A DNA stretch of 35,978 bases from Salipiger mucosus DSM 16094. GTDB taxonomy: Bacteria; Pseudomonadota; Alphaproteobacteria; Rhodobacterales; Rhodobacteraceae. The position numbers and the translations under genes were made by a program. Below are positions 1-35,978 of this stretch, piece after piece. The DNA is taken from positions 1 through 35,978 of the forward strand of contig NZ_KE557277.1 in assembly GCF_000442255.1 (NCBI RefSeq), read 5' to 3'. How positions within the stretch are numbered: the stretch's first letter is position 1; the number at the start of each line of letters is the position of its first letter. Below the pieces are notes generated by a model that had not been told where the DNA came from, did not search any database, and saw only the letters and a list, made by a program, of their open reading frames with translations.

Positions 1-241
1 CCGCCTCATCTCCGGCGCCCTCATCGGCCGGCAGGACAAGCTTGCCGTCCTTCGCCATGCGCCGCCACGCCGACAGCTGGTTCGGCTGGATACCGAACCG
101 CGTTGCAACATCGTTCACCGTCATTCCCGGCTGGAGCGTCTCGGCGACTGCCTGCGCCTTCGCCTCATCCGGCCAGCGCCGGTGTCCGGACGCGTAGATC
201 TCCACACCGAGCGATCTGAGAAACGCATTTGTAGCGCACAT
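1..241 (-). CDS. tnpA: IS66-family TnpA-like protein (partial, C-terminus off the window)
   Basis: This is an open frame from ATG at 241 to the left edge, 80 codons visible. After a short N-terminal stretch it reads [19 protein letters not shown] and then a helix-turn-helix with [19 protein letters not shown]. This is the signature of the small IS66 accessory protein (IS66 OrfA, also called the transposase IS3/IS911-like HTH), which is needed with TnpB for transposition of the IS66 DDE transposase TnpC. The ATG at 241 gives 12 residues before the conserved LGVEI block; a GTG at 205 is an alternative start. The frame stays open to base 1, so the protein is truncated by the contig end, not by mutation. 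Family assignment is confident; the exact start is not. Confidence 0.8.
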
Positions 242-326
242 TGCGAACCGCACTCCCTAACTCACGATAAGGATGCTCTCGCATTCGCCGAAACATCGCG
301 GAAGGTGACCGCGGGACAGCGCTTAC
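1..326 (-). mobile_element. IS66-family insertion sequence, left part cut by window edge
   Basis: The element is read on the minus strand. Its outer tip is the inverted repeat starting GTAAGCGCTGTCCCGCGG, running from 326 downward; GTAAGCG is the usual start of IS66-family terminal repeats. A tnpA-type helix-turn-helix ORF begins 85 bp inside. The rest of the element (tnpB, tnpC transposase, other repeat) lies outside the window. The adjacent 8 bases (327-334, ATCCGTTT) should be one copy of the 8-bp target duplication typical of the family, but the other copy is not visible. The coding frame of the disrupted gene starts exactly at this boundary, which supports the end point. Confidence 0.7.
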
Positions 327-500
327 ATCCGTTTCTGGCTTGCGACAACGCCAGCTCTGCCGGAACCCGCAGCCAAGGCAGCACGGGCGAAAGCAGGGGA
401 GCGCTACGAGGCGTTTATCTCGGCTCTCGGTCGGCGCCTGGCCCAGGGGCCGAAGCTGCGGCAGGAGGTGTCGGAGGATGTGGATGAGGTCGGTGCGTGA
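327..500 (+). pseudogene. C-terminal remnant of a CopG-family ribbon-helix-helix gene (trbB-upstream type), disrupted by IS66
   Basis: In the frame starting at 327 the sequence reads IRFWLATTPALPEP, then AAKAARAKAGERYEAFISAL, then GRRLAQGPKLRQEVSEDVDE, and stops at TGA 498-500. From memory of this family, it matches the C-terminal half of the CopG/RHH protein usually encoded between traG (virD4) and trbB in alphaproteobacterial Trb-type conjugative elements. The recognisable sequence starts exactly where the IS66 inverted repeat ends, so the N-terminal DNA-binding half has been separated by the insertion. No start codon with a ribosome binding site lies in the remnant, so it is probably not translated. 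The family assignment rests on recall of the motif and its neighbourhood near trbB; a database search is needed to confirm it. Confidence 0.6.
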
Positions 501-586
501 GTCCAAAGTGGCTTTCCATACGCACGCTTGGACGAACCGGTGCTCCACAAGTGCAAAAGGCATATGGCTTCATGGATCCGAGGGAT

Positions 587-1228
587 TTATAGCCGTGAGG
601 TAGCCAACTTGTAACTGGCGAAGCAGAAAAACACTCCCAGACCAGCCTCGATCCAACGGCGGGCGGCATTGAAGATTCTGACAACTGGCTGTGTCGAGAA
701 CGCGAGGGCGTAGGTGAGATGCCCGGTTAGAGAGATGAGGAATGTGCCAGCGACTATCACCCCACCGATCCACCAAGGGGAGTTGGCATCGAGGCCGAGT
801 GATATTGTTGCGGTCCAGGTGAGCGCTGCTTTGGGGTTTGTCATCTGGATCAACAAGCCGCGGCGAACATAGTCAAAATTGTTGTTCGAGCCAGCAAGGG
901 GCTTCGCGGTGATTTCGCCCACAGATAGAGCGGAACGGAAAGACTTAATTGCAAGCCAAAGAAGATAGCCTGCCCCGATGAATTTGATCAACGTCATAAG
1001 AGATGCGTAGGCAATCAGAAGCGTCGTCAGTCCCGCCCACGCAAGAACACCCCATAGAAATGAACCTGATGCGATACCAATGGCAAGTGACCGGCCTTGG
1101 TCACGCCCGACAGTCATGGACGTGCCGATGATAGAGAGAATATTTGGACCTGGGCTGAACATCCCAAGCACGAACACGCCGTAGGCAAGCAGTATGCCGT
1201 GCCATGAATGGGACAGTGCTTCAATCAT
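587..1228 (-). CDS. LysE/RhtB-family amino-acid exporter
   Basis: This is a 213-residue inner-membrane protein of the size and pattern of the LysE/RhtB translocators, which export amino acids or related metabolites. The family hallmark FSPGPNILSIIGTSMTVGRD lies near residues 24-43, with the helix-breaking SPGP motif after the first membrane segment. The second conserved motif, QMTNPKAALTW, is near residues 129-139. About six hydrophobic segments can be counted. Translation starts at the ATG at 1228. The gene sits between the copG remnant and an IS1595-type transposon, and is visibly more AT-rich than the trb genes, so it is probably accessory DNA. No regulator gene is adjacent, but a perfect 11-bp inverted repeat lies 36-84 bp upstream. 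The substrate cannot be told from sequence. Confidence 0.9.
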   Translation of the reverse strand: MIEALSHSWHGILLAYGVFVLGMFSPGPNILSIIGTSMTVGRDQGRSLAIGIASGSFLWGVLAWAGLTTLLIAYASLMTLIKFIGAGYLLWLAIKSFRSALSVGEITAKPLAGSNNNFDYVRRGLLIQMTNPKAALTWTATISLGLDANSPWWIGGVIVAGTFLISLTGHLTYALAFSTQPVVRIFNAARRWIEAGLGVFFCFASYKLATSRL

Positions 1229-1263
1229 CTACGTTTCTCCAAGTCTGCGTCATCATTGCAAGT

Positions 1264-1312
1264 ATCTAGCCTCTTGATAGCGCTTAAGTCTTGTTCGACA
1301 TAGAGGCTAGAT
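1264..1312. repeat. Perfect 11-bp inverted repeat upstream of the lysE-type gene
   Basis: ATCTAGCCTCT at 1264-1274 is repeated as its exact reverse complement AGAGGCTAGAT at 1302-1312, with 27 bp between the arms. It lies upstream of the minus-strand exporter gene that starts at 1228. It could be a pair of operator half-sites, or a remnant of a mobile-element end. No T-run follows, so it is not a typical intrinsic terminator. Confidence 0.6.
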
Positions 1313-1385
1313 CACAAGCTGGCCAATCAACGGTACAATCAACGAAACCTATCGTATGGCATAATTCAGGGGGTCTAGAAGCGAG

Positions 1386-1517
1386 ATGGCGCGGTTGACC
1401 ACGGAACCGCTGAAGGAATTCCTGCCGCGGTTAATGCCTGTGTTGCCATATGCCGACGCATTCCGAATCACCATGTTTGAACGGCTCGGCGCACGGCCAC
1501 ACCTTCCACGGCATTGA
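1386..1517 (+). CDS. Small hypothetical ORF (43 aa) at the transposon target site
   Basis: An ATG at 1386 opens a 43-codon frame (starting MARLTTEPLKEFLPRLMPVL) ending at TGA 1515-1517. The stop codon overlaps the left target duplication of the IS1595-type element. I do not recognise the product. The amino-acid composition is more protein-like than that of the opposite strand, but there is no convincing ribosome binding site. It may be a remnant of an older gene. Low confidence that it is expressed. Confidence 0.25.
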   Translation: MARLTTEPLKEFLPRLMPVLPYADAFRITMFERLGARPHLPRH

Positions 1518-1521
1518 GTTT
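1514..1521. repeat. Left copy of the 8-bp target site duplication (TTGAGTTT)
   Basis: TTGAGTTT directly abuts the left terminal inverted repeat and is identical to 3300-3307 at the other end. Eight bp is the duplication length known for the IS1595 family. Confidence 0.9.
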
Positions 1522-1545
1522 CCCTATTATCCACGAGAAAAAGCA
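1522..1545. repeat. Left terminal inverted repeat of the IS1595-family element
   Basis: 24 bp, complementary to 3276-3299 at 23 of 24 positions; the single difference is the base after CCCTATTATCCAC. The GGG/CCC tip is outermost. Confidence 0.9.
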
Positions 1546-1550
1546 AGACG

Positions 1551-1579
1551 CGCCTCAAACTTGCGTTCGAGGGCTTTTT
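1551..1579. terminator. Hairpin with T-runs on both sides, probable bidirectional terminator
   Basis: The 8-bp arms CCTCAAAC (1553-1560) and GTTCGAGG (1565-1572) pair with one G-U wobble around a 4-nt loop. On the plus strand the stem is followed at once by GCTTTTT (1573-1579). On the minus strand a T-run comes about 10 nt later, inside the terminal repeat. It lies 22 bp past the stop of the passenger gene, so it probably ends that transcript, and it can also stop transcripts entering from the left flank. Confidence 0.6.
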
Positions 1580-1593
1580 GGACATTGCGGACC

Positions 1594-2040
1594 TCAGACA
1601 ATCCCGTGCTTCTTCAGCAGTTCCTGTTCGTCGCCAGATACCCAACCAAAGACTTTCGCGGTGCCGTTCAAGACTTGAACGAGATAGTGGACATCGAAGT
1701 CGATGTCTGTCTCGGGCAAATCGTCTCGGGAATAGGTTGCGGTCCAGGAGACGCGGGCCACGCAATGAAGGTCGTCTATTGGAGACAGCCGAATATCGCG
1801 TTTTCGCATCTGCCGAGTGCCGATTTCTCTATAGTTCTGATAACCTTGAATCATTGCTTGAACGAGTGTTTCGTCATTCTTCCCTGCCATAACACCGGCA
1901 GGAGTAGCCGCGATAAATTCAGAAGCGTAGAGTTCTGAGACCTCTTCCTTGTCGAAGTCGTCAGCCAGAGAACGCTTGAAGAATTCCTCGTATCTCTCGA
2001 ACAGCTCATGCACTTCTTGTTCCACAGACTTGGTCCTCAA
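1594..2040 (-). CDS. NTF2/SnoaL-like protein, passenger gene of the transposon
   Basis: The frame encodes about 148 residues with the length and feel of the nuclear transport factor 2-like (SnoaL/DUF4440) fold. An N-terminal helix (EVHELFERYEEFFKRSL) leads into YASEFIAATPAGVMAGKND, and strands such as VARVSWTATYSRDD and VHYLVQVLNG follow. The fold is used by small isomerases, cyclases and ligand-binding proteins; no catalytic residues can be assigned. The longest frame begins at a TTG (2040). A GTG at 2025 has a TGAGGA sequence ahead of it and may be the true start. The gene lies inside the IS1595-type element, downstream of and co-directional with the transposase, and is followed by a hairpin terminator. 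It may be transcribed from its own promoter in the 88-bp gap or by read-through. Confidence 0.8.
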   Translation of the reverse strand: MRTKSVEQEVHELFERYEEFFKRSLADDFDKEEVSELYASEFIAATPAGVMAGKNDETLVQAMIQGYQNYREIGTRQMRKRDIRLSPIDDLHCVARVSWTATYSRDDLPETDIDFDVHYLVQVLNGTAKVFGWVSGDEQELLKKHGIV

Positions 2041-2128
2041 CGGCAGAATGGTCCGGTGAACATCGCACCGATCGCGTCATCAAACAACGACTTCGAAGGG
2101 CTCTCAGCGGATCTTCGCAGTGACGGGG

Positions 2129-3154
2129 TCATGGCCACCGAAGGCCCCACGACGGTGTGCGTCTCATCTGCCGGCCGACGGCTCCGCAGAGCAGGCCTCG
2201 CATCTGATCCACAACCGGGATCGGCCTCCATACGGTCGTGGTTTTTGATGTTGAAAGGCCCGATGAAGACTTCCGCTTCCGCACTTTGTTCTCCGGAGTC
2301 CTGTGGTTCCACCGCCAGATGATCTCGTCCAGGTATCGCTGTAGGTGCTTCCGTCCGAGACGGTGATACACGCCGATCAGAGCGCGCTGGACGACCGCGT
2401 TCACGGCTTCGACTGTGTTGATATGCGCTCCGGTTTTCGTGTTGGCATACTGGCGCTTGTTGTGCTGGATCGTATGGTGACTTGCAAAAGCTGCCCCGAT
2501 CTTTCCGTAGCTCGGGTTCTTATCGGTGATCAGCGCCGACGCCGGGTCAATCCAGCCCTCGATGATGGGCTTCATCGTTCGCCCTTGAGCATTCGGGATG
2601 AGCACGGCTCGAGCCTGTCCGTTTCGCGCCGCAGCAACGAGCACGATCGGTTTGCCTGTTCCTCGCCCCCGCTTGTTCTTGACGCCATGGCGGAACTTTG
2701 GCTTGCCACCGACGAAGGCCTCGTCGACCTCGACCACTCCCGACAGTCGACCGGCAATGCCCTGCCGATCATCCATCAACTCGCGGATTGCATGGCCAAG
2801 CTTCCAGGCGGTCTTCTGGTTCACGCCCAAAATGCGCGACATCACGACAGAAGATATGCCTTTGGAGGAGGTCAGCACGAGAAACATTGCGGCGATCCAG
2901 GTCCGGAGATGCAGCTTCGTCGCGTGGAGCGGCGTCTTGGTCGTGACGGTGAACTGGCTGCGGCATTCCTTTTCGATGCATTGATACAGACCGGGACGCA
3001 CGGATACACCCCGCAACGGGCGCGAACTCAAGCTGCCGCAATGTGGACAAAACCGATCATCGCCCCAGATGGCGTTTTCAAGGAAGAGCCGCGCGTGACG
3101 TTCGGTCGGCATCTTCTTCCAGACATCGCGGACAGACTTCAGTTCGGTTATCAT
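2129..3154 (-). CDS. IS1595-family (ISXO2-like) transposase
   Basis: A 341-residue DDE-type transposase. An N-terminal zinc ribbon is visible, with FCPHCGS (cysteines near 36 and 39) and a second cysteine pair in YQCIEKECRSQF. The catalytic domain follows with VEVDEAFVGGKPKFRHG (first Asp near 143), LITDKNPSYGKIG (second Asp near 209) and HINTVEAVNAVVQRALIGVY in the region of the third catalytic residue, ending with the family-typical GLRWP. The ATG at 3154 precedes the conserved start with normal spacing. The ORF is intact, so the element may be active. It catalyses movement of the 1522-3299 unit. Confidence 0.95.
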   Translation of the reverse strand: MITELKSVRDVWKKMPTERHARLFLENAIWGDDRFCPHCGSLSSRPLRGVSVRPGLYQCIEKECRSQFTVTTKTPLHATKLHLRTWIAAMFLVLTSSKGISSVVMSRILGVNQKTAWKLGHAIRELMDDRQGIAGRLSGVVEVDEAFVGGKPKFRHGVKNKRGRGTGKPIVLVAAARNGQARAVLIPNAQGRTMKPIIEGWIDPASALITDKNPSYGKIGAAFASHHTIQHNKRQYANTKTGAHINTVEAVNAVVQRALIGVYHRLGRKHLQRYLDEIIWRWNHRTPENKVRKRKSSSGLSTSKTTTVWRPIPVVDQMRGLLCGAVGRQMRRTPSWGLRWP

Positions 3155-3252
3155 GTAGCAGCCTCGCTTTTGGGGGACCCAGAAGATTGGCTGATTTCTC
3201 CGAACCGGAAGCGACTACGTTATGGCGTAGCCTGGGCCTTTGCGAGGCAAGC

Positions 3253-3283
3253 AAGCAGAGCATTGCCGAATGCTCTGCTTTTT
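3253..3283 (+). terminator. 12-bp perfect hairpin plus T5, just inside the right end of the transposon
   Basis: AAGCAGAGCATT (3253-3264) and AATGCTCTGCTT (3269-3280) form a perfect 12-bp stem with loop GCCG, followed by a T-run to 3283. It has the form of an intrinsic terminator read on the plus strand, i.e. outward from the element. It partly overlaps the right terminal repeat. Nothing obvious on the plus strand needs it, so it may instead shield neighbouring DNA or have a role at the transposon end. Confidence 0.75.
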
Positions 3284-3299
3284 CTGGTGGATAATAGGG
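3276..3299. repeat. Right terminal inverted repeat of the IS1595-family element
   Basis: 24 bp ending GGTGGATAATAGGG, the reverse complement of 1522-1545 with one mismatch. Its inner end includes the T-run of the hairpin at 3253-3283. Between it and trbB (3300-3463) I see only the target duplication and a short open frame without a start codon. Confidence 0.9.
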
Positions 3300-3307
3300 T
3301 TGAGTTT
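3300..3307. repeat. Right copy of the 8-bp target site duplication (TTGAGTTT)
   Basis: Identical to 1514-1521 and directly adjacent to the right terminal inverted repeat. Confidence 0.9.
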
Positions 3308-3463
3308 TTTTGAGGCGAGTTCAATTCCGCCGATCACCTGTCTTTACACGACACACTACGACGACCCTTGGAACCCTGTTGAGCCCTAGGCATTTTCGCC
3401 TTTCTTAATCGACCCCGATCCAGGGCGGCCTGTTGGAGGCGCCCGTAAGGGAACGGGGCCGGC

Positions 3464-4462
3464 ATGGCGAAGTCCGATCAGAGACCAGAAGTGATCCGGA
3501 GAGGCGCGCGGATGCTGCGCACCGCGCTCGGGCCGGCGATCGCCGGGTTTCTGGACGACCCCATGACCGTCGAGGTGATGCTCAACCCCGATGGGCGGCT
3601 CTGGATCGACCGACTTTCCGAGGGTCTGGCCGACAGCGGCAAGACGCTCAGCGCAGCGGACGGCGAGCGTATCGTTCGACTGGTCGCGCACCATGTTGGC
3701 GTTGAAGTTCATGGCCTGTCTCCACGCGTCTCTGCGGAGCTCCCGGAAACCGGTGAGCGTTTCGAGGGGCTGCTTCCTCCCGTGGTAGCGGCTCCGGCCT
3801 TCGCCATTCGCAAGCCCGCTGTCGCCGTCTTCACACTCGAGGACTACGTCGAAGCCGGGATCATGAACTTGATGCAAGCCAAGGCGCTCCGCCAGGCGGT
3901 TGCGACCCGTGCCAATATCCTGGTGGCGGGGGGCACCTCGACCGGCAAGACCACGCTGACCAATGCGCTGCTCGCCGAAGTGGCCAAGACCTCCGATCGC
4001 GTCGTGATCATCGAGGACACCCGGGAACTGCAATGCGCCGCGCCGAACCTCGTGGCGATGCGCACCAAGGACGGTGTTGCCAGCCTGTCCGACCTGGTTC
4101 GCTCTTCGCTGCGTCTGCGCCCCGATCGTATTCCGATCGGTGAGGTGCGTGGCGCCGAGGCGCTTGACCTGCTCAAAGCCTGGGGCACCGGACATCCGGG
4201 CGGCATCGGCACCATCCATGCCGGTTCCGGGGGCGGTGCGCTGCGTCGTCTCGAACAACTCATCCAGGAAGCCGTCGTTACCGTGCCCCGCGCCATGATC
4301 GCGGAGACCATCGACCTCGTGGCGGTCCTGGCCGGGCGAGGGTCCGCGCGTCGTCTGGTCGAACTCGCCTGCGTCGAGGGCCTCGGGCCGGAGGGCGACT
4401 ACCGGATTTCACCTGTCATTTCTGAACCCGCCATCCCTCACGAACCAGGAGATCCCAAATGA
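3464..4462 (+). CDS. trbB: Conjugal transfer ATPase TrbB (VirB11-type)
   Basis: A 332-residue cytoplasmic traffic ATPase of the type IV secretion (mating-pair formation) apparatus. The N-terminal domain ([34 protein letters not shown]) is followed by the RecA-like domain with Walker A GGTSTGKT at residues 156-163, the acidic box [16 protein letters not shown], then [20 protein letters not shown] (Walker B region) and the His box [13 protein letters not shown]. Length and motifs are normal, so the protein looks functional. It is the first gene of the trb operon and overlaps trbC by four bases (ATGA). The operon promoter must lie in or upstream of the rearranged region 500-3463, so expression may have changed after the insertions. 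Confidence 0.97.
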
Positions 4463-4791
4463 TCCGTCACGCCCTGCGCATCCGCCAGCACATCGCCACC
4501 GCGGCCGCCGCCACCTATGTCAGCCTGTTCATCGCTCCGGCTGCGCATGCCTCCGGCTCTTCCATGCCCTGGGAAGCGCCTCTGCAATCCATCCTCGACT
4601 CCGTTGAAGGGCCGGTGGCCAAGATCGTGGCGGTGATCATCATCATCGTCACCGGTCTTACGCTGGCCTTCGGCGATACCGGCGGTGGCTTCCGGCGGCT
4701 GATCCAGATCGTCTTCGGGATTTCCATCGCCTTTGCGGCCTCGTCGTTCTTCCTCAGCTTCTTCAGCTTCGGTGGCGGGGCACTGATCTGA
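4459..4791 (+). CDS. trbC: Conjugal transfer pilin TrbC (VirB2-type)
   Basis: A 110-residue prepilin. An N-terminal signal segment ends near APAAHASGS (a likely signal peptidase site around residue 31), followed by two hydrophobic segments (AKIVAVIIIIVTGLTLAFGD and QIVFGISIAFAASSFFLSFF) separated by a short charged loop with GGGFRRL. This is the usual TrbC/VirB2 layout; the mature product forms the conjugative pilus. It overlaps trbB by four bases, and its stop overlaps the trbD start. Confidence 0.95.
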   Translation: MIRHALRIRQHIATAAAATYVSLFIAPAAHASGSSMPWEAPLQSILDSVEGPVAKIVAVIIIIVTGLTLAFGDTGGGFRRLIQIVFGISIAFAASSFFLSFFSFGGGALI

Positions 4792-5072
4792 TGTCGGTGA
4801 GTTTCGAGGCCCTCGACGCGGTGCCGGGGTTCAGCGTGCCGGTTCATCGCGCGCTGACCGAGCCGATCCTGCTCGGCGGCGCACCACGCTCGGTCGCCAT
4901 TCTGAATGGCACGCTCGCAGGTGCGGTCGGCCTCGGGCTTCAGCTCTGGCTGGTCGGGATCCTGATCTGGGCCATCGGCCACATCGCAGCTGTCTGGGCG
5001 GCCAGGCGCGATCCGCTCTTCGTCGAGGTCGCGCGCCGCCATCTGCGCGTTCCCGGTCATCTCTCGGTGTGA
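4791..5072 (+). CDS. trbD: Conjugal transfer protein TrbD (VirB3-type)
   Basis: A 93-residue inner-membrane protein of the VirB3 family. It shows FSVPVHRALTEPILLGGAPR at the N-terminus, a hydrophobic stretch around residues 38-66 (LNGTLAGAVGLGLQLWLVGI onward), and the typical C-terminal ARRDPLFVEVARRHLR block. VirB3 proteins are small assembly factors linked to the pilus and to the VirB4 ATPase. Its ATG overlaps the trbC stop by one base, and trbE follows after six bases, so it is translated as part of the operon. Confidence 0.95.
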   Translation: MSVSFEALDAVPGFSVPVHRALTEPILLGGAPRSVAILNGTLAGAVGLGLQLWLVGILIWAIGHIAAVWAARRDPLFVEVARRHLRVPGHLSV

Positions 5073-5078
5073 ACCCCC

Positions 5079-7589
5079 ATGATGAATCTTGCTGAATACC
5101 GTCGCACCGCTTCGCGCCTCGCCGACTACCTGCCCTGGGTGGCGCTGGTCGGGGAGGGCGTGGTCCTCAACAAAGACGGCTCGTTTCAGAGGACGGCGAA
5201 ATTTCGGGGTCCCGATCTCGACAGTGCCGTCGCGGCCGAACTGGTCGCAGTCGCCGGGCGGCTGAACAACGCTTTCCGCCGCCTCGGTTCCGGGTGGGCA
5301 ATCTTCGTGGAAGCGCAGCGCTCCGAGGCCTCGACCTATCCGCTGAGCACCTTCCCGGATGCGGCTTCCGCGCTGGTCGATGCCGAGCGCAAGGCCGATT
5401 TCGAAGAGGAGGGGAGCCACTTTGTATCCGGTTATTTCCTGACGCTCCTCTGGCTTCCGCCTGCCGAGGACGCGGCGCGTTCGGAGTCCTGGCTCTACGA
5501 GGGACGCGAAACCTCGGGTGTGAATCCCTGGGAACAGGTGCGCAGCTTCATCGATCGAACGGATCGTGTGCTGGCACTGCTCGACGGTTTCATGCCGGAC
5601 TGCCACTGGCTCGATGACGCCGCTACGCTGACCTACCTGCACTCGACGATTTCGACCAACCGGCATCGCGTGCGCGTGCCCGAGGTGCCGGTCTATCTCG
5701 ACGCGCTCTTGCCCGACCAGCCGCTGGCCGGCGGGCTGGAACCGCGCCTGGGCAATCAGTATCTCCGCGTCCTGACGATCACCGGCTTTCCCGGCGCCAC
5801 GACCCCTGGCCTGCTCGACGAGTTGAACCGGCTGGCCTTTCCCTATCGTTGGTCGACCCGGGCCATCCTCATGGACAAGCTGGATGCAACCAAGCTGCTG
5901 ACCCGGATACGCCGTCAGTGGTTTGCCAAACGCAAGAGCATCGCCGCGATCCTCAAGGAGGTGATGACCAACGAGCAATCCGCACTGGTCGATACCGATG
6001 CTGCGAACAAGGCCGCCGACGCGGACATGGCCCTGCAGGAACTCGGCGCTGATGTGGCCGGCATGGCCTATGTCACGGCCACGATCACGGTCTGGGACGA
6101 GGACGTCCGCCGCGCTGACGAGAAGCTGCGGCTGGTCGAGAAGATCGTCCAGTCCCGCGATTTCACTGTCATGGTCGAGACGGTCAATGCCGTCGATGCC
6201 TGGCTCGGCAGCTTGCCCGGACATGCCTATGCCAATGTCCGCCAGCCACCGATCAGCACATTGAATCTCGCCCATATGATCCCGCTTTCGGCGGTCTGGG
6301 CGGGGCCGGAACAGGATGAGCATTTCGGCGACGCTCCATTGCTCTACGCCAGGACCGAAGGCTCCACCCCGTTCCGGTTTTCTCTTCATGTCGGGGATGT
6401 CGGTCACATCCTCGTCGTCGGCCCGACCGGCGCGGGCAAATCCGTGTTGCTGGCGCTGATGGCGCTTCAGTTCCGGCGGTACTCCCGCAGCCAGGTCTTC
6501 GCCTTCGACTTCGGCGGCTCGATCCGCGCCGCTTCGCTCGCCATGGGCGGCGACTGGCATGACCTCGGCGGAGAGCTGACCGACGCGGACGAGAACTCCG
6601 TCTCGCTGCAACCGCTGGCCCGCATTCACGAGACGTCGGAGCGCGCCTGGGCGGCTAACTGGATCGTCGCCATCCTGACGCGCGAGAACATCCAGATCAC
6701 CCCGGATGTGAAGGAACATATCTGGACGGCACTGACCTCGCTGGCCTCGGCCCCTGTGGGCGAGCGGACCATGACCGGCCTCGCGGTCCTGCTGCAGTCC
6801 AACGACCTCAAGCAGGCGCTCCGCGCATACTGCGTGGGTGGGCCCTATGGCCGGCTGCTCGATGCCGAAGCCGAACAGCTGGGATCGGCGGATGTGCAGG
6901 CCTTCGAGATCGAGGGACTGGTGGGAACCGGCGCGGCGCCCGCCGTCCTCTCATACCTGTTCCACCGGATCGGCGATCGGCTCGACGGGCGACCCACGCT
7001 GCTCATCATCGACGAGGGCTGGCTCGCGCTCGATGACGATGCCTTCGCGGAGCAACTCCGCGAGTGGCTGAAGACGCTGAGGAAAAAGAACGCCTCGGTG
7101 ATCTTCGCGACGCAGAGCCTCAGCGACATTGATGGCAGCGCCATCGCGCCTGCGATCATCGAAAGTTGCCCGACACGGCTCCTGCTGCCGAACGAGCGGG
7201 CCATCGAGCCGCAGATTACGGCCATCTATCGCCGCTTCGGCCTAAATGACCGGCAGATCGAGATCCTCGCGCGGGCCACGCCCAAACGCGACTACTACTG
7301 CCAGTCGCGGCGCGGCAACCGGCTGTTCGAGCTGGGTCTCAGCGATGTCGGACTCGCACTCTGCGCGGCGTCGTCCAAATCGGATCAGGCGCTGATTGCC
7401 GAGATCTGCGCCGGGCAAGGCCGAGACGGGTTTCTCTCCGCCTGGCTGACGGCGCATGGCCTCGATTGGGCCGCCGAGCTGATCCCCGACCTCACCAATC
7501 TTGCCATAGACGCTGACGGGGCCTTTCCGGCTACCGCTGTTGTCGAGGACGTCGAACCTGTCCTGAAAGAAGAGGAGATCACATCATGA
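5079..7589 (+). CDS. trbE: Conjugal transfer ATPase TrbE (VirB4-type)
   Basis: At 836 residues this is the largest gene of the operon and the main energising ATPase of the T4SS. The N-terminal CagE/TrbE domain begins MNLAEYRRTASRLADYLPW. The C-terminal RecA-like domain has Walker A GPTGAGKS at residues 448-455, the Walker B stretch LLIIDEGW around 641-648, and FATQSLSDIDGSAIAPAIIE after it. Length is normal for the family and no frame interruption is seen. Its end overlaps the trbJ start by four bases. A long open frame on the opposite strand (4515-6719) is a codon-bias shadow of this gene and was discarded. Confidence 0.97.
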   Translation: MMNLAEYRRTASRLADYLPWVALVGEGVVLNKDGSFQRTAKFRGPDLDSAVAAELVAVAGRLNNAFRRLGSGWAIFVEAQRSEASTYPLSTFPDAASALVDAERKADFEEEGSHFVSGYFLTLLWLPPAEDAARSESWLYEGRETSGVNPWEQVRSFIDRTDRVLALLDGFMPDCHWLDDAATLTYLHSTISTNRHRVRVPEVPVYLDALLPDQPLAGGLEPRLGNQYLRVLTITGFPGATTPGLLDELNRLAFPYRWSTRAILMDKLDATKLLTRIRRQWFAKRKSIAAILKEVMTNEQSALVDTDAANKAADADMALQELGADVAGMAYVTATITVWDEDVRRADEKLRLVEKIVQSRDFTVMVETVNAVDAWLGSLPGHAYANVRQPPISTLNLAHMIPLSAVWAGPEQDEHFGDAPLLYARTEGSTPFRFSLHVGDVGHILVVGPTGAGKSVLLALMALQFRRYSRSQVFAFDFGGSIRAASLAMGGDWHDLGGELTDADENSVSLQPLARIHETSERAWAANWIVAILTRENIQITPDVKEHIWTALTSLASAPVGERTMTGLAVLLQSNDLKQALRAYCVGGPYGRLLDAEAEQLGSADVQAFEIEGLVGTGAAPAVLSYLFHRIGDRLDGRPTLLIIDEGWLALDDDAFAEQLREWLKTLRKKNASVIFATQSLSDIDGSAIAPAIIESCPTRLLLPNERAIEPQITAIYRRFGLNDRQIEILARATPKRDYYCQSRRGNRLFELGLSDVGLALCAASSKSDQALIAEICAGQGRDGFLSAWLTAHGLDWAAELIPDLTNLAIDADGAFPATAVVEDVEPVLKEEEITS

Positions 7590-8368
7590 ATCGCAAGATC
7601 ACGCACCTGTTCGCCGGCCCGTCGCTGCTCGCCCTCGCGCTGGCGATGCCCATGGCCATGTCGCCCATCGCAGCGCCGCCCGCACACGCGCTCTTCGGTA
7701 TCGGCGGGGGGCCTTTCATCGTCTACGACCCGACCAACCACGCCGAAAATCTCCTGACCGCGGCGCGCACTCTGGAGCAGATCAACAACCAGATCGCACA
7801 GCTCCAGAACGAAGCGCAGATGCTGATCAACCAGGCGCGCAATCTCGCCAACCTGCCGTATTCCGCGCTCCAGCAGATCCAGCAGAACGTCAGCCGCACG
7901 CAGCAACTCCTGGCCCAGGCGCAGAACATCGCCTTCGACGTGCAGAGCATCGACCAGATGTTCCAGCAGGACTATGGCAACCTTTCCCTGACGGCGACCG
8001 ACCGGCAGCTGATCGCCGAGGCTCGGTCCCGTTGGGAGAACACCGTCGGTGGCCTGCAGGATGCCATGCGCGTGCAGGCCGGTGTCGTCGGCAATATCGA
8101 TACCAACCGCGCCGAGATGTCCGCGCTCGTGGGGAAGAGCCAGAACGCGGTCGGTGCTCTTCAGGCCACGCAGGCGGGCAACCAGATCCTCGCACTGCAA
8201 TCGCAGCAGCTCTCGGACCTGATAGCGGTGATCTCGGCCAACGGTCGCGCCAACGCGCTGACCGAGGCCGAGCGCGCCACCGCTGCAGAACAGGGCCGCA
8301 TCCAGCGCGAGCGCTTCCTGACGCCGGGCGCGGGCTACCAGCCCGGCAACGCGCAAATGTTCAACTGA
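7586..8368 (+). CDS. trbJ: P-type conjugative transfer protein TrbJ (VirB5-like)
   Basis: A 260-residue secreted protein. A signal peptide (LLALALAMPMAMSPIAAPPA, with likely cleavage after AHA near residue 35) is followed by FGIGGGPFIVYDPTNHAENL, the family start signature. A long glutamine-rich helical or coiled-coil region follows (about residues 60-135, repeats of QINNQIAQLQNEAQ type). TrbJ corresponds to VirB5, a minor pilus-tip or adhesion component in the periplasm. It overlaps trbE by four bases and is followed by the small trbK-type gene. Confidence 0.95.
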   Translation: MNRKITHLFAGPSLLALALAMPMAMSPIAAPPAHALFGIGGGPFIVYDPTNHAENLLTAARTLEQINNQIAQLQNEAQMLINQARNLANLPYSALQQIQQNVSRTQQLLAQAQNIAFDVQSIDQMFQQDYGNLSLTATDRQLIAEARSRWENTVGGLQDAMRVQAGVVGNIDTNRAEMSALVGKSQNAVGALQATQAGNQILALQSQQLSDLIAVISANGRANALTEAERATAAEQGRIQRERFLTPGAGYQPGNAQMFN

Positions 8369-8385
8369 GGCCGGGAGGGAAGACG

Positions 8386-8673
8386 ATGGAGGGGAAGGTG
8401 CTGGCCCGGATCGCGGCCATCGTGTTCGTGGCGATCGCGATCACAGCCACGGTGACCGAAATGACACGCGAGGAAGCTCCCGCGCCGGCCAGCACCGCGC
8501 CCGCGCTCCAGCCGTCTGCCGATCCTCTCCCCGCGACGCTGCGCCGGTGCCAGCAGCTTGGCGAGGCCGCTTCCAGCAATGCCGATTGTCTCGCCGCCTG
8601 GGCAGAGAACCGTGACCGGTTCCTCGGCCGGACGTCTGCACCCGAAGTACCACAGCGGTCGGGAGACCAATGA
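8386..8673 (+). CDS. trbK: Putative entry exclusion protein TrbK-alt
   Basis: A short gene of 95 codons from ATG 8386, preceded by GGGAGGGAAG as ribosome binding site. The product starts with one membrane anchor (VLARIAAIVFVAIAITATVT), then a proline/alanine-rich spacer, and ends with PLPATLRRCQQLGEAASSNA followed by DCLAAWAENRDRFLG. Two cysteines and the C-terminal W-ENR-RF pattern are characteristic of the TrbK-alt family found between trbJ and trbL in alphaproteobacterial elements. Entry exclusion would reduce mating between cells that already carry the element. Assignment is by motif, size and position; function in this family is largely inferred. Confidence 0.85.
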   Translation: MEGKVLARIAAIVFVAIAITATVTEMTREEAPAPASTAPALQPSADPLPATLRRCQQLGEAASSNADCLAAWAENRDRFLGRTSAPEVPQRSGDQ

Positions 8674-8676
8674 GAC

Positions 8677-10026
8677 ATGGGTGGAACCGGCGTCATCGAC
8701 AACTTCCTGGGCATCTTCACCAGCTATATCGACAGCGGGTTCGGGCTGCTTGGTGGGGAGGTGGCTTTCATTGCGACCACGCTGATCGTGATCGACGTGA
8801 CGCTGGCGGCTCTGTTCTGGGCCTGGGGCGTCGATGACGACATTATCGCCCGGCTGGTGAAGAAGACGATCTTTGTCGGGGTCTTCGCCTATATCATCTC
8901 AAACTGGAACAACCTCGCCCGGATCGTCTTCGAGAGCTTCGCAGGCCTCGGTCTGATGGCCTCGGGCACCGGGTTTTCCGCCGCCGATCTTCTGCGCCCC
9001 GGCCGCGTGGCCCAGACCGGACTCGAGGCCGGACGGCCGCTGCTCGAAAGCATCTCCGATCTGATGGGCTGGGTCGCGGTCTTCGAGAACCTCGTCCAGA
9101 TCCTCTGCCTGTTCTTCGCCTGGGTGTTGGTGATCCTCGCCTTCTTCATCCTCGCGGTTCAGCTCTTCGTCACCCTGATAGAGTTCAAACTCACGACCCT
9201 CGCGGGCTTCGTGCTGATCCCCTTCGGCCTCTTCGGCAAGACCGCTTTCATGGCCGAGCGCGTGCTGGGCAACGTCATCTCGTCCGGCATCAAGGTTCTC
9301 GTCCTCGCCGTGATCATCGGCATCGGATCGACGCTCTTCGGTCAGTTCACCGCAGGCTTCGGAGGCCTGACGCCGACCATCGATGACGCCATGGCGATTG
9401 TGCTGGCCGCCCTGTCTCTGCTGGGCCTCGGTATCTTCGGCCCCGGCATCGCCTCGGGTCTGGTGTCCGGCGGACCCCAACTCAGCGCGGGAGCGGCCAT
9501 AGGTACAGGCCTTGCCGTTGGTGGTGCTGCGATCGGGGCCGGAGGGGCGACCATGCTGGCTGCACGCGGAGCCGGATCAGTGCTCTCCGGTGGCGCCGCT
9601 CTGGCACGCGGCGGTGCCACCGCGGCGGGCGCTGCCTCGAGCGCCTACACGCTCGGCTCGATGGGCGGAGGAGGTCTCCCCGGCGGGATGGCTGGTGTAG
9701 CGCGCGCCGGGGCCGCTGCCGCGGCATCACCCCTCAAGAAGGCGTCCTCTCGCGCTGCTGGCGGGATTCAGTCCAGCTACGCCGAGGGCGTCAAGGGCGG
9801 TGTTGCGGCGACGGGCGGAACCTCCTCGATGGGTTCGGTCGGCGGCACGCCGCCCGAGCCTTCTTCCGGCCCGTCCGCCTCCGATGGCCCGCCAGCCTGG
9901 GCAAAGCGCATGCGCCATAGCCAAGCCGTGAGCCATGGCGTGCGCGCTGCCGCCCATGCCGTCCGGTCGGGCGACAGCCACGGCTCGGGCTCCTCCGTCA
10001 ATCTCTCCGAAAGGGACCGCTCATGA
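8677..10026 (+). CDS. trbL: P-type conjugative transfer protein TrbL (VirB6-type)
   Basis: A 449-residue polytopic inner-membrane channel component. It starts MGGTGVIDNFLGIFTSYIDS, followed by about six hydrophobic segments to near residue 265 (for example VAFIATTLIVIDVTLAALFW and ILCLFFAWVLVILAFFILAV). The rest is a long glycine/alanine-rich, low-complexity tail (about residues 265-449) that ends in a hydrophilic, His/Ser-rich segment. This split is typical of TrbL/VirB6. It starts three bases after trbK and overlaps trbF by four. Confidence 0.95.
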   Translation: MGGTGVIDNFLGIFTSYIDSGFGLLGGEVAFIATTLIVIDVTLAALFWAWGVDDDIIARLVKKTIFVGVFAYIISNWNNLARIVFESFAGLGLMASGTGFSAADLLRPGRVAQTGLEAGRPLLESISDLMGWVAVFENLVQILCLFFAWVLVILAFFILAVQLFVTLIEFKLTTLAGFVLIPFGLFGKTAFMAERVLGNVISSGIKVLVLAVIIGIGSTLFGQFTAGFGGLTPTIDDAMAIVLAALSLLGLGIFGPGIASGLVSGGPQLSAGAAIGTGLAVGGAAIGAGGATMLAARGAGSVLSGGAALARGGATAAGAASSAYTLGSMGGGGLPGGMAGVARAGAAAAASPLKKASSRAAGGIQSSYAEGVKGGVAATGGTSSMGSVGGTPPEPSSGPSASDGPPAWAKRMRHSQAVSHGVRAAAHAVRSGDSHGSGSSVNLSERDRS

Positions 10027-10712
10027 ACCTCTTCAGGCGTTCCGCCACGCATTATGGCAAGTCACCTCAACCAGAGACGCCCTACCAGAGGGCCGCGCAG
10101 GTCTGGGACGAGCGCATCGGCTCCGCCCGTGTCCAGGCCCGCAACTGGCGCTACATGGCCTTCGGCATCCTGATCCTGGCGGCGGGATTTGCTGTCGCCC
10201 TGGTCTGGCAATCCGCGCGTGGCACCATCGTGCCCTGGGTCGTTCAGGTCGACGCGCTCGGCGAGGCCCAGGCTGTCGCTCCGGCTTCCGCCGACTACGA
10301 ACCGACCGATCCCCAGATCGCCTTCCATCTTGGCCGTTTCATCGAACAGGTACGGTCGATTCCGGCCGACCCGATCATCGTGCGGCAGAACTGGCTGCGC
10401 GCCTATGAGTTCACCACGGATCGTGGGGCGGCGGCTCTGAACGACTTTGCTCGCGCCAATGACCCGTTCACCCGCGTCGGTCGCCAACAGATCGCTGTCG
10501 AGGTGTCCTCCGTCATCCGGGCCTCACCGGGATCGTTCCGCGTCGCCTGGACCGAGCGCCACTACGAGAACGGTCAGCTTTCCACGACCGAGCGCTGGAC
10601 CGCGATCCTGACCGTCGTGATCCAGACGCCGCGCAGCGCCGAGCGCCTGCGCGCCAATCCCCTCGGAATCTATATCAATGCGATCTCCTGGTCGCGGGAG
10701 ATGAGCCAATGA
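10023..10712 (+). CDS. trbF: Conjugal transfer protein TrbF (VirB8-type)
   Basis: A 229-residue bitopic inner-membrane protein. The cytoplasmic N-terminus contains ETPYQRAAQVWDERIGSARV, then a single membrane segment (YMAFGILILAAGFAVALVWQ, about residues 44-63), then the periplasmic NTF2-like VirB8 domain, including VPWVVQVDALGEAQAV and the C-terminal ANPLGIYINAISWSREM. VirB8 proteins nucleate the core complex. It overlaps trbL and trbG by four bases each. Confidence 0.96.
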   Translation: MNLFRRSATHYGKSPQPETPYQRAAQVWDERIGSARVQARNWRYMAFGILILAAGFAVALVWQSARGTIVPWVVQVDALGEAQAVAPASADYEPTDPQIAFHLGRFIEQVRSIPADPIIVRQNWLRAYEFTTDRGAAALNDFARANDPFTRVGRQQIAVEVSSVIRASPGSFRVAWTERHYENGQLSTTERWTAILTVVIQTPRSAERLRANPLGIYINAISWSREMSQ

Positions 10713-11737
10713 CTGAACAGCATCTTCATGCAACCAGGTCTCCGGGCGTCAGGACGCCGATGTTGGTGGCCTTGCTGCTATCCGCATCCGTACTGGCGGG
10801 ATGTGCCAGAAACCCGGTGCCGGAATTCAGCTACGACGAGTCCGTGCCGCCACTGCCCACTCCTCCCGCCTCGGCTGCCGAGGAGCGCCCTCGGCCGTTG
10901 TACACGCCGCCGGTCTGGACAGTGGCGCATGGCGGAGCGGCGGCGGGCACACCAACCGGTCGTGTCGAAAACGCCAATGCCGCCGCCCGGGTCGAACCGC
11001 GCCGCGAGGGCTATTACAATGCGATCCAGATTTATCCCTGGTCGGAAGGCGCCCTCTATCAGGTCTATGCCGCGCCGGGTCAGATCACCAACATCGCACT
11101 TGAGCCGGGCGAGCGTCTGACCGGCGCAGGCCCGATCGCCGCGGGAGATACCACGCGCTGGATCATCGGCGACACGGAGAGCGGGACCGGATCCAACGCC
11201 CGCGTCCACATCCTCGTCAAACCGACGCGGGACGACATCTCGACCAATCTGGTGATCAGCACTGACAGGCGGGTGTATACGATCGAGCTGCGTGCCCGCG
11301 AGTCGCTCTACATGCCCTCCGTCGCCTGGGCCTATCCGGCAGCGCCCCGTGGTGGGCGACAGGCTGTGGGAACCGCGCCGGCCATTCCGGCGCCCTCTGC
11401 CCGCATACATCGCTACGGCTTGCAGATCCAGGGCGAAAGCCCGCCCTGGCGTCCTGTCTCGGTCTTCGACGATGGCCGTCGTGTTTATGTCGTCTTCCCG
11501 GCTGGCATCGCCCAGGGCGAAATGCCGCCGCTCTTCGTGCTCGGTGCCGATGGAGAACCGCAGATCGTGAACAGCCGCATTCACCGGAACGTGCTGATCG
11601 TGGATCGCCTCTTCGGTGCGGCGGAGCTCCGGCTGGGCGCAGGAGACCGCCAGCAGGTGGTCCGGATCGTGCGCATGGAGGAGCGCGAGGCGGATGCGCG
11701 AACGGAAGGGGATGCGCGAAGGGGAGGGGCGTCATGA
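10709..11737 (+). CDS. trbG: Conjugal transfer lipoprotein TrbG (VirB9-type)
   Basis: A 342-residue outer-membrane core-complex component. The N-terminus has a hydrophobic stretch and a lipobox VLAGC with the cysteine at residue 32, so lipidation is likely. A variable proline-rich linker follows, then the CagX/VirB9 region with YNAIQIYPWSEGALYQVYAA, VHILVKPTRDDISTNLVIST and the C-terminal ESPPWRPVSVFDDGRRVYVV block. VirB9 proteins connect the periplasmic channel to the outer membrane. It overlaps trbF and trbI by four bases. Confidence 0.96.
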   Translation: MTEQHLHATRSPGVRTPMLVALLLSASVLAGCARNPVPEFSYDESVPPLPTPPASAAEERPRPLYTPPVWTVAHGGAAAGTPTGRVENANAAARVEPRREGYYNAIQIYPWSEGALYQVYAAPGQITNIALEPGERLTGAGPIAAGDTTRWIIGDTESGTGSNARVHILVKPTRDDISTNLVISTDRRVYTIELRARESLYMPSVAWAYPAAPRGGRQAVGTAPAIPAPSARIHRYGLQIQGESPPWRPVSVFDDGRRVYVVFPAGIAQGEMPPLFVLGADGEPQIVNSRIHRNVLIVDRLFGAAELRLGAGDRQQVVRIVRMEEREADARTEGDARRGGAS

Positions 11738-12855
11738 GTGACACCGATACCGCAGCTCCGATGCGTCTGCGCCCCGATCCTCCGCGCGTGACCCGGTTGT
11801 CGCGCAAGGTTCTGGCCGGTGTCGGGGCGGTCGCCCTGTTCGGAATTGGGGGTGCGCTGATCTATGCGCTCCAGACCCGTGAGGCAGGGCCGGGAGGTGG
11901 AGAACTTTATTCCATCGACAACAGACCGGCAGCGGATGGTCTGGAAGGGCTGCCGTCCGACTATACTGGACCGGTTCTGGGGCCTGCGCTGCCCGGTGAC
12001 CTCGGGCGGCCGATCCTCGACGCGCAGGAGCGGGGAGTGCCCGTAGGCCCTCCGCCGATTGTGGGCCCGACCGTCGATCCGGAAGCGGAGCGCCGCAGGG
12101 CAGAGGAGGAAACCGCGCGTCTGAGCGGTGTCTTCTTTCAGACGGCGTCTGGCAGGGCGACGACGGCCGGGGTCGGCGTGAACCTTCCGGGCCTAGGGGA
12201 CGCTGACCAACCTGAGGGGAGCCGGCATACGGCTTTCCTCAACGGTCCGGTGGACCGGCAGACCGTCGCATCCGATCGCATTCAGCCGCCAGCCTCACCG
12301 TACATCCTTCAGGCGGGAGCGGTGATCCCGGCCGCGCTGATCACAGGCATTCGCTCCGATCTCCCGGGGCAGATCACCGCACAGGTCACCGAGAATGTCT
12401 ATGACAGCCCGACCGGATCGCTGCTATTGATCCCGCAGGGAACCCGGATCATCGGCCAATACAATGACGGCGTGACGTTCGGCCAACGCCGCGTTCTGCT
12501 GGTCTGGAACCGCCTGATCCTGCCCGGAGGCCAGTCCATCGTTCTCGAACGTCTGCCAGGCGCGGATGCGAGCGGCTATGCCGGCCTCGAAGATGGCGTT
12601 GACTATCACTGGTGGAACCTGATGCGCGCGGCGGGCCTGTCCACGCTGCTCGCGATCGGCGCGGACCTCGCCACCGATGACGAGGACCGCCTGGTCAAGG
12701 CGATACGCGATGGCGCTGTGGACACGATCAACCAGGCCGGTCAGCAGATCGTCCAGCGTCAGCTGCAGGTGGCACCCACGCTGACCATCCGTCCGGGGTT
12801 CCCGGTCAGGATCATCGTCACCCGCGATCTGGTATTCGAACCGGCAGGAGGTTGA
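11734..12855 (+). CDS. trbI: Conjugal transfer protein TrbI (VirB10-type)
   Basis: A 373-residue protein spanning the envelope. A short cytoplasmic tail is followed by a single membrane segment (VLAGVGAVALFGIGGALIYA, about residues 27-46), a proline-rich periplasmic linker (VPVGPPPIVGPTVDPEAERR), and the conserved VirB10 beta-barrel domain with SPYILQAGAVIPAALITGIR, ITAQVTENVYDSPTGSLLLI and IIGQYNDGVTFGQRRVLLVW. It ends with the usual PGFPVRIIVTRDLVFEP. It completes the outer-membrane core with TrbG. Confidence 0.97.
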   Translation: MSDTDTAAPMRLRPDPPRVTRLSRKVLAGVGAVALFGIGGALIYALQTREAGPGGGELYSIDNRPAADGLEGLPSDYTGPVLGPALPGDLGRPILDAQERGVPVGPPPIVGPTVDPEAERRRAEEETARLSGVFFQTASGRATTAGVGVNLPGLGDADQPEGSRHTAFLNGPVDRQTVASDRIQPPASPYILQAGAVIPAALITGIRSDLPGQITAQVTENVYDSPTGSLLLIPQGTRIIGQYNDGVTFGQRRVLLVWNRLILPGGQSIVLERLPGADASGYAGLEDGVDYHWWNLMRAAGLSTLLAIGADLATDDEDRLVKAIRDGAVDTINQAGQQIVQRQLQVAPTLTIRPGFPVRIIVTRDLVFEPAGG

Positions 12856-12857
12856 TT

Positions 12858-13088
12858 ATGTCGAAACTGAAGCTTGGGCCGTTGCCCGAAGACAAGCCGG
12901 TCAAGGTGACAGTGGAATTGCCCGCGTCCGTTCATCGCGATCTTGTCGCTTATGCAGAGGTGTTAGGGCGGGAGACAGGGCAAGCTGTTGCCGATCCTGT
13001 CCGGCTGATCGTGCCGATGCTGGAGCGGTTCATGGCGACGGATCGCGGGTTTGCGAAGGCGCGGCGGGAAGACGTCGGTACCACCTGA
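12858..13088 (+). CDS. DUF2274-family protein at the end of the trb operon
   Basis: A 76-residue protein from ATG 12858, chosen because AGGAGG (12846-12851) lies six bases upstream; an in-frame TTG at 12852 is an alternative. It begins MSKLKLGPLPEDKPVKVTVE and continues with LPASVHRDLVAYAEVLGRET, a pattern like a ribbon-helix-helix DNA-binding domain, then PVRLIVPMLERFMATDRGFA. DUF2274 genes are commonly found as the last gene after trbI. A regulatory role is plausible from the fold but not shown. Downstream (13089-13303) I see no gene. Confidence 0.85.
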   Translation: MSKLKLGPLPEDKPVKVTVELPASVHRDLVAYAEVLGRETGQAVADPVRLIVPMLERFMATDRGFAKARREDVGTT

Positions 13089-13303
13089 CCGACTCGTCGA
13101 GGATTGCTTGAGCAAGGCGGCAAGGACTATATACCTTCTTCTTTTTCGTCCCCTCGACTGGGGAGACGTGAAGTGAGGTTTTGTCGTTCAACGCGCGAGG
13201 GAGCGTAGTTCTGTGTGCAGACCTTCTTGACGGTCCCGGTCACGATTTTCTAACGTGAACAGTGCGGGTTTGCGACTGGAACTGAAGTGGGTCATTATGT
13301 GCA

Positions 13304-13912
13304 TTAAGCTCTCACATCGTCCAGAATATCGGACAGGTTTTTCCGACTGTCCCAGACACGACCTGACCACTTGGCCGCTATTGCAGCTTTGACATTTTCA
13401 AGCGTGTCGTCGATCAGAATATGCTCGTGAGCTGGTTGTTGCGTCTTAGTCATTGCCGCGGTGAAGAAAGCCGGATCGGGTTTTGCGACCCCTATCTCCG
13501 CAGAATAGACGATACCGTCCACGTAGTCGGCCAGCTTCAGGGTGCTCATGATGTAATTTGCACGCTGGTGTTCCTGATTTGTTGCAAGAACAATCTTCAA
13601 CCCTCGGTCTCTCAACGCCACGCAATCTGCTAGGACGCTTTCATCCAGACGTGCGTCATTCTTGAACCAGTACTGCATAAACTGCTCTGTTGTGATCCCA
13701 TCGCCCAGCCTTGGAAGGCATTGATCAAGTACGTCGCGTATATCGAGTTGACCGGTTACGACCTGTTTCCAGAAGGGTTTGAAGAAATGTTGCTGCAAGC
13801 CGGTGGGGTCCACACCCAGATCCTCTCGCAGAGATGTGGCCCATGAGGCGCCATCCCTAGGGCGGCCGTTGATCAGGACGCCATCGACATCAAGCATTAT
13901 GCAGCTAGGCAT
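13304..13912 (-). CDS. HAD-family hydrolase
   Basis: A 202-residue protein starting at ATG 13912 (MPSCIMLDVDGVLI). Earlier in-frame starts would run into the LysR gene and lack similarity to the family. Motif I is LDVDGVL, with the nucleophile Asp near residue 8. Motif II is the Thr in LKIVLATNQ. The motif III Lys is in IGVAKPDPAFF, and motif IV is ILIDDTLENVKAA. The helical cap lies between motifs I and II. These are haloacid-dehalogenase-type phosphatases acting on small phosphorylated metabolites in the cytoplasm; the substrate cannot be inferred. The start is 20 bp past the stop of the LysR gene on the same strand, so the two may be co-transcribed. It is AT-richer than the trb genes. Confidence 0.88.
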   Translation of the reverse strand: MPSCIMLDVDGVLINGRPRDGASWATSLREDLGVDPTGLQQHFFKPFWKQVVTGQLDIRDVLDQCLPRLGDGITTEQFMQYWFKNDARLDESVLADCVALRDRGLKIVLATNQEHQRANYIMSTLKLADYVDGIVYSAEIGVAKPDPAFFTAAMTKTQQPAHEHILIDDTLENVKAAIAAKWSGRVWDSRKNLSDILDDVRA

Positions 13913-13932
13913 TCTCAGAGTCCCTTTGAGTG

Positions 13933-14826
13933 TCAGGCCAGTTCCGCTTTCAGCCATGAGATGAGGCGATCCACAGCGGCGTAATCCGAGCGCCGGGTGC
14001 CCCTGAAGACGGAAATCTCGTTTGGCCTGTCGACATACAGATCGCAAGCGGGTCGTAATTTGCCGTCGTCTATCATGTCACTGACCGTTCTTTTCCATCC
14101 CAAGGCAACCCCCTGGCCGGCAACCGCCGCCTGCAGCACGAGGGGGTAGCTGTCGAACGATACCATCCGCAAGCGGGACGGACGGGGAAGGCCGGTGGCG
14201 GCGAACCATTCCGGCCAGTCAAACCAGTCCTGCGGCGTGATACGATGCGACAGGAGAGGGAGGTTGCCCAAAGTGTCCGGCGCGCCCGGAGCGGTGTAAT
14301 CCGCGAGCAGGGAGGGCGCGCAGACCGGAAAGATACTGTCCGCCGCGGTAAACAGCAGCCGGGCCGAGCCCGAGGCGCGGCCGGTGGTCTGCAGGGCGAT
14401 GTCGAAGGGTTCGGTGGCCTCCGTAAGGGGGGCAAGCGCACTGACCAGTTGAAGCTGCACCTCGGGATGGCTGGCATGGAAATCCGAAAGACGCGGCATC
14501 AGCCAGTAGAAGGCCTCGCAGAGCTGGCAGCGCAGCACGACGGTACCGGGGTCGTGGCTGCCGCGAAGGGCGGCGACCTCGGCCCGGATCGCTGCCAGAG
14601 CGTCGCCAGCGACCTGTCCCAACCGGCGACCTTCCTCGGTCAGGAACACCGCGCGGTTCCTGCGTTCAAACAGACGCAGGCCCAGCTCTTCCTCAAGCTG
14701 GCTAATCTGGCGGCTGACGGCGGTTTGCGTCAACCCAAGCTCCTCGGCGGCGCGGGTGAAACTCTCAAGCCGGGCCGCGGCCTCGAACGGGCGCAGCCGA
14801 GCAAGTTGGATGTCGTCTGTTTGCAT
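13933..14826 (-). CDS. LysR-family regulator (GcvA-like)
   Basis: A 297-residue LysR-type regulator. The N-terminal winged helix-turn-helix reads LRPFEAAARLESFTRAAEEL then GLTQTAVSRQISQLEEELGL (residues about 11-50). The effector domain contains PLVLQAAVAGQGVALGWKR, typical of the GcvA/AmpR-like subgroup. It is divergent from the DMT-LysE exporter pair starting at 14896, with a perfect 18-bp palindrome between them, so control of that pair is the simplest reading. The ligand is unknown, possibly an exported amino acid. Confidence 0.93.
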   Translation of the reverse strand: MQTDDIQLARLRPFEAAARLESFTRAAEELGLTQTAVSRQISQLEEELGLRLFERRNRAVFLTEEGRRLGQVAGDALAAIRAEVAALRGSHDPGTVVLRCQLCEAFYWLMPRLSDFHASHPEVQLQLVSALAPLTEATEPFDIALQTTGRASGSARLLFTAADSIFPVCAPSLLADYTAPGAPDTLGNLPLLSHRITPQDWFDWPEWFAATGLPRPSRLRMVSFDSYPLVLQAAVAGQGVALGWKRTVSDMIDDGKLRPACDLYVDRPNEISVFRGTRRSDYAAVDRLISWLKAELA

Positions 14827-14875
14827 GACTAGAGCTCATGTATTTTTTCCCTTTTATCATTTTAATTATAACCTT

Positions 14876-14893
14876 GTGAATGATTGCATTCAC
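14876..14893. promoter_or_regulatory. Perfect 7-4-7 palindrome, candidate LysR operator
   Basis: GTGAATG-ATTG-CATTCAC is a perfect inverted repeat in the short AT-rich gap between the LysR gene and the divergent exporter pair, ending two bases before the likely ATG at 14896. Such a position suits a regulator-binding site that also affects the start of transcription or translation. Confidence 0.55.
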
Positions 14894-14895
14894 CC

Positions 14896-15846
14896 ATGAC
14901 ATCTTTCCGAAACATTGGGCATCAGGGGCCGAGCCTCGGTTCGGGGATCGTCGCGATCACGGCGGGCGTCTTGCTGCTTTCGCTGTCCGACGCGCTGGTG
15001 AAACTCAACAACGAGGGTCTATCACTCGGGCAGGTTCTTACAGTCCGATCCGGCATTGCCGTGCTGTGTCTCGGGGCGGTCTTGCGGCTGACCACACCTA
15101 TGAGCATTGGCCTGGTCAGTGTCTCTGGCTGGGTGTGGTTGCGCAGCCTTTGTCTCGCCCTGATGTGGGGCTGCTATTACGCCGGGCTGCCCGAGTTGTC
15201 GTTCTCCATCGCGGCTGCCTGTTATTATACTTCGCCGATGTGGATGGCTTTCCTGTCTTCAACGCTGCTCGGAACGCGCATCGGGGTGCGCGGGGGTGTT
15301 GCGATCCTTTTGGGTCTTGCCGGCGTGATGACGATCCTGCGTCCGGGCTTGGACGAGGTATCGCCGATGATCGGGTTACCGTTGCTTGCCGGGTTCTTCT
15401 ACGCACTCGCGGCCGTGATCACGCAGGGGCGTTGCCGCGCCGTGCCGGCGATGTCGATGGCAATGAACCTCAACCTTGTTCTGTTGCTGGGCGGCCTGGG
15501 GCTGGTCGCCGGCCTGTGGAAGAGCGGACAGGGCAACGACGCGGGCTTCCTGCTGTCGGTCTGGCCTGCGCTGAAGCTGGCGGATCTGGGGTTGCTGGCC
15601 GGATTGGGCGTGCTGCTCGCTGTCATTACCGCCTTGGTCGCCTATGCGTATCAAAGGGCCTCCGCACCGGTCATCGGCTTGTTCGATAATGGGTATCTTG
15701 TCTTCGCCCTGTTCTGGAGCGTCTTGATCTTTGGCGATCGACCGGGCTTCATTGATCTTCTGGGTATTGTGCTGATTGGAAGCGGGGCACTTCTTGCCTC
15801 CACTGCGTCGGCCAATCGTGGCCCGGACCAAAGCGAAGAGGATTGA
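14896..15846 (+). CDS. DMT-superfamily (EamA) transporter
   Basis: An inner-membrane protein of about 316 residues with two EamA repeats and around ten hydrophobic segments (for example GSGIVAITAGVLLLSLSDAL and LGLAGVMTILRPGLDEVSPM). EamA proteins mainly export amino acids and other metabolites. I chose ATG 14896 (MTSFRNIGHQGPSL). The longer frame starts with a TTG at 14884, inside the palindrome. No clear ribosome binding site precedes either start, so a leaderless message is possible. The stop overlaps the region just before the LysE-type gene, with which it forms an operon. Confidence 0.9.
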   Translation: MTSFRNIGHQGPSLGSGIVAITAGVLLLSLSDALVKLNNEGLSLGQVLTVRSGIAVLCLGAVLRLTTPMSIGLVSVSGWVWLRSLCLALMWGCYYAGLPELSFSIAAACYYTSPMWMAFLSSTLLGTRIGVRGGVAILLGLAGVMTILRPGLDEVSPMIGLPLLAGFFYALAAVITQGRCRAVPAMSMAMNLNLVLLLGGLGLVAGLWKSGQGNDAGFLLSVWPALKLADLGLLAGLGVLLAVITALVAYAYQRASAPVIGLFDNGYLVFALFWSVLIFGDRPGFIDLLGIVLIGSGALLASTASANRGPDQSEED

Positions 15847-15848
15847 TC

Positions 15849-16469
15849 ATGTCGCTGGACACCTGGATTGCCTACACCATTGCCTGCGTTGTCCTGACGG
15901 TGATCCCCGGACCGAGCGTCCTGCTCGTGATCGCGCAGTCGCTGACGCGGGGCAGGGTGGCTGCGGCGATGTGCATTCTCGGCGATGTCGTGGGGAGCAT
16001 CGTGCTTGTCGGGCTGTCCTTCGCCGGGGTCGGGGCGATCCTCGCCGCCTCCGCGATCCTCTTCCAGATCGTGAAATGGGCCGGGGTGCTTTACCTGGCG
16101 TGGCTGGGCATCGGCCAGATCATGCAGGCGCGGCGCGATGCACCGGAGAGGGTCACCCATGAAGGTGGGGCTTCTTCCTGGAGCAGCTTTTGGGCCGGAA
16201 CCGTGACCGCCGTGCTGAACCCCAAGGCGATCGTTTTCTACATGGCATTCCTTGCCCAGTTCATCGACCCGCAAGGCGATTTGCCCGTGCAGCTTGCGGT
16301 GCTGACGGTGACCTCCAGCCTTGTTGTCGTGGTGCTGTTGGCCGGGTATGCGCTGATCGCGGAGCGGGCGGGGCGGCTCTTTGATAGTCATCGCGCGCGT
16401 CGCCGCATGGGCTATGCCGGCGGCGGGTTCATGATCGGCGGAAGCGCGGTCATGGCGGTGACGCGTTAG
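15849..16469 (+). CDS. LysE/RhtB-family exporter
   Basis: A 206-residue translocator with the N-terminal motif VIPGPSVLLVIAQSLTRG (residues about 19-36) and the second motif VTAVLNPKAIVFYMAFLAQF. About six hydrophobic segments are present. ATG 15849 is preceded by GAGGA in a good position; the TTG at 15843 is less likely. It is two bases downstream of the DMT transporter gene and almost certainly co-transcribed with it, giving two exporters of different families under one divergent LysR regulator. Confidence 0.93.
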   Translation: MSLDTWIAYTIACVVLTVIPGPSVLLVIAQSLTRGRVAAAMCILGDVVGSIVLVGLSFAGVGAILAASAILFQIVKWAGVLYLAWLGIGQIMQARRDAPERVTHEGGASSWSSFWAGTVTAVLNPKAIVFYMAFLAQFIDPQGDLPVQLAVLTVTSSLVVVVLLAGYALIAERAGRLFDSHRARRRMGYAGGGFMIGGSAVMAVTR

Positions 16470-16520
16470 AGCTTATCGGGAAGGTTGAACGTTGGATCAT
16501 ATTTGTCTTGGTCTGCAGAG

Positions 16521-16943
16521 ATGACAGCCACATCGACCAAACTGGTCGAGAGTTTCTACAACGACGTGTGGAACAAGCGCGACTTCCGAGTGGCGCATGA
16601 GATAATTTCAACTGATTTCAGGTTTCGAGGTTCGCTTGGACCTGAAAAGCGTGGTATCGACGGCTTTCTTGAATACGTTGAAGCCGTCCACAAAGCACTT
16701 GGAAACTATACTTGCATAATCGAGGACTTAGTTTGCAGTGATGACAGGGCGGCTGCCCGTATGATTTTTCGAGGAACACATCAGTCTGAATTTTTCGGAG
16801 TTAGTTGTACCGGCAAAGACATTGAATGGGCGGGCGCCGCTTTCTTTGGAATATCGCACGGCAAGCTCTCCAAGCTTTGGGTGCTTGGCGACCTGGACGC
16901 TGTAAAGCAGCAATTGGGTGCGCCAACAGTCGGCCGGTTCTGA
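16521..16943 (+). CDS. SnoaL-like/ester-cyclase-type protein
   Basis: A 140-residue cytoplasmic protein with the NTF2/SnoaL fold: an N-terminal helix STKLVESFYNDVWNKRDFRV, then STDFRFRGSLGPEKRGIDGF, a central AAARMIFRGTHQSEFFGVS, and a C-terminal GKLSKLWVLGDLDAVKQQLG. It resembles the SnoaL-like polyketide cyclase/ester cyclase group, but the substrate cannot be told. ATG 16521 gives the usual start; the open frame extends upstream to a non-ATG start at 16485. The gene is AT-richer than its neighbours and stands alone, with no partner gene. Confidence 0.8.
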   Translation: MTATSTKLVESFYNDVWNKRDFRVAHEIISTDFRFRGSLGPEKRGIDGFLEYVEAVHKALGNYTCIIEDLVCSDDRAAARMIFRGTHQSEFFGVSCTGKDIEWAGAAFFGISHGKLSKLWVLGDLDAVKQQLGAPTVGRF

Positions 16944-17064
16944 CGTTCTTTGTCCGCTTTGTCACGCTCTTTGCCAAGTCGCAGTCGTCACCGCGAAGTC
17001 ATCCAAGCAGGACTGCCCCGGTGGCAGCATCTCGAACACGGTTGCCTGCTCGCCAATTGACGTT

Positions 17065-17703
17065 TCAGGTGTCCTCGTCCGTTTTCCGGGACCGTTCCGC
17101 CATCAGGTTTGCCATGGTGGGCTTCCCGGTAGCCCTGAGCCCGGCAACCGCGCCAAGATAGTCTCGCTCTTCGCGGTTCTGGCTGATCTTCGATTTTGCG
17201 AGTGTCCGGCTTGCCGTTATTCGGAACGCGACGATGCTTTCCAGCATCCCCTGCATGTAGTCTTGTGGCGCATCTGCCATACGCCAAGCATTCTCGCCGT
17301 TCAGCTTTCGCTCGTGCGTGCGCGTCAGAAGACCTACGGCTGCACGTTTGGCCTGTTCGTCGTGCTGGAACGAAATGGTCCCGTAGATATGTACCGCCTG
17401 ATAGTTCCAGGTCGGAACGTGGCGGTGGTGGTCAGCCTTGCTTGGAAAGAAGTTCGGTGAGATGTAGGCGTCTGGACCACGGAATATGGCCAGAACCTCT
17501 TGCTCCTCGGCGATCAGCCGGTGCATGGCATTTGCCTGTGCGACATGGCCGACCAGTGATCCGTCCGGGGCCCGGAGCAACGGGATGTGGTTTGCCAACA
17601 ATCCTTCTCCCGTCTGCGCCACGATACAGGCCAGTGGCGCTGTATCGAGTATCTCACGGATCGCCGCAGGATCGGTCTCTTCAAAATGCGATGGTGTGTA
17701 CAT
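17065..17703 (-). CDS. FMN-binding negative transcriptional regulator, PaiB-like
   Basis: A 212-residue protein with the family start MYTPSHFEETDPAAIREIL (ATG 17703), followed by ANHIPLLRAPDGSLVGHVAQAN and the signature FRGPDAYISPNFFPSKADHH and VPTWNYQAVHIYG. PaiB proteins have an FMN-binding split-barrel fold and were first linked to repression of sporulation and protease genes in Bacillus; in proteobacteria the role is mostly unknown. The upstream in-frame ATG (17748) is less likely, as homologues start with MYTP. The gene is 66 bases downstream of the oxidoreductase on the same strand, so they may be co-transcribed. Confidence 0.9.
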   Translation of the reverse strand: MYTPSHFEETDPAAIREILDTAPLACIVAQTGEGLLANHIPLLRAPDGSLVGHVAQANAMHRLIAEEQEVLAIFRGPDAYISPNFFPSKADHHRHVPTWNYQAVHIYGTISFQHDEQAKRAAVGLLTRTHERKLNGENAWRMADAPQDYMQGMLESIVAFRITASRTLAKSKISQNREERDYLGAVAGLRATGKPTMANLMAERSRKTDEDT

Positions 17704-17769
17704 TCCCGGCCCCTGTTGCGGTTGAAGTATCGTGCCGCGCGGACGCAATGATGCCCCAACGCTTTTGTA

Positions 17770-18663
17770 TCAAGAAGCGCACCGGCCGGTGCGCGCTTCG
17801 ATAGCCTGGACCACTGCGATCATGTCATCCTCATCGCGGCCCATGGCTTCGGTTTCCGCATAGAGCGCTTCACAGACGTTCATCAGCGGGGAGGCAGTGT
17901 CGGCGGCTCTCGCAGCTTCTAAGACTAGACGGCTGTTTTTCAGCACGTCAGAGATGCCGGCCTGGCGACTGAAATCACGGTTGCGCAGCTTGTCGATCTT
18001 CACGCGGGAGACATCGCTGGCCATCGGCCCGGCGTTGAGGATGTCGGCGAAGCTGTCCATGTCGAGCCCGTGGCGCGCCGCGAAATGCGCAGCTTCGGCA
18101 AGGCCGGTGACCATGGTGATCAGGAAGGTATTGACCGCGAGTTTCATTTGCAGGGCGCCGGGCACGGTGCCGCAGTCGAAAAGCTGTTTGCAGATCGGCG
18201 AGAGCAGGGGACGCAGGCGTTCGATCTCCTCGGGAGGTCCGGCCAGCATGCCGATAAGTTGGCCTGCCTCCGCCGGCTTTCGAGAACCAGAGACCGGCGC
18301 CTCGACAAAGCGTCCGTTGGCGGCGGCGATATCCTGTGACAAGCCTTGGGAGTATTTCGCGGAGGTCGTGCCCATTGACACGATGCAATGCCCGGCGACG
18401 CGGCGCATGAAGGCCTCGGTGCCGCGGCCCAGCACGGCATCTGTCGCCCCTTCGTTTTCCAGCATAAGAAGCATGGTGTTGCACTGCTCGAAGACCTCGC
18501 CCACATCGGCGGCGACCACGGCCCCGGCCTCTCTCAAGGGCGCGGTACGCTCCGGCGTCCGGTTCCAGACCATCAGGGGGCGTCCGGCGTGGCGCAGGTT
18601 TAAGGCCATAGGTTGGCCCATGGTTCCCAGCCCGATGAAACCGATCTGTTCTCCTGTTTGCAT
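17770..18663 (-). CDS. NAD(P)-dependent oxidoreductase, 3-hydroxyisobutyrate dehydrogenase family
   Basis: A 297-residue beta-hydroxyacid dehydrogenase. The N-terminal Rossmann motif is IGFIGLGTMGQPMALNL (residues about 7-23). The substrate-binding signature VEAPVSGSRKPAEAGQL includes the conserved Ser, and the catalytic Lys is in LQMKLAVNTFLI near residue 174. The all-helical C-terminal domain is complete. The family oxidises or reduces 3-hydroxyisobutyrate, tartronate semialdehyde, glyoxylate and similar acids; the exact substrate is unclear. Start chosen at ATG 18663 (MQTGEQIGFIG), as the longer frame extends into the thiC leader without family similarity. Confidence 0.92.
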   Translation of the reverse strand: MQTGEQIGFIGLGTMGQPMALNLRHAGRPLMVWNRTPERTAPLREAGAVVAADVGEVFEQCNTMLLMLENEGATDAVLGRGTEAFMRRVAGHCIVSMGTTSAKYSQGLSQDIAAANGRFVEAPVSGSRKPAEAGQLIGMLAGPPEEIERLRPLLSPICKQLFDCGTVPGALQMKLAVNTFLITMVTGLAEAAHFAARHGLDMDSFADILNAGPMASDVSRVKIDKLRNRDFSRQAGISDVLKNSRLVLEAARAADTASPLMNVCEALYAETEAMGRDEDDMIAVVQAIEARTGRCAS

Positions 18664-18775
18664 GACTGTCTCCCGTGTCTGCGGGACGCAGGCTAGCTGA
18701 CCTAAACAATTTAGAATAACGAATTGATCAAAAGTCTGCGTTCTATAAAGCGGGTAAGTTTTCCTGGCGTCGATA

Positions 18776-18804
18776 TTGACATTGGTGCGATTGCCACGCA
18801 GCTT
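18776..18804 (+). promoter_or_regulatory. thiC: Possible promoter of the thiC operon
   Basis: A consensus -35 hexamer TTGACA is at 18776-18781. With a 17-bp spacer the -10 position reads CAGCTT, which is weak. The start point would fall right at the beginning of the TPP aptamer at 18814, as expected for a riboswitch leader. Confidence 0.35.
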
Positions 18805-18813
18805 GTCGCCACT

Positions 18814-18913
18814 CACCCGGGGGGTCTCGACAAGAGGCTGAGATACTGCTGGCACCCGTGCAGCGCAGTGACCCGATGAACCTGATCCAGTTCACACTGG
18901 CGTAGGGATGGTG
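18814..18913 (+). ncRNA. TPP riboswitch (THI element) upstream of thiC
   Basis: Both conserved cores of the thiamin pyrophosphate aptamer are present: GGCTGAGATACTG around 18836-18848 and ACCCGATGAACCTGATCCAG at 18871-18890, followed by CACACTGGCGTAGGGATGGTG. The P1 helix can be closed by CACC (18814-18817) with GGTG (18910-18913). When TPP binds, expression of the downstream thiC-thiM-thiE operon should fall. No T-run terminator lies between the aptamer and thiC, which suggests control of translation start. Confidence 0.97.
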
Positions 18914-18928
18914 CACTGGCCGCGCGGG

Positions 18929-18954
18929 CCCCGATCACGTGACGCACGTGGGGG
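18929..18954 (+). promoter_or_regulatory. Hairpin in the riboswitch expression platform
   Basis: CCCC-GAT-CACGTG-ACG-CACGTG-GGGG folds into a strong stem with a GAT bulge and a 3-nt loop, just after the TPP aptamer. It has no following T-run. The thiC ribosome binding site GGAGG (19016-19020) lies further on and could pair with CTCC near 18997-19000, so this stem may be one arm of a switching structure. Confidence 0.45.
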
Positions 18955-19011
18955 CGAAAACCACACCGGCAATCCCATTCGAACGCGGAACTGGGTCTCC
19001 AACGCATATAG

Positions 19012-21634
<2,623 letters not shown>

Positions 21635-21638
<4 letters not shown>

Positions 21639-22273
21639 AGCCGTCTTTCGACCTGTCGCTGTATCTCGTGCTCGATCCCGGCCTTTGCGCCGGGATCGGG
21701 ATGGTCGAAACTGCGCGCCGGGCGGTCGCGGGCGGCGCGACGATGGTCCAGCTGCGCGACAAGACGGGCGGCACGGCGGCGATGATCGAAACCGGCCGTG
21801 CCCTGAAACGCGCGCTTGCGGGAAGCGGGGCGCGTCTGATCGTCAACGACGATGTCGAGGCCGCGGTCGCGATCGGCGCGGATGGCCTGCATATCGGGCA
21901 GGGCGACATGCCCGTGGCCGAGGCCCGCGCACGGATCGGAGAGGCGATGCTTCTGGGCCTGTCGGTGGAAAGCCCCGCGCTGGCTGCGGCGGTCGATCCG
22001 CATCTGGTCGATTACATCGGCGCCGGGCCGGTCTTTGCCACGCCCACCAAACAGGACCACAAGCGCCCGGTTGGCTTTGACGGATTGGCGGCGCAGGTCG
22101 CGGCCAGCCCGGTCCCGGCGGTCGCCATCGGCGGGCTGAAACGCCAACACATCGCACAGGCCTTCGCCGCCGGTGCGCAGGGCATCGCGGTGGTGTCTGC
22201 GATTTGCGGCCAGCCCGATCCAGAAAAAGCGGCGCGGCGATTGCGGTGCGCAACCGATGGGGCGAGGAACTGA
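21635..22273 (+). CDS. thiE: Thiamine-phosphate synthase ThiE
   Basis: A 212-residue TIM-barrel enzyme that joins HMP pyrophosphate and thiazole phosphate to give thiamin phosphate. Typical motifs are LYLVLDPGLC at the N-terminus, GGATMVQLRDKTGGTAAMIE (pyrophosphate and substrate site), LIVNDDVEAAVAIGADGLHI with GQGDMPVAEAR, then YIGAGPVFATPTKQDHKRPV and AIGGLKRQHI. It is the last gene of the riboswitch-controlled thiC-thiM-thiE operon. It ends four bases before the stop of the convergent Nudix gene, and no terminator fits in the gap. Confidence 0.96.
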
Positions 22274-22277
22274 GGCC

Positions 22278-22736
22278 TCAGAAGATAGAGGTCTTCAGGG
22301 GTAGCCGCACGATGCTCTCAAAGCCGCGCGACCAGTCGTGCCAGAATCTCCCGCGCAGGACGGCAGGAAAGACATGGGCTTCGGGCAAGTCGTCCTCGGC
22401 GAACCATCCCGCGTCGCTGATGTTTTCCCGTGGGTCCGGGTTCCGGGACAGCGCCATGCTGCCGGACACCAATCGCGCGGTGAACCAGAATTTCACCATC
22501 CTGCCTGAGCTATCAATCAACTCGTCCATATAGGCGAGCTGTTGCGTCTCGATCCGCAGGCCGGTTTCCTCGAAGGTTTCGCGTCGGGCGGTTTCTTCAA
22601 GCTCTTCCCCGCCCTCAACGCCGCCGCCGGGCGGTGCCCAGAAGTCGTATTCGCCCTGACGGAAATGGCGTAGCAGCAGGAGCCTGCCCTGGTTGACGAC
22701 AAGCGCTCCGGCCGAAATGCGGTGCGGCAAGGTCAT
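22278..22736 (-). CDS. Nudix hydrolase (distal gene of the thiD operon)
   Basis: A 152-residue protein with a full Nudix box: GGGVEGGEELEETARRETFE followed by ETGL (residues about 37-60), containing the REXXEE metal-binding glutamates in the form RETFEE. Nudix enzymes hydrolyse nucleoside diphosphates linked to another group, or organic pyrophosphates. It overlaps thiD by four bases, so it is translationally coupled and under the same TPP riboswitch. The substrate is unknown; a pyrimidine pyrophosphate of thiamin metabolism is possible, by analogy with HMP-PP hydrolysis reported for E. coli NudJ. Confidence 0.9.
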   Translation of the reverse strand: MTLPHRISAGALVVNQGRLLLLRHFRQGEYDFWAPPGGGVEGGEELEETARRETFEETGLRIETQQLAYMDELIDSSGRMVKFWFTARLVSGSMALSRNPDPRENISDAGWFAEDDLPEAHVFPAVLRGRFWHDWSRGFESIVRLPLKTSIF

Positions 22737-23551
22737 TCTGGCGCTTCGGCCTCAGCGGGCCAGAGTGCGTGGAAATGGTGCACCGGCCCGTGGCCTTGGC
22801 CCACGTCCAGCGCGTCGCTTTGGGCAAGCGCGGCATGCAGATAGGCCTTGGCGCGCGCCACGGCCTCGGGCATGTCGTGATTTGGCAAAAGCGCCGCGAT
22901 GGCCGAGGAGAGGGTGCAGCCGGTGCCGTGATCGTTGGTCGTGGCGAGGCGCGGAGCGGAAAAGGTCTGCGTCGCTTCAGGACCGGCCAGCAGGTCGGTG
23001 CTGTCCGCGCCCGCCAGATGCCCGCCCTTGAGCAGCACGTAATCGGAGCCGAGTGCCAGGAGGTCGGGCAGGGCGGTCTGCATCGTCTCGGCGGTCCAGT
23101 CGTCTTCTCGGGCCAGCAGCACGGCGGCCTCTGGCAGGTTCGGGGTGATGACGCGGGCCAGCGGCACCAGCGCCTCGCGCACGGCCGAAACCGCTTCGGG
23201 GTCGAGCAGCGCATGGCCGCTTTTCGCGACCATCACCGGGTCGAGCACGATGTTGCGGATGCCGTGATGACGCAGCCGGTCGGCCACGGCGCGGGCGATG
23301 CCCGCGTTGGCGATCATGCCGATCTTCACCGCGTCAATGCGCACATCCTCCAGCACCGCGTCGATCTGGTCGGCGACGAAACTGGGGTCGAGCGCCTGGA
23401 AAGACCGGACGCCGCAGGTGTTCTGCGCCACCACCGCGGTGATGGCGGAACAGGCATAGGCTCCAAGCGCGGACATGGCCTTGATGTCGGCCTGGATGCC
23501 CGCGCCGCCCGAAGGGTCGGTGCCCGCGATGGTCAGGACATTGGCGATCAT
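22733..23551 (-). CDS. thiD: Bifunctional HMP/HMP-P kinase ThiD
   Basis: A 272-residue ribokinase-fold enzyme that phosphorylates HMP and HMP-P to HMP pyrophosphate, the substrate for ThiE. It begins VLTIAGTDPSGGAGIQADIK, the classical ThiD start, with YACSAITAVVAQNTCGVRSF after it, IVLDPVMVAKSGHALLD in the middle and the anion-hole motif DHGTGCTLSSAIAA near residues 213-226. It overlaps both neighbouring Nudix genes by four bases, giving a tightly coupled Nudix-thiD-Nudix operon. Confidence 0.97.
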   Translation of the reverse strand: MIANVLTIAGTDPSGGAGIQADIKAMSALGAYACSAITAVVAQNTCGVRSFQALDPSFVADQIDAVLEDVRIDAVKIGMIANAGIARAVADRLRHHGIRNIVLDPVMVAKSGHALLDPEAVSAVREALVPLARVITPNLPEAAVLLAREDDWTAETMQTALPDLLALGSDYVLLKGGHLAGADSTDLLAGPEATQTFSAPRLATTNDHGTGCTLSSAIAALLPNHDMPEAVARAKAYLHAALAQSDALDVGQGHGPVHHFHALWPAEAEAPE

Positions 23552-23994
23552 GCCAGCACCTCCGCCATCAAGGCGGCCTCGTGCGCGACCTCGGCCACAT
23601 CGAGGCTCAGCGCGAGGCTGGTGTCATTCAGCGCGCCTAGTTCGAACCATCGCGCCTCGAGCGCGTCATCTCCAGCGACCGGTTCTCCGGCGGTCCATCG
23701 GAACAGCACAGCGATCAGGATGAAATGATGGCGCACGTTACCGGTGGTGTCGTGGTCAAAGGCGTCAACTGACGTGAATACGCGGAGCGGCTCGGCGGAA
23801 ACGCCGGTTTCCTCCGCCAGTTCTCTTGTTGCGGCTTCGAACAGTGTTTCGCCGTGCTTGATCTTTCCGCCCGGAAATCCCCATCGTCCCGCGTCGGGCG
23901 GATTCGCGCGGCGAACGAGAAGGACCTGGTTGTCGCGTATGACGGCGGCGATGGTCGCCGAAATCGGGCGGGGGGCTGTTGATGGTGATAGCAA
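23548..23994 (-). CDS. Nudix hydrolase (first gene of the riboswitch-controlled thiD operon)
   Basis: A 148-residue protein with Nudix box GGKIKHGETLFEAATRELAE followed by ETGV (residues about 42-65). The preceding strand VLLVRRANPPDAGRWGFPGG resembles MutT/ADP-ribose pyrophosphatase-type members. The start is a TTG (23994): it has the only well-placed ribosome binding site (GAGG, five bases ahead), and no ATG occurs before the conserved ISATIAAVIRDNQVLL strand. Being the first gene behind a TPP riboswitch, it is likely to act on a thiamin-pathway pyrophosphate or on damaged or toxic analogues. That is inference from context only. Confidence 0.88.
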   Translation of the reverse strand: MLSPSTAPRPISATIAAVIRDNQVLLVRRANPPDAGRWGFPGGKIKHGETLFEAATRELAEETGVSAEPLRVFTSVDAFDHDTTGNVRHHFILIAVLFRWTAGEPVAGDDALEARWFELGALNDTSLALSLDVAEVAHEAALMAEVLA

Positions 23995-23996
23995 GG

Positions 23997-24018
23997 CGGC
24001 CTCGTTATGCTGAGGCCG
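23997..24018 (-). promoter_or_regulatory. SD-sequestering hairpin of the second TPP riboswitch
   Basis: On the minus strand CGGCCTC (24018-24012) pairs perfectly with GAGGCCG (24003-23997) around an 8-nt loop. The GAGG in the 3' arm is the ribosome binding site for the TTG start at 23994, so this stem would block translation. No T-run follows, which points to translational rather than transcriptional control. Confidence 0.7.
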
Positions 24019-24040
24019 GCAAGGGCAAGAGGGCGCTGCG

Positions 24041-24157
24041 ATCCTGTCCCTTCGCCGGCATGATCCGGATCAGGTTCAAAGGGTCACCGCGCTGCTCAAA
24101 GATCCTGCGATCGATACGCCAGCGATATCTCAGCCCCTTGTCGGGACACCCCTAGGT
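24041..24157 (-). ncRNA. TPP riboswitch upstream of the Nudix-thiD-Nudix operon
   Basis: Read on the minus strand, the aptamer has AGGGGTGTCCCGACAAGGGG followed by CTGAGATATCG, then an extended P3 arm, then ACCCTTTGAACCTGATCCGG and ATGCCGGCGAAGGGAC. These are the standard THI-box sequences. P1 can close with CCT and AGG at the ends. The 5' end overlaps the stop codon of the co-directional LysR gene (24152-24154). An SD-covering hairpin lies just downstream. Confidence 0.96.
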
Positions 24158-25078
24158 GGTTAGCAGCCTATCAGGATGGTGCACGAGATCAACGCCTCGC
24201 GCGCTGCGGATTGCCGGGTCCAGATGCCTGAGGGCCTCTTCCCGCAGCACTTGCGCAAGTCTTTCGGCAAAGCGCGACAGGTTCGGCGCCCGCAGCAGAC
24301 GCACCTCGATGTTCGGCAAGTTCGGCAGGCCAAGCTCTGCGCCGACACAGGCGATATCCTCCGGTCTGCCGTGATCCGTGCGCACGGCGATACCCAGACC
24401 ACTGCGCAGCCCGGCCCAGACAGCGGGCAGACTGGGCGTGGTGAGCGCTGCGCGCCAGCGCGTCTGGCTGTGATCCAGCGCGGCAAGCATGGCCTGCCGA
24501 AACAGGCAGGGGTGGTTGAACATGATGAGGGGGAGGGGATCGGCGACGGTCTTGTCCAGCAGATCGACATGCGCCAGCCAGTGCATGGGGCATTCGCAAA
24601 GCGTTTCGCCTTCGGTCGGGCTGCCGGGCCGGAAGAAGGCAATCGCGGCGTCGATGCGCCCGGCACGGACCTCTTCGGCGAGCCTGTGGTTTTCCCCGGC
24701 CTGTACGTCGACATGCACGTTTTCCACGTCCTGTCCGAACCTGCCGAGTGTCGCAGGCATCACGTCATCGAAGAAATCCTGCGGCAGGCCGAGCCGCACG
24801 GAGGCCTTGCCTGCCGCCGCGCCGACCGAGAGCGCGGCTTCGTCGTTCAGCGCGACGATACGCCGGGCATAGGCGATGAAAGCCTCGCCCGCTTCGGTTG
24901 GCACGAGGCCGCGTCCCTTGCGAACGAACAGCGTTGTGCCCGCCTGCTGTTCCAGCTTCTTGAGGTGCATGCTGACGGCGGATTGCGAGCGGCCGAGTTG
25001 CACGGCAGCGCGCGCGAAGCTTCCCAGATCCGAGCCAACGACGACCGTACGGAGCGCGTCCATGTCAAAGCTTGGCAT
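24152..25078 (-). CDS. LysR-family regulator, probably of the divergent LysE exporter
   Basis: A 308-residue LysR-type regulator with HTH MDALRTVVVGSDLGSFARAA and VQLGRSQSAVSMHLKKLEQQ in residues about 5-45, then the effector domain (VRLGLPQDFFDDVMPATLGR). It diverges from a LysE-type exporter gene starting at 25223, the same layout as LysG-LysE. Its last codons overlap the 5' end of the TPP riboswitch, so its transcript runs straight into the thiD leader. Confidence 0.93.
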   Translation of the reverse strand: MPSFDMDALRTVVVGSDLGSFARAAVQLGRSQSAVSMHLKKLEQQAGTTLFVRKGRGLVPTEAGEAFIAYARRIVALNDEAALSVGAAAGKASVRLGLPQDFFDDVMPATLGRFGQDVENVHVDVQAGENHRLAEEVRAGRIDAAIAFFRPGSPTEGETLCECPMHWLAHVDLLDKTVADPLPLIMFNHPCLFRQAMLAALDHSQTRWRAALTTPSLPAVWAGLRSGLGIAVRTDHGRPEDIACVGAELGLPNLPNIEVRLLRAPNLSRFAERLAQVLREEALRHLDPAIRSARGVDLVHHPDRLLTT

Positions 25079-25222
25079 TGGTTCCGATTCTCGAATTATT
25101 GGGTTTCGATCTATTTGATTTTCTTAAGTCATAGCCTTGGATACCGTGCCGTTCAAGAGGATGCTCTCCGGCAGGCCGCGATTTTGCGGCAGTCGAAGGA
25201 GAGCTTAAGGGCCAGAACCAAG

Positions 25223-25837
25223 ATGATCGGAAATACCCTGATACTCATCGCGGCCGCCCTGCCGCTCATGGGCAGCCCGGGGCCGGCCACGATCAGCTTG
25301 GCGAGTCTGGGCGCTGCATTCGGGTTTCGGAACGCTCTGCCGTATCTCATGGGCATAATACTTGGAACCATCGTGGTGCTGGCGATCATCGCGACCGGCG
25401 TGACCGGGGTCATGTCTTCCGAGGCCTGGTTGCTGGTGGTCCTCCGCATTGCTGCGGTGGCCTATATTCTTTACCTGGCGTGGAAGATTGCGACGGCGCC
25501 TGTCGGGCGAACGCCAACTGGCGCTGAAGGTCGTTCAGGCGTTGTTATAGGGTCGTTTCTACCGGGCCTCGGCCTTTCCGTCGCCAACCCCAAAGCCTAC
25601 GCGGCGATCGGCGCCGTGTACGCCGGATATTCGATCACGCCCGAGCACCTCTTGCTTGACACGCTCCTGAAATTTGCCGCATTGGCCTTTGTGGCTGCGG
25701 CCGTGAATACCGCTTGGCTTGCGTTCGGAAGCACATTCGCCCGCTTTCTGGAAGATCCGAGCGTGGGGCGCGCAATCAATATCGCATTCGCTATCATGCT
25801 CATATTGTCGGTCGGCGTTGCGTTGGCCCTCGGTTGA
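25223..25837 (+). CDS. LysE/RhtB-family exporter
   Basis: A 204-residue translocator starting at ATG 25223. The N-terminal motif is LMGSPGPATISLASLGAAFG (residues about 15-34), the second motif is GLSVANPKAYAAIGAVYAGY, and about six hydrophobic segments follow the family pattern. The long open frame that continues upstream over the LysR gene is an artefact; the start lies after the intergenic promoter region. The divergent LysR gene is its likely regulator. Confidence 0.92.
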   Translation: MIGNTLILIAAALPLMGSPGPATISLASLGAAFGFRNALPYLMGIILGTIVVLAIIATGVTGVMSSEAWLLVVLRIAAVAYILYLAWKIATAPVGRTPTGAEGRSGVVIGSFLPGLGLSVANPKAYAAIGAVYAGYSITPEHLLLDTLLKFAALAFVAAAVNTAWLAFGSTFARFLEDPSVGRAINIAFAIMLILSVGVALALG

Positions 25838-25842
25838 ACACG

Positions 25843-26829
25843 ATGACGCAGAGAGTTGGAAATGCGGAGAGCAACGAGAAGGAAGCGTCTATTGAGAGTC
25901 TCCATTTGGCAAGCGACTTATCCCGCCTCTCACTGAACCAGCTCGTTTACTTTATTGCGGCTTGCAATGCTGGGAGTTTCCGAAGAGCTGCGATCGAATT
26001 GAACATACAACAGTCCACGGTCAGTCGCGCCGTTCGAGAACTAGAAGATTCTCTTGGTGCATCTCTGTTGCACCGTCTTAGTCACGGAGTCCGTCCTACT
26101 GAGGCTGGTAAGCGATTTCACAAGCGTGCTCGGGCGATCGTACGGGACGTACAACTGGCTTGCCGCGAGGTCTCTGCCATAGGGCGGTCAGAGTGCGGCA
26201 CTGTCAGGGTGGGGTTTTTCTCATCTCTGGCGTCAGGATTTCTTGCCGACCTGTTGAAAGTCTATGACTTCGCCCACAAAGGCGTGAGGATTGATCTGCT
26301 CAATGGGAATCCCCAAGATCATGTGGTTGCCATTCGTCAGATGTCGATGGATGTCGCCTTTGTTTCAGGCGAGCGACTTTGGGATGGTTGTGAGGCTTGC
26401 CCTCTATGGTCAGAACGCGTGTACCTTGTCTTGCCCACATCTCATGAACTCGCAGAGAAGTGCGAAATCTCATGGTCGGATGTCACCGATGAGCGCTTTA
26501 TTGTAAGTGACAGTGCACCCGGCCCGGAAATAACTGACTATCTTGTGCAACGCCTCGCTGGATTTAGCCATCATCCCGAGGTTGATACACTTTGCGTCGG
26601 TCGTGACGACCTTTTCGCTCTTGTTGCTGTGGGGCGTGGTCTGACAGTTACCAGCGAAGCAATGACGGTTGCAAAGCTCCCTGGTCTTACCTACCGCCCA
26701 ATAACAGGTGAGCGAGTTCCATTCTGTGCTGTGTGGTTACGGGAAAATGACAATCCCGCCTTGCGCAAATTTCTTAGTGTGGCTCGCTCGATGGCAAGGA
26801 CTGCCGAAGCGGCGCATGACCCGGTCTAA
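25843..26829 (+). CDS. LysR-family regulator, AT-rich, target unclear
   Basis: A 328-residue LysR-type protein with an unusual N-terminal extension of about 28 residues before the HTH (LNQLVYFIAACNAGSFRRAA, IELNIQQSTVSRAVRELEDS). The effector domain has GTVRVGFFSSLASGFLADLL and an internal VGRGLTVTSEAMTV. ATG 25843 comes six bases after the LysE-type stop, so it may be co-transcribed with that exporter. Base composition is clearly more AT-rich than its neighbours, suggesting separate acquisition. It ends seven bases from the convergent azoreductase gene. Confidence 0.88.
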   Translation: MTQRVGNAESNEKEASIESLHLASDLSRLSLNQLVYFIAACNAGSFRRAAIELNIQQSTVSRAVRELEDSLGASLLHRLSHGVRPTEAGKRFHKRARAIVRDVQLACREVSAIGRSECGTVRVGFFSSLASGFLADLLKVYDFAHKGVRIDLLNGNPQDHVVAIRQMSMDVAFVSGERLWDGCEACPLWSERVYLVLPTSHELAEKCEISWSDVTDERFIVSDSAPGPEITDYLVQRLAGFSHHPEVDTLCVGRDDLFALVAVGRGLTVTSEAMTVAKLPGLTYRPITGERVPFCAVWLRENDNPALRKFLSVARSMARTAEAAHDPV

Positions 26830-26835
26830 TTGTTT

Positions 26836-27441
26836 TCAGTAGCCCTCCGATCCAGCGATCAAAATCTCGATCCGTCTCTTGGTGCTGGGCTCTCCCGGCG
26901 CGATCAACGATAAAGACTTGGCTGCTGCCGATGCCAATGGTTTGCAGGGCCAGTTCACCTGGCGGAGATAGGGCGTGGCAAAATCGGGCTGCGCCTGGGG
27001 GCCGTCAAAGCGCCCGCCGGCGGCCATGATGCAAATCGCCGAGCGATCTGCGAGCACCCCGATTTTGCCCTTCGCGGTGACGCGGAACGTTCGGTTCGGC
27101 CGGAGAACCAGATCCAGCCAGGCCTTCAGGCTGGACGGCAACGCGAAGTTGTACATCGGAACGTCGATAACAAGCAGGTCAGAGACCTCCAGCTCGGCGA
27201 TCAGGCTCTCGGACAGGGCGAGGGCTGCGCGATCGTCCGCATCCCGGTCCAAGGGAGGGCGCAGGCTGGCCTCGACAAAAGCTTCGTCGGGGTGCGGCAG
27301 GAACGGTTGTGTCAGGTCGCGGCGGCAAAGCTTCAACGCGGGATGCGCCCCGCAGATCCGTTCGCTGGCGCGTTGTCCCAATCGCCGACTGCGGGAGTTC
27401 GCCGTCCGCGAGCTGGCGCTGGTGTGGAGAAGCGTGCTCAT
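26836..27441 (-). pseudogene. FMN-dependent NADH-azoreductase-like gene with probable C-terminal frameshift
   Basis: The first ~163 residues are a good azoreductase/flavodoxin-fold NAD(P)H oxidoreductase: LLHTSASSRTANSRSRRLGQ, DLLVIDVPMYNFALPSSLKA with WLDLVLRPNRTF, then IMAAGGRFDGPQAQPDFATP. After YLRQ the reading frame gives an unlikely, serine-rich tail to 26836. A different frame from about 26955 downward gives ELALQTIGIGSSQVFIVDRA and then DRDFDRWIGGLLKTIRP, which looks like the true C-terminal strand and helix. A single-base loss near 26955-26965 would explain this; a sequencing error is also possible. ATG 27441 overlaps the GNAT gene by four bases. Confidence 0.65.
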
Positions 27442-27875
27442 TCCACGCCGGTCAAGGGGATATTGAACCGCAAAGCGCTGGCAAGCATCCCTTGGTGGAA
27501 ATAGAAACGATGGCCCAAGGCGTTCGACAACGGGGTGTCGAGGCTCAGCCGGACACAGCCCGCCGCCCGGCCGATCTCCTGTACATGTTCCAGCAGGCGC
27601 TGACCAAGACCGCGGCTGCGACGGCCCTGGTCCGTCACCAGATCGTCGAGGTAGATATGCCGCCCGTGTACCAGGTTCTCCTGAAGCCGGTATCCGGCCA
27701 GCGCCTCGGGCTTGCCGCCTTCGTGGATCACAAGCAGCCGGTAGCCGTCGGCGCTCTGGCTTTGCCAACGGGCCACGAATTCGGCGGCGCTTCCAAGATG
27801 CGGACGGAGCTGCCGCATGAGTACGAAACAGGTGGCGACGGTGGCGGCATCCTCGACCGGAACGATCTTGCTCAT
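27438..27875 (-). CDS. GNAT-family N-acetyltransferase
   Basis: A 145-residue acetyltransferase. Motif A, with the acetyl-CoA pyrophosphate loop, is seen in IYLDDLVTDQGRRSRGLGQR (Q/RxxGxG/A type, residues about 74-93) followed by LLEHVQEIGRAAGC. The C-terminal part LSNALGHRFYFHQGM is the usual motif B region. It overlaps the CMD-family gene upstream and the azoreductase downstream by a few bases each, so the three form an operon. The acceptor substrate is unknown. Confidence 0.9.
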   Translation of the reverse strand: MSKIVPVEDAATVATCFVLMRQLRPHLGSAAEFVARWQSQSADGYRLLVIHEGGKPEALAGYRLQENLVHGRHIYLDDLVTDQGRRSRGLGQRLLEHVQEIGRAAGCVRLSLDTPLSNALGHRFYFHQGMLASALRFNIPLTGVE

Positions 27876-28342
27876 CAGGCCTCCGCCGGGGTCCGGGTGG
27901 GAAAATGCAGCGCCCCGGCAATGCGGTTCCAGGCGTTGATATTGGCAATCGCGACGGTCAGGTTGACCTGTTCGGACGCGTCGAAGACCGTATCGAGCGC
28001 GGTGCGGGTCTCGGCGGGCAAGGCGGCTGTCGGCGTCAGGGTGACATGTTCGGCCCAGGCGAGCGCGGCGCGGTCCCGGGCGCTGTAAGCGGCGCTGTCG
28101 TGCCAGGCCGGCAGCAGGTCGAGCTTTGCTTCATCGACGCCCGCGCGCCGCGCCATGCTCAGGTGCAGTTCAATACAGAAGGCGCAGGCGTTGATCTGGG
28201 AAACGCGCAGTTTCACCAGTTCGGTCAGGGCCTTCTCGAGCCCGGAGGCATCGACCGCCTTGCTCATGGCAAGGAGCGCAGCCAGCGCTGCGGGGTGGTC
28301 CCGCTCGAAATCCGAATAGGTCATGTTCCGGTCGGTTTTCAT
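27875..28342 (-). CDS. Carboxymuconolactone decarboxylase-family (AhpD-like) protein
   Basis: A 155-residue helical protein with the AhpD-type redox motif INACAFCIELHLSMARRAGV (CXXC with the following E and H, near residues 51-70) and an N-terminal LTELVKLRVSQ helix. AhpD-like proteins act as alkylhydroperoxidases or thiol-dependent reductants. ATG 28342 is preferred over 28324, but both are possible. It is the first gene of a three-gene operon (CMD, GNAT, azoreductase) divergent from a MarR regulator, which suits a response to peroxides, quinones or electrophiles. Confidence 0.92.
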   Translation of the reverse strand: MKTDRNMTYSDFERDHPAALAALLAMSKAVDASGLEKALTELVKLRVSQINACAFCIELHLSMARRAGVDEAKLDLLPAWHDSAAYSARDRAALAWAEHVTLTPTAALPAETRTALDTVFDASEQVNLTVAIANINAWNRIAGALHFPTRTPAEA

Positions 28343-28368
28343 CTTGGACAAGATCCTCGTTAATCCTA

Positions 28369-28386
28369 TTATCAGAGCCCTGACAA
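28369..28386. promoter_or_regulatory. MarR-type operator, site 1
   Basis: TTATCAG-AGCC-CTGACAA is an imperfect palindrome (6 of 7 arm positions pair) with a 4-bp centre, between the divergent marR and CMD genes. Confidence 0.65.
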
Positions 28387-28388
28387 TA

Positions 28389-28406
28389 ATATCAGAGTTC
28401 TGACAA
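28389..28406. promoter_or_regulatory. MarR-type operator, site 2
   Basis: ATATCAG-AGTT-CTGACAA repeats site 1 exactly 20 bp further on, about two helical turns, and its last base is the A of the marR start codon. Binding here would block marR expression directly. Confidence 0.65.
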
Positions 28407-28891
28407 TGAGCAAGGCGGCGAAGGTTCTTCCTGACGAAGGTACGGGCAAGCGCGGACCGGATGGCTACTTGGGCTATCTTCTGCGCCAGGCGGCGAACGG
28501 TTATCGGCACCGAGTGGAAACCTCTCTGCGCGAGACCGGGCTGACGCAGCCGCAGTTCGCCGCACTGACCATGTTGGACGCCTATCCCGAGCATTCCAGC
28601 GCCGATCTGGCGCGGATCGCGCTGCTGACCCCGCAGACGATGAGCACAATCATGCAGAACCTCGAAAATGCGGCGCTCATCCGGCGCCACCCGCATCAGG
28701 AGCATGGGCGCAAGCGGCGGATCGAGCTGACAGATGCAGGGCGACAGGTGCTTGTCCGGGCAAAAAGGCTGGTATACGCGCTCGAAACCGACCTGGCGGA
28801 GGGGTTCTCCGAGGAGGAGCAACGCACGGTCCGCCGTTGGCTGGTCGCGGCGGGAGGGCGAAGCCTTGAGGGAGGTGCCGCCAAACCATGA
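28406..28891 (+). CDS. MarR-family transcriptional regulator
   Basis: A 161-residue MarR protein with a winged HTH (LTQPQFAALTMLDAYPEHSS, then ADLARIALLTPQTMSTIMQN) and the wing RRHPHQEHGRKRRIELTDAG. It ends in a long dimerisation helix region. The ATG at 28406 has no ribosome binding site; the operator touches the start codon, so the message may be leaderless. It is divergent from the CMD-GNAT-azoreductase operon, with two tandem operators between, and probably represses both itself and that operon. No cysteine suited to direct oxidant sensing is obvious. Confidence 0.93.
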   Translation: MSKAAKVLPDEGTGKRGPDGYLGYLLRQAANGYRHRVETSLRETGLTQPQFAALTMLDAYPEHSSADLARIALLTPQTMSTIMQNLENAALIRRHPHQEHGRKRRIELTDAGRQVLVRAKRLVYALETDLAEGFSEEEQRTVRRWLVAAGGRSLEGGAAKP

Positions 28892-29037
28892 CCTTTGCAT
28901 GCCGGAATGGCGTCGTAGAGTTTGGAATGTGAAGGTGCCTTGTGGGAAGAGGCCGCGACTGTGCGGCGAATGTGCACCTTGTCCGGGGATGGATCGAGCC
29001 AGACTGAACACCAGACCTGCGAAGTTCAGATAAGGGT

Positions 29038-29904
29038 TTAGCGGAATTGAGGTTCTAGCATGGTTTCCGGCCCCAGTTTCGGGGTCCAACCCCATCGTGA
29101 CCGGGCAGTGCTGCTATCGTATACCCTGTCGATTGTTTCCGGGAGTGACCAGCCAAGCATGTCGAAACGTCGCGCCAGATCGGGGCAGCGGTTGCGGATG
29201 ACTCTCGCGGCATGGTGGCCGAGCCCGCCACAGTCAGATCGCTGGAAAGGCGTTGAATAGCTTACGATGAGCGGCTCCGGATCCCGTTTCGTAAAGCGGG
29301 CGGCACGCAGATGCGCCATGGCGGCGTCACGGGGATCAATGCCGCGCGACAAACGATGTATCGCCATGATATCGCGCGGTTCCTCGAAACAGCGCCCGAC
29401 ACGCAATATCGATGCCGAGAGCGACGCACCACATGCTGATCGGATGAGGTGCTCTGCCGCTATCTTTGTCTCGTGATAGATGCTGCGCGGTCGCGGCTGG
29501 GTCGCATCATCGATCCAGCGTGCAGGTTCACCCGCGCGCGCGCCGCCACCAAGCAGGGCCGTGGTGCTGGTGAACACAAGCGAGCGGACCCCAACCTGCC
29601 GCATGGCTTGCAGAACGGTTGCGGTCCCGTCGACGTTAATGTCACGGAACTCAGCGTCCGGCCTGACGCCGACATGGGGCGCATGCAGCCCGGCGCAATG
29701 GATTACGCAATCCGCGCCGTCGAACAGCGAGGCAAGCCGATGCAGATCGCGGATGTCCGCAGTCACCACGTTCGGCGCCGGAACGCGATCACAGGAGACG
29801 ACATGCGCACCAGCCCGTCGGGCGGCCGTGGCGATTGTTTTGCCCAGACGCCCGCTGGCACCGGTCACAACGATCCGTTCGGGTTGCCGGGTCATTCCAG
29901 ACAT
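29038..29904 (-). CDS. NAD(P)-dependent epimerase/dehydratase (extended SDR)
   Basis: A 288-residue Rossmann-fold protein. The cofactor-binding motif is IVVTGASGRLGKTIATAARR (residues about 11-30; GxxGxxG), the D-rich stretch VTADIRDLHRLASLFDGADC follows, and the catalytic YxxxK is in RSIYHETKIAAEHLI near residue 145, preceded by SLVFTSTTALLGGG, which supplies the Ser/Thr. The substrate is unclear (sugar nucleotide, uronic acid or similar). The start overlaps the end of the upstream LysR gene by 13 bases, so the two are co-transcribed; ATG 29895 is an alternative. Confidence 0.9.
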   Translation of the reverse strand: MSGMTRQPERIVVTGASGRLGKTIATAARRAGAHVVSCDRVPAPNVVTADIRDLHRLASLFDGADCVIHCAGLHAPHVGVRPDAEFRDINVDGTATVLQAMRQVGVRSLVFTSTTALLGGGARAGEPARWIDDATQPRPRSIYHETKIAAEHLIRSACGASLSASILRVGRCFEEPRDIMAIHRLSRGIDPRDAAMAHLRAARFTKRDPEPLIVSYSTPFQRSDCGGLGHHAARVIRNRCPDLARRFDMLGWSLPETIDRVYDSSTARSRWGWTPKLGPETMLEPQFR

Positions 29905-30791
29905 GCGTTCAACTCTTCGCGCAGCCAGTCGAGGAACCGCTGCACGGGCTTAGATCTGGTGTGCTGCGCGTTTTCGACGAACCAGTAGGCAGAGCTGGTA
30001 CGAAATCGTCCCGGCAGGGCGTGCAGCCGCCCCATGCGAAGCGCGTCGTGCGACAGGGTTTCCCAGGATAGAAAGACGCCCTGGCCGGCAATGGCGGCAT
30101 CCAGGCAGAGCGATGCATCCGAATAGCATGGTCCGTCCGGTAGTTGCGCGGCGTCCATGTCGTTTGGTCGCAGCCAGTGGTTCCAGTCAAAGCCCGAGCC
30201 TGCGTCACGGATTATCGGAATGTTCAGCAGGTCCGCAGGGGTACGAATTCGGTTCGCAAACTCGGGGGCGAAAACAGGAAAGACGCGAATGTCGGCCAGG
30301 TGTACCGCCCTCGTTCCGGCCCAATCGCCCCTGCCGACGCGAATGCAGGCGTCGATCCGGTTGTCGTCGAGATCCGCGAAATCCGTCGTGGCCTCAATCG
30401 AGATTTTCAGCTTGCTTTGAGCCTCGGTGAAACGATGCAGGCGCCACACGAGCCATTTAGCGGCAAAAACGGGTGGCGCTGAGACAGCAACACTGTTGGG
30501 GTGTGGCGGCTCTACGAGCGCAACGGCGCGGGCAATGTCCCGGAAGCCCGTATGAAGATGCTCCGCCAGCCTTCGCGCCGTTTCCGTCGGTACGAGCCCT
30601 TGGGGAGTCCGCCGGAAAAGCTTGATCCCCAGATACGTCTCGACCTTGATCAGCTGTTGGCTGACGGCACCCGGCGTGACGCAAAGCTCGTCTGCCGCGG
30701 CGTTCAGGCTACCCAACCTCAAAACAGCTTCGACAGCGCGCAGGCCAACAAGAGGCAGGCGGCCACCGTGAGGGCTATAGTTTTTCTTCAC
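29892..30791 (-). CDS. LysR-family regulator (GcvA-like)
   Basis: A 299-residue LysR-type protein with HTH LVGLRAVEAVLRLGSLNAAA, then DELCVTPGAVSQQLIKVETY (residues about 14-55), and the effector domain VSAPPVFAAKWLVWRLHRFT with AIAGQGVFLSW, typical of the GcvA-like group. It overlaps the SDR gene downstream and diverges from a small DUF1127 gene starting at 30847. Its target may be the SDR gene in the same transcript, the DUF1127 gene, or both. Confidence 0.93.
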   Translation of the reverse strand: MKKNYSPHGGRLPLVGLRAVEAVLRLGSLNAAADELCVTPGAVSQQLIKVETYLGIKLFRRTPQGLVPTETARRLAEHLHTGFRDIARAVALVEPPHPNSVAVSAPPVFAAKWLVWRLHRFTEAQSKLKISIEATTDFADLDDNRIDACIRVGRGDWAGTRAVHLADIRVFPVFAPEFANRIRTPADLLNIPIIRDAGSGFDWNHWLRPNDMDAAQLPDGPCYSDASLCLDAAIAGQGVFLSWETLSHDALRMGRLHALPGRFRTSSAYWFVENAQHTRSKPVQRFLDWLREELNACLE

Positions 30792-30846
30792 GAGCTTCGT
30801 TCAAACCTCGATTGCTGCGAGGCCTCGGTCACTGGATGCTATCGGC

Positions 30847-31047
30847 ATGTTCAAACCGTTCGCCAGAATGTTGCGCCGCTGGCGCCGCGCTCGTGCCTTG
30901 CGCCATATCCGTAATGCGCGTCTTGAGGGGGAGGCCCTTCGCCGCCAATGGGACGAAGATCCTTTGTCGCATCCGGTCATCAGGAAGATGAGCCGTCGCG
31001 AACTCGCGGACTTGCCAATGACGCGAAACCGAGTTCCGCCCAGTTAG
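30847..31047 (+). CDS. DUF1127-type small protein
   Basis: A 66-residue basic protein: MFKPFARMLRRWRRARALRH with IRNARLEGEALRRQWDEDPL and SHPVIRKMSRRELADLPMTR. The arginine-rich N-terminus and the C-terminal MSRRELADL segment match the DUF1127 pattern, which in alphaproteobacteria is linked to RNA-related and phosphate/stress regulation. It is divergent from the LysR gene, with 55 bp between. The assignment is by pattern only, since the family is short and variable. Confidence 0.65.
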   Translation: MFKPFARMLRRWRRARALRHIRNARLEGEALRRQWDEDPLSHPVIRKMSRRELADLPMTRNRVPPS

Positions 31048-31424
31048 ATGCGATCTGGTCACCAAGGTGGGCACAGAGTTGTTGCGGCGGGGCATTGCGC
31101 TACTCGCCAAGGTGAAATCGGTGAGCATAGAGATGTCCTCTGCCTCAAGGTTTTCTACACACGCTAAGGCTCGGGGCGGCGGTCGAAAAACGAATAATTC
31201 GAAAGTGCGGATTTCAGAAAACGGTATCCGTCAGGTCTTTTGGGATCGACCCGAGTGAACGTGGTCTGCGCAATAGAGCTCCGAGGCGAACATGTTGGCC
31301 CAGTGTTCCTGCATCGCGGTTCATTTCCTGATGGGGGCGACGCTCCGGTCCCGGCGATGGAGGCGAGGGTCGAGCCCGGCGTGGGCGCACGCGCGCTTAT
31401 CTCCTTTCACGAGGACATAATCTT
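31048..31424. other. 377-bp stretch without a recognisable gene
   Basis: It lies between the DUF1127 gene and the end of the next LysR gene. Open frames here (for example plus strand 31240-31569) have no recognisable family and overlap the LysR gene antisense. The only structure I see is a small palindrome CGAAT-A-ATTCG at 31191-31201. It may be decayed coding sequence. Confidence 0.6.
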
Positions 31425-32387
31425 TCATGTTTCCTGGGGCGGAGTATTCGTCCCGGTCGGCGAACTGCTGAACGAGGCCGCTTCCGGCGCGCCTGCAAAC
31501 AGGGTTTCGGCCATGAAGTCGACGAAGACCCGCAGTTTCGGCGAGATATGCCGGCTCGACGGCCAGTAAACGCGAAACTCCGCATTTCCTTTCGCCGCAT
31601 CCTCCAGCACCGCAACAAGCCGCCCGTTTGCGCAATGGGCGCGCACCGCGAAATCGGGCAGACAGGCGATGCCCCGGCCATGCTCGGCCATGTCGAGCAG
31701 CGGCTCGATGGCGCTGGAGATGGCCGTGCGGGGCAGGGCGCCCTCCGCCAGCCCCTCGATGTGCCAGGGCTCCAGCCTGCCGGTGCTGGGGTAGCGGTGA
31801 TGCAGGCAGCGGTGCTGCGCAAGCTCTGCCGTGCTCTGGGGCGTCCCATGCCGTTCAAAATAGGCGGGCGCCCCGACGATGCGAAAGCCGGAACTGCCGA
31901 GGCGCCGTGTCATCAGGCGTGAGTCCGTGGGCTCGCCCGAACGGATCACCGCGTCAAAACCTTCTTCGATCACATCGACCAGCCGGTCGCTGAAATCGAG
32001 ATCCAGCTCGATCTCGGGCCAGGCCTCCATAAATGCGTTCAGCGTTGGCATCATCAGCATTCCGACCAGCGGCAGGCTGACGCGCAGCTGTCCGGAGGGG
32101 CGCACGCGGGTTTGTGCCAGCTCCAGCTCCGCCGCCTCCAACTCGCCCAGAACGCGGCGGCACCGTTCGAGGAACATCTGCCCTTCCGCTGTCAGGGTGA
32201 TCGCGCGTGTCGACCGATGAAACAGCCGCACGCCCATGCGGTCCTCGAGCCGCGCAATGGCCTTGCCCACCGCCGAGGACGACACGCCGAGCTGCCGCCC
32301 GGTGACGGTGAAGCTGCGCGTTTCCGCCGCTTGAACGAAGACATTCAGAGCGCCGAGGCTGTCCGTGGAGATCGACATGGAGGACAT
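31425..32387 (-). CDS. LysR-family regulator, probably of the divergent MFS exporter
   Basis: A 320-residue LysR protein with HTH LGALNVFVQAAETRSFTVTG and RQLGVSSSAVGKAIARLEDR (residues about 10-50). The effector domain (SGQLRVSLPLVGMLMMPTLN) is of the CrgA/DmlR-like type with DAVIRSGEPTDSRLMTRRLG. The start may be ATG 32387 or 32378. It ends in a variable Ser/Thr/Pro-rich tail. It diverges from the MFS exporter gene across about 180 bp, a common layout for LysR-controlled drug or metabolite efflux. Confidence 0.92.
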   Translation of the reverse strand: MSSMSISTDSLGALNVFVQAAETRSFTVTGRQLGVSSSAVGKAIARLEDRMGVRLFHRSTRAITLTAEGQMFLERCRRVLGELEAAELELAQTRVRPSGQLRVSLPLVGMLMMPTLNAFMEAWPEIELDLDFSDRLVDVIEEGFDAVIRSGEPTDSRLMTRRLGSSGFRIVGAPAYFERHGTPQSTAELAQHRCLHHRYPSTGRLEPWHIEGLAEGALPRTAISSAIEPLLDMAEHGRGIACLPDFAVRAHCANGRLVAVLEDAAKGNAEFRVYWPSSRHISPKLRVFVDFMAETLFAGAPEAASFSSSPTGTNTPPQET

Positions 32388-32480
32388 TTTAGTCCGGAGT
32401 TATCGGAATTGAAGCCTGTTTTTCTGCAATGGCATAGCCCGCACAATCCCTCAGAGATTTCAACCGACTGAGGACACAAG

Positions 32481-32573
32481 ATGATCTGCACGACACGATC
32501 GGTTCTGGCGGCAGGCTGCCCCCGGCCCGAAGGGCGCCCCGCTCCACAGGCGCGGGAGACCGGCCATGAGTGA
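32481..32573 (+). CDS. Possible 30-aa leader ORF overlapping the MFS gene start
   Basis: ATG 32481 has a strong ribosome binding site (GAGGA, six bases upstream) and opens 30 codons (MICTTRSVLAAGCPRPEGRP then APQARETGHE). The stop codon TGA at 32571-32573 lies just beyond the MFS start (ATG 32566), so the two frames overlap by eight bases in the form ATGAGTGA. This fits a leader peptide with translational coupling or attenuation. No homology is recognised, and an accidental ORF cannot be excluded. Confidence 0.4.
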   Translation: MICTTRSVLAAGCPRPEGRPAPQARETGHE

Positions 32574-33768
32574 TATACATAGACCTACTTCGGTTCACAG
32601 CGCCGAGGCTCCGTTTCCCTGGGCGGCGCTGCTGGCGCTCTCCATGGCGGCTTTCATCACCATCCTGACCGAAGCCCTCCCCGCCGGTTTGCTGCCCGCC
32701 ATTGGGCAGGGGCTGGGCGTGTCGGAGGCCGGGGCCGGGCAGTTGGTGACGGTCTACGCCATCGGCTCGTTGGTGGCCGCGATCCCGCTGACGACCCTGA
32801 CGCAGGGTCTGCGCCGAAAGCCGCTGCTGATGACCGCGATCGTGGGCTTCCTGATTGCGAACACGGTCACGGCGCTGTCGACCAGCTACGCCCTGACACT
32901 GTCGGCCCGCTTCGTCGCCGGGGTCGCGGCGGGGCTGCTCTGGGCGCTGGCGGCGGGCTACGCCGCGCGCATGGCGCCCGATCATCTGAAGGGGCGGGCG
33001 ATTGCCGTCGCCATGGCAGGCACGCCGCTCGCCCTGTCTCTCGGCGTGCCCGCTGGTACCTTCCTCGGGGCCGTCCTCGGCTGGCGCGCCTGTTTCGGGC
33101 TGATGAGCCTCCTGACCGTCGGTCTGATCGTCTGGGTTCTGGCCAAGGTGCCGGATTTCGCTGGTGAACCCGCAGGTCAGCGTCGTACCCTGCGCGGCGT
33201 ACTGACGCTTCCGGGCATCCGCCCGGTGCTTGGGGTGGTGTTTAGCTTCGTGCTTGCCCACAACATCCTATACACCTACATCGCGCCTTTCCTGGCGGGG
33301 GCGGGGATGGTCGGGCGCACGGATGCTGTGCTGCTGGTCTTCGGCCTCGCCTCGCTGGTCAGCATCTGGATCGTCGGTGTGCTGATCGACACGCGCCTGA
33401 GAGTACTCACTCTCATCAGTATCACGCTCTTCGCCTTGGCGGCGGCCATGTTTTGGATCTGGCGCGACACGCCGACGACCATCTATGCGGCCAGCGCGAT
33501 CTGGGGGCTCGCCTTCGGTGGATGCGCGACCCTCTTCCAGACCGCCAGCGCCAAGGCGGCCGGACCCGCGGCGGATCTGGCGCAATCAATGCTCGTGACC
33601 ATGTGGAACACCGCGATTGCCGGCGGCGGCTTGGTGGGCGGGCTGCTTCTGGAGAGGTTCGGGCCTGAGAGCCTTGCGCCAGGCCTGCTGCTGCTGATCG
33701 CGCTGGCGGGAGTGATGACCTTTGCCGCCCGAGATCACGGGTTTCCGGCCGGTCAAAGGGAGGATTAG
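32566..33768 (+). CDS. MFS transporter (AraJ/PbuE-type efflux)
   Basis: A 400-residue transporter with about 12 hydrophobic segments. The N-terminal half has FITILTEALPAGLLPAIGQG, typical of DHA1-type exporters, then GVSEAGAGQLVTVYAIGSLV, a loop TLTQGLRRKPLLMTAIVGFL (motif A region) and FVAGVAAGLLWALAAGYAAR. Such proteins export sugars, purines or drugs; the substrate here is unknown. The gene is preceded by a possible leader ORF and is divergent from a LysR regulator. It overlaps the convergent GNAT gene by four bases. Confidence 0.93.
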   Translation: MSDIHRPTSVHSAEAPFPWAALLALSMAAFITILTEALPAGLLPAIGQGLGVSEAGAGQLVTVYAIGSLVAAIPLTTLTQGLRRKPLLMTAIVGFLIANTVTALSTSYALTLSARFVAGVAAGLLWALAAGYAARMAPDHLKGRAIAVAMAGTPLALSLGVPAGTFLGAVLGWRACFGLMSLLTVGLIVWVLAKVPDFAGEPAGQRRTLRGVLTLPGIRPVLGVVFSFVLAHNILYTYIAPFLAGAGMVGRTDAVLLVFGLASLVSIWIVGVLIDTRLRVLTLISITLFALAAAMFWIWRDTPTTIYAASAIWGLAFGGCATLFQTASAKAAGPAADLAQSMLVTMWNTAIAGGGLVGGLLLERFGPESLAPGLLLLIALAGVMTFAARDHGFPAGQRED

Positions 33769-34235
33769 GTGTCGGTCAGGCCTTTTCCCGGTCGTTGCAT
33801 GTACCAGTCGGGGTGCTTCAACGAGTAGAAGCCAGCCTTCGCGTAAACGCCATGCGCGTCCTCCGTCGCCAGCATCCAGTTCTGCACTGTTTGCAGGCGG
33901 GGGTGCGCCAGCGCGGTCTCAGTCATCCACAGACCGAGGCCGCGCCCCCGGTACGCCTCGTCCACGAACACATCCCTCAGATAGGCAAATAGGGCGTAGT
34001 CGGTGACGATCCGGGCAAAGCCGATCTGCCGTCCGGTCCTCTCATAGAGGCCGAGAACTTCGGAATTGCGCAGCGCCGAGCGGATAAGGTCTGGGTCGAT
34101 ACCCCGGGACCAGTAGGCGGTGGTCGTCAGGAAATCGACGACATAGGCCCCGTCGATCAGCTCGGGATCGGTCGAGATAGTGAACCCGTCCTTCCGTATT
34201 GTCAGGTGGCGGCTGTCATCGGATCTCTGCGTCAT
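33765..34235 (-). CDS. GNAT-family N-acetyltransferase
   Basis: A 156-residue acetyltransferase. The acetyl-CoA site is LRDVFVDEAYRGRGLGLWMT (RGxGLG, residues about 86-105). The N-terminal part has IDGAYVVDFLTTTAYWSRGI, and the C-terminal WMLATEDAHGVYAKAGFYSL provides the usual Tyr in HGVYAKAGF. This subgroup is common and uncharacterised. It converges on the MFS gene with a 4-base overlap of stops. Confidence 0.92.
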   Translation of the reverse strand: MTQRSDDSRHLTIRKDGFTISTDPELIDGAYVVDFLTTTAYWSRGIDPDLIRSALRNSEVLGLYERTGRQIGFARIVTDYALFAYLRDVFVDEAYRGRGLGLWMTETALAHPRLQTVQNWMLATEDAHGVYAKAGFYSLKHPDWYMQRPGKGLTDT

Positions 34236-34806
34236 GTCGGCTGTCTTTCGGGCATTGGGTTTGTGAACTGCGGAGGCTCACTTCGAGCGGAAATTACGCA
34301 GAATGTTCCCTGCCGAAAAACGCATGTTTCGAAAATTACGATTGCGAAAACCGGAATGAAAGCCGACGCGGCGTGGCCCGGATGTCTGGTGCCTTGCGCG
34401 GCGGGGCATATGCCATCTGCTCTAGGGTGGGCTACGTGCGCAGCGCGCTGGAGCTGGCCGAGCTGATGCTGAGGACCTCATGAACTACGGTGGTCATGCC
34501 GCTTGCGGTGGCATATCCGGCGACATGAGCCAGGTGTTGCCAGCGACGGAGCGATGGCCAGGACAAGCCTTAGCTCACGCATCTAGGTGAGCCGGTTTCG
34601 ACCAAGATCCCGAACCACGAGTCTTTGGGGGCTAGGCCGCGACCGTACGAGTACTTTCTATGGCACATTTTTTTGACGAGGGCGGTGTCCGCGACGGATG
34701 TGAAAAAAACTGTTTTCACCGGGCGTAAACTTGGCGCAAATAAGTGCGGCCATCATCAGTCGAGCTAAGTGCCGCCGTACCTCAAGAAGAGAGTTCCTTG
34801 ATCATT
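34236..34806. other. 571-bp gene-poor stretch before the IS5-type element
   Basis: I find no convincing gene. A short open frame at 34382-34483 (33 codons, ending ALELAELMLRTS) may be the tail of a decayed gene. Two small inverted repeats are visible: GCTCAC/GTGAGC at 34573-34592 and GTGAAAA/TTTTCAC at 34700-34719. The sequence is less GC-rich near 34660-34760. It may be remnants left by IS activity. Confidence 0.55.
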
Positions 34807-35978
34807 GGAGAGTCTGAAAAACCTCGCGCCTTGGCCGGGTTGAGGTAGACTGGGCGAGACGAAGAAGGATGCCCACCGATGCCCAAGCAACCTGCGTTTC
34901 CCGGTCTCCGCCACGCGATGAAGAAGAAGCAGACCCGGCGTGAGAAGTTTCTCGCGGAGATGGACGCGGTGGTGCCTTGGATGCGTCTGCTGGCGCTGAT
35001 CGAGCCTCATTATCCGAAGGTCGGGCCGAAGGGCGGTCGGCCGCCGATGCCACTGGAGACGATGCTGCGGGTGTATTTCCTGCAGCAATGGTATGCGCTG
35101 AGCGATCCCATGGCTGAGGAGATGCTCTACGACAGCGAGTCCATGCGCCGGTTCGCAGGCATCGAACTCGGTGATGATCGTGTCCCGGATGAGACGACGA
35201 TCCTGAACTTCAGACACCTGCTGGAGAAGCACGCGCTGACGGAGCGTTTGTTCGTTGAAGTGAACAAACATCTGGCCGATCAGGGCATCACGCTGCGCTC
35301 GGGCACACTGGTCGATGCGACGATCATCGACGCGCCGTCCTCGACCAAGAACGAAGCCGGGGCGCGCGATCCGGAGATGTCGTCAACGAAGAAGGGCAAT
35401 GACTGGTTCTTCGGGATGAAGGCGCACGTTGGCGTCGATGCCGAGAGCGGCATCGTGCATAGCCTCGAGACCACCACGGCGAAGGTGCATGACAGCCAGG
35501 TCTGGGATGAGCTCCTCCATGGCGAGGAGACGTCGGTGTGGGCGGACAAGGGCTATGTCAGCGCTGCGCGCGAGGCCCATTTCTCCGGCCCGGACAAGTT
35601 CTGGGGCGTCATGCGGAAGGCGCCGAAGGGCGCTGCGCTGGACCCCATCGACGAGCACATCAATCGGATTATCGCGATGGTGCGGGCGCGGGTGGAGCAT
35701 CCATTCCGCGTGCTCAAGCGCCAATTCGGGTATCTGAAGACCCGCTACCGTGGCCTCGCGAAGAACCGCGCGCAACTCTTCACGCTGTTCGCCCTCGGCA
35801 ACCTGTTCCTCGTACGAAGAAAGCTGATGCCATGAGCCGGACTCTGTCCGAGGACCCCGTTTCGGGGCCTCAACAATGCCAAATCCGGCGAAATCAAATG
35901 CGCCTCGGGCTCACGCACCGATTTCACAGCCCGGATGGCCGGATGTCGGCGAAGCCGAAGCCGTAGTTCAGACCTTCC
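34807..35978 (+). mobile_element. IS5-family insertion sequence at the right edge (1172 bp visible)
   Basis: The left end starts GGAGAGTCTGAAAAACC at 34807. The last bases of the window, read inward on the minus strand, are GGAAGGTCTGAACTACGG. The two match at most of the first 16 positions (common core GTCTGAA), so they are the terminal inverted repeats. The single transposase gene fills the interior. The window ends exactly at the outer tip, so the right flank and the target duplication cannot be seen. Confidence 0.85.
34879..35835 (+). CDS. IS5-family transposase
   Basis: A 318-residue DDE transposase. The N-terminal DUF772-type domain has PMPLETMLRVYFLQQWYALS, DPMAEEMLYDSESMRRFAGI and PDETTILNFRHLLEKHALTE. 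The catalytic residues are Asp near 146 (GTLVDATIIDAPSS), Asp near 222 (SVWADKGYVSAAR) and Glu near 273 (ARVEHPFRVLKRQFGYLKTR). This is the IS4/IS5 DDE signature with the Y(2)R(3)E-like block. The ORF is complete, so the element may be active. ATG 34879 is 72 bp inside the left repeat. Confidence 0.96.
   Translation: MPKQPAFPGLRHAMKKKQTRREKFLAEMDAVVPWMRLLALIEPHYPKVGPKGGRPPMPLETMLRVYFLQQWYALSDPMAEEMLYDSESMRRFAGIELGDDRVPDETTILNFRHLLEKHALTERLFVEVNKHLADQGITLRSGTLVDATIIDAPSSTKNEAGARDPEMSSTKKGNDWFFGMKAHVGVDAESGIVHSLETTTAKVHDSQVWDELLHGEETSVWADKGYVSAAREAHFSGPDKFWGVMRKAPKGAALDPIDEHINRIIAMVRARVEHPFRVLKRQFGYLKTRYRGLAKNRAQLFTLFALGNLFLVRRKLMP

Follow-up and report, generated by a model that had tools for sequence, protein, structure and literature searches.

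The window analysed here (35,978 nucleotides of DNA from Salipiger mucosus DSM 16094) contains a transposase gene and a gene for a small NTF2-like protein enclosed by a single pair of inverted repeats. This raises the question of what the second gene is to the element: a functional part of it, a passenger typical of such elements, or the content of a place that is filled differently in other copies. We consider it very probable that the element belongs to a cargo-bearing lineage of the IS1595 family with one fixed slot, located between the 3' end of the transposase gene and the distal repeat, the content of which is carried passively.

Anatomy and family membership of the element

The element occupies positions 1522-3299 of the window (1,778 bp) and is bounded by two identical copies of an 8-bp target duplication, TTGAGTTT, at 1514..1521 and 3300..3307. 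Its 24-nt terminal inverted repeats, at 1522-1545 (plus strand, distal to the transposase) and 3276-3299, are complementary at 23 of 24 positions and form the longest inverted pair within 1300-3500. The pattern of the ends, with up to five mismatches allowed, matched once in 408,003 bases of a shuffled-base control. The left end sequence recurs in relatives, and it is unlikely that the ends arose by chance since the same end sequence surrounds homologous transposases in other genomes. An intact transposase gene (341 aa, minus strand, 2129..3154) is separated from the right boundary by the proximal end region (3155..3299), which contains the second repeat. The passenger gene, encoding a 148-aa NTF2-fold protein (1594..2040), is on the same minus strand, downstream of the transposase gene after a gap of 88 bp; its start is listed as TTG and the true start may lie slightly downstream. 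Direct checking of the sequence confirmed the repeats and the perfect duplication reported in the initial annotation. Its description of a complete IS1595-family unit with an ISXO2-like transposase and an NTF2-like passenger inside the ends agrees with the domains, the ends and the predicted fold.

The element is present in one copy in its own genome. To its left lies a gene for a LysE-type exporter (587-1228, minus strand), and positions 9-327 have 73-81% DNA identity to plasmid transposase genes (among 10 matches listed of 81). About 160 bp to the right there is a trb-type conjugation cluster (3464-7589) with a TrbB-like T2SSE ATPase and a TrbE-like ATPase. The first part of this cluster recurs at eight places in five other genomes of the genus (seven at 91% and one at 78%), where the sequence upstream is different. 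No empty site was found at these eight trb loci: in seven the match to the window begins only some 16 bp outside the right duplication, in the eighth it begins at a greater distance, and for the 808 bp on the left of the element there is no match at any of them.

The transposase contains the DDE_Tnp_IS1595 domain that characterises the family (PF12762, E 9.4e-42; NCBIfam NF033547, E 1.3e-54) and an N-terminal zinc ribbon (PF12760, E 1.4e-9), all above cut-off. Such a ribbon, except in the IS1016 group, and an 8-bp target duplication, exact in the window element, are both given as features of the family in the accessible part of PMC8101967. The nearest named element found for the transposase, in the plasmid collection, is ISPepr2 with 41.5% identity. 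A composite transposon is ruled out by the single transposase within one pair of ends and by the single copy in the genome. The element has between its two ends a non-transposition gene, of the NTF2 fold, whose homologues occur without transposase, and is thus a tIS, the name used for IS1595 elements with passengers. Such elements are already known: ISNha5 carries transcription regulators (PMC11891212, citing Siguier 2009, in the part accessible), and tISCpe8, a lincomycin resistance element according to a reference title, is named together with MTnSag1 among the passenger-bearing IS1595 elements in the accessible part of PMC5704250. As in these examples, an IS1595-family transposase is combined with a passenger dispensable for transposition (PMC11891212, PMC5704250). 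Unlike them, the window lineage has one sharp-bordered slot whose cargo changes from almost every copy to the next. The combination of a constant slot with almost as many cargoes as copies, within one lineage, is what deserves reporting. We found no prior account of an IS1595 lineage with a fixed slot and near copy-specific cargo in the literature searched, which was mostly open-access.

Mobile insertion cassettes are described as non-autonomous (PMC3281130, accessible part) and have no transposase gene, whereas the window element keeps an intact one. A relative, L086 (genome G341, 8890-10920), resembles these cassettes: both ends are present, the duplication (TCGTCCTG) is exact, the gene inside encodes a Fic protein of 521 aa, and on the transposase side there is no more than the proximal end and about 15 codons of transposase sequence. 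Judged by its structure, L086 would be a mobile cassette, provided that it did not lose the transposase once it had inserted. Its Fic protein strongly matches the PADLOC candidate model PDC-S24 (E 3.5e-181), and it was the only one matched by PADLOC among ten proteins searched (nine element cargoes and this one).

Relatives of the transposase and their cargoes

The transposase was searched for in 394 genomes of the family, 390 of the order and 385 of the class (overlapping samples) and in the plasmid collection. At most five candidates were scored per genome and the counts are therefore lower bounds. At E <= 1e-100 there are at least 26 different places, 16 in the family sample and 10 more in the order sample, all of them in the window's own family. 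Plasmid records add three places, in Ponticoccus (L002), Limimaricola (L003) and Sulfitobacter (L004). In the class sample 2 of 385 genomes matched at E <= 1e-90; both belong to the same family and had been found in the other samples. Among the genomes sampled, the lineage is limited to the window's own bacterial family and the three Rhodobacterales plasmids. A search for relatives in viral contigs gave two stretches that fit a pattern, neither of them confirmed. The transposase lineage is under constraint.

Both element ends could be located at 24 of the 29 clade transposase places examined. The five left out are L079 (proximal end only), L082, L083 and L107 (incomplete transposase), and L084 (48% identity, three stops). 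Also uncounted are the remnants L085, L091, L007 and L008, the solo distal ends L087, L088, L089 and L092, and the repeat-only places L090, L093 and L094. The solo distal end of L088 adjoins genes (3762-6456) that by eye belong to the GNAT, Ada-like and isocitrate lyase/PEP mutase-like families, and the proximal-end remnants L007 and L008 in Roseovarius lie beside annotated HTH and PEP-mutase-family genes.

Twenty of the 24 elements have exact 8-bp duplications; mismatches are found in L102 (one), L076 (two), L099 (three) and L104 (four). It should be noted that distal ends were selected jointly on the repeat and the duplication match, so that the duplication is not independent evidence where the repeats are degenerate (8 of 24, with 5-7 mismatches). 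The repeats differ at no more than four of 24 positions in 16 elements, and 13 of these 16 have exact duplications. Clade duplications are 88% A+T, compared with 63% G+C for the window. Because the flanks of L099 and L104 mismatch, the distal ends of these two elements were placed by hand. Both lie on contig 9 of genome G439, where the octamer at the left flank of L099 (AAATAATT) equals that at the right flank of L104, and the two elements look as if ends may have been swapped between them.

All 24 elements have the same layout. Extra DNA of 490-5,158 bp sits in a single slot, measured from the outer edge of the distal repeat to the transposase coding region, and on the opposite side 113-286 bp separate the 5' end of the transposase match from the outer edge of the proximal repeat, with the maximum in L077, where the match lacks the first 47 codons. 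The contents of the slot, trimmed of its borders and compared by blastn and tblastn, fall into 22 distinct cargoes. Only two pairs of elements share one: L004 and L106 (HipA, 97% DNA identity), and L074 and L076 (85% DNA identity), the cargo of L076 having no open frame of 70 aa. Those of L081 and L101 have a distant LysR resemblance (25% identity).

The cargoes, named from Pfam or from record annotation, are of many kinds. Single proteins or domains were named for L098, an element from the same genus as the window (NUDIX), L099 (DUF2268 protease), L100 (zinc alcohol dehydrogenase, ADH), L070 (DnaJC28-type DUF1992), L072 (SMI1/KNR4, SUKH), L077 (R2K ATP-grasp), L105 (GNAT) and L004 (HipA). Others have several: LysR, two LysE and DHDPS (L101), EamA and AraC (L102), an FCD regulator and a methyltransferase (L103), a Crp-type regulator, an alkylsulfatase and others (L075), a MerR-methyltransferase, GNAT and RsgA (L080), LysR and SDR (L081), and SulP with a universal stress protein (L003). 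No Pfam match above cut-off was found in the cargoes of L002, L071, L073, L074, L078 and L104. The cargo of the Ponticoccus element L002 has a 149-aa open frame with a lipoprotein-like start (3494-3943, minus strand) that the PLSDB gene table, itself incomplete, does not list. Genome G439 alone harbours three elements (L099, L100 and L104) with three different cargoes.

The idea that an NTF2 cargo typifies the element did not hold up, as 23 of the 24 elements exclude the NTF2 gene. The initial annotation had expected its reading to be contradicted by copies that lack the NTF2 gene and have their repeats nearer the transposase. The gene is indeed missing from these 23 elements, but their distal repeats enclose other DNA, mostly genes.

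Slot borders and outgroup elements

The borders of the slot are best seen in the six closest elements, i.e. the window's own and five with 94-97% identical transposases. Their distal end is conserved over about 70 bp (in the window the left terminal block, 1522..1583), after which mean identity collapses from 0.62 to 0.39 and lower. Identity recovers some 35 bp ahead of the stop codon of the transposase, counted from the slot side; in the window this right border, just past the stop codon (2129-2131), is at 2096..2131. The blast extents are similar, 55-80 bp on the left and with right-side starts at 522-536 of L070. Since these conserved borders surround differing cargo, it is likely that the ends and the transposase persisted and that the interior was replaced.

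A possible though rather doubtful alternative is that each cargo was captured by way of a new distal end, the transposase pairing its proximal repeat with a sequence that resembles a repeat and lies on the far side of an adjacent gene. The distal ends of L071 and L101, which share little with their relatives outside the 24-bp repeat, would agree with such a route, as would the degenerate state of some distal repeats. In the six closest elements, however, the distal end is conserved over about 70 bp despite the differing cargo, which argues for an end that was kept, and an apparent extra left end in L103, considered as a capture intermediate, was rejected as a weak match within coding DNA.

Eight outgroup IS1595 elements with 34-42% identical transposases (ISPepr2 and seven from 40 matches listed of 72) are 1.08-1.20 kb long, terminate about 8 bp after the transposase stop and contain no slot; the slot is thus not general in the IS1595 family. 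ISRm32 and ISPepr2 resemble the window element in the transposase (34-42% identity), the 8-bp duplication and ends of related look, and differ from it in having no cargo slot and in ending about 8 bp past the stop codon. Exact duplications were found in five of the eight outgroup elements and none in L123, L124 and L127. For L126, two higher-ranked repeat pairs from an inverted neighbouring transposase copy were set aside. The anatomy, the duplications, the variable cargo within sharp borders and the lack of a slot in the outgroup elements can all be read in the DNA itself.

Two further features of the borders were examined. Seven left borders folded as single-stranded DNA revealed no conserved foldable site of the integron type (z 0.37 to -1.72), and a hairpin or attC-like site was rejected as none clearly beats its shuffles. 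The idea that slot borders are dispersed repeats was not supported either: most of twelve 10-mers occur at or near expectation in 230,976 flanking bases, with counts above it of 4 versus 1.0 and 2 versus 0.7, and of 5 versus 1.8 for a related 10-mer. The best candidate donors of other cargoes, searched for in 198 genomes each, were 77% identical for L070 and 71% for L100, too distant for mapping of the junctions.

According to the reading that we prefer, the transposase would act on both 24-bp ends and insert the 1.8-kb element in its entirety at 8-bp targets rich in A and T. The slot content would travel passively, being a captured NTF2-fold gene in the window copy and unrelated genes in the relatives. 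Cargo would be exchanged between the left block of about 70 bp and the right border, some 35 bp beyond the stop codon of the transposase, and such swaps may arise by illegitimate recombination at short overlaps.

Origin of the NTF2-fold gene and meaning of the lineage

By sequence, the passenger protein matches only DUF6841, an NTF2-like family, below the Pfam cut-off (E 0.0056), and no NCBIfam family. Its AlphaFold model, based on 19 aligned sequences (18 relatives and the window protein itself), has a pLDDT of 88 and a pTM of 0.82, and a structure search with it gave 298 PDB matches at E <= 0.001. Among the 50 listed of these 298, NTF2/cystatin-fold proteins predominate, including SnoaL-like and ketosteroid-isomerase-like enzymes and CaMKII hubs, with TM-scores (by query) of 0.44-0.65 and identities of 7-20%. 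The passenger had been called NTF2/SnoaL-like. NTF2-like is right as a name for the fold; the SnoaL subfamily is not established.

The gene also occurs without the transposase, in L009, L010 and L011, with protein identities of 96, 93 and 78%, respectively. The cargo segment of the window (1580..2103) is 96% identical in DNA to the locus of Roseibacterium sp. (L009), and 89% and 80% identical to L010 and L011 over similar stretches. L009 has neither such a transposase nor the repeats within the stretch compared. A transposase of the window type was found at none of 22 loci with NTF2 homologues (flanks up to 6 kb, some ended by contig ends), and the expected tie between these homologues and the transposase was not observed. 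Proteins 93-96% identical in two other species without the window transposase indicate that the NTF2 gene was captured. It appears in other mobile surroundings as well, since in L009 it is near a resolvase gene and in L010 between a MobA/MobL relaxase gene and an ArdC gene.

Between the window and L009 the NTF2 gene has a dS of 0.11 and a dN/dS of 0.16 by NG86 (0.07 and 0.30 by YN00); the window transposase and its five nearest relatives, all with other cargo, have a dS of 0.31-0.34 (NG86). These values would fit a capture of the NTF2 gene after those transposase lineages had parted, with L009 as a stand-in for the donor. At the junctions there are short overlaps, AAGGGCTC on the right (2096-2103), common to the right slot border and the native flank of the NTF2 gene, and GGAC on the left (1580-1583), each of which fits both the element and the native flank. 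For this one captured gene, compared with a locus that is not the actual donor, the overlaps suggest that illegitimate recombination may have been involved.

From the place of the NTF2 gene inside the duplicated target we infer that it moved together with the window transposase. The NTF2 gene could instead have recombined in place into a resident, possibly immobile element and never have moved with it, which we consider unlikely. There is a single copy of the element in the genome, no second NTF2-bearing element was found among the 24, and synonymous divergence makes the cargo younger than the element lineage, all of which would accord with entry in place. On the other hand, the transposase is intact, its lineage is constrained, the ends and the duplication are fresh, and sister elements that carry other cargoes are flanked by exact duplications at sites of their own, although all of this leaves room for an in-place exchange in the window copy. 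It is highly improbable that the second gene serves the element itself, e.g. as a regulator of transposition, as might be proposed from its position on the same strand downstream of the transposase with an 88-bp gap and from its few amino-acid changes, because the relatives, with 22 distinct cargoes in 24 elements, already contradict it and NTF2 homologues occur without transposase.

Beyond the passive carriage of cargo in a fixed slot, there is about an even chance that the lineage acts as a one-slot vehicle for gene capture, in which ends and transposase are kept, arbitrary host genes time and again take the place of the previous content of a slot with fixed borders, and loss of the transposase leads to mobile cassettes with cargo only. 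To our knowledge, the passengers described for insertion sequences are mostly resistance genes or isolated examples. In the present case a whole small lineage has additional genes without evident common function, in a fixed place and in almost as many versions as there are copies. For annotation this calls for caution, as the cargo resembles chromosomal genes and the open frame of the Ponticoccus element does not appear in the incomplete PLSDB gene table. If the cargo swaps while the ends and the transposase persist, this would be a very small natural system (a core of about 1.2 kb) for the transition from insertion sequence to transposon. It may also be a route by which ordinary metabolic and regulatory genes become mobile without antibiotic selection. 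From the sequences compared, the lineage suggests a simple natural shuttle by which bacteria may pick up and move genes.
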